From Hyphomicrobiales bacterium (GTDB lineage Bacteria; Pseudomonadota; Alphaproteobacteria; Rhizobiales; Beijerinckiaceae), in the NCBI GenBank assembly GCA_027484655.1, contig JAIXSM010000005.1, positions 1 to 64,000 on the forward strand: a stretch of DNA of 64,000 nucleotides. Direction: 5' to 3'. Each line of letters starts with the position of its first letter. Position 1 is the first letter of the stretch. Positions 1-64,000 of the stretch are shown here, piece by piece. Position numbers and translations under genes: made by a program. A model generated the notes under the pieces. The model ran no database searches. It saw only the letters and a list, made by a program, of their open reading frames with translations, and was not told where the DNA came from.

Positions 1-1155
1 CACGGGCGCAAGGTCGCGGCCGATATCGCTTGCGCGCCAGCCGTTCTCATAAGCCGCGAGTTCGTCGCCGCTGCGCCCTTCCGCCAGCGCCTGCGCGACG
101 CTTTCGGCCGCCAGCATCCCCGAGAGCACGGCGTTGTGCGAACCCTTGATGCGCGCCACGTTGACGAAGCCTGCCGCGCACCCCAGCAGCGCGCCGCCTG
201 GGAAGACGAGCTTCGGCACGCTCTGCCAGCCGCCTTCCGTGATCGCCCGCGCCCCGTAGGCGACGCGGCGGCCGCCCTCGAACAGCGGCGCAATCATCGG
301 ATGGGTCTTGAACCGCTGAAGCTCATCGAAGGGAGAGAGAGTCGGATTCTCATAATTGAGATGGACCACCATCCCCACGAGAACCTGATTGTTTTCTATG
401 TGGTAGATGAAGCTGCCGCCGCCTGTGCGGTTGTCCAGCGGCCAGCCCATTGAATGTTGTACGAGGCCCTGCTTGTGCAAGGCGGGGTCGATGTCCCAGA
501 TCTCCTTCACGCCGATCGCGTACTTCTGCGGGTCGCGGCCCTCATCGAGCCGATAGCGCGCGATGGCCTGCTTGGAGAGCGAGCCGCGGGCGCCCTCCGC
601 CAGCAGCGTGTACTTGCCCACAAGCTCCATGCCGCGGGTGAAGGAGTCCTTGGGCTCGCCGTCGCGGCTCACCCCCATGTCGCCGGTGGCGACGCCGCGC
701 ACCGCGCCATTCTCGTCGAACAGCAGTTCGGTCGCCGCGAAGCCTGGATAGATCTCGACGCCCAGCGCCTCGGCGCGGGCGGCCAGATAGCGCGCCACGT
801 TGGCCAGCGAGCCAACGAAGCAGCCATGGTTGCTCATGAGCGGCGGCATCAGGCGCTGCGGCAGGCGCGCGCCGCCACCGGGGCCCAGCACGTACATCCG
901 GTCTTCCGTGACTTGCGTCTTCAGCGGCCGCGCGGCGTCTTCCCGCCAGTCCGGGAGCAGGCGGTCAAGGCCGATGGGGTCGATCACCGCGCCCGAAAGG
1001 ATGTGCGCGCCGGCTTCCGAGCCTTTTTCGACCACAACCACGGAGGCGTCCGGGGCGAGCTGCTTGAGGCGGATGGCGGCGGCGAGGCCTGCCGGCCCAG
1101 CGCCGACGACAACCACGTCGTATTCCATGCTCTCGCGCGGCGGCAGTTCGGCCAT
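1..1155 (-). CDS. Electron transfer flavoprotein-ubiquinone oxidoreductase (partial, C-terminus off window)
   Basis: Reverse-strand translation from ATG at 1155: MAELPPRESMEYDVVVVGAGPAGLAAAIRLKQLAPD... with FAD GxGxxG motif and ETF-QO-like GCFVGSLANVARYLAARAEALGVEIYPGFAA and GGGSFIYHIENNQVLVGMVVHLNYENP. Confidence 0.9.
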   Translation of the reverse strand, partial: MAELPPRESMEYDVVVVGAGPAGLAAAIRLKQLAPDASVVVVEKGSEAGAHILSGAVIDPIGLDRLLPDWREDAARPLKTQVTEDRMYVLGPGGGARLPQRLMPPLMSNHGCFVGSLANVARYLAARAEALGVEIYPGFAATELLFDENGAVRGVATGDMGVSRDGEPKDSFTRGMELVGKYTLLAEGARGSLSKQAIARYRLDEGRDPQKYAIGVKEIWDIDPALHKQGLVQHSMGWPLDNRTGGGSFIYHIENNQVLVGMVVHLNYENPTLSPFDELQRFKTHPMIAPLFEGGRRVAYGARAITEGGWQSVPKLVFPGGALLGCAAGFVNVARIKGSHNAVLSGMLAAESVAQALAEGRSGDELAAYENGWRASDIGRDLAPV

Positions 1156-1252
1156 GTGTTCGTTCCCTGATGGTCCTTGGGCTCCCGCATCCTGATTAGC
1201 CCATTCGCGCGGCGCTGCGAAAGACTGTTCCCCGCTGGCGCGTGCGACTACA

Positions 1253-2128
1253 ATGACAACCATGATCGACGCCGCCCAGCTCTCCCACGCCGAGCTAGAA
1301 GCCGTTCTCCGCTGGTACGCGGCGATGGGCGTCGACCAGCCGCTCGTGGACGCGCCTCGCAACCGCTTCGCGGAGTTCGAGCAGGAGGTCGCGCGCCGCG
1401 CCGCCCAGCCCGCCCCGCAGCCCGTCGCCGACGCGCCCCGTCGCTCGCCTGTCTCACCATTGCGCCCCCCGCCTGCGCCTCTGCCGCCGGCCCGGCCGGC
1501 GGCCATCAGCGCGGAGCAGGCTGTCCTCAAGGCGCAGGAGACTGCGGCGGCCGCCGCCACGCTCGACGAACTGCGCGCGGGGCGGGAGGCTTTCGACGGC
1601 GGCGGGCTCAAGCGCACCGCAAGCAAGCTCGTGTTCGCGGACGGGAATCCCGCCGCCCGCATCATGCTGGTCGGCGAGGCGCCGGGCGGCGATGAGGATC
1701 GGGAGGGCCGCCCCTTCGTCGGGCGCGCAGGCCGCCTGCTGGACCGGATGCTCGCGTCCATCGGGCTCGACCGGGAGCAAGTTTACATCGCCAACGTGGT
1801 TCCGTGGCGCCCGCCGGGCAATCGCACGCCCACGCCGCAGGAAATGGCGGTCTGCGAGCCGTTCATCCGCCGTCAGATCGAGCTTGTGAACCCCGATCAT
1901 CTGGTGTGCCTCGGCGCCGCCTCCGCAGCCGCGCTCCTTGGTGTGAAGGAGGGCATCACCCGGGCGCGGGGCCGGGCGTATGAATACGAAATCGGCAAAG
2001 GGGAGGGGGCGCGGCGTATTCATGCCTGCGCCATGCTCCACCCCGCCTACCTGATCCGCCAGCCGCTTCACAAGAAGCTCGCCTGGGCGGATTTGCGCAC
2101 GCTGAAAAAGGCGCTCGCGCCGGGTTGA
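1253..2128 (+). CDS. Uracil-DNA glycosylase, family 4 type
   Basis: ORF 291 aa; MLVGEAPGGDEDREGRPFVGRAGRLLDRML, NVVPWRPPGNRTPTPQE and HPAYLIRQP motifs. Confidence 0.9.
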   Translation: MTTMIDAAQLSHAELEAVLRWYAAMGVDQPLVDAPRNRFAEFEQEVARRAAQPAPQPVADAPRRSPVSPLRPPPAPLPPARPAAISAEQAVLKAQETAAAAATLDELRAGREAFDGGGLKRTASKLVFADGNPAARIMLVGEAPGGDEDREGRPFVGRAGRLLDRMLASIGLDREQVYIANVVPWRPPGNRTPTPQEMAVCEPFIRRQIELVNPDHLVCLGAASAAALLGVKEGITRARGRAYEYEIGKGEGARRIHACAMLHPAYLIRQPLHKKLAWADLRTLKKALAPG

Positions 2129-2197
2129 CGCCGCCTCGCGCTGGCGGCTCGCCAGCAAGCTGCCTATGTTGAACAACCAACGCCTTCGCCGGAGACT

Positions 2198-3310
2198 TTG
2201 CGCATGAACAGGTTCAGCGGCTGGCTCATGGCTGGCGCTCTCGTGCTGCTGGCGCTTTTCGTCGCCGAGCCGTACGTGGCGCGTCTCATGTACAGCGCCA
2301 CGGAGCCGCGCGCGGTGACCCCATCTGGGGGTTTGGCGCAGGGCGAGCAGCACACCATCGAGCTGTTCCGGCGCGCGTCGCCTTCCGTCGTGCATGTGTT
2401 CGCCGAGCCGCGCGGATCGCGCCTGCGCGAGCGTTTCAGCAGCCGCGAGAGCGAGGATGACCAGCGCCAGAGCGGCACGGGCCTTGTGTGGGATCAGGCG
2501 GGCCACATCGTCACCAACAACCACGTTGTGTCGGGCGCCGCGTCCTATCGTGTGCGCCTCGCCAACGGCGAGAACGTGCCGGCGACGCTCGTAGGCCGCG
2601 CCGAGGCGTACGATCTCGCGGTCCTGCGGCTGGGCCGCGTGTCGTCGCCCCCGCCGCCGCTGGCGCTGGGCACGTCCGCCGACTTGCAGGTGGGGCAGGC
2701 GGTGTACGCCATCGGCAACCCGTTCGGGCTCGACCAGACGCTCACAACCGGCATCATCAGCGCGCTGAGGCGGCGCGTGCCCACCGATGACGGTGGCGAA
2801 CTGTCCGACGTGATCCAGACGGACGCGGCGATCAATCCCGGCAATTCTGGCGGGCCACTGCTGGATTCGACAGGCCGGCTGATCGGCGTCAACACCGCGA
2901 TCTATTCGCCCAGCGGCGCGTCGGTGGGCATCGGCTTCGCAATACCGGTCGATGTGGTGAACCGTGTCGCGCCGCAGCTCATCAGGCAGGGGTCTGTTCC
3001 AACGCCCGGGATCGGCGTTCTTGTCGGCCACGAGGGCATGACCGCGCAGCTGGGCGTGGACGGGCTCATCATCATGCGGACCGTCGAGGGCTCACCTGCG
3101 GAGCGCGCCGGCCTGCGGGGGCTCGATCCGCGCACGGGAATGCTGGGCGACGTCATCGTCTCCGCCAACGGCAAGCCGGTGCGCAGGCTCGGCGATCTGG
3201 CGTCTGTGCTCCGCGAGATCGGGGTGGGAAAAACCGTGCGTCTGGGCGTGAGCCGCGGCGGTCGCGTGCTTCAGATGGATGTGGAGATCACCGACATCCG
3301 CGAGCGTTGA
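2198..3310 (+). CDS. DegP/HtrA-like trypsin-like serine protease with PDZ domain
   Basis: ORF 370 aa; N-terminal hydrophobic segment, GHIVTNNHVV, DLAVLRL, GNSGGPLLD catalytic motifs, C-terminal PDZ-like region. Confidence 0.92.
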   Translation: MRMNRFSGWLMAGALVLLALFVAEPYVARLMYSATEPRAVTPSGGLAQGEQHTIELFRRASPSVVHVFAEPRGSRLRERFSSRESEDDQRQSGTGLVWDQAGHIVTNNHVVSGAASYRVRLANGENVPATLVGRAEAYDLAVLRLGRVSSPPPPLALGTSADLQVGQAVYAIGNPFGLDQTLTTGIISALRRRVPTDDGGELSDVIQTDAAINPGNSGGPLLDSTGRLIGVNTAIYSPSGASVGIGFAIPVDVVNRVAPQLIRQGSVPTPGIGVLVGHEGMTAQLGVDGLIIMRTVEGSPAERAGLRGLDPRTGMLGDVIVSANGKPVRRLGDLASVLREIGVGKTVRLGVSRGGRVLQMDVEITDIRER

Positions 3311-3340
3311 ACCATCCCAGCACCGGGATAGTACTTAAGA

Positions 3341-3374
3341 AAAAACCCCTCCGCGCAGGGCGCGAAGGGGTTCA
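3341..3374 (-). terminator. Rho-independent terminator downstream of cspA-like gene
   Basis: Hairpin aacccctccgcgcagggcgcgaaggggtt with A-run on + strand (T-run on minus strand). Confidence 0.75.
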
Positions 3375-3394
3375 AAATCTCGCTGAGAGGTCGC

Positions 3395-3604
3395 TTACGC
3401 GGCCTGGAGATTGCCAGCCGACTGCTTGCCCGAGCGGCGATCCGTCTCGAGCTCGTAGGAGACCTTCTGGCCTTCGTTCAGCGTGCGCATGCCGGCGCGC
3501 TCAACGGCGGAGATGTGCACGAACACATCCTTGCCGCCCTGATCCGGCTGAATGAAGCCGTAGCCTTTTTCGGTGTTGAACCACTTCACTGTTCCCGTAG
3601 CCAT
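3395..3604 (-). CDS. Cold-shock protein (CspA family)
   Basis: 69 aa [38 protein letters not shown]. Confidence 0.97.
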
Positions 3605-3865
3605 GGGACTATCCTTTGATCGTAAGTGCGCATGAGCGAGCGTTTTGACGCGCCGCCCGGGGTCGTCGAGTTTTGGTAGATGGACAGTCGTGCGCCGATC
3701 TCAGATAGGCGAAGCAGCCAAGTCGTCAGGCCAAAGTCGATGTCCCTCACATAGGGCATTGATCTGCCAATAGCAAGGTAGAGCGGCGCTGTTCGCAGGG
3801 CGCCTCTTGCCGCGACGGGCGCGAAAGCGGCGCCTGTCGCAACGTCAGAGCTGCAAGAGCGACAT

Positions 3866-6031
3866 TCAGCCGCTGATCTTCGAGAAGTCCGCGACCGTGT
3901 GAACCGCGCCGCGCAGCGCGTTGAGCAGCGCAAGACGGTTGAGCCGGCGCGCGGGCTCGGGATCGTTCACGGTGACCTTCTCGAAGAACGCATCCACCGG
4001 CGCGCGCAGTTTTGACAGCGCGGACATGGCGGCGGCGAAATCCTCGCGCGCGATAGCCTGCGCGGCCTCCGCCTGCGCGCGCTCCAGCGTGAGGGCAAGC
4101 GCCTTTTCCTCATCGAGCACGAACGCGGATGCGTCGTAGGCCACGCCGAAGTCCGCGCCCTTTTCCTTCTTCTCTTCAGCGCGCACGATGTTGGCCGCGC
4201 GCTTGTAGCCGGCGAGCAGGTTCTTGCCGTCGTCGGTCTCAAGGAAGGAGCCCAGCGCCTCGACGCGCCGCACGATCATGAGCAGGTCGTCGCTCGCGCC
4301 GCCCGCGCCCAGCGCGGAGTCGATCAGATCATGCCGCGCGCCCTTGTCGCGCAGATACACCTTCAGGCGGTCGTGGATGAAGGAGAGGAGGTCGGCCGTG
4401 ACGTCCTCTGCCGAAGCCTTCAGCGCGACCCGCTGACCCATTGCAGCAAAATGAGAGCCGGCGAGCGATGCGAGCCCCACCCGCTTCTCATTCTCAAGAA
4501 CGAGACGGATCACGCCCAGCGCCGCGCGACGCAGCGCGTAAGGATCCTTCGAGCCCGTGGGCTTTTCATCAATGGCCCAGAAGCCCACAAGCGTATCGAT
4601 CTTGTCGGCCAGCGCCACCGCCACGGACACCGGGTTTGTTGGCGTTCTGTCGCTGGGGCCCAGCGGCTTGTAGTGCTCTTCAATCGCCGCGCACACGTCC
4701 GCGTGCTCGCCCTGAAGCTCCGCGTAACGGCGGCCCATGAGCCCCTGCGTCTCGGGAAACTCGCCGACGACTTCGGTCATCAGATCGGCCTTGGCGAGTT
4801 CCGCCGCACGCGCGGCAAGCGCAGGGTCAGCGCCCACAAGCGGGGCGATCTCCTGCGCCAGCGCCTTGATGCGCTGCACGCGTTCGCCTTGCGTGCCAAG
4901 CTTTTCGTGAAACACGATATTCAGCGCGTTCAGCTTGGCGAGGCGCTGGTCCAGCGGCTTGGCGCGGTTCTCATCGTTCGCGTAGTCGGGCAGGGGGCCC
5001 TGATCGGTCTTCCAGAAGTACAGCGCGTCGGACAGGCGCGCGCGCACCACGCGGCCGTTGCCCGCCGCAATCGCGTTGCCGCCATCGGTGGCGATGACGT
5101 TGGAGACGAGGATGAAGCGGTTGGCCAGCGCGCCGTCAGGGCGCCTCAGCACAAAGCACTTCTGGTTTGCGCGGATGGTGGCGCGGATCACCTCCGCCGG
5201 GATGTCGAGAAATTCCTGCTCGAACGCGCCCATGAGAGGCACAGGCCACTCGACAAGTCCGGCGACCTCATCAAGCAGGCCTTCGTCCTCAACAAGTTCA
5301 AGGCCCTGCGCAAAGGCGAGATCCTTGGCGTCCGCCATAATCATGTGCTTGCGGCGCTCGGGGTCGAGGACGACCTTCGCCTTCTCCAGCGCCTGCTGGT
5401 AGTCGTCGAACCGGCGCACGCGGATCGCCTGCGGCGCCAGAAAACGGTGGCCATAGGTCACATCGCCGGCGTGGATGCCATCCACCTCGAAGGGAACCAC
5501 GTCCGGGTCTTCGGTCTCGGGACCGAATGTTGCGACGATGGAATGGAGCGGGCGCACCCAGCGCAACGCGTCGGGCCGCGTGGAGGCCGCGCCCCAGCGC
5601 ATGGATTTGGGCCACGGGAACGTGCGGATAATGGCGGGCAGCACCTCGGCCAGCACATCAAGGGTGGCGGAGCCGGCCTTCTCGACCACGGCGACGTAGA
5701 ACTCGCCCTTGCCCTTGGGGTCGGCCTCGATTTTCGCCTGATCGAGCGACTGGAGTCCCGCTGCGCGCAAAAATCCCTGCACGGCGGCGTCGGGCGCGCC
5801 CACGCGCGGGCCTTTCTTCTCCTCGCGCACGTCGGGGCTGCGCTGGGGCAGGCCGGCCACATGCAGCGCGAGGCGCCGGGGCGTGGCGAAGGCGGCTGCG
5901 CCCTCGTAGGCGAGGCCGCGCTCCACCAGCGCGTTCGTGACGAGGCGCTTGAGGTCATCCGACGCCTGCTTCTGCATGCGCGCGGGAATTTCTTCGCTGA
6001 ACAGTTCGAGGAGAAGGTCGGGCATGGCCAA
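3866..6031 (-). CDS. glyS: Glycyl-tRNA synthetase beta subunit
   Basis: 721 aa; [18 protein letters not shown]... [21 protein letters not shown]-like [26 protein letters not shown]. Confidence 0.96.
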
Positions 6032-6102
6032 GCGTTCGTTGTGTGATGGGGCTTGTTAGTCGCTGGCGGCGCGGATGTCACGCCACAGGCGCGCGCGCCC
6101 CA

Positions 6103-7767
6103 TCAGCCGGGTACGTCGCCGTGGTCACGCCCGAGGCAGGGCGCCCGTTTCTCCGCTGTCGCCTGCCCGCCGTCCTCGCGCAGCAGGTGAAGCTCCCGGT
6201 CGTGGAAACGTTCAAGCCCCGGCTGGGGGCAGACGTGGATCACGATGGCATGAGCCAGATCCCCGCGGAGAAAATCCATCATCCGCGCCTCGCTCTCCTC
6301 GTCGAGGGCCGAGGTAGGCTCATCCATCACGAGCACGTCGGGGGGCGCCAGCAGCACGCGGGCGAAGGCGACGCGCTGCTGTTCGCCGGCCGAGAGCGCG
6401 GTGCGCCAGTCGTCTGTCTCGTCGAGCCGCGCAATGAGGTGCGCGAGCCCACAGCGGGTCAGCGCGTCCGCGATCCGCTGTTGCGGTTCTTCGCGTTCAA
6501 AGTTCGGGTAGAGCAGCGCGGCGCGCAGGGAGCCCGGCGGAAAGTAAGGCTGCTGCGGCAGGAAGGCGACTTTTGCACGGGGCGGGATCTGTATCTCTCC
6601 CGATCCCCACGGCCACAGGCCTGCAATGGCGCGGATGAGCGTGCTTTTGCCGGAGCCGCAATCGCCGCGGACCAGCACTTTCTGGCCCGGCGCGATCACC
6701 GTTTCGGCGTCCCCGACGACGATGCGCCCGTCATGCTGGGTGATGCGGACATTGAACAGATGCACGCTGTCGTCCGGCGATGGCCGATGCGCCACCATGT
6801 CGCTGCGTCCGTGGCGGCTGATCGTCGCGTCGAGTCGGTCGAAAGCGTCGTTCAGCTCGCTGACGCGCCGGGCGGATGCGAACCAGTCCGCGAGGCGCAG
6901 CGCGTTTTCGGCGATCCAGTTGAGGGCCGCCTGCACTTGCACGAATGCGGCCGCAGCCTGCATCAGCGAGCCGAGGCTCATATCGCCCGCCAGATACTTC
7001 GGCGCGCCCAGCAGCAGGGGCGCGACGGGCGCAATCATCAGAGTGGCGGCGGTGATCCATGTCATGTGGCCCTGCTTCCACATCATGGCGCGCCAGCGGC
7101 GGATCACATCGGCGAAGGTGTGCGAAAGGCGGCTGCGCTCGTCCTCCTCCCCGCCGATGAGGGCGATGTTCTCGGCGCTCTCGCGCACCCGGGTCAACTC
7201 GTCGCGGAACCGGGCTTCGCCCGCAGTCTTGCGCTCCACCTCCTGCACCAGCAGCCGGCCCAGCACCGCCACGGCGAACGTCGTGACAGCCGAATAGAGC
7301 GCGCAGCCCAGCACCATGTAGCCGGGAATATAGACGCCGCCGACATGGATGCCGCCGCCCACCACCCACAGGACGCCAGCAAAGGAGATCACGGCGACGA
7401 TCGCGTTCAACGCGCCGACCGCGAAATCCACCAGCAGTTCGGTCGCCAGCCGCGCGTCTTCCGACATGCGCGCCTCCGGGTTCGCCGCCTCGCCGGACAC
7501 AATGCTGAGTTGATAAAAGCGGCGCCCGGACAGCCACCGGGCCATGAGCGCGCGCGTCAGCCATCGCCGCCAACGCACCTGCAGCCGGGTCCGCATGTGG
7601 ATGAGACCCATCGCCGCCAGCGCTGAGATCAGGACCAGACCAGCGATCAACGCGACGCCCGTCCAGAGGGTCGCCACATCCCGGCGCTCGAGAGCGTCGA
7701 AAAAGTACTTGTTCCAGCGATTGACCGCCAGCGCCGCGCCGACCACAGCCAGGACGAAGGCGATCAC
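6103..7767 (-). CDS. SbmA/BacA/YddA-like ABC transporter (permease fused to ATPase)
   Basis: 554 aa from the GTG at 7767; LVRGDCGSGKSTLIRAIAGLWPWGSGEI Walker A, LSAGEQQRVAFARVLL signature, VLVMDEPTSALDEESE; the frame stays open upstream to about 7910 (RNGRAGRFLKFSLGFWRGPERQRAWLLTIG), so the true start is uncertain. Confidence 0.88.
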   Translation of the reverse strand: MIAFVLAVVGAALAVNRWNKYFFDALERRDVATLWTGVALIAGLVLISALAAMGLIHMRTRLQVRWRRWLTRALMARWLSGRRFYQLSIVSGEAANPEARMSEDARLATELLVDFAVGALNAIVAVISFAGVLWVVGGGIHVGGVYIPGYMVLGCALYSAVTTFAVAVLGRLLVQEVERKTAGEARFRDELTRVRESAENIALIGGEEDERSRLSHTFADVIRRWRAMMWKQGHMTWITAATLMIAPVAPLLLGAPKYLAGDMSLGSLMQAAAAFVQVQAALNWIAENALRLADWFASARRVSELNDAFDRLDATISRHGRSDMVAHRPSPDDSVHLFNVRITQHDGRIVVGDAETVIAPGQKVLVRGDCGSGKSTLIRAIAGLWPWGSGEIQIPPRAKVAFLPQQPYFPPGSLRAALLYPNFEREEPQQRIADALTRCGLAHLIARLDETDDWRTALSAGEQQRVAFARVLLAPPDVLVMDEPTSALDEESEARMMDFLRGDLAHAIVIHVCPQPGLERFHDRELHLLREDGGQATAEKRAPCLGRDHGDVPG

Positions 7768-8107
7768 CCCGATGGTGAGCAGCCACGCGCGCTGGCGTTC
7801 CGGACCGCGCCAGAAGCCGAGCGAGAACTTGAGGAAGCGGCCCGCACGCCCGTTCCGAAGGTCGGGGTGGGGAGCGCGCGTCGGCGCGTGGTCGTCAGGC
7901 AGGGGGCGGGTCAGTCGCAGCCTCGGCGTTGGAGCGTGTCATCCATAACGACGCCGGCACCTGAAGCGTTCAATTCGTCGCGCCCCTGTCAAAACCGATC
8001 GGGCGCCCTAGCTTTATGCTCGGAGCGAGTATAAGAATTGCGCGCCGGCCCCCAGCCGGCTTTTGCAGGCGGCTCTTATGCTCGCAATGAGTAGAAGGGA
8101 AGAGGAC

Positions 8108-9190
8108 ATGGACGACACGAGCGCTCTCAACCAGACGTCGGCTGCAAAGCCCGCGCTCTCCGACGCCGCGCGCCGGTTCGGCGTCCTCCCCATGCCCGAT
8201 CTGGCGTGGACGCCCGAGGTCGAGCGCGAGACCGCGCACCTGTACGAGAAGGTCAAGGCCGTCGTGCCGCCGGTGGAGTGGCCGTTCCACGCCCCGTACG
8301 TGAAGGCCATCAACGATCTCAAGAAGCAGCGCAACGCCGTCATTCTGGCGCACAACTACCAGACGCCCGAGATCTACAACTGCGTGGCCGACGTGGTGGG
8401 GGACTCGCTGCAGCTCGCCAAGCTCGCCGCTGAATCCACCGCGGATGTCATCGTGCAGGGCGGCGTCCACTTCATGGCCGAGACGTCGAAGCTGCTCAAC
8501 CCGCACAAGACGGTGCTCATCCCCGATTCAAGGGCTGGCTGCTCGCTGGCGGAATCGATCACCGGCGCCGACGTGCGCCTGCTGCGCCAAAAGTATCCGG
8601 GTGTTCCGGTGGTCGCGTATGTGAACACGTCGGCCGAGGTGAAGGCGGAGGTGGACATCTGCTGCACGTCGTCGAACGCGCTCAAAGTGGTCGAGAGCCT
8701 TGGCGTTGACCGCGTGATCTTCCTGCCTGACCAATATCTGGCGAAGAACGTGCAGGCGCAGACCAAGGTGCAGATCATCTCATGGGCGGGCGCCTGCGAG
8801 GTGCATGAGCGCTTCACGGCGGAAGAGATGCTGCGCTATCGCGCCGACGATCCGTCGATCACCATCATCGCCCATCCGGAGTGCCCGCCGGAGGTGGTTG
8901 AGGTAAGCGACTTCGCCGGCTCCACCGCGGCGATGATCGACTTCGTGAAGACGAAGAAGCCCAAGCGCGTGCTGCTGGTGACCGAGTGCTCCATGGCCGA
9001 CAACATCGCCACGGAGACGCTGGGCGTCACCGAGTTCGTGCGGCCCTGCAACCTGTGCCCGCACATGAAGCGCATCACGCTGCCGAAGATTCTCGAAAGC
9101 CTCGTTTACATGCGCGAGGAGGTCGTCATCGACGCGGCGCTTGCCGAACGCGCCCGCCGCTCCGTGCAGCGGATGATCGATCTGGGGTGA
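8108..9190 (+). CDS. nadA: Quinolinate synthase NadA
   Basis: [49 protein letters not shown]; start at MDDTS within ORF 8063-9190. Confidence 0.96.
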
Positions 9191-9202
9191 GGCGGGCGCT
9201 TC

Positions 9203-9272
9203 CATGGACCGCGCGCGTCCCCGCGCGCCACATCCCCGGACGCGAAGCGATCCGGGGCCCCGCGCGCTCTTG
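9203..9272. repeat. Dispersed intergenic repeat, copy 1
   Basis: tggaccgcgcgcgtccccgcgcgccacatccccggacgcgaagcgatccggggccccgcgcgc; inverted related copy at 39088-39140. Confidence 0.7.
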
Positions 9273-9327
9273 AGTGGGCCTGTGCGGGCGAGGACGCCCG
9301 CGGTCCAGACCATCCTACGTCGAGCAT

Positions 9328-9361
9328 AAAAAAAACCCCGGAGCAGCGCTCCGGGGTTTTG
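9328..9361. terminator. Bidirectional-type rho-independent terminator
   Basis: aaaaaaaaccccggagcagcgctccggggttttg between convergent nadA and atpF-like genes. Confidence 0.8.
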
Positions 9362-9382
9362 TCGTTTAGCCCTGCGGCTCAA

Positions 9383-9871
9383 TCAGTGGGCGAGGTTCAC
9401 GCGCACGTTGGCGATGTCGCGGCCCACCAGATCGGCGGCCACATCGCCCTTGACCTGCGCGCGCAGCACTTTTTCGGCGGCGAGCACAGCGGCGTCAGCG
9501 GCGGCGGCGCGCACGTCGTTGGTCGCCTGCGCTTCGGCCATGGCGATCTTCGCCTCCGCCTGCTTGGTGCGGCGGGCGACGAACTCTTCCATGCGGGTCG
9601 CAGTCTCGCGGGCGAGGGCTTCCGCCTCGTCGCGGGCCTGGGCGACGATGGCGTCTGCCTCGGCCTGCGCCTGGGCGGCGCGCGCCTTGTAGGAGGCGAG
9701 GACGGCCTCAGCCTCTTCACGGAGGCGGCGGGCCTCCTCGAGTTCGTCGGAGATCATCTGGCCGCGCTTGTCCAGCGCCCCCACAATGATCTTGTGCACG
9801 CCCAGATAGGCCAGCAGCAGGACGAAGAGGGAGAAGCCGACGGCGACGAAGAAACCGGAGTCGAAATGCAT
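9383..9871 (-). CDS. atpF: F0F1 ATP synthase subunit b
   Basis: 162 aa, single N-terminal TM then long coiled coil; clusters with b', c, a subunits. Confidence 0.93.
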   Translation of the reverse strand: MHFDSGFFVAVGFSLFVLLLAYLGVHKIIVGALDKRGQMISDELEEARRLREEAEAVLASYKARAAQAQAEADAIVAQARDEAEALARETATRMEEFVARRTKQAEAKIAMAEAQATNDVRAAAADAAVLAAEKVLRAQVKGDVAADLVGRDIANVRVNLAH

Positions 9872-9881
9872 GTCAGTCTCC

Positions 9882-10424
9882 TCAGCCCGCCTTCACGGCG
9901 TCTTCGACAAGCTTGCGATCCGCGTCGCGGCCGGTGAGCTGGCGCACGATCGCCGAAGCCGCGTCGGCGGCGATGGCGGATACGTTGCCCATGGCCTGCG
10001 CCTTGGTGGCGGCGATCTGGCTTTCGGCGGCGGCGAGCTTCGCGTTCAGGTCCGCCTCAAGCGCCTTGCGCTTCGCGTCCGTCTCGGCGGTCAGCTTGTC
10101 GCGCAGATCCTGCACGGACTTCTGGGCGCCGGCCTTGGCGTCCGCGAGGGACTTCTCGTAAGCGGCGCCGGCGTCGTCCGCAGCCTTGCGGGCGGCGTTG
10201 GCGGCCTCGAGGTCGCTGGCGATGCGCGCGCTACGGGCCTCAAGGATCTCGGAGACGCGCGGCAGCGCCACCTTCGAGAGCATGTAGTAGAGCAGGCCGA
10301 ACGTGATCGCGAGCCAGAAGAGCTGCGAGGAGAACGTTGCGGTGTCGAACGGGGGGAATACGCCGGCGGCTCCGGAGGCGTTCGGTTGCGCCGCAGTGGC
10401 GGCAAGCGCTTGGGTGATGAACAT
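9882..10424 (-). CDS. F0F1 ATP synthase subunit b'
   Basis: 180 aa; [45 protein letters not shown]. Confidence 0.94.
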
Positions 10425-10514
10425 CGTCTGGTCCCGGGTGGCTGCCCTGAATGGAAAGCGCCGCGCGCGGGGGCTGGATCAGAGGTCCGGCCCGGCCGCG
10501 CGCGGCGGAAGAAG

Positions 10515-10742
10515 TCAGACCACGAAAAGCAGCAGGATCGCGACGAGGAACGCGAAGATGCCGAGACCTTCCGCGAGCGCCGCGCCGATGAACGCGCGGC
10601 CGAACTGCGCGTCAGCCGCGGTCGGGTTGCGCAGGGCGCCGGAGAGGAAGTTGCCGAAGATGTTGCCCACGCCGAGAGCCGCGAGGCCCATGCCGATGGA
10701 AGCGATGCCGGCGCCGATGTACTTAGCTGCTACGGGATCCAT
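10515..10742 (-). CDS. atpE: F0F1 ATP synthase subunit c
   Basis: 75 aa [40 protein letters not shown]...[15 protein letters not shown]. Confidence 0.97.
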
Positions 10743-10796
10743 TGTTCGAACTCCTGTTCGAGATTGAAGGGCGACCGTCTGTTGTTGAGATGTTTA

Positions 10797-11558
10797 TCAG
10801 TGGCCCGGGTGAATTGCGTCGTTCAGATAGACGCAAGTTAGAATGGCGAACACGTAGGCCTGCAGCAGCGCCACGAGCAGCTCGAGCGCGTAGATCGCGA
10901 CGACGCCCATGAGCGGCAGCGGGGCCAGCGCAGCATAGGCGCCAGCGCCCAGCAGCATGGTGACGAATCCGCCGAAAACCTTGAGGGTGATGTGCCCGGC
11001 GAGCATGTTCGCGAAAAGACGAACTGACAGGGAGACCGGACGGGACAGGAAGGAGATGATCTCGATCAGCGTCACGAAGACGGTGAGCGCGGGATGCAGG
11101 CCCGACGGCACGAACAGGTGCAGGAAGTGCATGCCGTTCTTGTAGAAGCCGTACACGAGAACCGTGGTGATGATCATCGCCGCAAAGGCGAACGTCACGA
11201 CGATCTGGCTGGTGACCGTGAAGGAGTAGGGGATCAGGCCCGCCAGGTTCGAGAACAGCACGAACAGGAACAGCGAGAACACGAACGGGAAGAAGCGCAT
11301 TCCCTCGTTGCCGGCCGAGCCGCGCACGGTGGAGGCGACGAACTCGTACATCATCTCGGCGGCGGCCTGCAGGCGGCCGGGGACCAGCGACTTCTCGCGG
11401 GTGCCGTACACCATCAGCCCGAGGGCGAGGAGGAGCACGATCACCATCCACAGCGAGGCGTTGGTGAAGGACAGGTCGAGATCACCGATCCTCATCGGGA
11501 TGATCGTCTTCACTTCGAACTGAGGTATCGGATCGATCGCCTTGCCGGGAGCAGCCAC
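10797..11558 (-). CDS. atpB: F0F1 ATP synthase subunit a
   Basis: 253 aa; [20 protein letters not shown] and [13 protein letters not shown]. Confidence 0.97.
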
Positions 11559-11591
11559 GTCTTCACCCTTCGTCCGCGCGCAACGCGCGCA

Positions 11592-11942
11592 TCATTTCGA
11601 GCCATTCCTGGGCGCGCCGGTGGATCCGACGGCCAGCCGATATACGTTCCAGAAGCCGGTGGCCGTCCCAAGACCGATGAACACGATCAGGAACGCCGGC
11701 GACGTCGAGAATGCCTTGTCCAGCAGCCATCCAAGGAGGGCGCCGGCGATGATTCCCGCCGTGAATTCCGAAAGGACCCGCATCCCCAGAGACAGGGCGC
11801 GGCCCGTACTGCGCGCGGAGACGTCCACTTCGCCGCGTCTGGCGGGCGGCCTCAGGTCACGCTCCTCAAGGGCCTTTGCAAGCCGATCGAGACGCGCCTT
11901 CAGAGCCTCCTCGTCACCCTTGCCGTTTTCGGGACTGGTCAT
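11592..11942 (-). CDS. atpI: ATP synthase I-type protein (AtpI)
   Basis: Internal start MTSPENGKGDEEALKARLDRL within ORF 11592-12131; EFTAGIIAGALLGWLLDKAFSTSPAFLIVFIGLGTATGFWNVYRL. Confidence 0.85.
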   Translation of the reverse strand: MTSPENGKGDEEALKARLDRLAKALEERDLRPPARRGEVDVSARSTGRALSLGMRVLSEFTAGIIAGALLGWLLDKAFSTSPAFLIVFIGLGTATGFWNVYRLAVGSTGAPRNGSK

Positions 11943-12199
11943 GGCGATCACCTCGGCGCCCTGCGGCGCATGGATATGCCTCTGCCCATCACCCCGAAAG
12001 CAGGCCGGAAGACGACCCGGCGGGAGCCGGATCCAGCATCGAACGAAAACCGTTAGAACACCCCTGCGAGCGCGCGCACCATATTGGCGAGGCGTAAGCG
12101 TGTCAAGCGCCGCTCTTTTTGCCCAAGTCATTGAATAAAAGGGGAATTAGGCGCTTTCGCCGCGTCGCCTCGAAAGGTCGCAGGCGCCTCTCCACCGCT

Positions 12200-13009
12200 T
12201 CAGATCACCCAGTCGTCGGCGCGGGGCGCGGATTCCGGCGCGATGTCGGCTTTCACCCGGGCGCTCAGCTCCTGCAGCGCGAGGGAAAACCGCTTTCGCG
12301 GGCGCTCGATGTCCACCACGCGAATCGCCTTGGCCTCTCCCGGCTTGCCGGCGAGCGCCACGACCCGGTCAGCGAGGTAGACCGCCTCATCGATGTCGTG
12401 GGTGACGAAGATGATCGTCTTGCCCGTCTCCTGCCGGATGCGGATGAGCTCATCCTGCAAATTCTCGCGGGTGGCCACGTCCAGCGCCGAGAACGGCTCG
12501 TCCATCAGCAGGATAGAGGGGCGCACGGCGAGCGCGCGGGCGAGCGACACACGTTGGCGCTGGCCGCCCGAGAGCTGCCATGGCCAGCGGTCGGCGAGAT
12601 CGGCCAGACCCACGAGGCGCAGCGCGTCCATGGCTCGCCCGCGCCGCGCGGCCTTGTCGAGGCTTGTCTTCTCCAGCCCGAAGGCGACGTTGGAGATCAC
12701 GCGCCGCCACGGTAGCAGGCGGGAGTCCTGAAAGACGAGCGCCATCGGCCGGTCGGCGGCGGGGTCCGGGCGCACATGCACTTCGCCCGCAGTGGGCTTC
12801 GCGAGCCCCATCAGCACGCGCAGCAGCGTGGACTTGCCCACGCCCGACGCGCCCACGAGCGCGAGGAACTCGCCCGGCGCGAGCGCCAGGTTCAGGTCGC
12901 GCAGCACATCCGTGCGCTGGCCGTCCTGTTCAAAGGAGAGCGACAGGCCGACGATCTCGATGATCGGCGCGCGCCCATCGGGTTGCGGAGCGGCGGTCAC
13001 GGTCTCCAT
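12200..13009 (-). CDS. ABC transporter ATP-binding protein (nitrate/sulfonate/taurine type)
   Basis: Start METVTAAPQPDGRAPIIEIVGLSL; LVGASGVGKSTLLRVLMGL, LSGGQRQRVSLARALAVRPSILLMDEPFSALD. Confidence 0.93.
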   Translation of the reverse strand: METVTAAPQPDGRAPIIEIVGLSLSFEQDGQRTDVLRDLNLALAPGEFLALVGASGVGKSTLLRVLMGLAKPTAGEVHVRPDPAADRPMALVFQDSRLLPWRRVISNVAFGLEKTSLDKAARRGRAMDALRLVGLADLADRWPWQLSGGQRQRVSLARALAVRPSILLMDEPFSALDVATRENLQDELIRIRQETGKTIIFVTHDIDEAVYLADRVVALAGKPGEAKAIRVVDIERPRKRFSLALQELSARVKADIAPESAPRADDWVI

Positions 13010-13755
13010 TGCAGGAGCCTCCCCTGCGCGTACATGAAGATAGTGTCCATGATGCCGTACAGCGCGGCCATAGTGAGCATGTAGACGACCACGACGTCGG
13101 TCGCGAGCAGGCTGGAGGCCTGCATCATGCGGCTTCCCAGCCCGCTGACGCCGAAGATTTCCGCCGCCACCACCGCCATCCACGCCTGCCCCAACGCCGT
13201 GCGCAGGCCCACCAGAATGCCCGGCGTTGCCGCGGGCAGCATTACCTTGATGAGTCGCTCCGGCGCGCTTGTGAAGCCGAACGCGCTCGCCACCTCAACA
13301 AGATCCCGGTCCACGGCCCGGATCGCGCCGTGGGTGGCGAAATACACGATCCAGAACACGCCGATGGAGATGATGAACACCGCCGCGCCCTGATTGACGC
13401 CGAACCAGATGATGGCGAACGGCACCCACGCAAGGCCCGGAATCGGGCGCAGCACGCGGTTGTTCCATGACATCAGGCCTTCGGCGACCCGCGACATGCC
13501 GGTAAGCACGCCCAAGCCCACGCCCGCGGCGGAGCCCACGAAGAGGCCCATCGTGTAGTGCGACAGGCTCTGGTTCATGGAGCGAAGCCACATGCCGCTG
13601 TTGATCTCGCGCATGAGCGCGCCGGGCAGGTCGCTCGGCGGCGGCAGCAGCACACGCGGGAACAGCCCCAGACGCGGGGCAGCCTCCCAGATCAGCAGGA
13701 AAGCGACCAGACCCGCGAGCGGCAGCAGGGCGTGGAGGGGACTGCGTGCGCTCAT
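12997..13755 (-). CDS. ABC transporter permease (SsuC/TauC-like)
   Basis: 252 aa multi-TM; EAA-like loop EVASAFGFTSAPERLIKVMLPAATPGILVGLR. Confidence 0.92.
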   Translation of the reverse strand: MSARSPLHALLPLAGLVAFLLIWEAAPRLGLFPRVLLPPPSDLPGALMREINSGMWLRSMNQSLSHYTMGLFVGSAAGVGLGVLTGMSRVAEGLMSWNNRVLRPIPGLAWVPFAIIWFGVNQGAAVFIISIGVFWIVYFATHGAIRAVDRDLVEVASAFGFTSAPERLIKVMLPAATPGILVGLRTALGQAWMAVVAAEIFGVSGLGSRMMQASSLLATDVVVVYMLTMAALYGIMDTIFMYAQGRLLQWRP

Positions 13756-13789
13756 GGGCGGCTCACGACTTCCGTCACTGGACGATTCG

Positions 13790-14836
13790 TCACTTCCCGA
13801 CAGCCTTCAGATAGAAGGAGTGGTCGAACAGCCCCTCCAGCGAGGCCGCCTTGTCCAGCGTGCCGATGGAGACCTGATACTTCTGCATGGCGTCCGTCGA
13901 TTCGACGATCACCCGTGGGTCGGCAACGAACTTCGAGGCCGGCGAGCCCAGCGCCTTGAGGATCGTCGCGGTGTCCACGAGGCCCTTGCCCAGCGCCGCC
14001 TCGATGTGGGGCGCGACGCGGGCGGGCTCCTTGTTGATAAGATCGACAGCCTTCACCATGGCGTCGGCGATGGCCTGGGCCGCCTGCGGATTGCGCTTCA
14101 GGAAAGCTTCCGAGACCGCAACAACCGTGCCCGGCTGGTTGGGGAACATCTCGCCGCCCAGCGCCACGATCCTGATGCGCGGATTGCGCCCCTGAACGAT
14201 GGCGACGGTCGGCTCGCGGATGGTGGCGCCGTCGACCGCCCCGGCGAGCAACGCCTGCTGGGTCGCGTCGATGCCCATGGGCAGGATCTCCACGTCAGCC
14301 TTGTCGGTCTTCGTCACCTCGAAGAGCCAGTGCAGCAGCGTCGTGTGCGGCACCGATCCCGGGGGCTGGGTGGCGATGCGCGCCGCCTTGCCGGTTTTCG
14401 CGCGGAACGCCTTGAACGCCTCGGCGGCCCGTACGCCGGGGGTAAAGTAGGGCGCCAGAGAGGCGCCCGCCGCGACGGTCATCTCCTCGACGGCGGTCGC
14501 CGTCAGCACTACGGCGTTGATGCCCTTCGAGCGGGCCACCGCCAGCGGCGCGACGCCGGCGACGTACACATCCAGCGTGCCGGAGGCGAGCGCGGAAATC
14601 ATGTTGGGGCCGGATTCGAACGTCGTCATCCGGAATTCGAGGCCGGCGGCTTTCCCCAAGCCTTCCTTGTCGGCGACGAACAGCGGCGCTGCGCCAAGAA
14701 TCGGAATGTAGCCGACGCGGACCGGCACAGCCTGCTGGGCGAAGGCGCGGGAGCCCGGGGCCATGAAAGCCGAGGCCAGAGCGGCGCCGAGGAAAGCGCG
14801 GCGGGAAGACAGCATGGGCGCGGATCCTTTGTTCAA
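13790..14836 (-). CDS. ABC transporter substrate-binding protein (SsuA/TauA/NMT1-like)
   Basis: 348 aa with twin-Arg-like signal MLSSRRAFLGAALASAFMAPGSRAFAQQAVPVRVGYIPILGAAPLFVADKEG. Confidence 0.9.
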   Translation of the reverse strand: MNKGSAPMLSSRRAFLGAALASAFMAPGSRAFAQQAVPVRVGYIPILGAAPLFVADKEGLGKAAGLEFRMTTFESGPNMISALASGTLDVYVAGVAPLAVARSKGINAVVLTATAVEEMTVAAGASLAPYFTPGVRAAEAFKAFRAKTGKAARIATQPPGSVPHTTLLHWLFEVTKTDKADVEILPMGIDATQQALLAGAVDGATIREPTVAIVQGRNPRIRIVALGGEMFPNQPGTVVAVSEAFLKRNPQAAQAIADAMVKAVDLINKEPARVAPHIEAALGKGLVDTATILKALGSPASKFVADPRVIVESTDAMQKYQVSIGTLDKAASLEGLFDHSFYLKAVGK

Positions 14837-14995
14837 GCTGGGAGTGTGATTATCCCGTCAATTCGCATTTGTAAATGTGTATTTTATTAATTCACATATG
14901 TATTTTGCATATAGCCCGCTGGACAGACGCCGGCGCCGCTTTTAGGCTTCGGCGCCAAGGTCGGGTGAACCGGCTGCTCCGGAGGAACGCGCCGC

Positions 14996-16171
14996 ATGGG
15001 TCGGCTTGATCGCTGCTACAACATCGCCGACCTGCGGGACGTCGCCCGCCGTCGCCTGCCCAAAGGTGTGTTTGAGTATCTCGACAAGGGGACCGAGGAT
15101 CAGATCTCGCTGTCGGGCAACCGTCGTCGGCTGGACGAGACGAAGCTGCTCAACCGCGTGCTGGTGGACGTGTCCGACGTGCGCCTCGACGCCAATATTC
15201 TCGGACAATCAGCCGCCATGCCGCTGGTGATCGCGCCAACGGGCATCGCGGGGCTGACATGGCACGAGGGTGAGTTTGAACTCGCCAAGGCCGCTGCGGC
15301 GGCGGGCGTCCCGTTCACGCTCGCCACCGGCTCCAACACGCCCATGGAGAAGGTGGCGCAGGAATCCGGCGCCCGGGCCTGGTTCCAGCTCTACATGTGG
15401 CGCGAAAAAGAACTCTCCTATGATCTTGTGCGCCGCGCCGCGGGCGCCGGCTTCGAGGCGCTGGTGTGGACGGTCGACATCGGCCACGGCGCCAACCGGG
15501 AGCACAATCTGCGCAATGGCTTTGCGACGCCCTACCGGTTCAACGCCCGCAGCGCCGTGGACATGCTTACGCATCCCGAATGGCTGCTCACTGTGATGGG
15601 CCGCTACATGCTTGGGGGCGGAATGCCCGAGCATGTCAACTATCCCGAACAGTTCCGCACCAGCATCACGCAGGGCGGTGAGAAGAAAGGCGCGCCGAAA
15701 ACGAAAGCGATGCGCGCCGACAAGGTGTCGTGGGAGGATGTGGATCGCCTGCGCGACATCTGGCCCGGCAAGCTCATCATCAAGGGCATCATGCGCGTCG
15801 ATGACGCCCAGCGCGCTGTGGAGCACGGCGCCGACGCCATCGTTGTGTCCAACCATGGCGGGCGCAACATGGACAGCGCGCCGGCCACCATTGCGGTGTT
15901 GCCGGGCATCGTTGCGGCGGTGGGCGACCGCACCGAGGTGATCGTGGATTCCGGCGTGCGCCGCGGCAGCGACATTGTGAAGTGCCTCGCGCTGGGCGCG
16001 AAAGCGGTGCTCACAGGGCGCGCGACGCTGTACGGAACCGCCGCCGGTGGCCAGGCCGGCGCGGAGAAGGCGTTGTCAATTCTCAAGAACGAGATGCGAC
16101 GCACCATGGCTTACGTGGGCGTTCAACGTCCGCGCGATATCAACAACGACATCATCTGGCGCGGCGACTGA
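14996..16171 (+). CDS. FMN-dependent alpha-hydroxy-acid oxidase / L-lactate dehydrogenase family
   Basis: 391 aa; FEYLDKGTEDQISL, IAPTGIAGLTWHEGE, DAIVVSNHGGRNMDSAPAT, DSGVRRGSDIVKCLALGAKAVLTGRA. Confidence 0.92.
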   Translation: MGRLDRCYNIADLRDVARRRLPKGVFEYLDKGTEDQISLSGNRRRLDETKLLNRVLVDVSDVRLDANILGQSAAMPLVIAPTGIAGLTWHEGEFELAKAAAAAGVPFTLATGSNTPMEKVAQESGARAWFQLYMWREKELSYDLVRRAAGAGFEALVWTVDIGHGANREHNLRNGFATPYRFNARSAVDMLTHPEWLLTVMGRYMLGGGMPEHVNYPEQFRTSITQGGEKKGAPKTKAMRADKVSWEDVDRLRDIWPGKLIIKGIMRVDDAQRAVEHGADAIVVSNHGGRNMDSAPATIAVLPGIVAAVGDRTEVIVDSGVRRGSDIVKCLALGAKAVLTGRATLYGTAAGGQAGAEKALSILKNEMRRTMAYVGVQRPRDINNDIIWRGD

Positions 16172-16203
16172 AGACCGCGCACGGATCAAGAAGGGAGAGA
16201 AAC

Positions 16204-17193
16204 ATGAAACTACGCACACTCGCTGCGGCTGCGCTTTTCGCCGCCGCCGGCGCAGGCGGGCCGGCCGCCGCCCAACAGACCATTGAGGTGGTGCTCTTCG
16301 CCGGCACCAGCGCCATGCCGGTCTACGTCGCGCAGGACAAGGGCTTCTTTGCCCGCGAGGGCCTGAAGGTGAATGTCACGCCGACGCCGAACTCCGGCTT
16401 CCAGATGACGAACCTCATCTCCGGCAAGTTTCACATCGCCGGCACCGCCATCGACAACCTGATTGCCTACATGGAAGGGCAGGGCACCGCGAAGGTGGAT
16501 CGCGAGCCCGATCTCATCACCATCATGGGCCTGTCCTCCACCGAGCTGAGCCTCGTCGCGCAGCCCGACATCAAGAGCATCTCGGAACTGCGCGGCAGGG
16601 ACTTCGCGCTGGACTCCCCGTCAACCGGCTACGCGTTCGTGCTGCGGCATATGCTGGAGAAGAACGGGCTGGGCCCCAACGACTACAAGTTCGTGCCCTT
16701 CGGCGGCACGCGCGAACGCCTCGTCGCCCTGCGCGAGAAGAAGGCCGCGGCTGCCATGATCAGCGAGCCCTTCACCACGCAGGCGCGTCAGGAAGGTTTC
16801 GCCATTCTCGGCGAGGGCGTCGCGACGGTGGGCCCCTACCAGGCCAACGTGCAGATCGCGAACCGTCCGTGGGCGAAGCAGAACGAAGAAGCGGTGGTGA
16901 AGTACATCCGCGCGCTGCTGTCGGCCATCGACTGGATCTACGATCCGGCGAACAAGGCCGAGTCTGTGAAGATCCTCGCCGCCAACGCGAAGATTCCGGA
17001 ATCGGCTGCGGCGCCGAGCGTCGATGGGTTGACCGTCGGCCAGGCTGCCGTGGACCGCAAGGGCCAGCTCAACATGGAGGGGCTGCGCAACGTCATCGCG
17101 CTGCGTGAGAAGTACGGCCAGCCGCAGAAGAAGATGGGCGCGCCGGAAAAGTACTACGATCCCACGTGGTACAACCGCGCGATCGCCCGCTGA
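16204..17193 (+). CDS. ABC transporter substrate-binding protein (NMT1/THI5-like)
   Basis: Signal peptide MKLRTLAAAALFAAAGAGGPAAAQQ then IEVVLFAGTSAMPVYVAQDKGFFAREGLKV. Confidence 0.88.
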   Translation: MKLRTLAAAALFAAAGAGGPAAAQQTIEVVLFAGTSAMPVYVAQDKGFFAREGLKVNVTPTPNSGFQMTNLISGKFHIAGTAIDNLIAYMEGQGTAKVDREPDLITIMGLSSTELSLVAQPDIKSISELRGRDFALDSPSTGYAFVLRHMLEKNGLGPNDYKFVPFGGTRERLVALREKKAAAAMISEPFTTQARQEGFAILGEGVATVGPYQANVQIANRPWAKQNEEAVVKYIRALLSAIDWIYDPANKAESVKILAANAKIPESAAAPSVDGLTVGQAAVDRKGQLNMEGLRNVIALREKYGQPQKKMGAPEKYYDPTWYNRAIAR

Positions 17194-17239
17194 TCGAACG
17201 CAATGCTTCTCCCCGCGCCCGCGGGGAGAAGTCCCTGCC

Positions 17240-18055
17240 TCAGTAGCAATTCTCCGGCGCGGGGAACGTCCCGCCCTTCACGGCCTGCACATAGGCCGTG
17301 ACTGCCGCCTCGATGCTGGCGGCGCCTTGCATGAAATCCTTCGTGAAGCGCGGCTTCTTGCCGGGATACACGCCCAGCATGTCATGCAGCACGAGCACCT
17401 GTCCGTCGCAGTCGGGGCCGGCGCCGATGCCGATGGTGGCCATTGTGGCGAGACTTTTCGTGATCTGCGCGCCCAGCGTCGCAGGGATCATCTCGATCAC
17501 CATGAACGCAGCGCCCGCATCCTCCAGCGCTTTCGCATCGGCGCGCAAGCGCGCTGCGGAATCCTCCGTCGCGCCCTGCACGCGATAGCCGCCGAGCTGG
17601 TTCACAGCCTGCGGCGTCAGGCCCGTATGGGCGCACACGGGCACGCCGCGCTCCACAAGGAAGCGCACGGTCTCCGCCATGTAGGCGCCGCCCTCCAGCT
17701 TCACCATGTGCGCGCCGGCCGCCATGAGGCGAGCGGCGTTGCGCATGGCCTGCGCGGGGCTCTCCTGATAGGAGCCGAAGGGCATATCGGCGATGATGAA
17801 CGAGCGGGAGGCTCCGCGCGCCACGCAGCCGGTGTGATACTCCATGTGCTCCATGGTGACGGGCAGGGTCGAGCCATGCCCCTGCAACACGTTGCCCAGC
17901 GAGTCGCCCACCAGCAGCACTTCCACGCCCGCTCGATCAAGCAGCGCCGCGAAGCTTGAATCGTAGCAGGTGAGCATGGCGATCTTGTCGCCGGCCGCGC
18001 GCATTTTCGCGAAGTCGCCGAGCTTCAGGGGCTTGCGATCCGCCAGATAGGCCAT
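17240..18055 (-). CDS. panB: 3-methyl-2-oxobutanoate hydroxymethyltransferase
   Basis: 271 aa; [58 protein letters not shown]. Confidence 0.97.
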
Positions 18056-18925
18056 TCAGCTCTCCTTCGCCGGTCGGGGCGCGTCGATGTTGTCGATGAG
18101 CCGCGTTGCGCCGATGCGGGCCGCCACCAGCAGCCGCAGGGCGCCATCGCCCGAAGGTTCCGCCGGGGCGAGCGTGGCTGCGTCGCGCAGTTCGAGATAA
18201 TCCAGCTGGAAGCCCGCGGCTTCGATCCGTGCGCGCCCGTCCGCCAGCGTGGGCTCGAACGCCTCGCCTGCGGCGATGGCGCGGGCGCACGCCTGCAACG
18301 TTGCGTGCAGCGTTGGGGCCGCAGCGCGCTCGGCGGCGCTGAGATACACATTGCGCGATGACATCGCCAGCCCGTCGGCCTCGCGCATGGTGGGCGCGCC
18401 GATGATCTCGACCGGCAGGTCGAGGTCGCGCGCCATGGCGCGGATCACGGCGAGCTGCTGAAAATCCTTCTGGCCGAAGATCGCTGCATCCGGCTGCGCC
18501 TGAATGAGCAGCTTGGCGACCACGGTCGCCACGCCCGCGAAGTGCGTGGGGCGGAACGCATCCTCCAGCCCGGCCTTCGCGGGTCCGTCCAGCGAGATCG
18601 TGGTGACGAAGCCCGGCGGATACATGATGTCCGGGGTGGGGGCGAACACGCCGTCGCAGCCCGCTGCCGCCAGCTTCTCCACGTCCGCCGCGAAGGTGCG
18701 GGGATACTTGGCGAAGTCCTCGTTGGGCGCGAACTGGGTCGGGTTCACGAAAATCGATGTGATGACCCGCTCCGCGCGCTCCCGCGCCAGCCGGACAAGC
18801 GAGATGTGGCCCGCATGAAGCGCGCCCATGGTCGGCACAAGGGCGACGCGTTCGCCCGCCGCCCGCCAGCGGGCGGTCGTGGCGCGAAGGTCTGCGACGG
18901 TGCGGACGATGATGGGTTCGCTCAT
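18056..18925 (-). CDS. panC: Pantoate-beta-alanine ligase
   Basis: ALVPTMGALHAGHISLVRLARERAERVITSIFVNPTQFAPNEDF, ADAAIFGQKDFQQ-like; adjacent to panB. Confidence 0.97.
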   Translation of the reverse strand: MSEPIIVRTVADLRATTARWRAAGERVALVPTMGALHAGHISLVRLARERAERVITSIFVNPTQFAPNEDFAKYPRTFAADVEKLAAAGCDGVFAPTPDIMYPPGFVTTISLDGPAKAGLEDAFRPTHFAGVATVVAKLLIQAQPDAAIFGQKDFQQLAVIRAMARDLDLPVEIIGAPTMREADGLAMSSRNVYLSAAERAAAPTLHATLQACARAIAAGEAFEPTLADGRARIEAAGFQLDYLELRDAATLAPAEPSGDGALRLLVAARIGATRLIDNIDAPRPAKES

Positions 18926-18977
18926 TCTGCTGCGGATGTAGGGAGGAAGGGACGGATTTGGAACGCTGCCGTGCAGG

Positions 18978-19646
18978 TCAGTCGTTGAGCCGGAGCAGTT
19001 CGTCAAGGCCCCGGATGATTCTGGCGGGCGGCAGGTCGGCGTATTCATCGCTCTGGCCGGCGCGGTTCACCCACACCGTGCGGAAGCCGAACAAGCTCGC
19101 GCCGGCGATGTCCCACCGGTTCGAGGACTGGAACGACACTTGCGCCGGCGAAACGCCGAAGCGCTCTGTCGCCAGCGCATACACCTGCGGCGCGGTCTTG
19201 TAGATGCGCAGGGCGTCCACGGAGAGAACCGCGTCGAACAGGTCGCCGAAGCCCCCCGCGTCCACGGCCTGCGCCAGCATGTCCGGCGAGCCGTTGGAGA
19301 GGATCGCGAGCCTCGCGCCGTGCGCTTTCAAGGCCTCCAGCGCCCCGCGCGCGTCGGGGTAGGGCGCCAGCGCATCGTAGGCGGCGAGAAGTTTCTCGCG
19401 AAGGCCCGGCGCCAGCCCGCCAGTCGCAGCGGCGGCAAAGTCGAGCGCCTCCGCGGTCAGCGCCCGAAAATCCCGGTACGGCGCGCCGGCCAGCGAGCGC
19501 ACCCATGTGTATTCGAGTTGCTTCGTGCGCCACAGCTCGGACAGGCGCGCCGCCTGCGGCCCGGCCTCGGCGGCGTGGCGGGCGACAGCGGCGTGCACGT
19601 CAAACAACGTGCCGTAAGCGTCGAAAACGTAGACGGCGAAGGTCAT
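18978..19646 (-). CDS. Haloacid dehalogenase type II (HAD superfamily)
   Basis: MTFAVYVFDAYGTLFDVHAAV, LAILSNGSPDMLAQAV, VSFQSSNRWDIAGASLFGFRTVWVNR. Confidence 0.93.
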   Translation of the reverse strand: MTFAVYVFDAYGTLFDVHAAVARHAAEAGPQAARLSELWRTKQLEYTWVRSLAGAPYRDFRALTAEALDFAAAATGGLAPGLREKLLAAYDALAPYPDARGALEALKAHGARLAILSNGSPDMLAQAVDAGGFGDLFDAVLSVDALRIYKTAPQVYALATERFGVSPAQVSFQSSNRWDIAGASLFGFRTVWVNRAGQSDEYADLPPARIIRGLDELLRLND

Positions 19647-19728
19647 GGCGCCGCCCTCCCGGTGCCGGCATCGGCGCACATTTTCCCCGCCGGGAGGCTG
19701 GAGGGAACCCGGACTTTGGTCGCCGCGC

Positions 19729-21297
19729 TCATTCGGGTTTGGTCTCCGCCCTGCGCAGCGGCCGCAACCGGCCCGGGCGCACGCCCAGCGCCAGCAGCAG
19801 GCCCGCCAGCGCGGCGAGGTAGGCGACGCCGCCCAGCGTCGCGAGGGCCATCAGCGCCGCTTCGTTGGTGAACGATGGGAAGAGGCTCGCGGCGAGCCCC
19901 GCGATGGGCGCCCGGCCGAAGATCGCCAGCGCCGCCAGCGCAGCGCTCGCGACGGCGCTCGCCAGAATGGTCTTGCCCAGCAGGGCGTCAGGGCGCATGT
20001 CGCCCCGCCGCGCCGCCAGCGCGACGAGCAGCGCGACGTTGAGCCACGCGCCCACGGCGGTGGCGAGCGCAAGGCCGGGTGCGCCCAGCGGCTCGAACAG
20101 CACGATCTTCAGGGCGACGTTCACCGCGACCGCGCCCAGCGAGATGATCATCGGCGCAAAGGTGTCGCCGCGCGCCTGAAAGCTGGCCACCGCCGAGCGG
20201 ATGAGCACCACCGCCAGGAGGCCCGAGCCGTAGGCGGTGAGCACCGCCGCAGACTGCGCGGCGGCCTCCGCCGTGAAGGCGCCGCGCTGGAACACGCCCG
20301 CCATGATGAGGTCGGAGATCGTCAGAAACGCCACGAAGAACGGCGCCGACAGCGCGATGGTGAGCGCCATGGCGCGGTTCTGCGCGTCGTAGGCGCGCGC
20401 GTCCTCGCCTGCAGCGAAGCGCCGGCTCATTTCCGGCAGCAGCACCGTGCCGACCGCAATGCCGATGACGCCTACGGGCAACTGGTAGAGCCTGTCCGCG
20501 TAGTAGATCGATGACAGCCCGCCCGTGGGCAGCATCGAGCCGATGATGGTGTCGGCGAAGAGCGCGATCTGCACGCCCGCCGAGCCAATGACGGCGGGCA
20601 GGAACGCCGTGAAGAATTTCTTCACGTCGGCGCCGAACTCCGGCCGCGCAAACCACGCGAACACGCCCGCGCGCCGCGCCGCGACGATCATCAGCGCGAG
20701 TTCGAGCACGCCTGCGATGAGCACGCCTGTGGCGGCCGCCACGCCTGCATCGGGAAACAGAAACCACACGGCGAGACAGGCGATGATGGACAGGTTCAGC
20801 AGCACCGGCGCGAAGGCGGCCGCCGCGAAGCGCCCGTGAGCGTTGAGCGTGCCCGCGATGAGCGTGACCAGCGTCACGCAGAGCAAGTAAGGAAACGTGA
20901 CCCGCGTCATGAACAGCGCGTGGGCGAGCTTTTCGGGATCTCGCTCAAGGCCCGGCGCCAGCAGCGCCAGCAACTCGCGGGTGAAGACAAGCGCAAGCAG
21001 CAGCAGCACGACCTGCGAGCCAAGCAGCAGGGTGAAAAGCTGCGCGGAGAATTGCTTCGCCTTCTCCGGCCCCTGTTGCTCCAGCACGCGGGCATAGGCC
21101 GGCACGTAGGCGGCGTTGAACGCGCCTTCCCCGAAGATCGCCCGAAAGTGGTTGGGCAGCCGCAAGGCGATGGTGAACGCGTCTGCGAGCATTCCCGCGC
21201 CCAGCGTCGCGCCCATCACCACGTCGCGCGCGAAGCCCGTCGCCCGCGACAGCAGCGTGAAGCCGCCGACCGACGCGAGGCTGCGGGCGAGACTCAC
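19729..21297 (-). CDS. murJ: Lipid II flippase MurJ / MviN family
   Basis: GTG start at 21297; SLARSLASVGGFTLLSRATGFARDVVMGATLGAGMLADAF...; many TMs, LLPEMSRRFAAGE. Confidence 0.93.
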   Translation of the reverse strand: MSLARSLASVGGFTLLSRATGFARDVVMGATLGAGMLADAFTIALRLPNHFRAIFGEGAFNAAYVPAYARVLEQQGPEKAKQFSAQLFTLLLGSQVVLLLLALVFTRELLALLAPGLERDPEKLAHALFMTRVTFPYLLCVTLVTLIAGTLNAHGRFAAAAFAPVLLNLSIIACLAVWFLFPDAGVAAATGVLIAGVLELALMIVAARRAGVFAWFARPEFGADVKKFFTAFLPAVIGSAGVQIALFADTIIGSMLPTGGLSSIYYADRLYQLPVGVIGIAVGTVLLPEMSRRFAAGEDARAYDAQNRAMALTIALSAPFFVAFLTISDLIMAGVFQRGAFTAEAAAQSAAVLTAYGSGLLAVVLIRSAVASFQARGDTFAPMIISLGAVAVNVALKIVLFEPLGAPGLALATAVGAWLNVALLVALAARRGDMRPDALLGKTILASAVASAALAALAIFGRAPIAGLAASLFPSFTNEAALMALATLGGVAYLAALAGLLLALGVRPGRLRPLRRAETKPE

Positions 21298-22331
21298 AGA
21301 CGCTCGCCCTGCGCCAGCGGCGGGGGCAACGGCGAGGCGGTCTCCTCCATGCCCACGCGCTCGCCCACCAGATACAGCGGCCGGCGCTTCACCTCCGCGA
21401 AGATGCGGCCAATGTACTCGCCCAGAATGCCAAGCGACATGAGCTGCACGCCCGCGAAGAACATGATCGACACGATCAGCGAGGCGTAGCCCGGCACGTC
21501 CGCGCCATGGGCCATGGTGCGAAAGATGAAGAACACCGCGGTGGCCAGCGCGAAGATCGAAATGATAGTGCCCACGTACGTCCACACCTTCAGCGGCAGG
21601 GTGGAGAACGACATCAGCCCATCAAGCGCGAAGCGGGTGAGCTTGCGATAACTGAACTTGGATGTGCCAAACGCGCGCTCGGCCACCTCGAAGGGCACGC
21701 CGATGGAGCGGAACCCGATCCATGCGTAGAGCCCCTTCGAGAAGCGCGCGCGCTCCGGCATGGCGCGCAGGGCGTCCACGGCCTTGCGATCCAGCAGGCG
21801 GAAATCGCCGGCGCCGGGCGGCAGGCTTGTTTCGCCAAAACTCTCGAACAGCCGGTAAAAGCGCATGGTGAGCGCCCGGCGCATGGGCGAGTCGCCGGTG
21901 CGATCCACCCGCTGGCCGTAGACGTTCTGGTAGCCCTCGCGCCAGCGGGCCATGAACGTCTCGATCATGTGCGGGGGATGCTGCAGATCGGCGTCCATGA
22001 TGACCACCGCGTCGCCGCGCGCGTGGTCGAGGCCAGCGGCGATGGCGATCTCCTTGCCGAAGTTGCGGCTGAACGACACCGTGCGCAGGCGCGGGTCGGC
22101 GTCATTGGCGCGGCGCAGCGCCTCAAGCGTGCCGTCGCTGGAGCCGTCGTCTACAAAAACCACCTCGAAGGAGGCGGCGCAGCGCTCCAGCACCGGGGTC
22201 AGCGTCTCCACCAGCAGCGCCAGATTGTCCGCCTCGTTGAACATCGGGATGACGACCGACAGCTCGGGGCGCTCGCTTGCGGCGGAGGCGGCGAGGGCGG
22301 CGGCGCGGGGGTCGTCCAGCGTATGGCTCAT
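21294..22331 (-). CDS. Family 2 glycosyltransferase with C-terminal TM pair (GtrB/ArnC/DPM1-like)
   Basis: ELSVVIPMFNEADNLALLVETL, VFVDDGSSDGT, RNFGKEIAIAAGLDHARGDAVVIMDADLQHPP; C-terminal TM pair; 4-nt overlap with murJ start. Confidence 0.92.
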   Translation of the reverse strand: MSHTLDDPRAAALAASAASERPELSVVIPMFNEADNLALLVETLTPVLERCAASFEVVFVDDGSSDGTLEALRRANDADPRLRTVSFSRNFGKEIAIAAGLDHARGDAVVIMDADLQHPPHMIETFMARWREGYQNVYGQRVDRTGDSPMRRALTMRFYRLFESFGETSLPPGAGDFRLLDRKAVDALRAMPERARFSKGLYAWIGFRSIGVPFEVAERAFGTSKFSYRKLTRFALDGLMSFSTLPLKVWTYVGTIISIFALATAVFFIFRTMAHGADVPGYASLIVSIMFFAGVQLMSLGILGEYIGRIFAEVKRRPLYLVGERVGMEETASPLPPPLAQGERL

Positions 22332-22479
22332 GCGGGTCTTTCGTTCGCCGGGTCCGGTTCCGTCGCGGCCCGTCCGGCAGACGTATGCCGAACGCGCCGC
22401 CGGTTGCAAGCAGGCGCTCCGGGCGACCAGCCGGCGCGGCCTGTGGTAAAAGGGCGCCAGCCAACCTTGGGAAACGCAC

Positions 22480-23325
22480 GTGCTCAGCTCCCGCATCATT
22501 CTTTGCGCCGATGATTATGGCCTTTCGCCGGCGGTGAGCGCCGGCATTCTGGAAGCGCTGGAGGCCGGGCGCCTCAGCGCGACAGGCGCCATGACCAACC
22601 GTCCGGACTGGCGGCGCGCCGCGCGTGATCTTGCGCCGCTGGAAGGGCGCGCCAGCTTTGGCGTGCATCTCAACCTGACGGCGGGCGCCCCGCTTGGCGC
22701 GGCGCCGAACCTCGCGCCCCATGGAAGCCTGCCGCCGCTCGCCACCTATCTGCGCGGGCGGCTGTCCCGCGAGGCGATTGCGGAGACCGCGGCCGAGATC
22801 GCCCGCCAGTTCGACTCGTTCGAGGACGCCATGGGCCGCGCGCCGGATTTCATCGACGGCCATCAGCATGTGCATGTGCTGGAGCCCGTGCGTACTTTCG
22901 TCATTGAGGAGGCGGCGCGGCGCGGCTGGGCTGGGCGCGTGTGGTTTCGCAACAGCGCCGACCGGCCGGATCGCATTCTGCGCCGTCGTGTGGAAACGCC
23001 GAAAGCGCTTGGGCTCGCATGGTTCGCCCGCGGCTTCGCGCGCGATGCGACCGCCGCGGGGTTTTCCACGAATGAGGGATTTTCAGGCTTCTCGGCGTTC
23101 GACGCTGGCCGCGACTACGGCGCCGATTTCGAGCGCTATCTTGTCGCGCCCGGCGCGCGCCATCTCATCATGTGCCATCCGGGGCATGTGGACGATGAAC
23201 TGGCGAGCGTCGATCCGGTCACCACGTCGCGCGAGAACGAGTTGGCGTTCCTGCTCTCGTCCCGTTTCGAGGACGCGATGGGGCGCGCGGGCGCCATCCT
23301 GTCGGCGGGGCCTGTGGTCGCATGA
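22480..23325 (+). CDS. ChbG/HpnK (YdjC-like) carbohydrate deacetylase family
   Basis: 281 aa; IILCADDYGLSPAVSAGILEALEAGRLSATGAMTN, FGVHLNLT, FIDGHQHVHVLEPVR, LIMCHPGHVDDEL. Confidence 0.88.
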   Translation: MLSSRIILCADDYGLSPAVSAGILEALEAGRLSATGAMTNRPDWRRAARDLAPLEGRASFGVHLNLTAGAPLGAAPNLAPHGSLPPLATYLRGRLSREAIAETAAEIARQFDSFEDAMGRAPDFIDGHQHVHVLEPVRTFVIEEAARRGWAGRVWFRNSADRPDRILRRRVETPKALGLAWFARGFARDATAAGFSTNEGFSGFSAFDAGRDYGADFERYLVAPGARHLIMCHPGHVDDELASVDPVTTSRENELAFLLSSRFEDAMGRAGAILSAGPVVA

Positions 23326-23682
23326 CGCTTTGAAGTTTGCGGCGGCAAGCTTGATCTATACTTTAAATTAACTCTGTTCCGCGATTTTCGTCGTCAAGTG
23401 AAATTGCGTTTCAGGGGTTTTCAATGTTGGTTTTTCGATTGACGTTCGCTGCGCCCGCATGCGCCCCGAACGATGTCACCAACGTCAAGCGCCACGTCAC
23501 GGCTCATGACGTTTTCCGCGTGCGATGTCCCGAAATCGGGACGATGCTGACGCCCGCCGTCAAGCGCCTGTTCTAGACTCGCTCCATCCTGCTAGCGCTA
23601 TCCAGATACACTCCGTCCCATTTGTGCGATGCGGGGAACGACTTTTCACGCCTGCTATTGGCTTTTTTCAAGAGGCTTTTCC

Positions 23683-24618
23683 ATGAAGCGACTCCTTGCG
23701 GCGGCTCTCGCCTCCCTCAGTTTTCAATCAGCCTGGGCTGCGGATTACCGACTGCCCTACATGCCGCCCCCGCTGGAGTCGGTCGCCCCCATCGTCCCGC
23801 CTGCAGACAAGCGCGCGTTCGACTGGAGTCGCTGCTATGCAGGCTTGCAGGCGGGCATGAAGATCGTAGACAACCAGATGAAGTTCGGCCGGACCGAATG
23901 GTACGTCGCTGAGCAGATCAAGACCACCAGCGACACTCTTCCGGGCCCTGTGATCGGCGGTCAGGCGGGCTGTAATTATGTGTTCGGCGGCGGCTTTCTC
24001 GCGGGCTTCGAGTTTGAGGGCCTCTGGGGGCCGAAGAAGCAGATCGATTGTGCCGCCCAGCTTGATCCCGTCGCGCAGTGCATTGAGTTGCACAAGCGCA
24101 TTGAAGGCTTCGCGAGCTTGCGCCTGGGCTATGTGGTCGACAACTCCTTCCTGTGCGATTGCCTCAATGGTTTGATGCTCTATGGGCGACTGGGCGTCGG
24201 CTACACGCAAACGGACGTGAATATGAACGTCAACACTGTGTCGTACTGGCATGTTCCTAACACCGCGACAGGTGCGCCGACAGGTTCGACGGTCCCTCAA
24301 TACGCGCAGGACTACAATCTTGCCGGCTCTGCCGGAATGTTCGGCCCGCTGATCGGCTTCGGTTTCGAGCGCGCTATCGGCCATAACTGGACGGCCCGTG
24401 TGGACCTTTCGGCCATGGCGCTTATGAGGAAAGACCCCAACCTCCGCGTCACGGATGGCAGGTTTTACGGCGCGACTGATAGATCGCGCCAGGCCGGCGG
24501 AGATCTGCCGAAAGACGCCACCGGACTCGACCGCAACCCAAGGATCGGTGAAATCCTTCCGGCCAAGATGCAGGAGGTCGAAACGCGGCTGACGTTCGGT
24601 GTGAACCGCCTGTTCTGA
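23683..24618 (+). CDS. Outer-membrane beta-barrel protein (Omp25/opacity-type porin)
   Basis: Signal peptide MKRLLAAALASLSFQSAWAADYRLPYMPPP; CYAGLQAG...PVIGGQAGCNYVF...FEFEGLWG; C-terminal LTFGVNRLF. Confidence 0.8.
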   Translation: MKRLLAAALASLSFQSAWAADYRLPYMPPPLESVAPIVPPADKRAFDWSRCYAGLQAGMKIVDNQMKFGRTEWYVAEQIKTTSDTLPGPVIGGQAGCNYVFGGGFLAGFEFEGLWGPKKQIDCAAQLDPVAQCIELHKRIEGFASLRLGYVVDNSFLCDCLNGLMLYGRLGVGYTQTDVNMNVNTVSYWHVPNTATGAPTGSTVPQYAQDYNLAGSAGMFGPLIGFGFERAIGHNWTARVDLSAMALMRKDPNLRVTDGRFYGATDRSRQAGGDLPKDATGLDRNPRIGEILPAKMQEVETRLTFGVNRLF

Positions 24619-24642
24619 GCCGCGCGCTTTCTGCAAAATAAA

Positions 24643-24679
24643 ACGCGGGCCGCTTGCGCAGCCCGCGTCGATTTTTTTC
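24643..24679. terminator. Rho-independent terminator between convergent genes
   Basis: acgcgggccgcttgcgcagcccgcgt hairpin followed by poly-T. Confidence 0.7.
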
Positions 24680-24690
24680 AAGACAGGTTC

Positions 24691-25290
24691 TTACTTGGTC
24701 GCGGCGGCGTACATCTGCGCCACGTAGTCCCAGTTCACCATGTTCTCGATGAACGCCTTCACGTAGTCGGGACGGCGGTTGCGATAATCGATGTAGTACG
24801 AGTGCTCCCACACGTCGCAACCCAGGATCGGCGTGGCGCCGTGCACCAGCGGGCTTTCGCCGTTGGCGCTCTTCGAGACGATCACCTTGCCGTTCTGCAC
24901 GGCAAGCCAGCACCAGCCGGAGCCGAACTGCGTGACGCCGGCCTGGATGAAATCTTCCTTCATCTTGGCGACCGAACCGCAGCCGTCGATGATGGCCTTC
25001 TCCAGCTCGCCGGGAATGGCGCCGCCGCCGTTGGGCTTCATCCAGTTCCAGAAGTGCAGGTGGTTATAGTGCTGGCCGGCGTTGTTGAAGAGGCCGGCGT
25101 TCTTGCCGAACGAGCCCTTCACGATGTCTTCCAGCGACTTGCCTTCCCACTCCGTGCCCTTGAGCAGGTTGTTGCCGTTGGTCACATAGGCGAGGTGATG
25201 CTTGTCGTGGTGATACTCCAGCGTCTCCTTCGACATGTAGGGCTGCAGGGCGTCGTAGGCGTAGGGAAGATCGGGAAGCGTGAAGGACAT
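24691..25290 (-). CDS. Fe/Mn superoxide dismutase
   Basis: 199 aa; FTLPDLPYAYDALQPYMSKETLEYHHDKHHLAYV, FGSGWCWLAV, DVWEHSYYIDYRNRRPDYV. Confidence 0.97.
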   Translation of the reverse strand: MSFTLPDLPYAYDALQPYMSKETLEYHHDKHHLAYVTNGNNLLKGTEWEGKSLEDIVKGSFGKNAGLFNNAGQHYNHLHFWNWMKPNGGGAIPGELEKAIIDGCGSVAKMKEDFIQAGVTQFGSGWCWLAVQNGKVIVSKSANGESPLVHGATPILGCDVWEHSYYIDYRNRRPDYVKAFIENMVNWDYVAQMYAAATK

Positions 25291-25517
25291 CTTGGCGCCT
25301 TTCGTTATGACGACGAACCGTTTGTGACGACGACGTGACCCGCCGCTGGCGGCTCCCAGGTCCGGCCAGCCCGGCGGCGTCGGTACCAGAGGGCATACTT
25401 TCGATCAGGTCCCGAATCAATCCTGCGCGCCGGCGGCTCCGCGGTCCCGGCTTTGCCTTTCTCGGCCCGGAGGCTTACCTTGCCCCCAGCGGGGCCAAGC
25501 GAGGAGCAGCGGCCGGG

Positions 25518-26057
25518 ATGAAGTGGCTTGTCGTCGTGGCGGGGATCGGTCTGGTCGCCTGGGGCGGGTATCTCCATTGGACCGGATGGCTGATCGTGCA
25601 GGTTGAGCGCGGCTGGAGCAGCGTCATCGCGGGCGCCGTGTTCCTGAGCGCCGGCATGGTGATGTTCGCGGCGGCGGCTCTCATGAGCCGCCTTGACCGT
25701 ATTGCCCGCTCCTTGAGCCAGTCCGGATCCGGCGGCCCTCCCCAGCAGGCGCCTGCGCCCGTGAAGCCGCCTGCGCCCGCAAAGCCGCCCGAGCCTGCAA
25801 AGCCGCCCGAGCCCAAGCCCTCAAAAGACCGGCCGCTGCGCGAGGCGCCTTCGCTCTTTCCCCGTGGTCCAGCGTTCGGCGAGCCGCCACCGCGCCCGCA
25901 AAACCCCTCCCGCGTCACGCGGCGCTACGAATCGCAGGGCGTGCAGTACACGCTCTATGAGGATGGATCGATCGACGCGGAAGCGGACGGCTCGCGCCAT
26001 CACTTCGCGTCGATTACCGAGTTGCGCGCCCATCTCGACCGAAACCGAAGGGGCTGA
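25518..26057 (+). CDS. Hypothetical membrane protein with Pro/Lys-rich repeat linker
   Basis: MKWLVVVAGIGLVAWGGYLHWTG... two TM segments then PVKPPAPAKPPEPAKPPEPKP. Confidence 0.65.
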   Translation: MKWLVVVAGIGLVAWGGYLHWTGWLIVQVERGWSSVIAGAVFLSAGMVMFAAAALMSRLDRIARSLSQSGSGGPPQQAPAPVKPPAPAKPPEPAKPPEPKPSKDRPLREAPSLFPRGPAFGEPPPRPQNPSRVTRRYESQGVQYTLYEDGSIDAEADGSRHHFASITELRAHLDRNRRG

Positions 26058-26064
26058 GGCCGGA

Positions 26065-28302
26065 TCAGGCGCTCGCGTCCGCGGCGGCGTCCTCCATGGC
26101 CCGCCGCGCCGCCCAGATCGCGAAGGCGTACTCCACCGCGATTTCCTTCAGCCGGTCGAAGCGGCCTGAGGCGCCGCCGTGGCCGGCCTCCATGTTGGTG
26201 CGCAGCAGGACAGGTCCGCCCCCGGTCATGGTGGCGCGCAGGCGCGCGGCCCACTTCGCCGGCTCCCAGTAGGTGACGCGCGGATCGGTCAGGCCCGCTT
26301 CGATGAGCATGGCGGGATAGCGCTGCGGCTTCACGTTGTCATAGGGCGAGTAAGACCGGATGAGCCGGAACGCCTCCGCGTCGAGCAGGGGGTTGCCCCA
26401 CTCGAGCCATTCCGGCGGGGTCAGCGGCAGCGTGTCGTCCAGCATGGTGTTGAGCACATCGACGAACGGCACGTCCGCGATGACGCCGGCGAACAGTTCT
26501 GGCGCCATGTTGGCCACGGCGCCCATGAGCATTCCGCCGGCCGAGCCGCCCAGCGCGACGATGCGCCCCTCGCGGGTGTAGCGTTCGGCCGCGAGCTTGT
26601 GCGCGCAGGCGATGAAATCCTGGAACGTGTTCGTCTTGCGTGAGAGCTTGCCGTCGAGATACCAGCTCCAGCCCTTGTCCGAGCCGCCGCGCACATGGGC
26701 TATGGCGTAAACGAAGCCCCTGTCCACCAGCGAAAACCGCGACGCGGAGAAGTGCGCCTCGAACGCATATCCATAGGCGCCGTAGGCTTCGAGCAGCAGC
26801 GGCGCGGAGCCGTCGATTGGCGTATTCCGACGATGCAGGATCGAGACGGGGACGATGGCCCCGTCATGGGAGCGCGCGAAAATGCGCCGCGTCACATAGT
26901 CATCCGGAATATGCCCGGAGGGAATCTCCTGACGCTTCACGAGCGTGCGCTCGCGGGTCGCCATATCATAGTCCCACACCTCGCCGGGCGTCTTCAGCGA
27001 CGAGTAGCCGAAGCGCATCACGTTGGTGTCGAACTCAAGCACCTCTTCAAGGTCGAGATCGTAAGCCTCTTCGTCGAAGGCGATGGCGTGCTCGGCGCCG
27101 GTGGCGATGTCACGCACGATGATGCGCGGCAGCCCGTCCTCAAGTTCGGTGCGCACCATGTGGCGCGCGAATACGGCGAAGCCTGTAATCATGCGGCCCC
27201 GTTTGTGGGGCACAACATCCTTCCAGTGCGCCTTGTCGGGCGTGGCCAAAGGCGCTTCAACGATCTTGAAATCCTCGCAGCCTTCGGCGTTGGTCAGGAT
27301 GAGCAGCTTCTCGCCGTGGTGCTCGACCTCATACTGCAGCCCCGCGTGGCGATGCTCTACCACGCGGGCGCGCGCGCGCTTGTCGGCGAGGTCGAGGATC
27401 CATGTCTCCGACGTTTCGTGATCCTCGATCTCAAGGATCGCGTAATCGCCCGATTGCGTTTGTCCCACGCGCACGAACCAGCGTGGATCCAGCTCCTCGA
27501 GGATGAGATCGTCGTCGCGGGCGTCCGTGCCCAGCCGATGGCGGAAGATCTGGCAGGAGCGATGGTTCTCGTCCACGCGCACGTAGTAGAAGCTTGATGA
27601 GTCCGAACTCCACACCACGTCGCCGTCAGTGTCGATGGTTTCATCGGGCAGGTCGCGTCCGCTGGCGATATCGCGCACACGCACGGTGTAGTATTCGGAG
27701 CCCTTGAGATCGACGCTCCAGGCGAGCAGTGTGTGGTCGGGCGAATGGGCGGCGCTTTCAAGATCGAAGAAGCGCTTGCCCTTGGCCAGTTTCTCGCAAT
27801 CGAGCATGATCGTCTCGCGGCCGCCCTCGCGCCGCTTGCGACAGATCAGCGGATGCTCGTCTCCCTTGCGGTAGCGTGTGTAGTAGCTCCATGGTCCGTC
27901 CGCCGCGGGGGGCGTGGCGTCATCTTCCCGGATGCGGCCCCGCATCTCCTTGAGCAGTTCCTTGCGCAAACCGTCCACGGGCTTGAGAACCGCTTCAGCG
28001 TATGTGTTTTCGCGAACCAGATAGTTTCGGATCGATCGGGGCAGGGCGGAGGGCGCACGCAGCACCTGCCGCCAGTTGGGCGCACGCAGCCACTCGTAAT
28101 CATCCTGGACGCGCTCGCCATGAAACACGCGCTCCACGGCTTTGCGTCGCGCAGGCGGCGGCGGCGTCTCCGCGGAGACGCCCGCGCGCGCGGATTTCGC
28201 TGCGGGGCGGGGCTTGCGGGCGTTTGCCCCGGCAGGTATGCGCTTGCCGGCCCGCGGGCGGGCGGGTGCGCGTGTCTTGCCCTCGGCGGGGGGCTCGGTC
28301 AT
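26065..28302 (-). CDS. S9 family prolyl oligopeptidase / oligopeptidase B
   Basis: 745 aa; AHVRGGSDKGWSWYLDGKL, IVALGGSAGGMLMGAVANM, C-terminal NMEAGHGGASGRFD. Confidence 0.94.
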   Translation of the reverse strand: MTEPPAEGKTRAPARPRAGKRIPAGANARKPRPAAKSARAGVSAETPPPPARRKAVERVFHGERVQDDYEWLRAPNWRQVLRAPSALPRSIRNYLVRENTYAEAVLKPVDGLRKELLKEMRGRIREDDATPPAADGPWSYYTRYRKGDEHPLICRKRREGGRETIMLDCEKLAKGKRFFDLESAAHSPDHTLLAWSVDLKGSEYYTVRVRDIASGRDLPDETIDTDGDVVWSSDSSSFYYVRVDENHRSCQIFRHRLGTDARDDDLILEELDPRWFVRVGQTQSGDYAILEIEDHETSETWILDLADKRARARVVEHRHAGLQYEVEHHGEKLLILTNAEGCEDFKIVEAPLATPDKAHWKDVVPHKRGRMITGFAVFARHMVRTELEDGLPRIIVRDIATGAEHAIAFDEEAYDLDLEEVLEFDTNVMRFGYSSLKTPGEVWDYDMATRERTLVKRQEIPSGHIPDDYVTRRIFARSHDGAIVPVSILHRRNTPIDGSAPLLLEAYGAYGYAFEAHFSASRFSLVDRGFVYAIAHVRGGSDKGWSWYLDGKLSRKTNTFQDFIACAHKLAAERYTREGRIVALGGSAGGMLMGAVANMAPELFAGVIADVPFVDVLNTMLDDTLPLTPPEWLEWGNPLLDAEAFRLIRSYSPYDNVKPQRYPAMLIEAGLTDPRVTYWEPAKWAARLRATMTGGGPVLLRTNMEAGHGGASGRFDRLKEIAVEYAFAIWAARRAMEDAAADASA

Positions 28303-28571
28303 CAGGCGGCTCCAGTGTTCCCGCGTTCACGGGCATGGCCACAGGTAATGGGGCGGGCGGTCTCCGGCAAGGCGTTGCGTCGGCCAGCGTGCGTGAAGTG
28401 TCGTAAAAGGAAACACATATCCAGCTCAAGATGTCGCGCGAGGATTACTTGCTGCGATCCTCGCGATGGATATAGTGGTTCGACGAATCGGACGCCCCAG
28501 GACGATTTTTTACGAAACAAGAATGATCGGTAGACTTCATGGACATGGATAAGCGCGAGGGCGTGCAGGAC

Positions 28572-28979
28572 ATGGCGACGCAACCTTCAGCTCTCATTGA
28601 ACTCGCCGCCGACATCGTGTCAGCGTACGTGAGCAACAACACGGTCGCTGCGTCCGAGCTGCCCACGCTCATCCGCGATGTTCACGCCGCCCTTGCCCGC
28701 GTCCATGTCGGGCAGCAAACGCCTGCGGTGGAAGCGCCGAAGCCGGCCGTCGCCGCCCGTCGGTCCATTCACGACGATTACATCATCTGTCTTGAGGACG
28801 GGAAGAAGTTCAAGTCGCTCAAGCGCCACCTGCGCACCCAGTACAACATGACGCCCGAGCAGTACCGCGAGAAGTGGGGCCTGCCGCCGGACTATCCCAT
28901 GGTTGCGCCAAACTACGCCAAGGCGCGCTCCGCGCTGGCCAAGGAAATGGGCCTGGGCCAGAACCGGTCGCGCGCCTGA
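28572..28979 (+). CDS. mucR: MucR/Ros family zinc-finger transcriptional regulator
   Basis: [97 protein letters not shown]. Confidence 0.95.
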
Positions 28980-29119
28980 ATCGCAATCCGGCCGGAGCGA
29001 AGCGAGGGTCGGAACAATTGCGCGTTCAAAGCGAGTTCTGGAGCAGTCACATCGATCCAATGTGGTCGAGGCCGCTCCAGAGCTGAGCGCGCGCGAGGCG
29101 CTGTCAGGTAGATTTTTTC

Positions 29120-29165
29120 GGGGACTCAGGGCAGAGCTGCCCTGCGGTCCCCGTTTTCGTTTTTC
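29120..29165 (+). terminator. Rho-independent terminator after mucR
   Basis: ggggactcagggcagagctgccctgcggtccccgttttcgttttt: nested hairpin plus T-tract. Confidence 0.7.
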
Positions 29166-29625
29166 AGCTTTTTGCTTCCCAGTTTTTTGCTTCCCAGCTT
29201 TTTGCTTGCCGGCTTTCCGCTTCCCAAGCCTGCGTCAGGGCGAGGTGCTTGTTGAGATCGTAGGCCCAGTGGCCCGCGCGGCCCAGACGCCGCTCGCGCC
29301 GTATCGCGTCGGCGAGCTTGCGCACGATGAGACGCGTGGTTTCGGGCTCCGGCCCATGGCAGTGCCCGGCGAGCATCGGCAGCACCCGCGGTAGGCAGCG
29401 CGCGCGCTCATAGGCCCGGGCGCCGTCACGAATGACGCCGAAGGCGGCGGCGCGGGCGTGGCGCGTCACGCGCGCCGGAATATAGGATTTCTCACCCAAA
29501 ATGATCCCTCCAATTGGCGCCCCGAGTATGGCGGCGGGCCGGGGGGACGGGCGGAAGTCGAATTTATCGAATAAAATCAATCTCGGATCAGAATAGGAAA
29601 AAAATCTTGACGCCAGCCGCTCCAT
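29164..29625 (-). CDS. Hypothetical protein with C-terminal pentapeptide-like repeats
   Basis: 153 aa ORF; central ARAAAFGVIRDGARAYERARCLPRVLPMLAGHCHGPEPETTRLIVRKLADAIRRERRLGRAGHWAYDLNKHLAL looks protein-like; start uncertain. Confidence 0.5.
   Translation of the reverse strand: MERLASRFFSYSDPRLILFDKFDFRPSPRPAAILGAPIGGIILGEKSYIPARVTRHARAAAFGVIRDGARAYERARCLPRVLPMLAGHCHGPEPETTRLIVRKLADAIRRERRLGRAGHWAYDLNKHLALTQAWEAESRQAKSWEAKNWEAKS
29166..29225. repeat. Four tandem ~15-bp degenerate repeats at the 3' end of the hypothetical gene
   Basis: agctttttgcttccc / agttttttgcttccc / agctttttgcttgcc / ggctttccgcttccc. Confidence 0.85.
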
Positions 29626-29667
29626 GCTTAGTCTTCACCACGCGGCGTGAAGGCGTGGAGCGGATCA

Positions 29668-30039
29668 ATGGACAGCAGACTTTCAGGACGGGCTGGCGAG
29701 GAGGCCGCATCGGCGGACGCCTCTTGGGCGACCCTCTCGGGCGGCGTGGCCGCAGGCGTGTGCGGCGTGCCGGCGGCGGCGATTCCGGGGCGCAATCGCG
29801 CCGACGCCTGTCAGCGGGCGAGGCGCCTCGGGCTGCATCTCTCCCATGTGGGGCTCGGCGTTTCCATGACGCGCTGCGCCGCGCTTTTTGGCCGCCACCG
29901 TGCGGCGGCGCGGCGGGCGTGCGCGCGCATTGAGGACGGGCGCGAGCGGCTTGCGTGGGATTGCGCCCTTGATCGCCTCGAACGGGCTTTGCGCGTCTGG
30001 CGGGCGGCGTTTTCACAGGTTGTGGAGGCGGGCCAATGA
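29668..30039 (+). CDS. DnaA C-terminal-like helix-turn-helix protein
   Basis: LHLSHVGLGVSMTRCAALFGRHRAAARRACARIEDGRERLAWDCALDRLERAL; overlaps the DUF6456-like gene by 4 nt. Confidence 0.6.
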   Translation: MDSRLSGRAGEEAASADASWATLSGGVAAGVCGVPAAAIPGRNRADACQRARRLGLHLSHVGLGVSMTRCAALFGRHRAAARRACARIEDGRERLAWDCALDRLERALRVWRAAFSQVVEAGQ

Positions 30040-30860
30040 AGGCGCCCCCGAAAGACAGCGCGCTGACGCGCGCCGAGGTCCGCCTGCTTGAGGCGCTGGC
30101 CGCTCTTGCCGCCTATGCGGCGGAGGACGAGCTTGGCCCTGGACTCGTCATCGTGGCGCAGCGTGGCGGCGCCTCATCGCCTGCAGGACGGGCGACGGCG
30201 CAGGCGGGCGCTGCGCTGGCGGCGCGTGATCTCGCGTGCTGGTCCACGGGCCGCGCGTCGGGACGCCGCCGCCTCACCATCACGGACGCTGGCCGCGCGG
30301 CGCTCGCTCGCGCCATGGCGCCGAGCACGGACGCGGCGTTTCTTGCGCAGCACACAACCCTTGAGCGACGTGGCGCGACGCTGATCGACGCCGAGGAGAG
30401 CCCGCTGGCGTGGCTCGCCCGGCGCAAGTTGGTCGATGCGGCGGAGTTTGAGGCGGGAGAGCGCCTGCGCCGTGATCTGGAGATCGGCGCCATCCTCCCG
30501 CGGGTGACGGCGAACTGGTCGTCCAGCGTTGCGTCAGGGGCGCGCGGCGCCGGTCCCGGCCATGTCACAGATCTGGCGCTTGCTGCGCGCCAGCGGGTCT
30601 CTGCTGCGATGACGGCGGCGGGGCCGGAGTTTGCCGGCCTGCTCATGGACGTGTGCGGTTTTCTGAAGGGGCTGGAGACCATCGAGGCGGAGCGCAACTG
30701 GCCGCAGAGATCCGCCAAGGTGGTGTTGCGCATGGCCCTGGCGACGCTGGCGCGACATTACGGCGTCGCGCCGGAGGCGCTGGGGCCGGGGCGGTCCCGT
30801 GGCGTGCGCCATTGGGGCGCCGAGGATTACCGACCACGAATCGGGCCGCTCGAAGGCTAA
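30036..30860 (+). CDS. DUF6456-like protein
   Basis: 274 aa; SPLAWLARRKLVDAAEFEAGERLRRDLEIGAILPRVTANWSS...LLMDVCGFLKGLETIEAERNWPQRSAKVVLRMALATLARHYG. Confidence 0.75.
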   Translation: MKAPPKDSALTRAEVRLLEALAALAAYAAEDELGPGLVIVAQRGGASSPAGRATAQAGAALAARDLACWSTGRASGRRRLTITDAGRAALARAMAPSTDAAFLAQHTTLERRGATLIDAEESPLAWLARRKLVDAAEFEAGERLRRDLEIGAILPRVTANWSSSVASGARGAGPGHVTDLALAARQRVSAAMTAAGPEFAGLLMDVCGFLKGLETIEAERNWPQRSAKVVLRMALATLARHYGVAPEALGPGRSRGVRHWGAEDYRPRIGPLEG

Positions 30861-30921
30861 GCCGCTCTCACCCTAAGCCGTTCTTGGCTTAAGCCGCTCT
30901 TGGGTCAAGCCGCTCTTGGCT
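30858..30921. repeat. Four tandem 16-bp degenerate repeats between convergent gene ends
   Basis: taagccgctctcaccc / taagccgttcttggct / taagccgctcttgggt / caagccgctcttggct. Confidence 0.85.
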
Positions 30922-31346
30922 CAAGCTGCTTGGGCCGCCGCCATGGCGTCCCGGCGGATGCGCTCCACCATGGAGCGAACGCCGTTGGAGCGCTGCGGCG
31001 TCAGGTGTTCGACGAGCCCCAGCTTGCCGAACACCTCCATGGCGTCGGTCGTGAGGATGTCCCGCGCGGTCTTGCCCGAGTAGAGCGAGAGGATGATGGC
31101 GACGAGCCCGCGCACGATGTGGGCGTCGCTGTCGCCTCGGAAGGTGAGGGCGGCCTCCCCGCGCTCATTCTTCCCCACGGTTGTTTCAAGCCACACCTGG
31201 CTGGCGCACCCGCGCACGCGGTTGTCTTCCGAGCGCGCAGACTCGGGCAACTCGGGCAAACGTTTGCCGAGTTCGATCACGTAACGGTAGCGCTCCTCCC
31301 AGTCGTCGATGAGGGCGAAGTCGTCAATGAGATCGTCGATGGTCAT
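30921..31346 (-). CDS. sufE: SufE family Fe-S assembly protein
   Basis: 141 aa; DDFALIDDWEERYRYVIELGKRLPELPESARSEDNRVRGCASQVWLE. Confidence 0.95.
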   Translation of the reverse strand: MTIDDLIDDFALIDDWEERYRYVIELGKRLPELPESARSEDNRVRGCASQVWLETTVGKNERGEAALTFRGDSDAHIVRGLVAIILSLYSGKTARDILTTDAMEVFGKLGLVEHLTPQRSNGVRSMVERIRRDAMAAAQAA

Positions 31347-31412
31347 GGCGCGTCCAGGGCTTCGTGAGGCCCTATATGGAAGGCCGGGCGGGCGGGCGCC
31401 AGCGAAAAACCG

Positions 31413-31691
31413 TTACCGCGCGGGGGCTCGCCATGGCGTAGCGCGGTCGGCGGCTGCGAGAGTGTCGGCGCCGGACCGGCCGCTCAGCAGCGCGGCCGCC
31501 TCGAGGCAGGCTTGCGTGCGCTCAAGGCAAAGTCGTCCGGCGTCGGCGGCCATCTGTCCCGCAGAGTCGACCGCGGCGTCGCGCGCCTCGCGCACGATGC
31601 GGCTCCCCGTTTCGCCACGGGGGTCGCCGGGCGTCGGCAGAAAGACGAACACAAGCCCAAGCCAGAAGGCGCTTCGCAGGAGGAAGAACAT
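31413..31691 (-). CDS. DUF5330-like small protein
   Basis: MFFLLRSAFWLGLVFVFLPTPGDP...; position next to sufE. Confidence 0.65.
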   Translation of the reverse strand: MFFLLRSAFWLGLVFVFLPTPGDPRGETGSRIVREARDAAVDSAGQMAADAGRLCLERTQACLEAAALLSGRSGADTLAAADRATPWRAPAR

Positions 31692-31983
31692 GTCGCGCTC
31701 CGATCAGTGAACCCACTATGCATTGGGATCGCTGCAAAAAGCGCGAAACTTTCCGGTCAAATGCTTCCCCGCGTGTTCATGGATCGTTCACCATGGCGGC
31801 GTACTCGCTTGAGGCGGGCGTTTTGGCAATCGACTGTCAACCATGCCGGTCGAAACCCGCCTGATCGTCTGCGATATCGGGGCATTTTCGCCATCGGGGC
31901 GGCTTTGTGGCCGGGGTGCTTAGGGTTCACTTAAGGGGCTCCTGCGAGTTTGTCTGAACCGGAGCGCGTTTGGCTCCCAAAGG

Positions 31984-33780
31984 TTGCGTGGCGTGAAAAC
32001 AACGGTGCAGGTGTGGGATCAGGTGGCGGCGCTCGCGCACGAGAGCGTGACGCGCGCCGAAGAGCGGGCGACCCATGGCGTTTTCGCCGCGCGTCAGCTT
32101 GTTCTGTGCGCCTTGGCCTTGGCTGCCGCCCCGTTCGCCGTCGCGCTTGGTGGCGCGCCTTCGCTGAGCGCCTGCTTTGCGTTCGCGCTCGCCCTTTTGC
32201 CGATCCTCGTGTTTCTGGCCGTCACGCGCACTGGTGACCTTCGTCGCGCCGCCGCGATGTCGGCTGCGGCGTTTCTTGCTTTCGCGCTGGCGCTCGCCTT
32301 CGCCGCGCCGTCTCTGGCGGGCGTGGCCACGGCGTTCGCGGCGCTCGCCCCGCTGGAGGCGTTGTTCGCCGGTGGGCTCGCGCTGGCGGGGATCGCGGGC
32401 GCCGCCGCGGTTGTCGTTATTCTCGCGTGCGCCGCGCTTGCTCAAGACTCGGGCGCAGCGCCGTTTCTGGGGTTCCCGTTCGTCCTGGTGGCGGGCGTCG
32501 CCTGTCTTCACGCGCTCACCACGGCCTGCGGCGTCGCGCGCATCATGGCGCTGCGCAGCGCCGATGGGGCGCACGTGAACGCTGAACGCAGCGGACTGGC
32601 CGCGCTGTTTGATGACTTTGTGGTGCGGCTTGATCGCACCGGCGCCGTGCTCGGCGCGGTGAATCCCGGCGCGGGCGTTCTCGGGCTGGCTGGCGCTGAC
32701 CTGATGGGCCGCGGCCTGTTTGAGCGCGTGCACGTGGCGGACCGGCCGCTGTTCCTCAAGACTGTCTCGGACGCGTTCGCCGCCGGCGCGGTTTTCGAGG
32801 CTGACATGCGCGTGCGCGCCGCCACCACCGGCGACGGCGTCTGCTTCGGTCTGGTCCGGCTGCGTGTGTCGCCCGTGCAGAACGGCGTCAACGAGCGCAC
32901 GTTGCTGGCCGCTCTGGCGGATGTCGGCGAGCGCAGGGCGCAGGAGGAGAAACTCGCGGACGCCTGCACGGCTGCGGCGGAGAGCAGCGCCTCGCGCGAC
33001 CGCTTTCTCGCCAACATCAGCCACGAACTGCGCACGCCGCTCAACGCGATCATCGGCTTCTCGGAAATCCTCGGCAGCGACATGATGCCGCTGGATCCCG
33101 CCCGACGGCGCGAATACGCCGGAATCATCAATTCATCGGGCCAGCATCTGCTGCAGGTGGTGAACTCGATTCTCGACATGTCGAAGATCGAGTCCGGAAG
33201 CTTCCAGCTCGCCGCCGAGCACTTTGAACTCACGCCCCTCGTCGATCAGTGCTGCGACATGATGCGGCTGAAGGCCGAAGAGGCGCAGGTGATCCTCACC
33301 CGCGAGACGCCGGCGAGCCTGCCCGAAATCGTCGGCGACAAGCGCGCGGTGAAGCAGATTCTCATCAACCTCGTGTCGAACGCGGTGAAGTTCGCCGGGC
33401 CCGGCGGCGCCGTCGCCGTGCGCGCGCGGCTTGCGGGCGCTGGGGTCGCCATCGAGGTCGAGGACAATGGCATCGGCGTTGGCGCGCGCGACCTTGGCCG
33501 CCTCGGGGATCCCTTCTTCCAGGCCCAGGACGCCTATGACCGACCCTACGAGGGCACGGGGCTCGGCCTCTCCGTGGTGCGTGGTCTGGTGGGCCTGCAC
33601 GGCGGCGCCATTCGCATCGAAAGCGCCCCGGGAGAAGGCACGCGCGTGACCATCACGCTGCCGCTCGACTACCGCGCCGCGCCAGCGTTCTCCAAAGGGC
33701 GGGTCGCCCGCATTGAAACGATTACGCGCGGCCCTTGCCGCCCTGCCGCCCCCGACGAGAAGGTGAAGCAAATTGCGTGA
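31984..33780 (+). CDS. Membrane PAS-type sensor histidine kinase
   Basis: N-terminal TMs; ANISHELRTPLNAIIGFSEIL H-box, NLVSNAVKFAGPGG N-box, DNGIGVGARDLGRLGDPF, GTGLGLSVVRGL. Confidence 0.93.
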   Translation: MRGVKTTVQVWDQVAALAHESVTRAEERATHGVFAARQLVLCALALAAAPFAVALGGAPSLSACFAFALALLPILVFLAVTRTGDLRRAAAMSAAAFLAFALALAFAAPSLAGVATAFAALAPLEALFAGGLALAGIAGAAAVVVILACAALAQDSGAAPFLGFPFVLVAGVACLHALTTACGVARIMALRSADGAHVNAERSGLAALFDDFVVRLDRTGAVLGAVNPGAGVLGLAGADLMGRGLFERVHVADRPLFLKTVSDAFAAGAVFEADMRVRAATTGDGVCFGLVRLRVSPVQNGVNERTLLAALADVGERRAQEEKLADACTAAAESSASRDRFLANISHELRTPLNAIIGFSEILGSDMMPLDPARRREYAGIINSSGQHLLQVVNSILDMSKIESGSFQLAAEHFELTPLVDQCCDMMRLKAEEAQVILTRETPASLPEIVGDKRAVKQILINLVSNAVKFAGPGGAVAVRARLAGAGVAIEVEDNGIGVGARDLGRLGDPFFQAQDAYDRPYEGTGLGLSVVRGLVGLHGGAIRIESAPGEGTRVTITLPLDYRAAPAFSKGRVARIETITRGPCRPAAPDEKVKQIA

Positions 33781-34630
33781 AGCCGCCGCCCGCGTCGATT
33801 ATGACTACGCCGACGATCCGCCGCCCCGTCGCCAGCGCCCGCGCCATGTGGAGCCGACGATCGCCGCAGCGCCGCGTCCGCCGGCGCGCAGCCAGCCCCT
33901 CGCCGGGGGCGCTCGCGGCGTCTTTCACGCCGTGCTGCGCAGGCCGATGCTCAGCCTCGCCATTTTCAGCGGCGCCGCGCTGTCGATCGGCTTCTTCGCC
34001 AACGCGCTGTTCATGCAGAGCGGCCCGCATCCGGCTCCGTTGTTCGCCAGCAAGGACGCGCCGAGGCCGAATCCTGCGCCTGCGCCGGCTCCGCGACAGG
34101 GGCAGGCCGCCGCGCCGGCCGACGCCGTGAACGCCGGGCGCGCGCAGTCCCAGACGGCGCAGTCGTCGCCCGTCGCTGCGCCACGGTCGGCGCCCCCGGC
34201 CGTCGCGCCCATGCCGTCGGGCCCTGTGCCCTCCGGGGCCGCCCCTGCGGCTGCCCTGCCCACCGCGCCGCCGGCGCCTCCCCAGCGCGGCCAGCCCGCG
34301 CGCGCGGCGGAGGCCGAACAGAAGTTTGATCCGATCACCCAGTTCCTGCGGTCCGGCTCGGCCCCGCCCGCCGCGCCGCTTGCGCCCGCAACCACTGCGA
34401 GCACAGCCACCGCCAGCACGACGCCCGATCCCGGCCCGCGCCGGGTGATGGCCGCCCAGCGCGCGTTGTCGAAACTTGGCCACAAGGTTGAGGCCGATGG
34501 CCTCTCCGGCCCGTCCACCCGGGCGGCCATCCAGGCGTTTGAGCGCGAGGCGCGCCTGCCTGTCACCGGCGAGCTGAACCCGCGCACGATGAGGGAGCTG
34601 GCGTCCCGCTCGGGCCTCCAGATTCAATGA
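33773..34630 (+). CDS. Peptidoglycan-binding-domain membrane protein
   Basis: C-terminal VMAAQRALSKLGHKVEADGLSGPSTRAAIQAFEREARLPVTGELNPRTMRELA; TM LAIFSGAALSIGFFANALF. Confidence 0.85.
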   Translation: MREAAARVDYDYADDPPPRRQRPRHVEPTIAAAPRPPARSQPLAGGARGVFHAVLRRPMLSLAIFSGAALSIGFFANALFMQSGPHPAPLFASKDAPRPNPAPAPAPRQGQAAAPADAVNAGRAQSQTAQSSPVAAPRSAPPAVAPMPSGPVPSGAAPAAALPTAPPAPPQRGQPARAAEAEQKFDPITQFLRSGSAPPAAPLAPATTASTATASTTPDPGPRRVMAAQRALSKLGHKVEADGLSGPSTRAAIQAFEREARLPVTGELNPRTMRELASRSGLQIQ

Positions 34631-34631
34631 G

Positions 34632-34979
34632 ATGAGCGCGCGTCTTCGCGCGGATCTGTGGGTGGCGGCGCACCTGCGCCGCTGCGCGGTGGAGGGCGCT
34701 TACGCCGTCTTGCGTCGGCGCGGCTCGCCGGAAGCCGGCGCGATCTTCGTGGTTGTGGATCGTCTCGACGGCCGCATGGCCGTATGGGGTCCGGCGCCAC
34801 AAAGCGAGGCGGGGGACGATGGCGTGCGCCGGTTCGCCCGGCTGCACGGGGACGAGTGGATCGATCCGCCGACCGCCGCAGAGCGCATCGCCAAAGAGAT
34901 GCGCTTCGATCCCGACCTGTGGATTGTCGATGTGGAGGATCGCGCGGGGCGATCCTTTCTGGAGACCGTCGCGCCTTAG
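34632..34979 (+). CDS. DUF1491-like protein
   Basis: 115 aa; MSARLRADLWVAAHLRRCAVEGAYAVLRRRGSPEAGAIFVVVDRLDG. Confidence 0.85.
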   Translation: MSARLRADLWVAAHLRRCAVEGAYAVLRRRGSPEAGAIFVVVDRLDGRMAVWGPAPQSEAGDDGVRRFARLHGDEWIDPPTAAERIAKEMRFDPDLWIVDVEDRAGRSFLETVAP

Positions 34980-34981
34980 GT

Positions 34982-36097
34982 TCAGCGCTGGATGCGCCGC
35001 AAGGCGTCGGTCGCGCTGTCGTGTCTTTGCTGCTCGCGCGGGGTGTCGCGGCGCTCAACGCGGCGTCTGCCGTTGTCCTGCGGCCGCGCGTTCGTGGCGA
35101 GGCGCGGACGCACGCCGCCCATGGCGAGCACAAGCGCGCCTGCGACGTTGGGCGGCACGTCTGCGGCGAGGTCCGTGAGCTCCTGGATTCGGGCGTAGGA
35201 GTGCGAGACCGCCTCGTCGCAGAACAGCAGGATGCGCACCGTGTTCTCGCGACTGGCGCCCACGCACGCCAGCAAAAGGGCGAGGGGCTCGCCCTCCGGA
35301 TCTTGCGTCATGCGCAGCGCCAGTTCGCGCGGAATAGACAGCGCGCGAGCAACCGCCTCCGCAAAGCTGCTCCAGTCGCGGTTCATGGCGTGCCCCGAGA
35401 TTGTCTCGATCAGCCGCGCGTCGGGAACCACTGGCGCGTGGGGCGCGCCGATGGCTGCGCGTCGCGCGCTGGCGATCAGGCGCTGGCGATCAAGTCTTGA
35501 GGCTTCGAAAAAGCGCGCGGGATCGACGCCGGGCTCCGGCGAGCGCGCGTCCAGCGCGGCGGCGAGCTGGCGGTCGGAGCGTCCGGGCGCTGCGACGGCG
35601 CGCAGGCTTTCGCGTGAGACGACAGCCGTTGCATTGTCGGCGACGGCTTTCGTGACCACCGGATCGTTGCGTTGCACCAGCGCGGCGCTCACTTCTGGCG
35701 GGAGGCCCTTGCGGGCTGCGAGCAGACTTGCAAGCCGGCGATCGCCCTTGTGCGCGATGTCGATCTGCGCCGCGAGCGGCAGATTGATCGCGTGTTGTGT
35801 GAGCACCTGCCGGCAGGCGGCGTCCTCGCGGGCGAGGTAATCGAGCACGGCGCCGGGCGCGCCCGCATGCCTTGCGAGACGGGCGGCCACGTACATGCGC
35901 GTCGAGGGGCCGGTCTCCGGCAGCAGTTCGAGCGCGAGCGCGCTGAAGTTCTCGATCTCCTCGGGCAGCGGGTCAGTTCTCAGACAGAAAAAATCAACGA
36001 GACTGCGCAGCACCGCGGGTTTTGCGCGCATCGTCTCCCCGGCGCCGGAGTGAGCAGCCGCCGTCTTGAACCTTGAAAGGGGCGTTGAATCGGCCAT
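34982..36097 (-). CDS. DUF2336-like protein
   Basis: MADSTPLSRFKTAAAHSGAGETMRAKPAVLRSLVDFFCLRTDPLPEEIENFSALALELLPE; HEAT-like repeats. Confidence 0.82.
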   Translation of the reverse strand: MADSTPLSRFKTAAAHSGAGETMRAKPAVLRSLVDFFCLRTDPLPEEIENFSALALELLPETGPSTRMYVAARLARHAGAPGAVLDYLAREDAACRQVLTQHAINLPLAAQIDIAHKGDRRLASLLAARKGLPPEVSAALVQRNDPVVTKAVADNATAVVSRESLRAVAAPGRSDRQLAAALDARSPEPGVDPARFFEASRLDRQRLIASARRAAIGAPHAPVVPDARLIETISGHAMNRDWSSFAEAVARALSIPRELALRMTQDPEGEPLALLLACVGASRENTVRILLFCDEAVSHSYARIQELTDLAADVPPNVAGALVLAMGGVRPRLATNARPQDNGRRRVERRDTPREQQRHDSATDALRRIQR

Positions 36098-36418
36098 GTG
36101 GCGCACCGGCAAAAAAATAACTTCAACTAAACTTTTATACGCGCTCCTTTATTGACGAACCCTTAACCATGTCGGACATTCAATCGGTCTCGTTCTGAAT
36201 TTCGCGGCAGTCCTGCCGGACATTACCGGAGAGACGACGATGGGCTTGTTACTGAATTTTTCTCCACGACGAAAACCAAGGGATGCTGGAGACTCCGCGC
36301 CAAAAGGACCGGCGCAGGTGCTCTTTTTTACAGGCGTCCGGTATGAGCGACATGGGCTCGCAAAGCCCCGCAAGCCGCGCAATCGCCGCCCCGATGGAGG
36401 CAAGCGGAGCGCCTGACG

Positions 36419-36994
36419 TCACCGCGCGGGTTGTGTGGCGCACGAGACGCCCGCGAGGCGCCGGCGCGCGTTTTCCTCGTCGGTTGGATCCACGATCACG
36501 CTGCGCGCCAGCACGAAGCCCTCTGTCGTCGGGCTTGCGAGACGCAGCTCCTGCACCGGCTCGTCGTCGGGCGTGTCCTCGTCGAGCGTTGCAAGTTGCG
36601 CCCGCGTGACGATCAGCGCGTCGAGCCGCCCGCGCAAGCCTCCGCGGTCCGTGAGGCCGTAAAACGTGGCTCCATGGCGATCATGGAACGACATCACCAC
36701 AAGTCCGTCGCTTGAGAAGTCCGCGCGAACGCGCACGGGCCCGTTGCTGATGTCGTATCTGCACACTGCGATGAACGTGCGCGGATCCTCGAAGGGCAGG
36801 GGCAGTTCGCCGTTCGCCCCGCGCTCGATCAGCGTGAAGCGGTTGAGCGGCCCCGCGCCGGCGAGGCGGTCCCAGGCGTCGAGGGTCGACAGGCGCGGCA
36901 CCACGAGGATTGCGATGATGTGGACGATGGCCGCAATCGTCAGCGCTGCGAGGGCGGGCGGCAGCCATTCCATCAGCAGGTCACGGTCCTTCAT
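36419..36994 (-). CDS. DUF1254-like membrane-anchored protein
   Basis: MKDRDLLMEWLPPALAALTIAAIVHIIAILVVPRLSTLDAWDRL; paired with the DUF1214-like gene upstream. Confidence 0.7.
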   Translation of the reverse strand: MKDRDLLMEWLPPALAALTIAAIVHIIAILVVPRLSTLDAWDRLAGAGPLNRFTLIERGANGELPLPFEDPRTFIAVCRYDISNGPVRVRADFSSDGLVVMSFHDRHGATFYGLTDRGGLRGRLDALIVTRAQLATLDEDTPDDEPVQELRLASPTTEGFVLARSVIVDPTDEENARRRLAGVSCATQPAR

Positions 36995-37629
36995 GCGCAG
37001 CGCCCCCGTCGCAGGCCCGGCATCTGGTCGCCCGTCATCACTCCGGCCGCGGCGCTGCCGCTGGTGTCGTACAGGCGCAACATGAGCACGAAGGCGCCCG
37101 AGGCTGGTAGCGGCAGCCAGTTGCCCGGACGGGCGCGCGCGGACGCGATGATGTCGAAGCCGCCCGCATGATCGCGCACGATTTCAGCGGAGCTGATTGA
37201 CGTGCGCGTTGCAGTCGCGTGGGTGGGCTGCCCATCCGGCGTCATGGCGCTCAGGGTCCACAGGCGCGCGGGCGGCATGGGGCCCGAGATGACATAGTCG
37301 CAACGCGGATCCAGCGGGCTTCCGTCCGCCGAGGCGGTTGCGAAGAACAGCAAGCCCTCGCCCTGGCTGAGCGGGACGTCCCCCATCCGGGCGCGATGGG
37401 CGCGCGTGTAGGGATCAGCGTCGGCGTAGGCCGCTCGGGGATTGTGAATCCACGGCCCTAGCCGGGTCTCGCCGAATGTGACGTTGCGCTCCAGCGCGAG
37501 CCATGTCGCCGCAAGGCCGAGACATGCGCCAATCACCGCCGCGAGGATCGCTTTGAGGAGTCCGATCAAGTGGTGTTTCGCGCCGCGTCCCGAGGCGCCC
37601 CGGTTGGTGAAGCCTCTCACGCATCGCAT
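36991..37629 (-). CDS. DUF1214-like membrane-anchored protein
   Basis: LKAILAAVIGACLGLAATWLALERNVTFGETRLGPWIHNPRAAYADADPYTRAHRARMGDVPLSQGEGLLF; start may be internal. Confidence 0.75.
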   Translation of the reverse strand: MRCVRGFTNRGASGRGAKHHLIGLLKAILAAVIGACLGLAATWLALERNVTFGETRLGPWIHNPRAAYADADPYTRAHRARMGDVPLSQGEGLLFFATASADGSPLDPRCDYVISGPMPPARLWTLSAMTPDGQPTHATATRTSISSAEIVRDHAGGFDIIASARARPGNWLPLPASGAFVLMLRLYDTSGSAAAGVMTGDQMPGLRRGRCA

Positions 37630-37765
37630 TCCAGACGCTCATGCGCAAGAGCGCGTCTTGGGTCAGCAAGAGCGCGCCGTGGGCCGCCGGCAGGATCAGG
37701 CCGGGGCTTGGCCTGCGGCGGCGACGGGCTATAAGGATGCAGCCTTCCGGAGGAGACGACACAAC

Positions 37766-38794
37766 ATGCTCAAGGCGCTTCGAAACTGCGCAGGCTTCGC
37801 TGCTCTTCTGCTTGCTGCGGCTCTCGCCGCCCAGCCGGCGAGCGCTCAGAGCGCGGCTGCATTCTACAAGGGCAAGACCGTGCGTTTTGTTGTGGGGGTC
37901 GGCGTCGGCGGCGGCTTCGACGCCTACGCCCGGATGATTGCGCCCTATCTCGCCCGCAACCTCGACGCCACCGTGGTGGTGGAGAATCAGCTCGGCGCCG
38001 GCGGCCTTGTCGCCCTCAACCGCATCTCGACGGCGCAGCCCGACGGCCTGAACCTGATGATCGTCAATGGCACGCCTGCCGCGCTGGGCCAGCTCCTCGA
38101 TCAGCAGAACGTGCGCTACGACCTCACAAAGCTTGAGCATCTGGGCGTCATCGCCGCCTACCCGTGGATCTGGCTGGTGAACAACCAGTCCCCAGTGAAG
38201 ACCCCCGCCGACGCGCAGAACGTGCGGCTTCGCTGGGGCGGCGTCGGGCCGACCGACGGCCCGGCCGATGGCGCGCGCATCACCTGCCACGCCCTGAAGA
38301 TCGGCTGTCAGATTGTGCTCGGCTACAAGGGCAGCGCCGACATCGCGCTCGCCATGGAGCGCGGCGAGATGGACGCGCTCTACGTGTCGGATTCGTCCGC
38401 GGCGCAATATGTGAAGAGCGGTCAGGCGCGCGCGGTCGCCTCCATGGGCGACAAGCGTTCCGAATTGCTTCCCGACGTTCCCACGATCTTTGAGTCCACG
38501 AAGCTGGACGACGAGCAGCGCTGGTGGCTCGAGTTCCGCATGAGCATCAACGACCTTGGCCGCATTCTCGTGACCACGCCGGGCGTTCCTGCGGACAGGC
38601 TGGAGTTTTTGCGCGCGGCGGTGCGCAAGGCGCTCACCGATCCCGAGTTGATCGCGGAAGGCGAGAAGACTGGCCGCTTCGTCAGCTTCCAGGAGCCGGA
38701 GGTCGCCCGCGGACTGGCGCTGAAGGCGCTGGGGCAGGCGACCCCCGACATGCGCGAGCGCGTGCGTCGCGTGGTGCTTCCCGAAGAGAAGTGA
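37766..38794 (+). CDS. Tripartite tricarboxylate transporter (Bug-type) substrate-binding protein
   Basis: Signal peptide MLKALRNCAGFAALLLAAALAAQPASAQSAAAFYKGKTVRFVVGVGVGGGFDAYARMIAPYLARNLDATVVVENQLGAGGLVALNRI. Confidence 0.85.
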   Translation: MLKALRNCAGFAALLLAAALAAQPASAQSAAAFYKGKTVRFVVGVGVGGGFDAYARMIAPYLARNLDATVVVENQLGAGGLVALNRISTAQPDGLNLMIVNGTPAALGQLLDQQNVRYDLTKLEHLGVIAAYPWIWLVNNQSPVKTPADAQNVRLRWGGVGPTDGPADGARITCHALKIGCQIVLGYKGSADIALAMERGEMDALYVSDSSAAQYVKSGQARAVASMGDKRSELLPDVPTIFESTKLDDEQRWWLEFRMSINDLGRILVTTPGVPADRLEFLRAAVRKALTDPELIAEGEKTGRFVSFQEPEVARGLALKALGQATPDMRERVRRVVLPEEK

Positions 38795-38860
38795 GGGTTC
38801 ACCCCCTCCCCGGCGCCGCAGTGGCCAAATAGTGCGTGTTAGTTTATGCGCCACCCTCGC

Positions 38861-38948
38861 CGTCATCCCGGCGACGGCCGGGATCCACGATAGGCCGCAG
38901 GGCCGGAGCGTTTGCCTGTCGTGGATGCCGACCTTCGTCGGCATGACG
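38861..38948. repeat. Imperfect inverted repeat in intergenic region
   Basis: Left arm cgtcatcccggcgacggccgggatccacgat pairs with right arm gtcgtggatgccgaccttcgtcggcatgacg. Confidence 0.75.
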
Positions 38949-39087
38949 CTGTGGGGAGATGGGCGCCAACCACGATCATTCAGCCTGTGTAATCAAGCGC
39001 AAACCAACGTGCGCGCATCCCTCCACCACAACGTGGGGGAGGGTGGCTGGCGGAGCCAGCCGGGAGGGGGCGCTGTTTACAATTTAT

Positions 39088-39140
39088 GCGCGCGGGGCCC
39101 CGGATCGCCTTCGGCGTCCGGGGAGGTGGCGCGCGGTCCA
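39088..39140. repeat. Dispersed intergenic repeat, copy 2 (inverted relative to copy 1)
   Basis: gcgcgcggggccccggatcgccttcggcgtccggggaggtggcgcgcggtcca. Confidence 0.7.
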
Positions 39141-39209
39141 CGGTAGCCCCCTCCCCATCGCGGCCCTGTCCATGTAGGTTCCCACGGGTCACGAACCGCA
39201 TGAGGATTT

Positions 39210-40028
39210 ATGGGCGTCCTGTCGCTTGCCGCGCTTTCCATTCTCGACGCTGGCCCCATTGGTCAGGTCTATGCCGCCAAGGCCGGCGGCTTTCGCAGCG
39301 TTGGCCTGCGCCTGCAGCCTCTGCTCGCCACCGATCAGGCGATCGTGGGTGACGCGGAGCGTGAGGCCGCGTTGCTTGCGGCGCTGGCGCAGACGGGGCT
39401 CAGCGTCCTTGAGATCGGCGTGTTTCCTCTCAAGGCGGACACCCGCGTTTCCGATTTCGAGCCCGTTGTGGCGTTTTCCGCCCGCATCGGCGCGCGCTAC
39501 CTCGTCTGCCCCATCGAGGATGAGGACGAGGCCCGGCGCGTGCGCACGTTTGCTGCGATGTGCGACCTTGCCGCCCGTTACGGCATGGAGGCGCTGGTCG
39601 AGTTCAATCCGTACTCCGGCTGCCGCAGCCTCGCCGATGCGGCGGCGCTGGCCGCAGCCGCCGGGAGACACAACGGCAAGTTGCTGATTGACGTGCTGCA
39701 TCTGTCGCGCTCGGGCGGGTCGCCTGCGGACGTGCGGGCAATTGATCCCGCCAGCGTTCCCCTCGTGCATTTCTGCGACGCGCCGCCGCCTCCCGCGCAG
39801 GGCCGCAGCGTGGACGAACTGCGCAAGGAATCGCGCACGGCGCGGCTGCTTCCCGGCGAGGGATCGCTCTGGCTCGACGAACTGCTCGACGCGCTGGCGC
39901 CCGATGTGGCGATCAGCGTGGAGGCGCCGTCCGCGCGCCATGCGCATCTGCCTGCCGCTGCGCGCGCGCGCTTGGCGTTCGAGGCGACGCAGGCCCTGCT
40001 GGGGGCACGGAGCGGAGCGCAGGGGTGA
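39210..40028 (+). CDS. Sugar phosphate isomerase/epimerase-like (AP endonuclease 2 family TIM barrel)
   Basis: 272 aa; LLIDVLHLSRSGGSPADVRAIDPASVPLVHFCDAPPPP, YLVCPIEDEDEARRVRTFAAMCDLAARYGMEALVEFNPYS. Confidence 0.82.
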   Translation: MGVLSLAALSILDAGPIGQVYAAKAGGFRSVGLRLQPLLATDQAIVGDAEREAALLAALAQTGLSVLEIGVFPLKADTRVSDFEPVVAFSARIGARYLVCPIEDEDEARRVRTFAAMCDLAARYGMEALVEFNPYSGCRSLADAAALAAAAGRHNGKLLIDVLHLSRSGGSPADVRAIDPASVPLVHFCDAPPPPAQGRSVDELRKESRTARLLPGEGSLWLDELLDALAPDVAISVEAPSARHAHLPAAARARLAFEATQALLGARSGAQG

Positions 40029-40100
40029 CGCCGCAGGCCAAGGATATCGCCCTTCTGCGCGCGGAGGACGCCGACCGTCTCGCCGCCGAGATCGAACGGC

Positions 40101-40694
40101 TCAACCAGATCGTTTGACAGCGCGACCACGGGACGCCGGGGGGCGGGGCGTTTCTGGAGCGTCGGCCGCCGTCGCCTTCGCCTTCGCTGGAATCCGCCCC
40201 GGCCAAAGGACGATGTAGTCGAGCACGTCATCGAACGGCACCTCGTCCTCCATCGCCGCCACGCGCCCGCGCACCGACACGCCCGCCTTGTGCACAGTCT
40301 CCCGCGACCCGGACACAAGGTGATGCCACCACGGCAGATCCTGCCCCTCCGCCACCAGCCTGTAGGCGCAGGTGGGCGGCAGCCATGGAATCTCGCGAAC
40401 GCGACGCGGCGTTAGCTTGATGCAATCTGGCACCTTGGCTTTGCGGCCCGCATAATCGCTGCACTGGCAGGACTTTTTGTCCAGCAGCCGGCAGGCTATC
40501 GACGTGTGGTGGATGCGCCCGTCATCCTCATCCTCGAGTTTCACGAGGCAGCAGCGTCCGCAGCCGTCGCACAAGGCTTCCCACTGGCCGCGGGTGAGCG
40601 ATTCCAGCGGTTTCTTCCAGAACGGGGCGGCGGAACCCTCGCCATCGGACGCCGTTGGCCGGGCGGTGGCTGACTTGCCGCGGGATGTGGTCAT
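40101..40694 (-). CDS. YcgN/UPF0260 family cysteine cluster protein
   Basis: [72 protein letters not shown]. Confidence 0.93.
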
Positions 40695-40715
40695 GGATGT
40701 CTCCAGCGTCCCATT

Positions 40716-43067
40716 TTGGGACGCTTCTTTGGGCATGAGCCTTGCGGCGAGCGTCGTCAAGCCGGTTGCTCATGTGTTAACGTGAACCATTCGGCGTTTT
40801 TGCGGCTTCGAGATCTCAACGTGTTCGAAGGATTGAAAGGCAGACAGTGGGGCCCGCGCATCCGGCGCGCGCTGCTGTCGTTCGACTCGTGGGTCGACAC
40901 CACGTTCCATGAAAGCGGTCAGCGCTCGCGGGATCGGTGGGAGCGTTTTTCCACGTTCATGGACCGCTTTCACGTCTCCGGCTGGCGCCGCGGCGCTGTG
41001 GAGCTGGCGTGCGAGGGCTTGACCATGGGCGCGGCCGGCGCGGTGCTCATGCTCTCGCTGGCGACGCTGGCGATGCAGGAAACCTCCGACGACTGGTTGA
41101 AGAAGCAGGATCTGGCGGTCAACTTTCTGGATCGCCATGGCCAGCCTGTCGGCCATCGCGGCATTCGCCACGACGACTCGCTGCCGCTGACGCAGTTTCC
41201 CGAGATTGTGCTTCAGGCCGTGCTCGCCACCGAGGACCGGCGCTTCTACGAGCACTGGGGCATCGACCCCATCGGCCTCATGCGCGCGCTGACGGTCAAC
41301 GCCCGATCCTCCAACGTGGTGCAGGGCGGGTCCACCATCACCCAGCAGCTCGCCAAGAACCTGTTCCTGTCCAACGAGCGCACCATTGATCGAAAGGTGC
41401 GCGAGGCGTTTCTCGCCGTGTGGCTCGAGTTCCGCCTGAGCAAGAACGAGATTTTGAAGCTCTATCTTGATCGAGCGTACATGGGCGGCGGGGCTTTTGG
41501 CATTCAGGCGGCGGCGGAGTTTTACTTTGGCAAGTCTGTGCGCGACGTCACCCTCGCCGAGGGCGCCATGCTGGCCGGCCTGTTCAAGGCGCCGTCCCGC
41601 TTTGCGCCGCACGTAAACCTGCCGGCCGCCCGCGGGCGCGCCAACGATGTGCTGCAGGCCATGGTGAACGCGGGTTTCCTCACCCAGGGGCAGATTTTCG
41701 CCGCGCGGCAGAACCCGGCGACGCCTGTGGAGCGCGGGCGCGATCTCGCGCCCAACTGGTATCTCGATTACGCCTTCGAGGAAGTGAAGCGCCTCGCCGC
41801 CAGCGGCAAGCTGGGCGCCGACCGCGTGCTCACCGTGCGCACCGCGCTGGACACAGGGCTGCAACGCCACGCCGATGATGTGGTCGAGGATATTCTGCGC
41901 CAGTTCGGTCGCCAGTTCGGCGCGGAGCAGGGCGGGGTGGTGGTGATGGAGCCCAACGGCGCCGTGCGCGCCATCGTCGGCGGCCGCGACTATGGCCAAA
42001 GCCAGTTCAACCGCGCCACGGACGCCTCGCGCCAGCCAGGCTCGTCGTTCAAGCCGTTCGTCTATCTCGCCGCTCTCATGACCGGGCGTTTCAAGGCCGA
42101 CAGCGTTGTGGACGGATCGGCGATCTGCATCGGCAACTGGTGCCCCGGCAACTACGGCGGCGCCTCCGCCGGACGCGTGAGCATGGTCAACGCGCTCCAG
42201 CGCTCGCTCAACACCGCGGCGGTGTGGCTGACCATGAAGGTGGGCGAGGCGCACTGGCCGCGGGGCGTGGGTCATCATCAGGCCCGAGTCTCAGCTTTGG
42301 GACGCGCGAAGGTTGTCGAGCTTGCGCGCGCCATGGGCGTGGTCCACACGCCGCTTAACGACACGGTCTCGCTGCCGCTGGGGGCGGCGGAGGTTCGCAT
42401 CATCGACATGGCCGCCGCCAACGCGGTGCTGGCCAACGGCGGCATGAGCGTCACGCCGTGGGCCGCTATCGAGATCCGCAATTCGCAGGATCAGGTGATC
42501 TATCGCCACGAAACGGACGGGCCGCCCTCCGTGCGTGTGGCGCCGGCGGAGGCCGTGGCCGCACTCAACAACATGATGAAGGAAGTGGTGAACGCCGGCA
42601 CCGCGCGCGCCGCCATGCTGCCGGGCGTGCAGGCGGCGGGCAAGACCGGCACCACCAACGCCTACAAGGATGCGTGGTTCAACGGCTACACCGGAAACTT
42701 CGCCGCCGCAGTGTGGTACGGCAACGACGACTCCACCTCCACGCGCAACATGACCGGCGGCTCGCTGCCCGCGCGCACGTTCCGGGCGATCATGGAATAC
42801 GCCCACGCCGGCGTGGAGTTGAAGAACCCCTACGGCGTGGGAGATGCGGCGATCCCCACCGCATCGATTGCGCGACCGGCCGGCGCCTCCAGCCTTGGCC
42901 CGGCGCAGCGGCCGGCGTTGCTGTCGCGCCGGTCCAGCGAGACGCTGGGCTCCATTGAAGCCATGATGCGCGGCGCGGCCGAAAAACAACTCGGCCGTCG
43001 CGCCGACAACGATCAGCTCGGCCCGCCCGGACGTATCGAGACCATCGGCGCCGCCACGGCGCGATAG
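40716..43067 (+). CDS. Class A penicillin-binding protein (transglycosylase/transpeptidase, PBP1-like); start uncertain
   Basis: 783 aa [96 protein letters not shown]. Confidence 0.95.
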
Positions 43068-43097
43068 GAAATTAGGCTGTTTTTCCGATTTAGGGAA

Positions 43098-43160
43098 ATA
43101 GTCCTTGACACCGTCGCGCTGCCGGGGTAGAAGAAGCGCATGCTCCACAAGTGTGCGGGG
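43098..43160 (+). repeat. 63-bp direct repeat copy A (promoter-bearing)
   Basis: atagtccttgacaccgtcgcgctgccggggtagaagaagcgcatgctccacaagtgtgcgggg; copy B at 44246-44308 differs at one position. Confidence 0.95.
43105..43133 (+). promoter_or_regulatory. Sigma70-like promoter, copy A
   Basis: TTGACA (43105-43110), 17-nt spacer, TAGAAG (43128-43133). Confidence 0.7.
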
Positions 43161-43383
43161 TGCGGGGGGCGTATTTACCTTCGGCTCCGCTTGAGTTAGA
43201 TACTACGCAATCCGTGGTGCGGGAGGCGTGCCGTTGGCTGCGAGATCCGATTCTGTCTGCCGCTTCAGCTGCGAACGCGGCTTTTAATCTTTCCAATGGT
43301 GAACTCCGCCATCGGCAGGTCGGGATTTTGGCCAGCGAAATTGCCTCTGCGTGTCGTTCTCCTTGGCGCGAGTGAGGGAATAC

Positions 43384-43686
43384 ATGGCCGATAGCCTAGA
43401 CCCAGGGCCACACCGAGGTCTGACCGAAAATCAGAAGAAGCGCATTCAACAGTGGAGCAGAGAGAAGACCTCTCAGGGTTTCACCTGCTCAGTCTGCGGT
43501 GATAGAAACTGGCAATTATTGCCGGAAATGCTCGCGCCTCCAGCTTTTCACGGCAATACTCTAGTTCTTGGCGGATCCAGCTATCCCCACTTTGCGCTCC
43601 TTTGCACAAATTGCGGCAACACTCTTTTGTTTAACGCAGTAGCGACCGGCGTTCTTGACCCTCCTACGGAGGGCGGTAATGGCTGA
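43384..43686 (+). CDS. Hypothetical zinc-ribbon-like small protein
   Basis: 100 aa MADSLDPGPHRGLTENQKKRIQQWSREKTSQGFTCSVCGDRNWQLLPE...FALLCTNCGNTLLFNAV; two CxxC pairs. Confidence 0.65.
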   Translation: MADSLDPGPHRGLTENQKKRIQQWSREKTSQGFTCSVCGDRNWQLLPEMLAPPAFHGNTLVLGGSSYPHFALLCTNCGNTLLFNAVATGVLDPPTEGGNG

Positions 43687-44089
43687 ACTGAACTTCGATG
43701 CGCCGACTATCGCATTATCACTCCCGACACAGATTGAAATGCATATGATTCAGAACTGGGAGCTGACGACCCTGAAGGAGGGCGGCAAGGATCGGTCCTT
43801 CGAGATAGCCTTGGCAACGGGCGGCGCTGCTGCCGGTTTCTTCCAAAACGCCTTGAGCGTCGCGAGGTCCGTTTATAGCAAAGAGATGGTTGCAATGTCT
43901 GATCTTCTCCTAGCCACTGTGTTTGTAGTGTTCGTTACGTGTTCGGTGGTCCTTCTTCTGAAATCCCGGGGGCTGAGTTCAAAGATTGATGAAATTGTTG
44001 AGGAAATCAAAGCTCGCCCAATCCAAAAGGGCAGTTCGCAAAAGGCAAAACTTGGCTCTTCTGAAACCTCTCCAATCGGCGTCCCTTGA
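43679..44089 (+). CDS. Hypothetical membrane protein
   Basis: 136 aa, overlaps the zinc-ribbon gene; TM MSDLLLATVFVVFVTCSVVLLL then charged tail. Confidence 0.65.
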   Translation: MAELNFDAPTIALSLPTQIEMHMIQNWELTTLKEGGKDRSFEIALATGGAAAGFFQNALSVARSVYSKEMVAMSDLLLATVFVVFVTCSVVLLLKSRGLSSKIDEIVEEIKARPIQKGSSQKAKLGSSETSPIGVP

Positions 44090-44245
44090 TTTTCATCTCG
44101 CGAGCTTCCGCCTCTGTTTGCCGTGACCGCAGAAACCGGCGAGAGGCGCGGTGATTTTACAGCCATGTCTTGCTAAATCGATTGCGCATCGTGCATTAGG
44201 CATATTTAGCTAACTACATTTTTGGCAACCGGTAGTATCAGGAAT

Positions 44246-44308
44246 ATAGTCCTTGACACCGTCGCGCTGCCGGGGTAGAAGAAGCGCATCCTCCACAAGT
44301 GTGCGGGG
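44246..44308 (+). repeat. 63-bp direct repeat copy B (promoter-bearing)
   Basis: Same 63 bp as 43098-43160 with one mismatch (atcctcc vs atgctcc). Confidence 0.95.
44253..44281 (+). promoter_or_regulatory. Sigma70-like promoter, copy B
   Basis: TTGACA (44253-44258), 17-nt spacer, TAGAAG (44276-44281). Confidence 0.7.
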
Positions 44309-44585
44309 GACGGGGGATTGGGGCTACGGTCTGGTCTCTCCAGAACCGCGCCGGAAAGCCCGGAAGTTCGCTCGGTCCACTATCACCTCACCTCATGCTG
44401 CTATGTTCCAGTCTACGCTGACGAAGTGGCGTGGCGAGCGGGTCATCGCCGGGTAAGCTGCTGCCCTCCAGTATCTGTTGGCGACGAATGCCGCGCTGGC
44501 GCATCCTGCGAGCCAAGAATGGGAAGGTTCTTGGCAGTAGGCATGAGCTTTGCCATTATCTCCGGCGTAGACGCCGGAGCGGGAA

Positions 44586-45152
44586 GTGATTCAGTCGAAA
44601 CATGCCTATTATTACGGGCTCAAAACAGCGGCGAGAACCATTGTCGTTCAAGATTTTCTCAAGCGGATCAGGGCTGGCGGGACCGGCATATCTAATTGGC
44701 ATGGGATGGTGCTTGGGTCTATCGACGGGCCAGCTTTGGAACATGCAAGCCGGCATTGGCCGAAGTACTATTCGGAGCAAACACACAGCGGGTTTTCTTG
44801 CAGCTGGGAAAGTCTTCACAGGAAGTTCCTGCCAATCCCTTCGTTTTTTGATCTCGCGGTTTGGCAACGAGTGGGGCCTGAGCGCTTTTTGCAGGGGCTG
44901 GCGCTCGGCAAGCCGTCAGATGGTAAAACCCACCTGACCATCAACTGGGTGGAAAGAAGTTTCGCCCCAACCTACATGAGGGGCGGTATCCTTCTCCCGA
45001 TCTTGGCATGTGCCGAGGAATATGCGAGGCTACTCGGATGCAGACGAGTTCTTATCAAAAATCCTGTTGAACCTTCCAAGTACGCTCGGTACGGATACGA
45101 GACGTACCGGTTACGCCGTGTATCGGCTGCTTACCTGTGCAAGGAACTTTGA
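44586..45152 (+). CDS. Hypothetical protein, possibly GNAT-like acyltransferase
   Basis: 188 aa; NWVERSFAPTYMRGGILLPILACAEEYARLLGCRRVLIKNPVEPSKYARYGYETYRL resembles a GNAT C-terminal half. Confidence 0.55.
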   Translation: MIQSKHAYYYGLKTAARTIVVQDFLKRIRAGGTGISNWHGMVLGSIDGPALEHASRHWPKYYSEQTHSGFSCSWESLHRKFLPIPSFFDLAVWQRVGPERFLQGLALGKPSDGKTHLTINWVERSFAPTYMRGGILLPILACAEEYARLLGCRRVLIKNPVEPSKYARYGYETYRLRRVSAAYLCKEL

Positions 45153-45153
45153 G

Positions 45154-45414
45154 ATGAACGCCGTTTTGAAAGCGACCGATATCGTTGATGTTGCTGACGA
45201 TTATCAGGCAGAGCTTTCTTCCGCAATTCATGCGGAGTTTGCCGCTGCGATAGATCACGCCCAGCGTTTTTATAGCTCTGGTCGGCGGAGTATGGTTGCT
45301 TCCATTGGAGCGACAGAGCTGTTTGGTTGGGATGGGACGGACGAGGCCGCGCTTGTCTCTGACCCTGATGGAATAGATCCGACTGAAGAGATGCTGGCCC
45401 ACACAGCTCCATAA
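45154..45414 (+). CDS. Hypothetical small protein
   Basis: 86 aa MNAVLKATDIVDVADDYQAELSSAIHAEFAAAIDHAQRFYSSGRRSMVASIGATELFGWDGTDEAALVSDPDGIDPTEEMLAHTAP, immediately after the acyltransferase-like gene. Confidence 0.55.
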   Translation: MNAVLKATDIVDVADDYQAELSSAIHAEFAAAIDHAQRFYSSGRRSMVASIGATELFGWDGTDEAALVSDPDGIDPTEEMLAHTAP

Positions 45415-45435
45415 GCTCTTGGCTTATCTTCCTGA

Positions 45436-45459
45436 AAGGCCCCGTAAGCGGGGCCTTTT
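45436..45459 (+). terminator. Rho-independent terminator closing the accessory island
   Basis: aaggccccgtaagcggggccttttg: 9-bp arms, short loop, T-run. Confidence 0.8.
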
Positions 45460-45589
45460 GCGTTTTCGAACGCCGGGCTTAACAGCCCGGCCCCGCAGCG
45501 AAAAAGAAACCGAATAAAACGCTGCCGCACAACTGATGTTCAGCACCGTGCCGCCCCTGCGCACGAACCCGGCCTGACCCGGAGCCCCC

Positions 45590-46270
45590 ATGCCCATTTC
45601 CATCACAGAAGCGCGCGCGTTGTATGACGCGGGCGCGCCGGTCGCGCGCGTCGCGGATCAACTTGGCGTTAGTTTGCGGGCGTTCCGCGATCTGCGGATC
45701 GCCAATGGCTGGCCGCTGCGCGAGCCCGTCGCCAAACCGGCTCCAGTAACTGCGTCTGCGATTGCGAAACCCAGGCGCGCTGCGGGCGCAAAGACGTCCG
45801 CGAAAGGAAAGAAGTCCTCGCGTCAGGCGGGGCGCGGCTCGCGCGCCGCGGTCAAACCTCCCCCGGGGAAGCGCGCCACGGCGCGCGCGCAGCCGCCCGC
45901 TAAGTCCCCTCGGGCGCCGCGCGTCGCCAATGATGAAACCTCTCGGGACACGCGGCAGGATCCCGCGCCCGCCGGCGCGCCGGTGGATGCGCGCGCCCTG
46001 CGCCGCCAACTGGAGGGGCGCCTGCATCGTGAGATTTCAAGCGCTGGCGCAAGGCTCGCCTCCGCGTCGGACGACGCCGCCGAGCGCGCCGCGCGCACGT
46101 TGGCGAGTCTTGTGAAATCGCTCGCCGAATTACGGCGCCTTGAAACGCTCGATCCTTCAACCGCGGGCCAAACCGGAGACGCCGATGCGTGCGACGAACG
46201 CCCCCCGCGGGATCTCGACACCCTGCGCGAAGAGCTGGCGCGCGCTCTTGAGAGATTGTCGCCCGCCTGA
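45590..46270 (+). CDS. GTA/phage terminase small subunit-like protein (gp1-like)
   Basis: 226 aa; N-terminal HTH-like ITEARALYDAGAPVARVADQLGVSLRAFRDLRIANGWP, basic linker, C-terminal helices; directly upstream of TerL. Confidence 0.65.
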   Translation: MPISITEARALYDAGAPVARVADQLGVSLRAFRDLRIANGWPLREPVAKPAPVTASAIAKPRRAAGAKTSAKGKKSSRQAGRGSRAAVKPPPGKRATARAQPPAKSPRAPRVANDETSRDTRQDPAPAGAPVDARALRRQLEGRLHREISSAGARLASASDDAAERAARTLASLVKSLAELRRLETLDPSTAGQTGDADACDERPPRDLDTLREELARALERLSPA

Positions 46271-47576
46271 GGCGCGCGCTCTCCTGCAGGCCTTTCTCGA
46301 TGCGCTGCACCCGCGCGAACTGGAAGCGCTGCTCGCCGCCTGGCCGCTCGCCGCCCGGGCCGACCAGTGGCCGCCGAATGCGGCGCAGGGCGGCGGGCCC
46401 TGGTCGGTCTGGCTGGTGATGGGCGGACGCGGCGCCGGCAAGACACGCACCGGCGCGCAATGGGTGCGCGGGCTGGCGCTGGGCGAACCTGACTTCGCGG
46501 CGCGGCCCGTAGGCCGCATCGCCCTTGTGGGCGAGACAGCAGCCGACGTGCGCGATGTGATGATTGAAGGCGTGTCCGGCATTCTGGCGGTCCACAACAG
46601 GGCCGAGCGGCCCACGTGGGAGCCATCGCGGCGTAGGCTCGAATGGCCAAACGGCGCGATCGCGCAGGCGTTTTCGGCGGAAGATCCCGAGAGCCTGCGC
46701 GGCCCGCAATTCGAGTGCGCCTGGCTGGATGAATTCGCCAAGTGGCGCCATGCGCAGGAGACGTTCGACATGCTGCAATTCGGCTTGAGGCTGGGCGAGC
46801 GTCCGCGCCAGCTTGTCACCACCACGCCGCGCCCCACGGAGGCGCTGCGGCGCCTCATGCAAAATCCCCGCACCGCTTTGTCGCGGGCGTCAACCTACGC
46901 CAACGCGGAAAACCTCGCGCCGTCCTTCATTGAGGCGATTGTGGGCCGTTACGCCGGCACGCGCCTTGGTCGCCAAGAGCTTGAGGGCGAGGTCGTTGAG
47001 GACGCGGAAGGCGCCCTGTGGACCCGCGATCTCATCGAAGCCGCGCGCGAAGAGGCTGCGCCCGCGCTGTGCCGGGTTGTGGTGGCCGTCGATCCGCCCG
47101 CCTCGTCCTCGGGCCGGGCCGACCGCTGCGGCATCGTCGCCGCGGGGCTCGACGCGGACGGCGTGGTGCACGTGCTGGAAGATTGCTCGCTGGGCGCGGC
47201 CCGGCCCGCCAAATGGGCGCGCGCGGCCATCGCGTGCTGCCATCGCCACGAGGCCGACGGCATCGTCGCGGAGGTGAACCAGGGCGGCGACATGGTGAGC
47301 GCCGTGATCCACGAAGCTGACGCCTCAGTGCTTGTGCGGCAGGTGCGCGCCACGCGCGGCAAGTATCTGCGCGCCGCGCCCGTGGCGCAGCTCTATGAGC
47401 AGGGCAGGGTGCGCCATGCAGGCGCGTTCCCTGCGCTGGAAGACGAGATGTGCGCCTTCACCGCCGGAGGCCTCCCGGGCGGCCGCAGCCCCGACCGCCT
47501 CGACGCGCTGGTGTGGGCAGTGACCGCGCTGGCGCTCTCCTCACGCCAGGCGCAGCCGAAAGTGCGGCGGGTCTAA
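46140..47576 (+). CDS. GTA/phage terminase large subunit (gp2); true start probably near 46250
   Basis: WSVWLVMGGRGAGKTRTGAQWVRG Walker A, FECAWLDEFAKW Walker B, VVAVDPPASSSGRADRCGIV nuclease motif. Confidence 0.95.
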   Translation: MKRSILQPRAKPETPMRATNAPRGISTPCAKSWRALLRDCRPPEARALLQAFLDALHPRELEALLAAWPLAARADQWPPNAAQGGGPWSVWLVMGGRGAGKTRTGAQWVRGLALGEPDFAARPVGRIALVGETAADVRDVMIEGVSGILAVHNRAERPTWEPSRRRLEWPNGAIAQAFSAEDPESLRGPQFECAWLDEFAKWRHAQETFDMLQFGLRLGERPRQLVTTTPRPTEALRRLMQNPRTALSRASTYANAENLAPSFIEAIVGRYAGTRLGRQELEGEVVEDAEGALWTRDLIEAAREEAAPALCRVVVAVDPPASSSGRADRCGIVAAGLDADGVVHVLEDCSLGAARPAKWARAAIACCHRHEADGIVAEVNQGGDMVSAVIHEADASVLVRQVRATRGKYLRAAPVAQLYEQGRVRHAGAFPALEDEMCAFTAGGLPGGRSPDRLDALVWAVTALALSSRQAQPKVRRV

Positions 47577-47599
47577 TTATACATCAGTAAGGACATCCA

Positions 47600-48832
47600 A
47601 TGCCCTCTTTTTTCTCCCGCCTGTTGGGCGCGGGGACGCGCGCGCGCGCGCCTCACGACGCCAAAGCCTCCCGCACCGGCGCCTTGCTGGCGCTGCATTC
47701 GCTTGGCCGCCCGCGCTGGACGCAACGCGTCGGCGCAGAACTTACGCGCGAAGGTTTTGAGCGCAACGCAATCGTTTATCGCTGCGTGCGCCTCATCGCC
47801 GAGAACGCGGCGAGCGTGCCATGGCTTGTGTATGAGGATGGCGTGGATGACGCCGCGCATCCGCTCGCGCAACTTCTGGCGCGACCAAACCCCGGCGAGG
47901 CGGGGCCCGCGCTTCTTGAGGGCGTCTTCACCAACCTCGCGCTGTTTGGCAACGCATATGTGGAGGCGGTGTCGCTGAACGGCTTCCCGCGCGAGCTTTA
48001 TTCGCTGCGGCCTGACCGCATGGCCGTTGCGCCCGGCCCGCGCGGCTGGCCCGCCGCGTTCGAGTATCGGCTGGGCGCGGATGTGGTGCGCTACGAGGTG
48101 GAGGCGGACGGACGTTCGCCCATTCTGCATCTCAAACTCTTTCACCCGCTGGATGATCATTATGGTTTTGCGCCGCTGGCCGCCGCGCAAACCCCGCTGG
48201 ATGTCCACAACGCCGCATCCGCCTGGAGCAAGGCGCTGCTTGACAACTCCGCGCGGCCCTCCGGCGCGCTTGTTTATGCAGGCGCTGACGGCGCCTTGTC
48301 GGAAGAACAGTTTGAACGGCTCAAGAAAGAGCTGGACGAAAACTTTGCCGGCGCGCGCAACGCAGGCCGGCCACTGCTGCTCGAAGGCGGGCTTGATTGG
48401 AAGGCGCTGTCGCTCACGCCCAAGGACATGGATTTCGCGCAAGCCAAGCATGATGCGGCGCGCGAAATCGCGCTCGCCTTCGGCGTGCCGCCGCTGCTTC
48501 TGGGATTGCGCGGCGACAACACCCACGCCAACTACGCGGAGGCCAATCGCGCTTTCTGGCGCCAGACGATTCTGCCGCTGGTGCAGCGCACGCAAAAAAG
48601 CTTTGAGCACTGGCTTGCAGCGGCTTTTCCAGGCGCGACGCTCACCGCAGATCTCGACAAACTCGACGCGTTGGCCGATGAGCGCGAAGCCGAATGGCGG
48701 CGCATCGGCGCGGCGAGCTTTCTCAGCGATGACGAAAAGCGCGCGGCGGTGGGGTATGGCAGCGCGGTAAGCTCGGCTCCCATTGCGCGTCGCTACTCGC
48801 CCGACCAACCGCGCGACCAGAACGGGAGATGA
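47600..48832 (+). CDS. GTA/phage portal protein, HK97 family (gp3)
   Basis: 410 aa; FERNAIVYRCVRLIAENAASVPWLVYEDG, FTNLALFGNAYVEAVSLNGFPRELYSLRPDRM, AFGVPPLLLGLRGDNTHANYAEANRAFWRQTILPL. Confidence 0.94.
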   Translation: MPSFFSRLLGAGTRARAPHDAKASRTGALLALHSLGRPRWTQRVGAELTREGFERNAIVYRCVRLIAENAASVPWLVYEDGVDDAAHPLAQLLARPNPGEAGPALLEGVFTNLALFGNAYVEAVSLNGFPRELYSLRPDRMAVAPGPRGWPAAFEYRLGADVVRYEVEADGRSPILHLKLFHPLDDHYGFAPLAAAQTPLDVHNAASAWSKALLDNSARPSGALVYAGADGALSEEQFERLKKELDENFAGARNAGRPLLLEGGLDWKALSLTPKDMDFAQAKHDAAREIALAFGVPPLLLGLRGDNTHANYAEANRAFWRQTILPLVQRTQKSFEHWLAAAFPGATLTADLDKLDALADEREAEWRRIGAASFLSDDEKRAAVGYGSAVSSAPIARRYSPDQPRDQNGR

Positions 48833-49117
48833 ACTTCGTCAGGCAGTGCAGATGCAGCCCATCGCGCGCCGTCGGGAGTTGATGCGCCAGAGACTTTCAG
48901 GGTCGCAGGGAACAGCGGGGGATTCGCGCCAGAGGATCTAGGGATCACAGTGCAGGAGTTCGTGTCCCTGCGATGTCTTGGCAAAATACATAGAGAGTTG
49001 CCTGGCCAATTCATGGATACTAAATTGGAAGACCTGTTGAGCCTCAGGGCGCAGGGAAACAGAGCTGCAGGACAATGCTACAAGCTGCTTAATGAGGGTC
49101 GCTTCAGAAAAAAATGA
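48833..49117 (+). pseudogene. Toxin C-terminal-like open frame in phase with the portal stop codon (no obvious start)
   Basis: Manual translation after TGA at 48830-48832: TSSGSADAAHRAPSGVDAPETFRVAGNSGGFAPEDLGITVQEFVSLRCLGKIHRELPGQFMDTKLEDLLSLRAQGNRAAGQCYKLLNEGRFRKK*. Confidence 0.45.
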
Positions 49118-49141
49118 TCATAGCCGAGAAAGGATTTTGTC

Positions 49142-49381
49142 ATGGACATCAAGCCCGGCCTGCCTGGCCTTCTGGCGTTTCTTACGTTTCTGACGCGGAA
49201 TGGCGTTGACTATTATCTTCTGAACACCAGTCCAAACGACGTTCTCGTTTGCTTCGCCAGCCCCGGCGTTCGCATCGAAGTGCGCTTCCAGGAAGATCAG
49301 GTCGATTTCGCGACATTCCACGGCCATGAGGAATGCCGCGACGATTTCGACGCGCTTGAGGATTACATCGTCGACAAGTAG
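49142..49381 (+). CDS. Small acidic hypothetical protein, paralog A (immunity-like)
   Basis: 79 aa MDIKPGLPGLLAFLTFLTRNGVDYYLLNTSPNDVLVCFASPGVRIEVRFQEDQVDFATFHGHEECRDDFDALEDYIVDK. Confidence 0.7.
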   Translation: MDIKPGLPGLLAFLTFLTRNGVDYYLLNTSPNDVLVCFASPGVRIEVRFQEDQVDFATFHGHEECRDDFDALEDYIVDK

Positions 49382-49459
49382 GGGCGTCGCGACATGCGCC
49401 CCTCGGATGCGCGCTTTTTCAAGCTTGTCGAATTGGTGCGACAGCACGATGAGGGATGA

Positions 49460-49603
49460 ATGCCCGATATCTTCGAGCGGCTTGCGGACCCGCGCTTCGA
49501 GCGCGAAATATCGGCGTTTCTGGACGGTTATGTGGGGCGCGGCGACACCAGGCTGAAGGCCGCGGACCTCCGGGCCATATACAAGGAAGCCGGCAAACGC
49601 TAA
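49460..49603 (+). CDS. Small ORF, hypothetical
   Basis: 47 aa MPDIFERLADPRFEREISAFLDGYVGRGDTRLKAADLRAIYKEAGKR*. Confidence 0.35.
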   Translation: MPDIFERLADPRFEREISAFLDGYVGRGDTRLKAADLRAIYKEAGKR

Positions 49604-49664
49604 TCTGACAGTGTTGAAGTCGTTTAGCTGTCTAGATTGTTCCAAGACATTGTCAGGAGGCCAC

Positions 49665-49988
49665 ATGCGCATGTCTGCTCGCGCCGAGGCGAAAATCAGG
49701 GAGATTCTGCAGGAAGAGGCCGAAATGATCGCGCAGGAAAACTATGTTCCTGCCATCGGCTGGATTTTCAACCGCAGGGGCAACGAGGATGATCCCGGCC
49801 CGACGCTGTGTTTTTTCGAGCGCTCCCGCGTTGAGCGGATGCAGCCTTATGAGGACACGGAGCTTCTGATCTACGACAGCCTTCCCCAGTGGCTGGCTGA
49901 CTCAGTGCAGGGCGCTGAGCTCGACCTCGTCGAGGGGAGTTTCAACTTCGTCCGCGATGGCGTCATCATTCGCCCTCTTGAGGTGTGA
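49665..49988 (+). CDS. Hypothetical protein in the portal-protease insertion
   Basis: MRMSARAEAKIREILQEEAEMIAQENYVPAIGWIFNRRGNEDDPGPTLCFFERSRVERMQPYEDTELLIYDSLPQWLADSVQGAELDLVEGSFNFVRDGVIIRPLEV. Confidence 0.6.
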   Translation: MRMSARAEAKIREILQEEAEMIAQENYVPAIGWIFNRRGNEDDPGPTLCFFERSRVERMQPYEDTELLIYDSLPQWLADSVQGAELDLVEGSFNFVRDGVIIRPLEV

Positions 49989-50038
49989 GGGCGACGGAGT
50001 TTAATCGCGGCCCATCATTTCAAACGGACGCTGATTGC

Positions 50039-50278
50039 ATGGACATCAAGCCCGGCCTTTCTGGCCTTCTCGCATTCCTGGCGCTTCTCCAGGAAAAGCA
50101 TCTGGAATATTATCTTTATCACACTAGCCCAGACGACATCACCGTCTGCTTCACCTTGCCGGGCTCCCGCATCGAGGTGCGGTTTGAGGAGACTGTCGTG
50201 GACTGGAGCATCTTTGAAGGAAACGAGGACTGCCGTCGGGACTTCGATACGCTTGACGCGCTGATCTCCGGCAAGTGA
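50039..50278 (+). CDS. Small acidic hypothetical protein, paralog B (immunity-like)
   Basis: 79 aa MDIKPGLSGLLAFLALLQEKHLEYYLYHTSPDDITVCFTLPGSRIEVRFEETVVDWSIFEGNEDCRRDFDTLDALISGK; same length and motif pattern as 49142-49381. Confidence 0.7.
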   Translation: MDIKPGLSGLLAFLALLQEKHLEYYLYHTSPDDITVCFTLPGSRIEVRFEETVVDWSIFEGNEDCRRDFDTLDALISGK

Positions 50279-50431
50279 TCTTTCTTGCTGACGCCTTGCG
50301 CCAACAGCAAGCACATTGCGCGCGCTGAACTCTGACTTCGGCGCACTACGCGCGCCAGAAACCCAAGGCCTGACCGCGCCAAGCTGACGCGCGGCAGGCC
50401 TTGTTCATTTCTCAAGCATGGATCAACTCAC

Positions 50432-50620
50432 ATGTCCGACGTCGCCGGCCACATCGCCGAGCGCGGCGATCTCGCACATCTCGCGCTGTTCCTGTGGGCC
50501 ACCGGCGCCACGGGATTGCTGGGATTTCTGGTGCGCGAACTTGCCGCCGCCAACCGCCGCTTTGACGCCTTCGTGCGCGAGCTTGCCAGATTCAACCGCA
50601 CCTATGGAGGAGATGAATGA
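50432..50620 (+). CDS. Small membrane protein of GTA cluster (gp3.5-position)
   Basis: 62 aa MSDVAGHIAERGDLAHLALFLWATGATGLLGFLVRELAAANRRFDAFVRELARFNRTYGGDE, one TM. Confidence 0.6.
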   Translation: MSDVAGHIAERGDLAHLALFLWATGATGLLGFLVRELAAANRRFDAFVRELARFNRTYGGDE

Positions 50621-50757
50621 AGCTGTTTGTCATTCCCCGCGCGCGCAGCCGATGGGCGGGCGCCCCCGCCGATTGTGTATTCCGCGCCTTCGTTCAGGCT
50701 CTGGCGCGCCTGCGCGCGAGAGGAGCTTCCCCGGTTGCCCATCGGGCGCCACGATGA
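50617..50757 (+). CDS. 46-aa ORF, ATGA-overlapping with both neighbours
   Basis: MKLFVIPRARSRWAGAPADCVFRAFVQALARLRARGASPVAHRAPR*; ATGA overlaps at 50617-50620 and 50754-50757. Confidence 0.3.
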   Translation: MKLFVIPRARSRWAGAPADCVFRAFVQALARLRARGASPVAHRAPR

Positions 50758-51332
50758 CGCCGGCGCGCAGTTCACGCCACGCGGCGCTTGAGATGAAACG
50801 CGCGTCGCGCGGCCTCGCCAGCGTCGATGAGACAGGCGTATTTGAAGGCTACGCGAGCGTCTTCGGCGAGGTAGATCTCGGCGGCGATATTGTGATGCCG
50901 GGCGCATTCGCGCAAACGTTGCGCAGCCGCGCGGCGTCTGCGGTGCGAATGCTCTGGCAGCACGAAGCCGGCGAGCCTATTGGCGCCTGGCTTTCTCTCA
51001 TTGAGGACAGCGTGGGCCTTAAGGCGCGCGGCCGGCTCAATCTTGATGTTGCGCGCGGGCGCGAGGCGCTTGCGCTGCTGCGGCAGGGCGCGGTGGATGG
51101 GTTGTCCATCGGCTTTCGCGCCGGGCGCGTGAGCCGGGATCGCAAGAGCGGCGAGCGGCGCATTCACACGCTGGAGCTTGTCGAGATCTCCATCGTCACG
51201 TTTCCCATGGCGCCGCAGGCGCGGGTGCATGCTGTGAAGCGCGCATCTGTGGCTGCCGCGCCGGCGTTTGCGCGGCTTGAATGGTTGACAGCCGCCGCAT
51301 CTTTCGGCGCCGCGCTTGATCGCGCGCGCTGA
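50754..51332 (+). CDS. HK97 family prohead protease (gp4)
   Basis: EMKRASRGLASVDETGVFEGYASVFGEVDLGGDIVMPGAFAQTLRSR...MLWQHEAGEPIGAW...LRQGAVDGLSIGFRAGRV. Confidence 0.93.
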   Translation: MTPARSSRHAALEMKRASRGLASVDETGVFEGYASVFGEVDLGGDIVMPGAFAQTLRSRAASAVRMLWQHEAGEPIGAWLSLIEDSVGLKARGRLNLDVARGREALALLRQGAVDGLSIGFRAGRVSRDRKSGERRIHTLELVEISIVTFPMAPQARVHAVKRASVAAAPAFARLEWLTAAASFGAALDRAR

Positions 51333-51395
51333 CCTGTTGGCGCGCCGCCGTCGCGCGTTCGCATTCTTCGACGGTCGTTCTCACAAGGAGTTGTC

Positions 51396-52619
51396 ATGAC
51401 TGCTATTGAAACCAAAGGCGCGGACGCGTTCGGCGACCTTCATCGCGCATTCGCATCGTTCCGCGAGGCCAACGATGAGCGTCTCGGCCAGATCGAACGC
51501 CGTCTCGGCGCCGATGTCATCACGGAGGAGAAGCTTGCGCGCATCGATCGCGCGCTCGATGAGACGCAGCGCCGCCTGGATCAGCAGCTGATCCAGAAAT
51601 CGCGGCCGTTGCTGATGGCCGAAGGCGGCCGCGACAGTGGCGTTGAGCGCGAGCACAAAGCCGCCTTCCGCGCTTACATGCGTTGCGGCGAGAGCCACGG
51701 CCTGAAGGGCATGGAAGAGAAAAACATGAACGCCGCCTCCGGCCCGGATGGCGGCTTTCTTGTGCCGCAGCCCGCTGAGCGGGAAATCCTCATGCGCATG
51801 GCGTCTGTGTCGCCGATCCGCGCCATCGCGTCCGTGCGTGAGATTTCGACCGCGACCTTTCGCAAGGCGTTTCCCGTGACGGGGCCTGTTTCAGGCTGGA
51901 CAGCGGAGATGGACGCGCGCAACCGCACCACAGGGCCACAACTCGCGGACATGACCTTCCCGGCCATGGAGCTGTTCGCGATGCCGGCAGCGACGCAGAC
52001 CATGCTCGATGACGCCGCGGTGGATGTGGAGCAGTGGCTCGCGGAAGAGGTGAACACCGTGTTCGCCGAGCAGGAGGGCGCGGCGTTTGTCGGTGGCGAC
52101 GGGGTGAACCGGCCCACAGGTTTCCTCTCCTATCCGGTTTCCACGCAGGCCGCCTGGAGCTGGGGGCGCATCGCGTATGTGCCAACTGGCGCCGCCGGCG
52201 CCTTCGCCGCCGCCAACCCGTCCGATCAGCTTGTCGATCTGATTTATGCGCTGCGCGCCGGCTATCGCCAGAACGCGCGGTTTGTCATGAACCGCAGAAC
52301 GCAAGCTGCTGTGCGCAAGTTGAAGGCCACCACCGGCGAGTATCTGTGGCAGCCGCCCGCAAGCGCAGACCAGAACGCGACCCTCATGGGCTTTTCTGTC
52401 ACCGAAGCAGAGAACATGCCTGACATTGGGCCGGACGCCCGCGCGATCGCCTTTGGCGATTTCAAGCGCGGTTACCTCGTTGTTGATCGCATGGGCGTGC
52501 GCATTCTGAGGGATCCTTACTCCGTGAAGCCCTTCGTCTGCTTCTACACCACGAAGCGGGTTGGCGGCGGCGTGCAGGATTTTGATGCGATCAAGTTCCT
52601 GCGCTTCTCCGTAGCGTAA
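51396..52619 (+). CDS. HK97-fold major capsid protein (gp5)
   Basis: 407 aa; FLVPQPAEREILMRMASVSPIRAIASVREIS, FVGGDGVNRPTGFLSYPV, VMNRRTQAAVRKLKATTGEYLWQPP. Confidence 0.95.
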   Translation: MTAIETKGADAFGDLHRAFASFREANDERLGQIERRLGADVITEEKLARIDRALDETQRRLDQQLIQKSRPLLMAEGGRDSGVEREHKAAFRAYMRCGESHGLKGMEEKNMNAASGPDGGFLVPQPAEREILMRMASVSPIRAIASVREISTATFRKAFPVTGPVSGWTAEMDARNRTTGPQLADMTFPAMELFAMPAATQTMLDDAAVDVEQWLAEEVNTVFAEQEGAAFVGGDGVNRPTGFLSYPVSTQAAWSWGRIAYVPTGAAGAFAAANPSDQLVDLIYALRAGYRQNARFVMNRRTQAAVRKLKATTGEYLWQPPASADQNATLMGFSVTEAENMPDIGPDARAIAFGDFKRGYLVVDRMGVRILRDPYSVKPFVCFYTTKRVGGGVQDFDAIKFLRFSVA

Positions 52620-52624
52620 GCGCC

Positions 52625-53377
52625 TCAGCGGCTCCACTTCGCCAGAACGCCGTCGATCCAGCCGCGCTGCGGCTGGATCAGGGCCGCCTGGGTGATGGCG
52701 CCGCACGTGCGCTTGCCTTCGCCCGTTGACCACGTGGTGATGGCGATGACGGCGCCATCGCGGGCGAAGATCGGCCCGCCTGAATCGCCCGTGCATGCGC
52801 CAAAACCTTGCTGCCTGGGATCAGACGCCCACAGCAGTATGTTCGACAAGGGCGCACGCGCCGTCAGCGCGCCCATCCGCAGATGGCCGGCTGATTGCTC
52901 GTCGCCCTCACGGGTCAGTCCAAAGCCCGCGATGGTGAACTCCTGGCCTGTCGCCACGCGGCTCTCGCCTGACAGGCGGGCGGGCGTGATAGCAGCGCGC
53001 AGAGGCTCCTTGAGGCGGACCAGCGCGAGATCGATGGAGCGCGCGCGCTTGCGCGCTGCGTCGCGCACGAACTCGGGGTGCACCTCGACGGTTGAAACGT
53101 CGATCAATCGCGGCCGCCCATATGCGCCGTCATTCACAGCGAGCGCAGATGCGCCGTCCACGCAATGCGCCGCTGTCAGCACAACTGTGCGGGACAACGC
53201 GACGCCCGTGCAGAAAGCAGCGGCCTGGCGGCTCTGCTTGAGCACCATCACCGTTTGCGCCGCAATGTGCGCATCCGCGGGTTGCGAGGGGCCGACGAGC
53301 GCCTGCGCCGGAGCGCCCAGCGCTGCGGACGCGGCAAGGATCAACACAGCGCTTCGCCTGTTCACGCTTCGCTCCAA
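52625..53377 (-). CDS. Secreted S1 family trypsin-like serine protease
   Basis: 250 aa; signal peptide RRSAVLILAASAALGAPAQA, VVLTAAHCVDG, RSIDLALVRL, GACTGDSGGPIFARDG. Confidence 0.9.
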   Translation of the reverse strand: MERSVNRRSAVLILAASAALGAPAQALVGPSQPADAHIAAQTVMVLKQSRQAAAFCTGVALSRTVVLTAAHCVDGASALAVNDGAYGRPRLIDVSTVEVHPEFVRDAARKRARSIDLALVRLKEPLRAAITPARLSGESRVATGQEFTIAGFGLTREGDEQSAGHLRMGALTARAPLSNILLWASDPRQQGFGACTGDSGGPIFARDGAVIAITTWSTGEGKRTCGAITQAALIQPQRGWIDGVLAKWSR

Positions 53378-53382
53378 AGGAT

Positions 53383-53964
53383 TTGACGACCATGACTCCC
53401 ATACTCATTGCGCCGCCAGCCGTCGAGCCTTTGTCGCTGGCTGAGGCGAAAGTCTGGCTGCGCGTTGACACAACATCCGACGATGATGTGATCGGCGCGC
53501 TCATCGCCTCCGCACGGCTCGTGGTGGAGGCGCTCGTGCGTCGCGTGCTGGTGGCGCAGACATGGCGCATCGCGCTGGACAGCGCGCCCGCGAGCGGCTT
53601 TTTGCTTCCGATTTCGCCGGTGCGCTCCATTGCGGCTGTGCGCGTGTTTCCTCTTGCAGGGCCTGCGCAGACGTTGCCCGCCGACATGTATGCCCTCGAT
53701 CAGGATCTGGGAACCGGGCGCCTCGTGTTCAACACGACGCCGCCATCGCCCGGACGCTTGCGTGATGGCTTCGAGATCGATTTCGTCGCAGGGTTCTCCG
53801 ATACCGCGGCGGGTGTGCCCGCGCCGCTGCGGCAAGCGATGCGTATCCTCATCGCGCGCTGGTATGAAAACCGCGGGGATGTGGAGGCCGATGCGGATAT
53901 GGCGCGGACGCCTGCTTCCGTCGCCGCGCTTGTCGCGCCCTATCGGCGCGTGAGGCTCGCATGA
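53383..53964 (+). CDS. Head-tail connector protein (gp6-like)
   Basis: PPAVEPLSLAEAKVWLRVDTTSDDDVIGALIASARLVVEALVRRVLVAQTWRIALD. Confidence 0.9.
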   Translation: MTTMTPILIAPPAVEPLSLAEAKVWLRVDTTSDDDVIGALIASARLVVEALVRRVLVAQTWRIALDSAPASGFLLPISPVRSIAAVRVFPLAGPAQTLPADMYALDQDLGTGRLVFNTTPPSPGRLRDGFEIDFVAGFSDTAAGVPAPLRQAMRILIARWYENRGDVEADADMARTPASVAALVAPYRRVRLA

Positions 53965-54287
53965 GGCGCGCGCGCGTTGGCGAACTCAATCTGCGCTTCG
54001 CGATTGAGCGCCCTGTCGATGCGGCCGATGACATCGGCGGCGCTTCGCGCACGTGGGCCAGCGTCGCGACCGTGTGGGGCCGGCTGGAGACGCTGGGCGG
54101 CGAGGCTGCGTTCATCGCGCAGCGTCCCGAGACTCAGGGGCCACACCGCATCGTTATTCGTTGGCGCCCGGATGTCACTGCGGCCCTGCGGCTTCGGCTT
54201 GGCGCACGCGTATTTGTCATCAATGCGGCGACCGACGCCGATGGGCGCCGACGCTTCCTGCGCCTGCAATGCGACGAGATCGCGTGA
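53961..54287 (+). CDS. Head-tail adaptor / head closure protein (gp7-like)
   Basis: 108 aa; GELNLRFAIERPVDAADDIGGASRTWASVATVWGRLETLGGEAAFIAQR; 4-nt overlap with gp6. Confidence 0.88.
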   Translation: MRRARVGELNLRFAIERPVDAADDIGGASRTWASVATVWGRLETLGGEAAFIAQRPETQGPHRIVIRWRPDVTAALRLRLGARVFVINAATDADGRRRFLRLQCDEIA

Positions 54288-54297
54288 GGAGACCGCA

Positions 54298-54708
54298 ATG
54301 ACGTTTGCTCATGAAATCGCGTTGCGCAAGGCGGTGCGAGACCGGTTGCTCGCAAATGCCGCGCTGGTCGCGCGCCTTGGCGGCGCGCGCGTCCACGACC
54401 AGGCGCCCCGCGATGCGCCCACGCCCTACGTGGTTATAGCGCAGTCGCAGGTGCGCGACTGGTCGACAATGACCGAGCGCGGCGGCGAACACATGCTGTT
54501 TCTCGATGTCTGGTCGCAGAGCCCCGGCGCGCGGGAGGCGCTCGAGATCATGGCGCTCATCGCAGATGCGCTGAACGATGCGCAACTGACGTTGCCGGGC
54601 GCGACGTGCGTGCTTGTGCGTGTTCTCGATACGCAAACCACCCGTGAGGTTGGCGGGCGTTTCGCGCGCGGACGACTGCGCGTGCGCGCTCTTGTGGAAA
54701 CTGTTTAA
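54298..54708 (+). CDS. DUF3168-like tail completion protein (gp8-like)
   Basis: MTFAHEIALRKAVRDRLLANAALVARLGGARVHDQAPRDAPTPYVVIAQSQVRDWSTMTERGGEHMLFLDVWS. Confidence 0.88.
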   Translation: MTFAHEIALRKAVRDRLLANAALVARLGGARVHDQAPRDAPTPYVVIAQSQVRDWSTMTERGGEHMLFLDVWSQSPGAREALEIMALIADALNDAQLTLPGATCVLVRVLDTQTTREVGGRFARGRLRVRALVETV

Positions 54709-54729
54709 CCCAACCCGGCGGAGATCATC

Positions 54730-55140
54730 ATGGCCGCACAAAAAGGCAAAGACCTGCTCCTCAAGGTTGAGGACGGGGCAGGGCAGTTCGTCACGGTGGC
54801 GGGACTGCGCACCCATCGCTTTGCGCTGAACGCCGACACTGTCGATATCACGCATATGGAGTCCGCCGGCCGCTGGCGGGAGTTGCTTGCAGGCGCCGGC
54901 GTCAAACGCGCCAGCATCGCAGGCGCCGGCGTGTTCAAGGATGTGGCGTCAGACGCGCTGATCCGCGCCACGTTCTTCGAGGGGATCATCCGTGGATGGC
55001 AGGTGATTGTTCCCTCGTTCGGGGTGATCGAGGGAGATTTTCATATCTCCAGTCTCGATTACCGCGGCGAACATTCCGGCGAGGTGACATTTGAACTGTC
55101 GCTTGAATCCGCCGGGCCGCTCACGTTCACGGTGGCTTGA
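54730..55140 (+). CDS. Major tail protein, TP901-1 family (gp9-like)
   Basis: 136 aa; MAAQKGKDLLLKVEDGAGQFVTVAGLRTHRFALNADTVDITHMESAGRWRELLAGAGVKRASIAGAGVF. Confidence 0.93.
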   Translation: MAAQKGKDLLLKVEDGAGQFVTVAGLRTHRFALNADTVDITHMESAGRWRELLAGAGVKRASIAGAGVFKDVASDALIRATFFEGIIRGWQVIVPSFGVIEGDFHISSLDYRGEHSGEVTFELSLESAGPLTFTVA

Positions 55141-55499
55141 CCATGGCTAATCGCAGACGCGGCGACGTCGACGCCATTCTCGGCGGCAAACGTTACACCT
55201 TGCGCCTGACGCTTGGCGCGCTGGCGGAACTTGAGGATGCGTTCGGCGCAGGCGACCTCATGGAGCTTGCGCAGCGTTTTGAGAGCGGGCGCCTTGGCGC
55301 GCGTGATCTCCTGCACATTATCGGCGCGGGCCTGCGTGGCGGGGGCGCGCAGATCAGCGACGCGGAGGCTGCAAACCTTGCCGCTGACAATGGCCTTAGC
55401 GATTACGTCCGCATCGTCGCGGATCTTCTGGCTGCGACATTCGGCGAACCGGATGCGGAGGGTTGCAGCCCGCACCCTCCGCAGCCGCAGGACGCCTGA
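55137..55499 (+). CDS. Gene transfer agent family protein (gp10-like)
   Basis: 120 aa; ANRRRGDVDAILGGKRYTLRLTLGALAELEDAFGAGDLMELAQRFESGRLGARDLLHIIGAGLRGGG. Confidence 0.9.
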   Translation: MTMANRRRGDVDAILGGKRYTLRLTLGALAELEDAFGAGDLMELAQRFESGRLGARDLLHIIGAGLRGGGAQISDAEAANLAADNGLSDYVRIVADLLAATFGEPDAEGCSPHPPQPQDA

Positions 55500-55732
55500 G
55501 CGCCGAAAGCGCCTCCAGCGGAGCGAGATCCGCTCCGCCGCCCTTCCCCTGGCGTGAGGCGATGGCTTTCGGGCTGGGCGTCCTGCGGCTTGACGCGGCG
55601 GCCTTCTGGTCGCTGACGCCGCGCGAACTTGCGAGCGCCCACGAAGGCGTGTTCGGCGCGGCGCCAAAGGCGATGGGTCGCGGCGTTCTCGATGCGCTGA
55701 TGCGCGACTTTCCCGATGGAGCATGTGAATGA
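55463..55732 (+). CDS. GTA phage tail assembly chaperone-like protein (rcc01693/gp10.1-like); start uncertain
   Basis: PPFPWREAMAFGLGVLRLDAAAFWSLTPRELASAHEGVFG. Confidence 0.82.
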   Translation: MQPAPSAAAGRLSAESASSGARSAPPPFPWREAMAFGLGVLRLDAAAFWSLTPRELASAHEGVFGAAPKAMGRGVLDALMRDFPDGACE

Positions 55733-56292
55733 CACAGATGGATGGAGGCTTCGCCGCGCAGGACGCCGACGATGTGCGCGCCGGCCTGGACCGCGTGGAG
55801 GCGTCGGCGCAACGCATGTCGCGCACGCTGACGCGCGCTTTCGCCAGCGCTGTGGTGAGCGGAAAATCATTTGAGGACACGCTGAAGGGTGTCGCGCTCG
55901 CGCTCTCGAAAATGGCGCTCAACAGCGCGATGAAGCCGCTTCAACAGGGCGTATCGTCATCGCTTAACGCGCTGATGTCAGCGTTTTCATCATCAGGCGG
56001 ATCGCCGGCCATCACTCCGTTCGCCGATGGCGGCGTTGTGGCGCGCCCCACTTTCTTCGGCGCGCAAGGCGGTCTTGGCCTCATGGGCGAGCGCGGCGCG
56101 GAAGCGATCATGCCGCTGGCGCGCGGGGCGGACGGACGCCTGGGCGTGGCGATGACCGGCGGCGGCGGAGCGCGCGCGCCTATTGTTAATGTCACCATCA
56201 ACACGCCGGATGCGGAGAGTTTCCGCCGCTCGCAGGTGGAAGTGTCCGCCGCTCTCGCGCGCGCCGTTGGCCGCGGCCGGCGCGGGCTGTAA
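55729..56292 (+). CDS. Short phage/GTA tail tape measure protein (gp11-like)
   Basis: 187 aa; FADGGVVARPTFFGAQGGLGLMGERGAEAIMPLARGADGRLGV. Confidence 0.9.
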   Translation: MTQMDGGFAAQDADDVRAGLDRVEASAQRMSRTLTRAFASAVVSGKSFEDTLKGVALALSKMALNSAMKPLQQGVSSSLNALMSAFSSSGGSPAITPFADGGVVARPTFFGAQGGLGLMGERGAEAIMPLARGADGRLGVAMTGGGGARAPIVNVTINTPDAESFRRSQVEVSAALARAVGRGRRGL

Positions 56293-56293
56293 C

Positions 56294-56530
56294 TTACGCG
56301 CGCAGCATCGTTGCGATTTCGTCTTTCAGGCGCAGGCGCTGCTTCTTGAGCTCCTCAAGAAAGTCATCGCTTGTGGGCTCCACCTCCACCTCGGCGCGAT
56401 GAATCGCGCGGTTCACGTCGTGGTAGCGCTCGGCGAGCCGCGCGAAGTGGTTGTCGTTCATCTTCAGCGTGCGGATGCGCTCGCCATGCTGCGGAAACTC
56501 CTCGTTCAGGTCATGAGGAACGTGGCTCAT
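56294..56530 (-). CDS. YdcH/DUF465 family protein
   Basis: MSHVPHDLNEEFPQHGERIRTLKMNDNHFARLAERYHDVNRAIHRAEVEVEPTSDDFLEELKKQRLRLKDEIATMLRA. Confidence 0.92.
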   Translation of the reverse strand: MSHVPHDLNEEFPQHGERIRTLKMNDNHFARLAERYHDVNRAIHRAEVEVEPTSDDFLEELKKQRLRLKDEIATMLRA

Positions 56531-56610
56531 GGCGTCCTTCTCCTTGACTGTTGCGGCAGGCATCACCTTAGGCCTTCGCCGCGCCCTCTCATTGCTCTGG
56601 ATCAATCCTC

Positions 56611-57246
56611 ATGAGTTTTCATGAAATCCTTTTTCCCACGGGCATCTCGCTGGGCGCGCGCGGCGGGCCGGAGCGCCTCACGGAGGTGGTTCTCACCGGC
56701 TCGGGGCGCGAGGAGCGAAACCAGCGCTGGCGCCGCTCCCGACGCAAATGGAACGCTGGATATGGCGTGCGGCGCCTGTCGGACATCGACCAGGTTGTGG
56801 CGTTCTTCGAAGAGCGACGCGGCAGGCTCTTTGGCTTTCGCTGGCGCGATCCGCTTGATCATCGCTCCTGCGCGCCGGGCGTTGCTCCGGGCCCGCGCGA
56901 TCAAGCGCTCGGGATCGGCAACGGGTCACGGACGCAGTTTCAACTCGTGAAGACCTATGGGCAGGCATTCGCCCCTTACGTGCGCGACATCAGCAAGCCT
57001 GTGACGGGTTCTGTTCGCGTTGCGGTAGGGGGCGTTGAGCGCCCCGTTGCAGACTTCGCGGTCAATACCGCCACGGGCGTCGTCACATTCGTTGCCGGGC
57101 GCGCGCCCGCTGCGGGACAGACCGTGACGGCGGGCTTTTTGTTCGATACGCCCGCGCGCTTCGACGCCGATTATCTTGAGGCGGATGTGGCGTCTTTCCA
57201 GGCTGGCGAAATCCCCGTGATCCCCATCATCGAAGTTTTTGTGTGA
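56611..57246 (+). CDS. GTA DUF2460 tail protein (gp12-like)
   Basis: 211 aa; FHEILFPTGISLGARGGPERLTEVVLTGSGREERNQRWRRSRRKWNAGYGVRRLSDIDQVVAFFEERRGRLFGFRWRDPLDHRS. Confidence 0.95.
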   Translation: MSFHEILFPTGISLGARGGPERLTEVVLTGSGREERNQRWRRSRRKWNAGYGVRRLSDIDQVVAFFEERRGRLFGFRWRDPLDHRSCAPGVAPGPRDQALGIGNGSRTQFQLVKTYGQAFAPYVRDISKPVTGSVRVAVGGVERPVADFAVNTATGVVTFVAGRAPAAGQTVTAGFLFDTPARFDADYLEADVASFQAGEIPVIPIIEVFV

Positions 57247-57252
57247 GGCTCC

Positions 57253-58125
57253 ATGCGCCAGATCTCATCGGCTTTTCGCGCGCGTCTTGACGCCGGGGCG
57301 ACAACGCTGTGCGCGTGCTGGCGCGTGGTGCGTCGCGACGGCGTCGTGCAGGGGTTCACCGACCACGACGTCGATATTGTGTTTGATGGCGTGACGTACT
57401 CGGCCGCGTCGGGCCTCGATGGCTCCGGGTTCGAGACAGACCTCGGGTTCGCTGTCGGCGGCGCGGAGGCTGCCGGCGCGTTGTCGTCCGCCTCCATCAC
57501 CGAGCGCGATCTTCTGAATGGCGCATGGGATGGCGCGCGCGTTGAGATCTGGCGCGTTGACTGGGCGGCGCCCGAACATCGCGTGCTCATGCAGAGCGGC
57601 GTGGTGGGCGAGGTGCGCCGCGATGGCGCGCGCTTCGTGGCGGAACTGCGCTCGCTGGCGCACGCGCTCGATCAGGAGAGGGGGCGGCTGTTCGGCGCCC
57701 ACTGCGACGCCGACCTGGGCGATGTGCGTTGCCGCTTTGCGTTAAGCGCGTCGCCTTTCGTCCATGAGACAGTCGTCGCCGGATATGGCGACCTTGGCGT
57801 GCGCGCTCCGCTTCCGCGTGTGGCGGATGGCTTTTACGCCAACGGGCGCATCACGTTTGTGAGCGGCGCGAACGCGGGCGCGTCGCACACTGTGCGCGCG
57901 CATCGCGATGGCGTGCTGACCCTGTGGACGGCGCCCACGTTGGCGCCGGCCAGCGGCGACCGCATCCGCATTCACGCAGGTTGCGACAAGACGTTCGCCA
58001 CCTGCCGCGACACGTTTCGCAATATCGGCAATTTTCGCGGATTTCCGCACCTGCCCGGCAATGACGAGCTGTTCGCGCCGGCCTTGTCAGGACCGCAGCT
58101 TGATGGCGGGAGCTTGTTTCGATGA
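57253..58125 (+). CDS. GTA DUF2163 / phage BR0599-type protein (gp13-like)
   Basis: 290 aa; ATTLCACWRVVRRDGVVQGFTDHDVDIVFDGVTYSAASG, GCDKTFATCRDTFRNIGNFRGFPHLPGNDEL. Confidence 0.95.
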   Translation: MRQISSAFRARLDAGATTLCACWRVVRRDGVVQGFTDHDVDIVFDGVTYSAASGLDGSGFETDLGFAVGGAEAAGALSSASITERDLLNGAWDGARVEIWRVDWAAPEHRVLMQSGVVGEVRRDGARFVAELRSLAHALDQERGRLFGAHCDADLGDVRCRFALSASPFVHETVVAGYGDLGVRAPLPRVADGFYANGRITFVSGANAGASHTVRAHRDGVLTLWTAPTLAPASGDRIRIHAGCDKTFATCRDTFRNIGNFRGFPHLPGNDELFAPALSGPQLDGGSLFR

Positions 58126-58559
58126 GCCTGCGCCGCAGCGACATCGTGCGCGCGGCCCGCGCGTGGATCGGCACGCCCTACGCCCATCAATGCTCGACGC
58201 TTGGCGCAGGCTGCGATTGCCTCGGCCTCGTGCGGGGCGTCTGGCGCGCGTGCGTCGGCCCCGAGCGGGAGGAGATTGGCCCGTACACGCCGGACTGGGC
58301 GGAGGCGAGCGGCGAGGAACGCCTGGCGCAAGCCGCTTTCCGGCATCTGGCGCCGGTCGCCGTCGATGCGTTCGGCCCCGGCGACGTGTTGCTGTTTCGC
58401 TGGCGCGACGGGGCGCCAGCCAAGCACTGCGCCATAGCATCTTCGCCCGCGTCGATGATCCACGCCCACGATGGCGCATGCGTCTGCGAGGTTGCGATCT
58501 CGCCGTTCTGGCGCCGGCGCATCGCCTATGCGTTCGCGTTTCCCAACATCGTTGATTGA
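58122..58559 (+). CDS. NlpC/P60 family tail peptidase (gp14-like)
   Basis: 145 aa; RAWIGTPYAHQCSTLGAGCDCLGLVRGVWRACVGPE, AKHCAIASSPASMIHAHDGACV. Confidence 0.93.
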   Translation: MSLRRSDIVRAARAWIGTPYAHQCSTLGAGCDCLGLVRGVWRACVGPEREEIGPYTPDWAEASGEERLAQAAFRHLAPVAVDAFGPGDVLLFRWRDGAPAKHCAIASSPASMIHAHDGACVCEVAISPFWRRRIAYAFAFPNIVD

Positions 58560-58583
58560 TCTCGTTTCACAGCAAGGTGCGTC

Positions 58584-61500
58584 ATGGCGACAGTCGTTCT
58601 TCAAACGGTGGGCGCGGCTGTCGGGCAATTTCTCGGTGGACCCATTGGCGCCATTATCGGCCAAACGGTTGGCGCGGTCGCTGGCTCCGCCATCGATCAG
58701 CGCCTGTTCGGACCCAAGGCGCCTGATGGGCCGCGGCTCAACACGATGCCTGCGCTCGCCTCCACAGAGGGCGCGCCCATTCCCGTTGTGTACGGACGTG
58801 CGCGCGTGGGCGGGCAGGTGATCTGGGCGACGCGGTTTGAAGAGACCACGTCGCGCGGCTCTGGAGGCGGCAAGGGCGTCGGCGGCAAGAAGCCAAAGAC
58901 GTTTAACTATTTTGCAAACTTCGCGGTTGGTTTGTGCGAGGGGCCCGTCGGCGGCGTCCGGCGCATCTGGGCCGATGGGCGCGAGCTGGACCAGACGCGG
59001 TTCACGCTTCGCATCTATGACGGAAGCGAGACGCAGCAGGCCGATCCGCTGATCGTCGCCAAGGAAGGCGCGGACAACGCGCCCGCATATCGCGGCCTAG
59101 CCTACGTGGTGTTCGAGCGGATGCCGCTGGCCGATTTCGGCAATCGCATTCCGCAACTTTCCTTCGAGGTGATCCGTCCGACAAGCCGGCTGGCCACGAT
59201 GATCCGCGGCGTCGATATCATCCCTGGCGCCGGCGAGTCCGTTTACGCGAAGGCGCCTGTCTTTGTGCGCGGATCGCTCGGCTCGAGCGTCGCGGAGAAC
59301 CGCAATACGTTCCTTGCGGCGACAGACTTCACAGCGTCCATGAACGCGCTGGAGCAGACATTGCCGAACGCAAAGAGCGCCGCGCTGGTGGTGAGCTGGT
59401 TCGGCGATGATCTGCGCGCGGGCGCCTGCACCATTGCGCCCCGCGTTGAGGGCGCCTCGCGGCAGCCGTCAAGCCGCTGGTCTGTCGCAGGTGTGGAGCG
59501 GGGTCGCGCGCGCGCGGTCAGCGCTCATGACGGCAAGCCCGCGTACGGCGGCACGCCGTCGGACGCCGATGTGATCGCCGCTATTGGCGACCTGCGCGCG
59601 CGCGGTTTGTCGGTCGTGTTCTATCCCTTCGTCATGATGGACGTGCCGGCGACAAACAGCTTGCCCGATCCGTGGAGCGGCGGCGCCTCGCAGCCCGCTT
59701 ATCCCTGGCGCGGGCGCATCACATGCGATCCGGCGCCCGGTCGCGCGGGCTCGCCCGATGGAGCGACGGGCGCCGCCGCGCAAGTTGGTGCGTTCTTCGG
59801 ATCAGCGACGCCCGGCGCGGGCGAGTGGTCCTATCGCAGGTTCATCCTGCATTACGCGCATTTGTGCGCGCGCGCAGGCGGCGTCGATGCGTTTCTCATC
59901 GGCTCCGAGCTGCCGGGCCTCACGCGCGTGCGCTCTGCGGCTGGCGTCTATCCGGCCGTAGACGCGCTGATCACGCTCGCAGCCGAGGTAAAGGCGATTG
60001 TGGGCGCAGCCTGCAAGGTGTCCTACGCGGCGGACTGGACCGAGTATGGCGCCCATGTGCCGGGAAATGGCGCGGAAGTGCGTTTTCCGCTCGACAAGCT
60101 CTGGGGCGCGCCGGCGGTCGATTTCGTCGGAATCGACTTTTATGCGCCGCTGAGTGACTGGCGCGATGGCGATAGGCATCTCGACGCTGCGGAGGCGACC
60201 TCTGTTTATGATCCCGCTTATCTGCGTCGGCGCGTCGCTGGCGGCGAGGCGTTCGACTGGTTCTACAGGGATGCGGCTGCGCGGGCGGCGCAAACGCGTT
60301 CGCCTATCGTCGATGGCTTGCGCGGCCAGCACTGGATGTTCCGCCAGAAGGATCTCGTGGGCTGGTGGTCCAACCCCCATGTGGAGCGCGTGGGCGGCGT
60401 CGAGGCGCCAGCGCGCACCGCTTGGGTTCCGTCCTCCAAGCCGATCTGGCTTGTCGAGATCGGGTGCCCGGCGGTTGATCGCGGCGCCAACGCGCCCAAC
60501 GTCTTTCCGGATCCAAAATCGTCGGAAAGCGCGCTGCCCCACTTCTCGCGCGGCCACCGCGACGACCTCATGCAGGCGCGCGCGCTGGAGGCGCTGATTT
60601 CGCGCTTCGATCCTGCTGCAGACGGTTTTGAGGATAGTTTCAATCCGGTGTCGCCGCTTTATGGCGGGCGGATGGTGGACCCTGCGCGCATTCACGTGTG
60701 GGCGTGGGACGCGCGGCCGTGGCCTGCCTTTCCGCAGCGCCCGGATGTGTGGAGCGATTGCGCCCAGTGGGCCACGGGCCACTGGATCAACGGCCGCGTG
60801 GAAGGCGCCAGTCTCGATGTCGTCATCAGCGAGATCTGCGCGCGGACGCCGGGGATTGACCCGCGCAGCGTGCGGCCGCACGTGGCCGCGTGGATCGACG
60901 GTTTCATCATCGACCGGCCGATGTCGGCCCGGCGCGCGCTGGAGCCGCTGGCGGACCTGTTCGCCTTCGACGGCGTTGTGTCCGGCGGGGCTATCCGTTT
61001 CGAGCCGCGCGGGCGCGCTCGGCCGCGCGTTCTGAGCGAGGACGATGTGGCGCCCGACGAGAGCGGCGTCCTGCACTCGCTCACCCGCGCGCAGGAAAGC
61101 GAACTGCCCCGGCGCCTTGCGCTGTCGTTTCATGACGGCGAGCGCGAGTACCGGCCCGCCAGCGTTCACTCCCGCAGGCTTGAAACGGGCTCTGCGCGCG
61201 AGCTTTCAACCGATGTTCCGATTGTGTTGACCCGGGCGCAAGCCCAGCACCGATGTGACGTCGCGTTGCAGGATGTGTGGTCGGCGCGCGAGCGGATGCG
61301 GATGCGGGTGCGCCCGGGCCTTCTGGATGTGGAGGTCGGAGACGTGATCGCATTGCCGGGCGCGCCGGAGCGGCTGTTTCGCGTGGGCCGAACCGTTGAG
61401 CGCGGGTTGATCGAGATTGACGCGCACGGATGCGAGCCGGCGATCTACGATCACGCGCCGCCCAGACTCGCGCCGGCGACGTTGCCGGCGGAGCGAACGG

Positions 61501-62426
61501 CCGGGCCCGCGCGCGTTGACGTGCTCGATCTGGCGTTGGTTCGTCCGGGGTTGTCCGCGTTGCAGTATGCGGCGATCTACGCCGATCCCTGGCCCGGCGC
61601 GTTCGCCGTGTGGCGGCGCGTGGGCGAGAGTTTTGAGTTCGAGCGGCTGATCGAAAGCCGCGCCGTGGTGGGCGAAACGCTTGACCCGCTCGGCCCCGGC
61701 GTGACCTCGCGCTATGACCGCGCCAACAGCCTGCGCGTACGCTTTTCCGGGGCGCTGTCCTCCCTGGATGAGGCGGCGGCTTTGTCGGGCGCGAACGCGC
61801 TGGCGATCTGTGGGCAGGATGGCGCCTGGGAGGCGTTCCTCTACGCGGACGCCGAACTTGTGGAGCGCGGCGTCTACAGGCTCAGCCGCCTTGTGCGTGG
61901 GCTGGGCCAGGATGAGCTTTCGCGAAGGACCGTGCCCGCCGGCGCGGCGGTGGTGCTGCTCAACGAAGCGGTCGTCCCGCTGGTCACGGATGTGGGCCTG
62001 ATCGGCTCAACATGCGTGTGGCGTTTCGCGCCGGCGTCCACCGATTTCGCGGATGATCTCGCCGTTGAAGTCACCGCGCCCGTTTCGGCGCTGGCCCTGC
62101 GCCCGCTGGCGCCGGTGCGTGCGCGCGCGCGTCGGGTTGCGGAGGGCGTGGCGATTACATTCATCCGGCGCGGGCGCATCGACGCCGACGGTTGGGGGCT
62201 CGCCGAGATTCCACTTGGCGAGGATGCCGAACGCTATCGCATCGATGTGCTTGGCGGCGGCGACGTGAAGCGCACGCTCATCGCCGAGGGCTCGCCGCGA
62301 GCCATCTACACGCACGAGCTCGCGGACTTCGGAGCGCAACAAGCGACGCTCTCCGTCCGCATTGCGCAGATCAGCCCCGTGGTCGGGGATGGTTTCTCCC
62401 GCACGTTCACGTTGCCCATCAACTGA
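58584..62426 (+). CDS. GTA host-specificity/baseplate megatron protein (gp15-like)
   Basis: 1280 aa; GFARVGGQVIWATRFEE-like, YFANFAVGLCEGPVGGVRRIWADGRELD, FVGIDFYAPLSDWRDG, KPIWLVEIGCPAVDRGANAPNVFPDPKSSESALPHFSRG. Confidence 0.96.
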   Translation: MATVVLQTVGAAVGQFLGGPIGAIIGQTVGAVAGSAIDQRLFGPKAPDGPRLNTMPALASTEGAPIPVVYGRARVGGQVIWATRFEETTSRGSGGGKGVGGKKPKTFNYFANFAVGLCEGPVGGVRRIWADGRELDQTRFTLRIYDGSETQQADPLIVAKEGADNAPAYRGLAYVVFERMPLADFGNRIPQLSFEVIRPTSRLATMIRGVDIIPGAGESVYAKAPVFVRGSLGSSVAENRNTFLAATDFTASMNALEQTLPNAKSAALVVSWFGDDLRAGACTIAPRVEGASRQPSSRWSVAGVERGRARAVSAHDGKPAYGGTPSDADVIAAIGDLRARGLSVVFYPFVMMDVPATNSLPDPWSGGASQPAYPWRGRITCDPAPGRAGSPDGATGAAAQVGAFFGSATPGAGEWSYRRFILHYAHLCARAGGVDAFLIGSELPGLTRVRSAAGVYPAVDALITLAAEVKAIVGAACKVSYAADWTEYGAHVPGNGAEVRFPLDKLWGAPAVDFVGIDFYAPLSDWRDGDRHLDAAEATSVYDPAYLRRRVAGGEAFDWFYRDAAARAAQTRSPIVDGLRGQHWMFRQKDLVGWWSNPHVERVGGVEAPARTAWVPSSKPIWLVEIGCPAVDRGANAPNVFPDPKSSESALPHFSRGHRDDLMQARALEALISRFDPAADGFEDSFNPVSPLYGGRMVDPARIHVWAWDARPWPAFPQRPDVWSDCAQWATGHWINGRVEGASLDVVISEICARTPGIDPRSVRPHVAAWIDGFIIDRPMSARRALEPLADLFAFDGVVSGGAIRFEPRGRARPRVLSEDDVAPDESGVLHSLTRAQESELPRRLALSFHDGEREYRPASVHSRRLETGSARELSTDVPIVLTRAQAQHRCDVALQDVWSARERMRMRVRPGLLDVEVGDVIALPGAPERLFRVGRTVERGLIEIDAHGCEPAIYDHAPPRLAPATLPAERTAGPARVDVLDLALVRPGLSALQYAAIYADPWPGAFAVWRRVGESFEFERLIESRAVVGETLDPLGPGVTSRYDRANSLRVRFSGALSSLDEAAALSGANALAICGQDGAWEAFLYADAELVERGVYRLSRLVRGLGQDELSRRTVPAGAAVVLLNEAVVPLVTDVGLIGSTCVWRFAPASTDFADDLAVEVTAPVSALALRPLAPVRARARRVAEGVAITFIRRGRIDADGWGLAEIPLGEDAERYRIDVLGGGDVKRTLIAEGSPRAIYTHELADFGAQQATLSVRIAQISPVVGDGFSRTFTLPIN

Positions 62427-62447
62427 ACGCAACCATCAGGTGACATC

Positions 62448-63923
62448 ATGAGCGATAGCCCAAACCTGGGCCTGCCTTTCATCGAGGCGGCGCAGGCGCA
62501 GAAGCACGTCACGCATAATGAGGCGCTCGCGATGCTGGACGCCTTCGTCCAGACCACGGTGCTGGCAATGAGTGCGACGGCGCCGCCTGCGCCGCCTGTT
62601 GAAGGCGCCCGTGTGGTGGTCGGCGCCGGCGCTGCGGGCGCGTTCGCCGGCCGCGAAGGGCGCCTTGCGATGTATGACGCGGGCGCCTGGCGCTTCTTTG
62701 CGCCGCGCGCGGGCTGGCTCGTGTGGTCTACCGCCGACCGCTGCGCGTTCGTTCACGACGGCGCTGCGTGGGTTCGCTTCGATGCGAGCATCAGCCGTTT
62801 GCAGCAGCTTTCGCTGCTGGGCGTGGGAACCACGGCGGACGCCACCAATCCGCTGGCGGTGAGCGCCGGCAACGCGCTGTTCACCGCGCGCTCTTCGGGC
62901 GAGGGCGGCGACGGCAGCCTGCGCTTCAAACTCAACAAGGAGGCTGCCGGGCGAACCGTCTCGCAACTGTATCAGACAAACTGGAGCGGTCGCGCCGAGA
63001 CGGGCCTTGTGGGCGACGACCGCTGGCGGGTGCGCGTTTCCGGCGACGGGCAGGCGTGGAGCGATCCGCTGATCGCCTCCACGAGCGGCGTGGAGATTGG
63101 CGGGCAGTTGACGGTCGCCGGCGGGGTGCGCGCGTCTGCGGCGCCCTGGGTCGATCTCTCGTGCGTCTGGAACAACGTCGCCGTCACGTTTGTGGCGGCG
63201 CGGCTTGCGCTCACGGACACAGCGTCCGCCGCCGCCTCGCGCTTTGTGGAATACTGGCGCAACGGCGCGGCGGTGTACGCCGTATCGAAAGCCGGCGCGC
63301 TGCTCAGCGCCAGCGGCGCCAACGCGGCGCCGGGACAGTCGTTCATCGCCGACCCGGATACGGGTTTCACGAACCCCGCCGCCGATACGATTGGCCTCGT
63401 GGTGGGCGGCGTCGAGCAGGCGCGTCTCACCGCGGGCGGCACGTTCGCCGTGGGCTCCGCGGGCGCGGACTTTGGCCGCGTCTGGAAAGCCGTTTTCTCG
63501 GGCAACGTCGCAACCGTCGTGCAGGCAGGCGTCGTGAACGGGAACACAGGCGCCACCGCCTCCGCCTTAATCTCCCTCATATCGGGCGCGCCCAACGTGT
63601 TCGTGAACATGGAGGTGAACAACGGCGCCGGTAATGGTTTCGGCCAGGAGACCTTCGGGGCAGGCGTCACCTCGCACCGCGTCGTCTTCGGCGGCTCTGA
63701 GCGCTTCCGGTTCGCCGCCTCCGGCGACCTGCAGATGGGCGGCGCGAACACGGTGCTCACCGCCGCGCGTCATCTCGTTCTGCGCGCCTACCCACGCACG
63801 GCGGCGCCGGCGGGCTCCATCGTGGGCGAGACGATCTTCATCACCAACCCGGCCTCCGGCTCGCCGCGGCCATTCCACTGGACGGGCGCCGCGTGGCTCG
63901 ACGGCGCGGGCGTCGCTTTCTGA
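62448..63923 (+). CDS. DUF2793 domain-containing tail fibre/spike-like protein
   Basis: 491 aa; SPNLGLPFIEAAQAQKHVTHNEALAMLDAFVQTTVLAM...VVVGAGAAGAFAGREGRLAMYDAGAWRFFAPRAGWLVW; C-terminal repetitive beta-rich region. Confidence 0.88.
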   Translation: MSDSPNLGLPFIEAAQAQKHVTHNEALAMLDAFVQTTVLAMSATAPPAPPVEGARVVVGAGAAGAFAGREGRLAMYDAGAWRFFAPRAGWLVWSTADRCAFVHDGAAWVRFDASISRLQQLSLLGVGTTADATNPLAVSAGNALFTARSSGEGGDGSLRFKLNKEAAGRTVSQLYQTNWSGRAETGLVGDDRWRVRVSGDGQAWSDPLIASTSGVEIGGQLTVAGGVRASAAPWVDLSCVWNNVAVTFVAARLALTDTASAAASRFVEYWRNGAAVYAVSKAGALLSASGANAAPGQSFIADPDTGFTNPAADTIGLVVGGVEQARLTAGGTFAVGSAGADFGRVWKAVFSGNVATVVQAGVVNGNTGATASALISLISGAPNVFVNMEVNNGAGNGFGQETFGAGVTSHRVVFGGSERFRFAASGDLQMGGANTVLTAARHLVLRAYPRTAAPAGSIVGETIFITNPASGSPRPFHWTGAAWLDGAGVAF

Positions 63924-63959
63924 TTTCCATCCCCAGCAGAGAGAAGGAGACACACAGCA

Positions 63960-64000
63960 TGAGCGCAAAGATGACCGTGGCGCCCCCGGCGCTGACTGAA
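63960..64000 (+). CDS. Start of a further gene, truncated by window end
   Basis: ATG MSAKMTVAPPALTE... after gaaggaga ribosome-binding-like sequence; only 13 codons visible. Confidence 0.35.

Follow-up and report, generated by a model that had tools for sequence, protein, structure and literature searches.

Tandem 79-aa proteins in an RcGTA-type gene transfer agent cluster are very probably immunity proteins to a portal-linked toxin

Two genes for similar 79-aa proteins lie between the portal and prohead protease genes in a 64,000-nucleotide stretch of DNA from a Hyphomicrobiales bacterium of the Beijerinckiaceae (contig JAIXSM010000005.1, positions 1 to 64,000; hereafter the window) (Table 1). 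Based on its gene content, we identify the locus as a cluster for an RcGTA-type gene transfer agent (GTA), a domesticated virus-like particle that delivers DNA, with a putative toxin/immunity insert between the portal and protease genes. The window portal aligns with that of RcGTA (Rcc01684, PDB 6TBA) over residues 11-386 with an E-value of 7e-116, and genes for an adaptor, a tail tube, an RcGTA-type tape measure protein and a baseplate are also present. The g3.5-like gene of ordinary relatives overlaps the portal stop or leaves hardly any gap to it, whereas in the window a 1600-nt insert separates the two.

Table 1 Features of the GTA cluster and its insert, in window coordinates
Feature	Position	Strand	Evidence
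GTA large terminase (g2-like)	46185..47576	+	Pfam Terminase_6N 1.9e-32, Terminase_6C 4.5e-20
GTA portal (g3-like), 410 aa, core to about residue 390	47600..48832	+	Phage_portal 5.7e-85
Linker motif RRYSPDQPRDQNGR, portal core to toxin	48788..48829	+	YSPDQPR...G[RQ]WT in relatives' portal-toxin fusions and orphan cassettes
In-frame TGA ending the portal, at conserved linker tryptophan	48830..48832	+	Sequence; comparison with relatives
Interrupted portal C-terminal extension with TOX64 (domain 48920-49114)	48833..49117	+	TOX64 profile from discovery loci, window member 4e-27
Immunity gene 1 (imm1, IMM79 family, 79 aa), probable	49142..49381	+	IMM79 HMM 2e-25
47-aa ORF, maybe remnant	49460..49603	+	Heuristic gene call; no relatives among inserts
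107-aa gene, perhaps for immunity of a different type	49665..49988	+	Weak similarity to small proteins in the same context; no Pfam match
Immunity gene 2 (imm2, IMM79 family, 79 aa), probable	50039..50278	+	IMM79 HMM 1.5e-26; AlphaFold2 pLDDT 89.9
g3.5-like 62-aa gene	50432..50620	+	Conserved neighbour in most relatives
Prohead protease (g4-like)	50754..51332	+	Peptidase_S78 1.7e-35
Major capsid protein (g5-like)	51396..52619	+	Phage_capsid 1.3e-83
g15-like protein, RcGTA-type cluster marker	58584..62426	+	GTA_TIM 3e-142, Rcc01698_C 7e-23

The initial annotation had described the 79-aa frames as small acidic paralogs with nearly identical 5' DNA, downstream of a toxin-like fragment, and had read them as accumulating immunity genes. 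Its description of the pair holds: both frames are 79 aa long, they flank the 107-aa gene, and their products are acidic (pI 4.3 and 4.4). The two proteins share 46 of 79 residues (58%), with a local alignment score of 242, while 2000 shuffles gave a mean of 24, a standard deviation of 4.5 and a maximum of 53. Identity at the DNA level amounts to 154 of 237 positions and is concentrated at the 5' end, where 28 of the first 30 nt agree, versus 126/207 in the remainder. The suggested comparison of substitution rates between the copies gave a dN of 0.35 and a dS of 1.14, a ratio of about 0.31. In a tree of 42 relatives, imm1 and imm2 fall together with a single protein from a genome of the same genus (L024), imm1 having the longer branch (0.74 versus 0.17). 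The intervening 107-aa gene has no match in 199 genomes of the family and no accepted Pfam, NCBIfam or PHROGs family; it shows only weak similarity to small proteins at the same position elsewhere.

The family of the two proteins is here named IMM79. A scan of genome contigs with the window protein alone returned 0 loci, and one with an alignment of closer relatives returned 17 named loci. No family scored above its curated cut-off for IMM79 in Pfam or NCBIfam, PHROGs gave no accepted match, and neither IMG/VR nor INPHARED contained a member. AlphaFold2 predicts an alpha-beta4-alpha fold, which would suit a binding protein, as the immunity reading would have it; Foldseek found no significant counterpart among PDB structures. 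IMM79 genes form tandem arrays of up to six copies, and most members are found outside GTA clusters, adjoining a second small domain, which we call TOX64.

TOX64 is also encoded in the window, directly upstream of the pair. The supposed toxin-like fragment, whose stop lies 24 nt before the start of imm1, runs open for 94 codons before that stop. It continues the portal frame straight after the portal TGA and therefore has no plausible start of its own. It does contain a predicted toxin domain, TOX64, but is in fact the interrupted C-terminus of the portal. The window portal ends in RRYSPDQPRDQNGR; in relatives the corresponding motif, YSPDQPR...G[RQ]WT, is followed by a glycine-rich stretch and then by the toxin. 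Since the relatives read through this linker into the tryptophan and the toxin, the TGA sits at the conserved linker tryptophan. The TOX64 domain, as recovered with a profile made from the fragment, is 64-65 aa long (65 aa in the window), is C-terminal on several carriers, and is basic (pI 9.2), whereas the IMM79 proteins are acidic. Its AlphaFold2 model is all-alpha, with a mean pLDDT of 91.5, and had no significant match in the PDB (Foldseek). We found no accepted Pfam, NCBIfam or PHROGs family for TOX64, no catalytic motif or known fold, and no match in IMG/VR.

The association between the two families is tight. IMM79 follows 12-47 nt (domain to domain) past TOX64 in 27/27 TOX64 domains of the discovery loci, two of which are weak or partial. 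Homologs occurring mainly away from toxins had been named as evidence against an immunity role; the opposite was found, with 32 of 39 IMM79 genes located within 1.5 kb downstream of TOX64. The pairing persists across carriers. In L037 an uninterrupted portal-TOX64 frame on a partial portal copy precedes IMM79, in L029 TOX64 is joined by the same linker to the prohead protease, and elsewhere it is carried by short leader proteins. In Caballeronia, TOX64 (2e-16) forms the end of a plasmid-encoded Rhs-repeat protein, with an IMM79 homolog (3e-17) encoded after it. A second TOX64 cassette, complete with leader and full-length linker, is found in the same genome as the window, on contig C63 (L176:5893-6690), between the pyruvate dehydrogenase genes lpd and pdhC; a 168-aa protein after this TOX64 resembles two diverged IMM79 units. 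This cassette was established by an alignment search and is independent of a weak search with a hand-made linker peptide. In all these settings, the toxin forms the C-terminus of portal, protease, Rhs or leader-bearing proteins. A type II toxin-antitoxin module was considered and rejected, as the toxin is not a free-standing gene and no antitoxin family matched. The immunity reading of the initial annotation thus gains support from the linkage to TOX64, the tandem arrays and the pair on the Rhs protein, and these genomic patterns make it very probable that the two 79-aa proteins counteract a toxin formerly joined to the GTA portal.

Portal-toxin fusions extend well beyond TOX64. Among about 65 portal loci, which are the best-scoring by similarity rather than a random sample and have heuristic gene calls, some 20 genomes have a portal extended by at least 60 aa past the core, nearly all of them with the linker. 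The extensions contain RNAse_A_bac (PF18431, 9e-17) and CdiA_C (PF18451, 3.5e-19), DUF6883 (8e-12) occurs on a downstream partial portal copy, and Colicin_E5 (1.1e-9) is found on portals of another alphaproteobacterial family (L155/L156). By eye, the extensions of L159 and L161 resemble HNH-type nucleases, with no Pfam match for either. Several loci have incomplete portal copies downstream that bear additional toxins, and IMG/VR contigs with GTA-like portals provided more fusions (L182, L205 and L234). Fusions with a long open frame and the conserved linker are numerous and span several families, and most carriers belong to the Beijerinckiaceae (Microvirga, Rhabdaerophilum, Alsobacter and Methylobacterium MAGs). 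The RNase A extension had no match in IMG/VR or INPHARED, nor did the linker in INPHARED; given these results and those for IMM79 and TOX64, no phage source was found in the collections searched. In two close relatives (L074 and L075), the contigs break off just past the portal core, which would be expected of a variable or repeated portal 3' end.

The portal core and its extension behave as separable modules. In seven genomes the portal cores are 96-98% identical and the C-terminal toxins differ, some being unrelated. The class of the toxin matches that of the immunity gene in 61/61 pairs found, with zero cross-pairing and with 10 further toxin cases, which lack any listed immunity gene, standing outside this count. 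The pairs comprise 21 of the RNase A-type with a first immunity family, 10 of CdiA_C with a second, 4 of an unnamed 316-317-aa extension class with a third, and 26 of TOX64 with IMM79. Extra genes before g3.5 accompany extensions of at least 60 aa in 16/16 cases and others in 9/35 (Fisher p = 3e-7, one genome being entered twice). For the immunity gene linked to the RNase A-type toxin, an identity as CdiI_2 was discarded, the match (0.057) being under the cut-off of that family.

This organisation recalls polymorphic toxin systems, which, in the part of the survey by Zhang et al. (2012, PMC3482391) that was searched, are described as having a constant N-terminal carrier, exchangeable C-terminal toxins and an immunity gene directly downstream, together with tandem polyimmunity loci, orphan cassettes and toxins common to CdiA and Rhs; the same part contains no mention of GTAs. 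The layout is the same here, with a GTA portal as the carrier. The window and its relatives combine a constant carrier with swapped toxins, cognate immunity genes downstream and occurrence of the toxin on other carriers, and the partial portal copies with toxins resemble the orphan modules of Rhs and CDI systems. As with CdiA/CdiI, RNAse_A_bac and CdiA_C domains are employed, here also on GTA portals, but the carrier and the delivery route differ. The MuF toxins of temperate phages are borne by a head protein of the DNA-packaging module and followed by small immunity-like genes, and their packaging in the phage head has been proposed (Jamet et al. 2017, PMC5576092). In the present case, by contrast, the portal or the prohead protease carries the toxin, within a GTA rather than an infectious phage; a Pfam search of the portal carrier found Phage_portal and a sub-threshold SHOCT, with no MuF domain (PF04233 or PF06152). 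In RcGTA of Rhodobacter capsulatus, the 396-aa portal stops at the end of the core (Bardy et al. 2020, PMC7296036; PDB 6TBA). The portal and the marker families described here are homologous to those of RcGTA, whose portal lacks a toxin extension. In the open-access literature we found no paper on polymorphic toxins on GTA portals, though priority is not certain, and the single mention of toxins in a 2024 review of GTAs concerns genes over-represented in Bartonella particles.

From these genomic comparisons we conclude that the locus represents a polymorphic toxin-immunity system carried by a GTA portal. The IMM79 family, its linkage to TOX64, the portal fusions, the exchange of toxins and the interruption are direct results of the computation. 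The full account that we consider likely is that IMM79 confers immunity to a TOX64 domain once fused through the linker to an RcGTA-type portal, that the fusion has been disarmed here while immunity was kept, and that the toxin would be delivered by the particle. In this model, which covers Alphaproteobacteria with GTAs and chiefly the Beijerinckiaceae, the portal core stays constant, and the C-terminal toxin is swapped together with the downstream immunity gene. The crown of the portal lies inside the phage head. With the portal C-termini facing the head in the 12-mer, the toxin would end up inside the particle together with the DNA. A portal-attached toxin would need release, perhaps by cutting in the linker, where a cleavage site is only putative, and perhaps by the prohead protease; a linker common to portal, protease and leader carriers fits, but does not prove, a shared role in targeting or cleavage. 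The toxin would then reach the recipient with the DNA or after it, such that recipients without the cognate immunity protein are harmed and kin survive. In the window, the in-frame stop in the linker would disarm the fusion and the tandem immunity genes persist, which would guard against armed relatives and possibly against the genome's own second TOX64 cassette.

The observations can also be read as the debris of cassettes with no function in the particle, whereby a passing Rhs/CDI-type cassette recombined into the portal 3' end, with the GTA as a mere landing site and the fusions accidental. TOX64-IMM79 arrays do occur at other chromosomal sites, and several stops in the linker region as well as the partial portal copies show decay. 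However, the many long and open fusions with a linker conserved across several families, the exchanged toxins and class-matched immunity genes on nearly identical cores, and the use of the same linker on the prohead protease, which is another head protein, render an accidental origin rather unlikely. That the 79-aa proteins are accessory or structural components of the GTA is suggested by their place and orientation within the cluster, and is hardly credible given that IMM79 is present in 24/298 sampled genomes of the family versus 189/298 for the GTA portal; such patchy presence led us to reject a role in the GTA machinery, and the members outside GTA clusters, most of the family, lie beside TOX64, one of them after the Rhs toxin of Caballeronia.

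The TGA itself might be a site of programmed readthrough, which would let a few portal subunits bear the toxin so that the 12-mer still assembles. In-frame stops occur at the same two linker codons (Gln-Trp) in five genomes (L114, L029, L105, L111 and the window), and, past the TGA, the window's toxin frame has stayed open and well conserved, while that of L111 is open behind two stops. Nevertheless, a frameshift in L114 and a further stop in L105 behind the linker are as in decay, uninterrupted fusions exist in many relatives, and one change suffices to turn a Trp or Gln codon into a stop, such that hits of this kind are likely; we therefore consider readthrough improbable. The Gln-Trp pair can be viewed as a disarming hot spot or as a readthrough site. 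The linker stops that recur in four other genomes indicate that part of the family is disarmed, and being armed may be favoured by selection only at times. As the genomes are drafts, the TGA in the window could also be an assembly error.

GTAs kill their producer and do not spread themselves, and why bacteria keep them is a long-standing question. If the proposed model is true, portal toxins and the immunity linked to them would let GTAs pay off directly in competition and would account for the hypervariability of the portal 3' end, and supposedly selfless particles could also be weapons. We are evenly divided on the wider generalisation that the GTAs of many Alphaproteobacteria are armed, their portals carrying exchangeable toxins to recipients and immunity making the exchange kin-discriminating or competitive. 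Polymorphic toxins would gain a delivery route derived from the phage head, distinct from MuF and testable in cultured Beijerinckiaceae, and TOX64 and IMM79 would represent toxin and immunity families without a Pfam or NCBIfam entry.

Further observations concern the surroundings of these genes. Across different genera, the same chromosomal sites repeatedly harbour orphan TOX64-IMM79 arrays or solitary IMM79 genes; with gene names assigned by eye, these sites are the hrcA-pckA interval, the lpd-pdhC interval and a position next to icd (L028, L033, L034, L040, L032 and L043; L035 and L036; L025, L030 and L031). In the window, a minus-strand gene (52625-53377) between the capsid and adaptor genes resembles by eye a trypsin-like serine protease; many relatives have reverse-strand genes of about 240-300 aa in the same place, which are absent in several toxin-bearing ones. 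Directly after the g15-like gene lies a 491-aa ORF (62448-63923), which by its position may encode a tail-fibre protein that sets the recipient range of the GTA.
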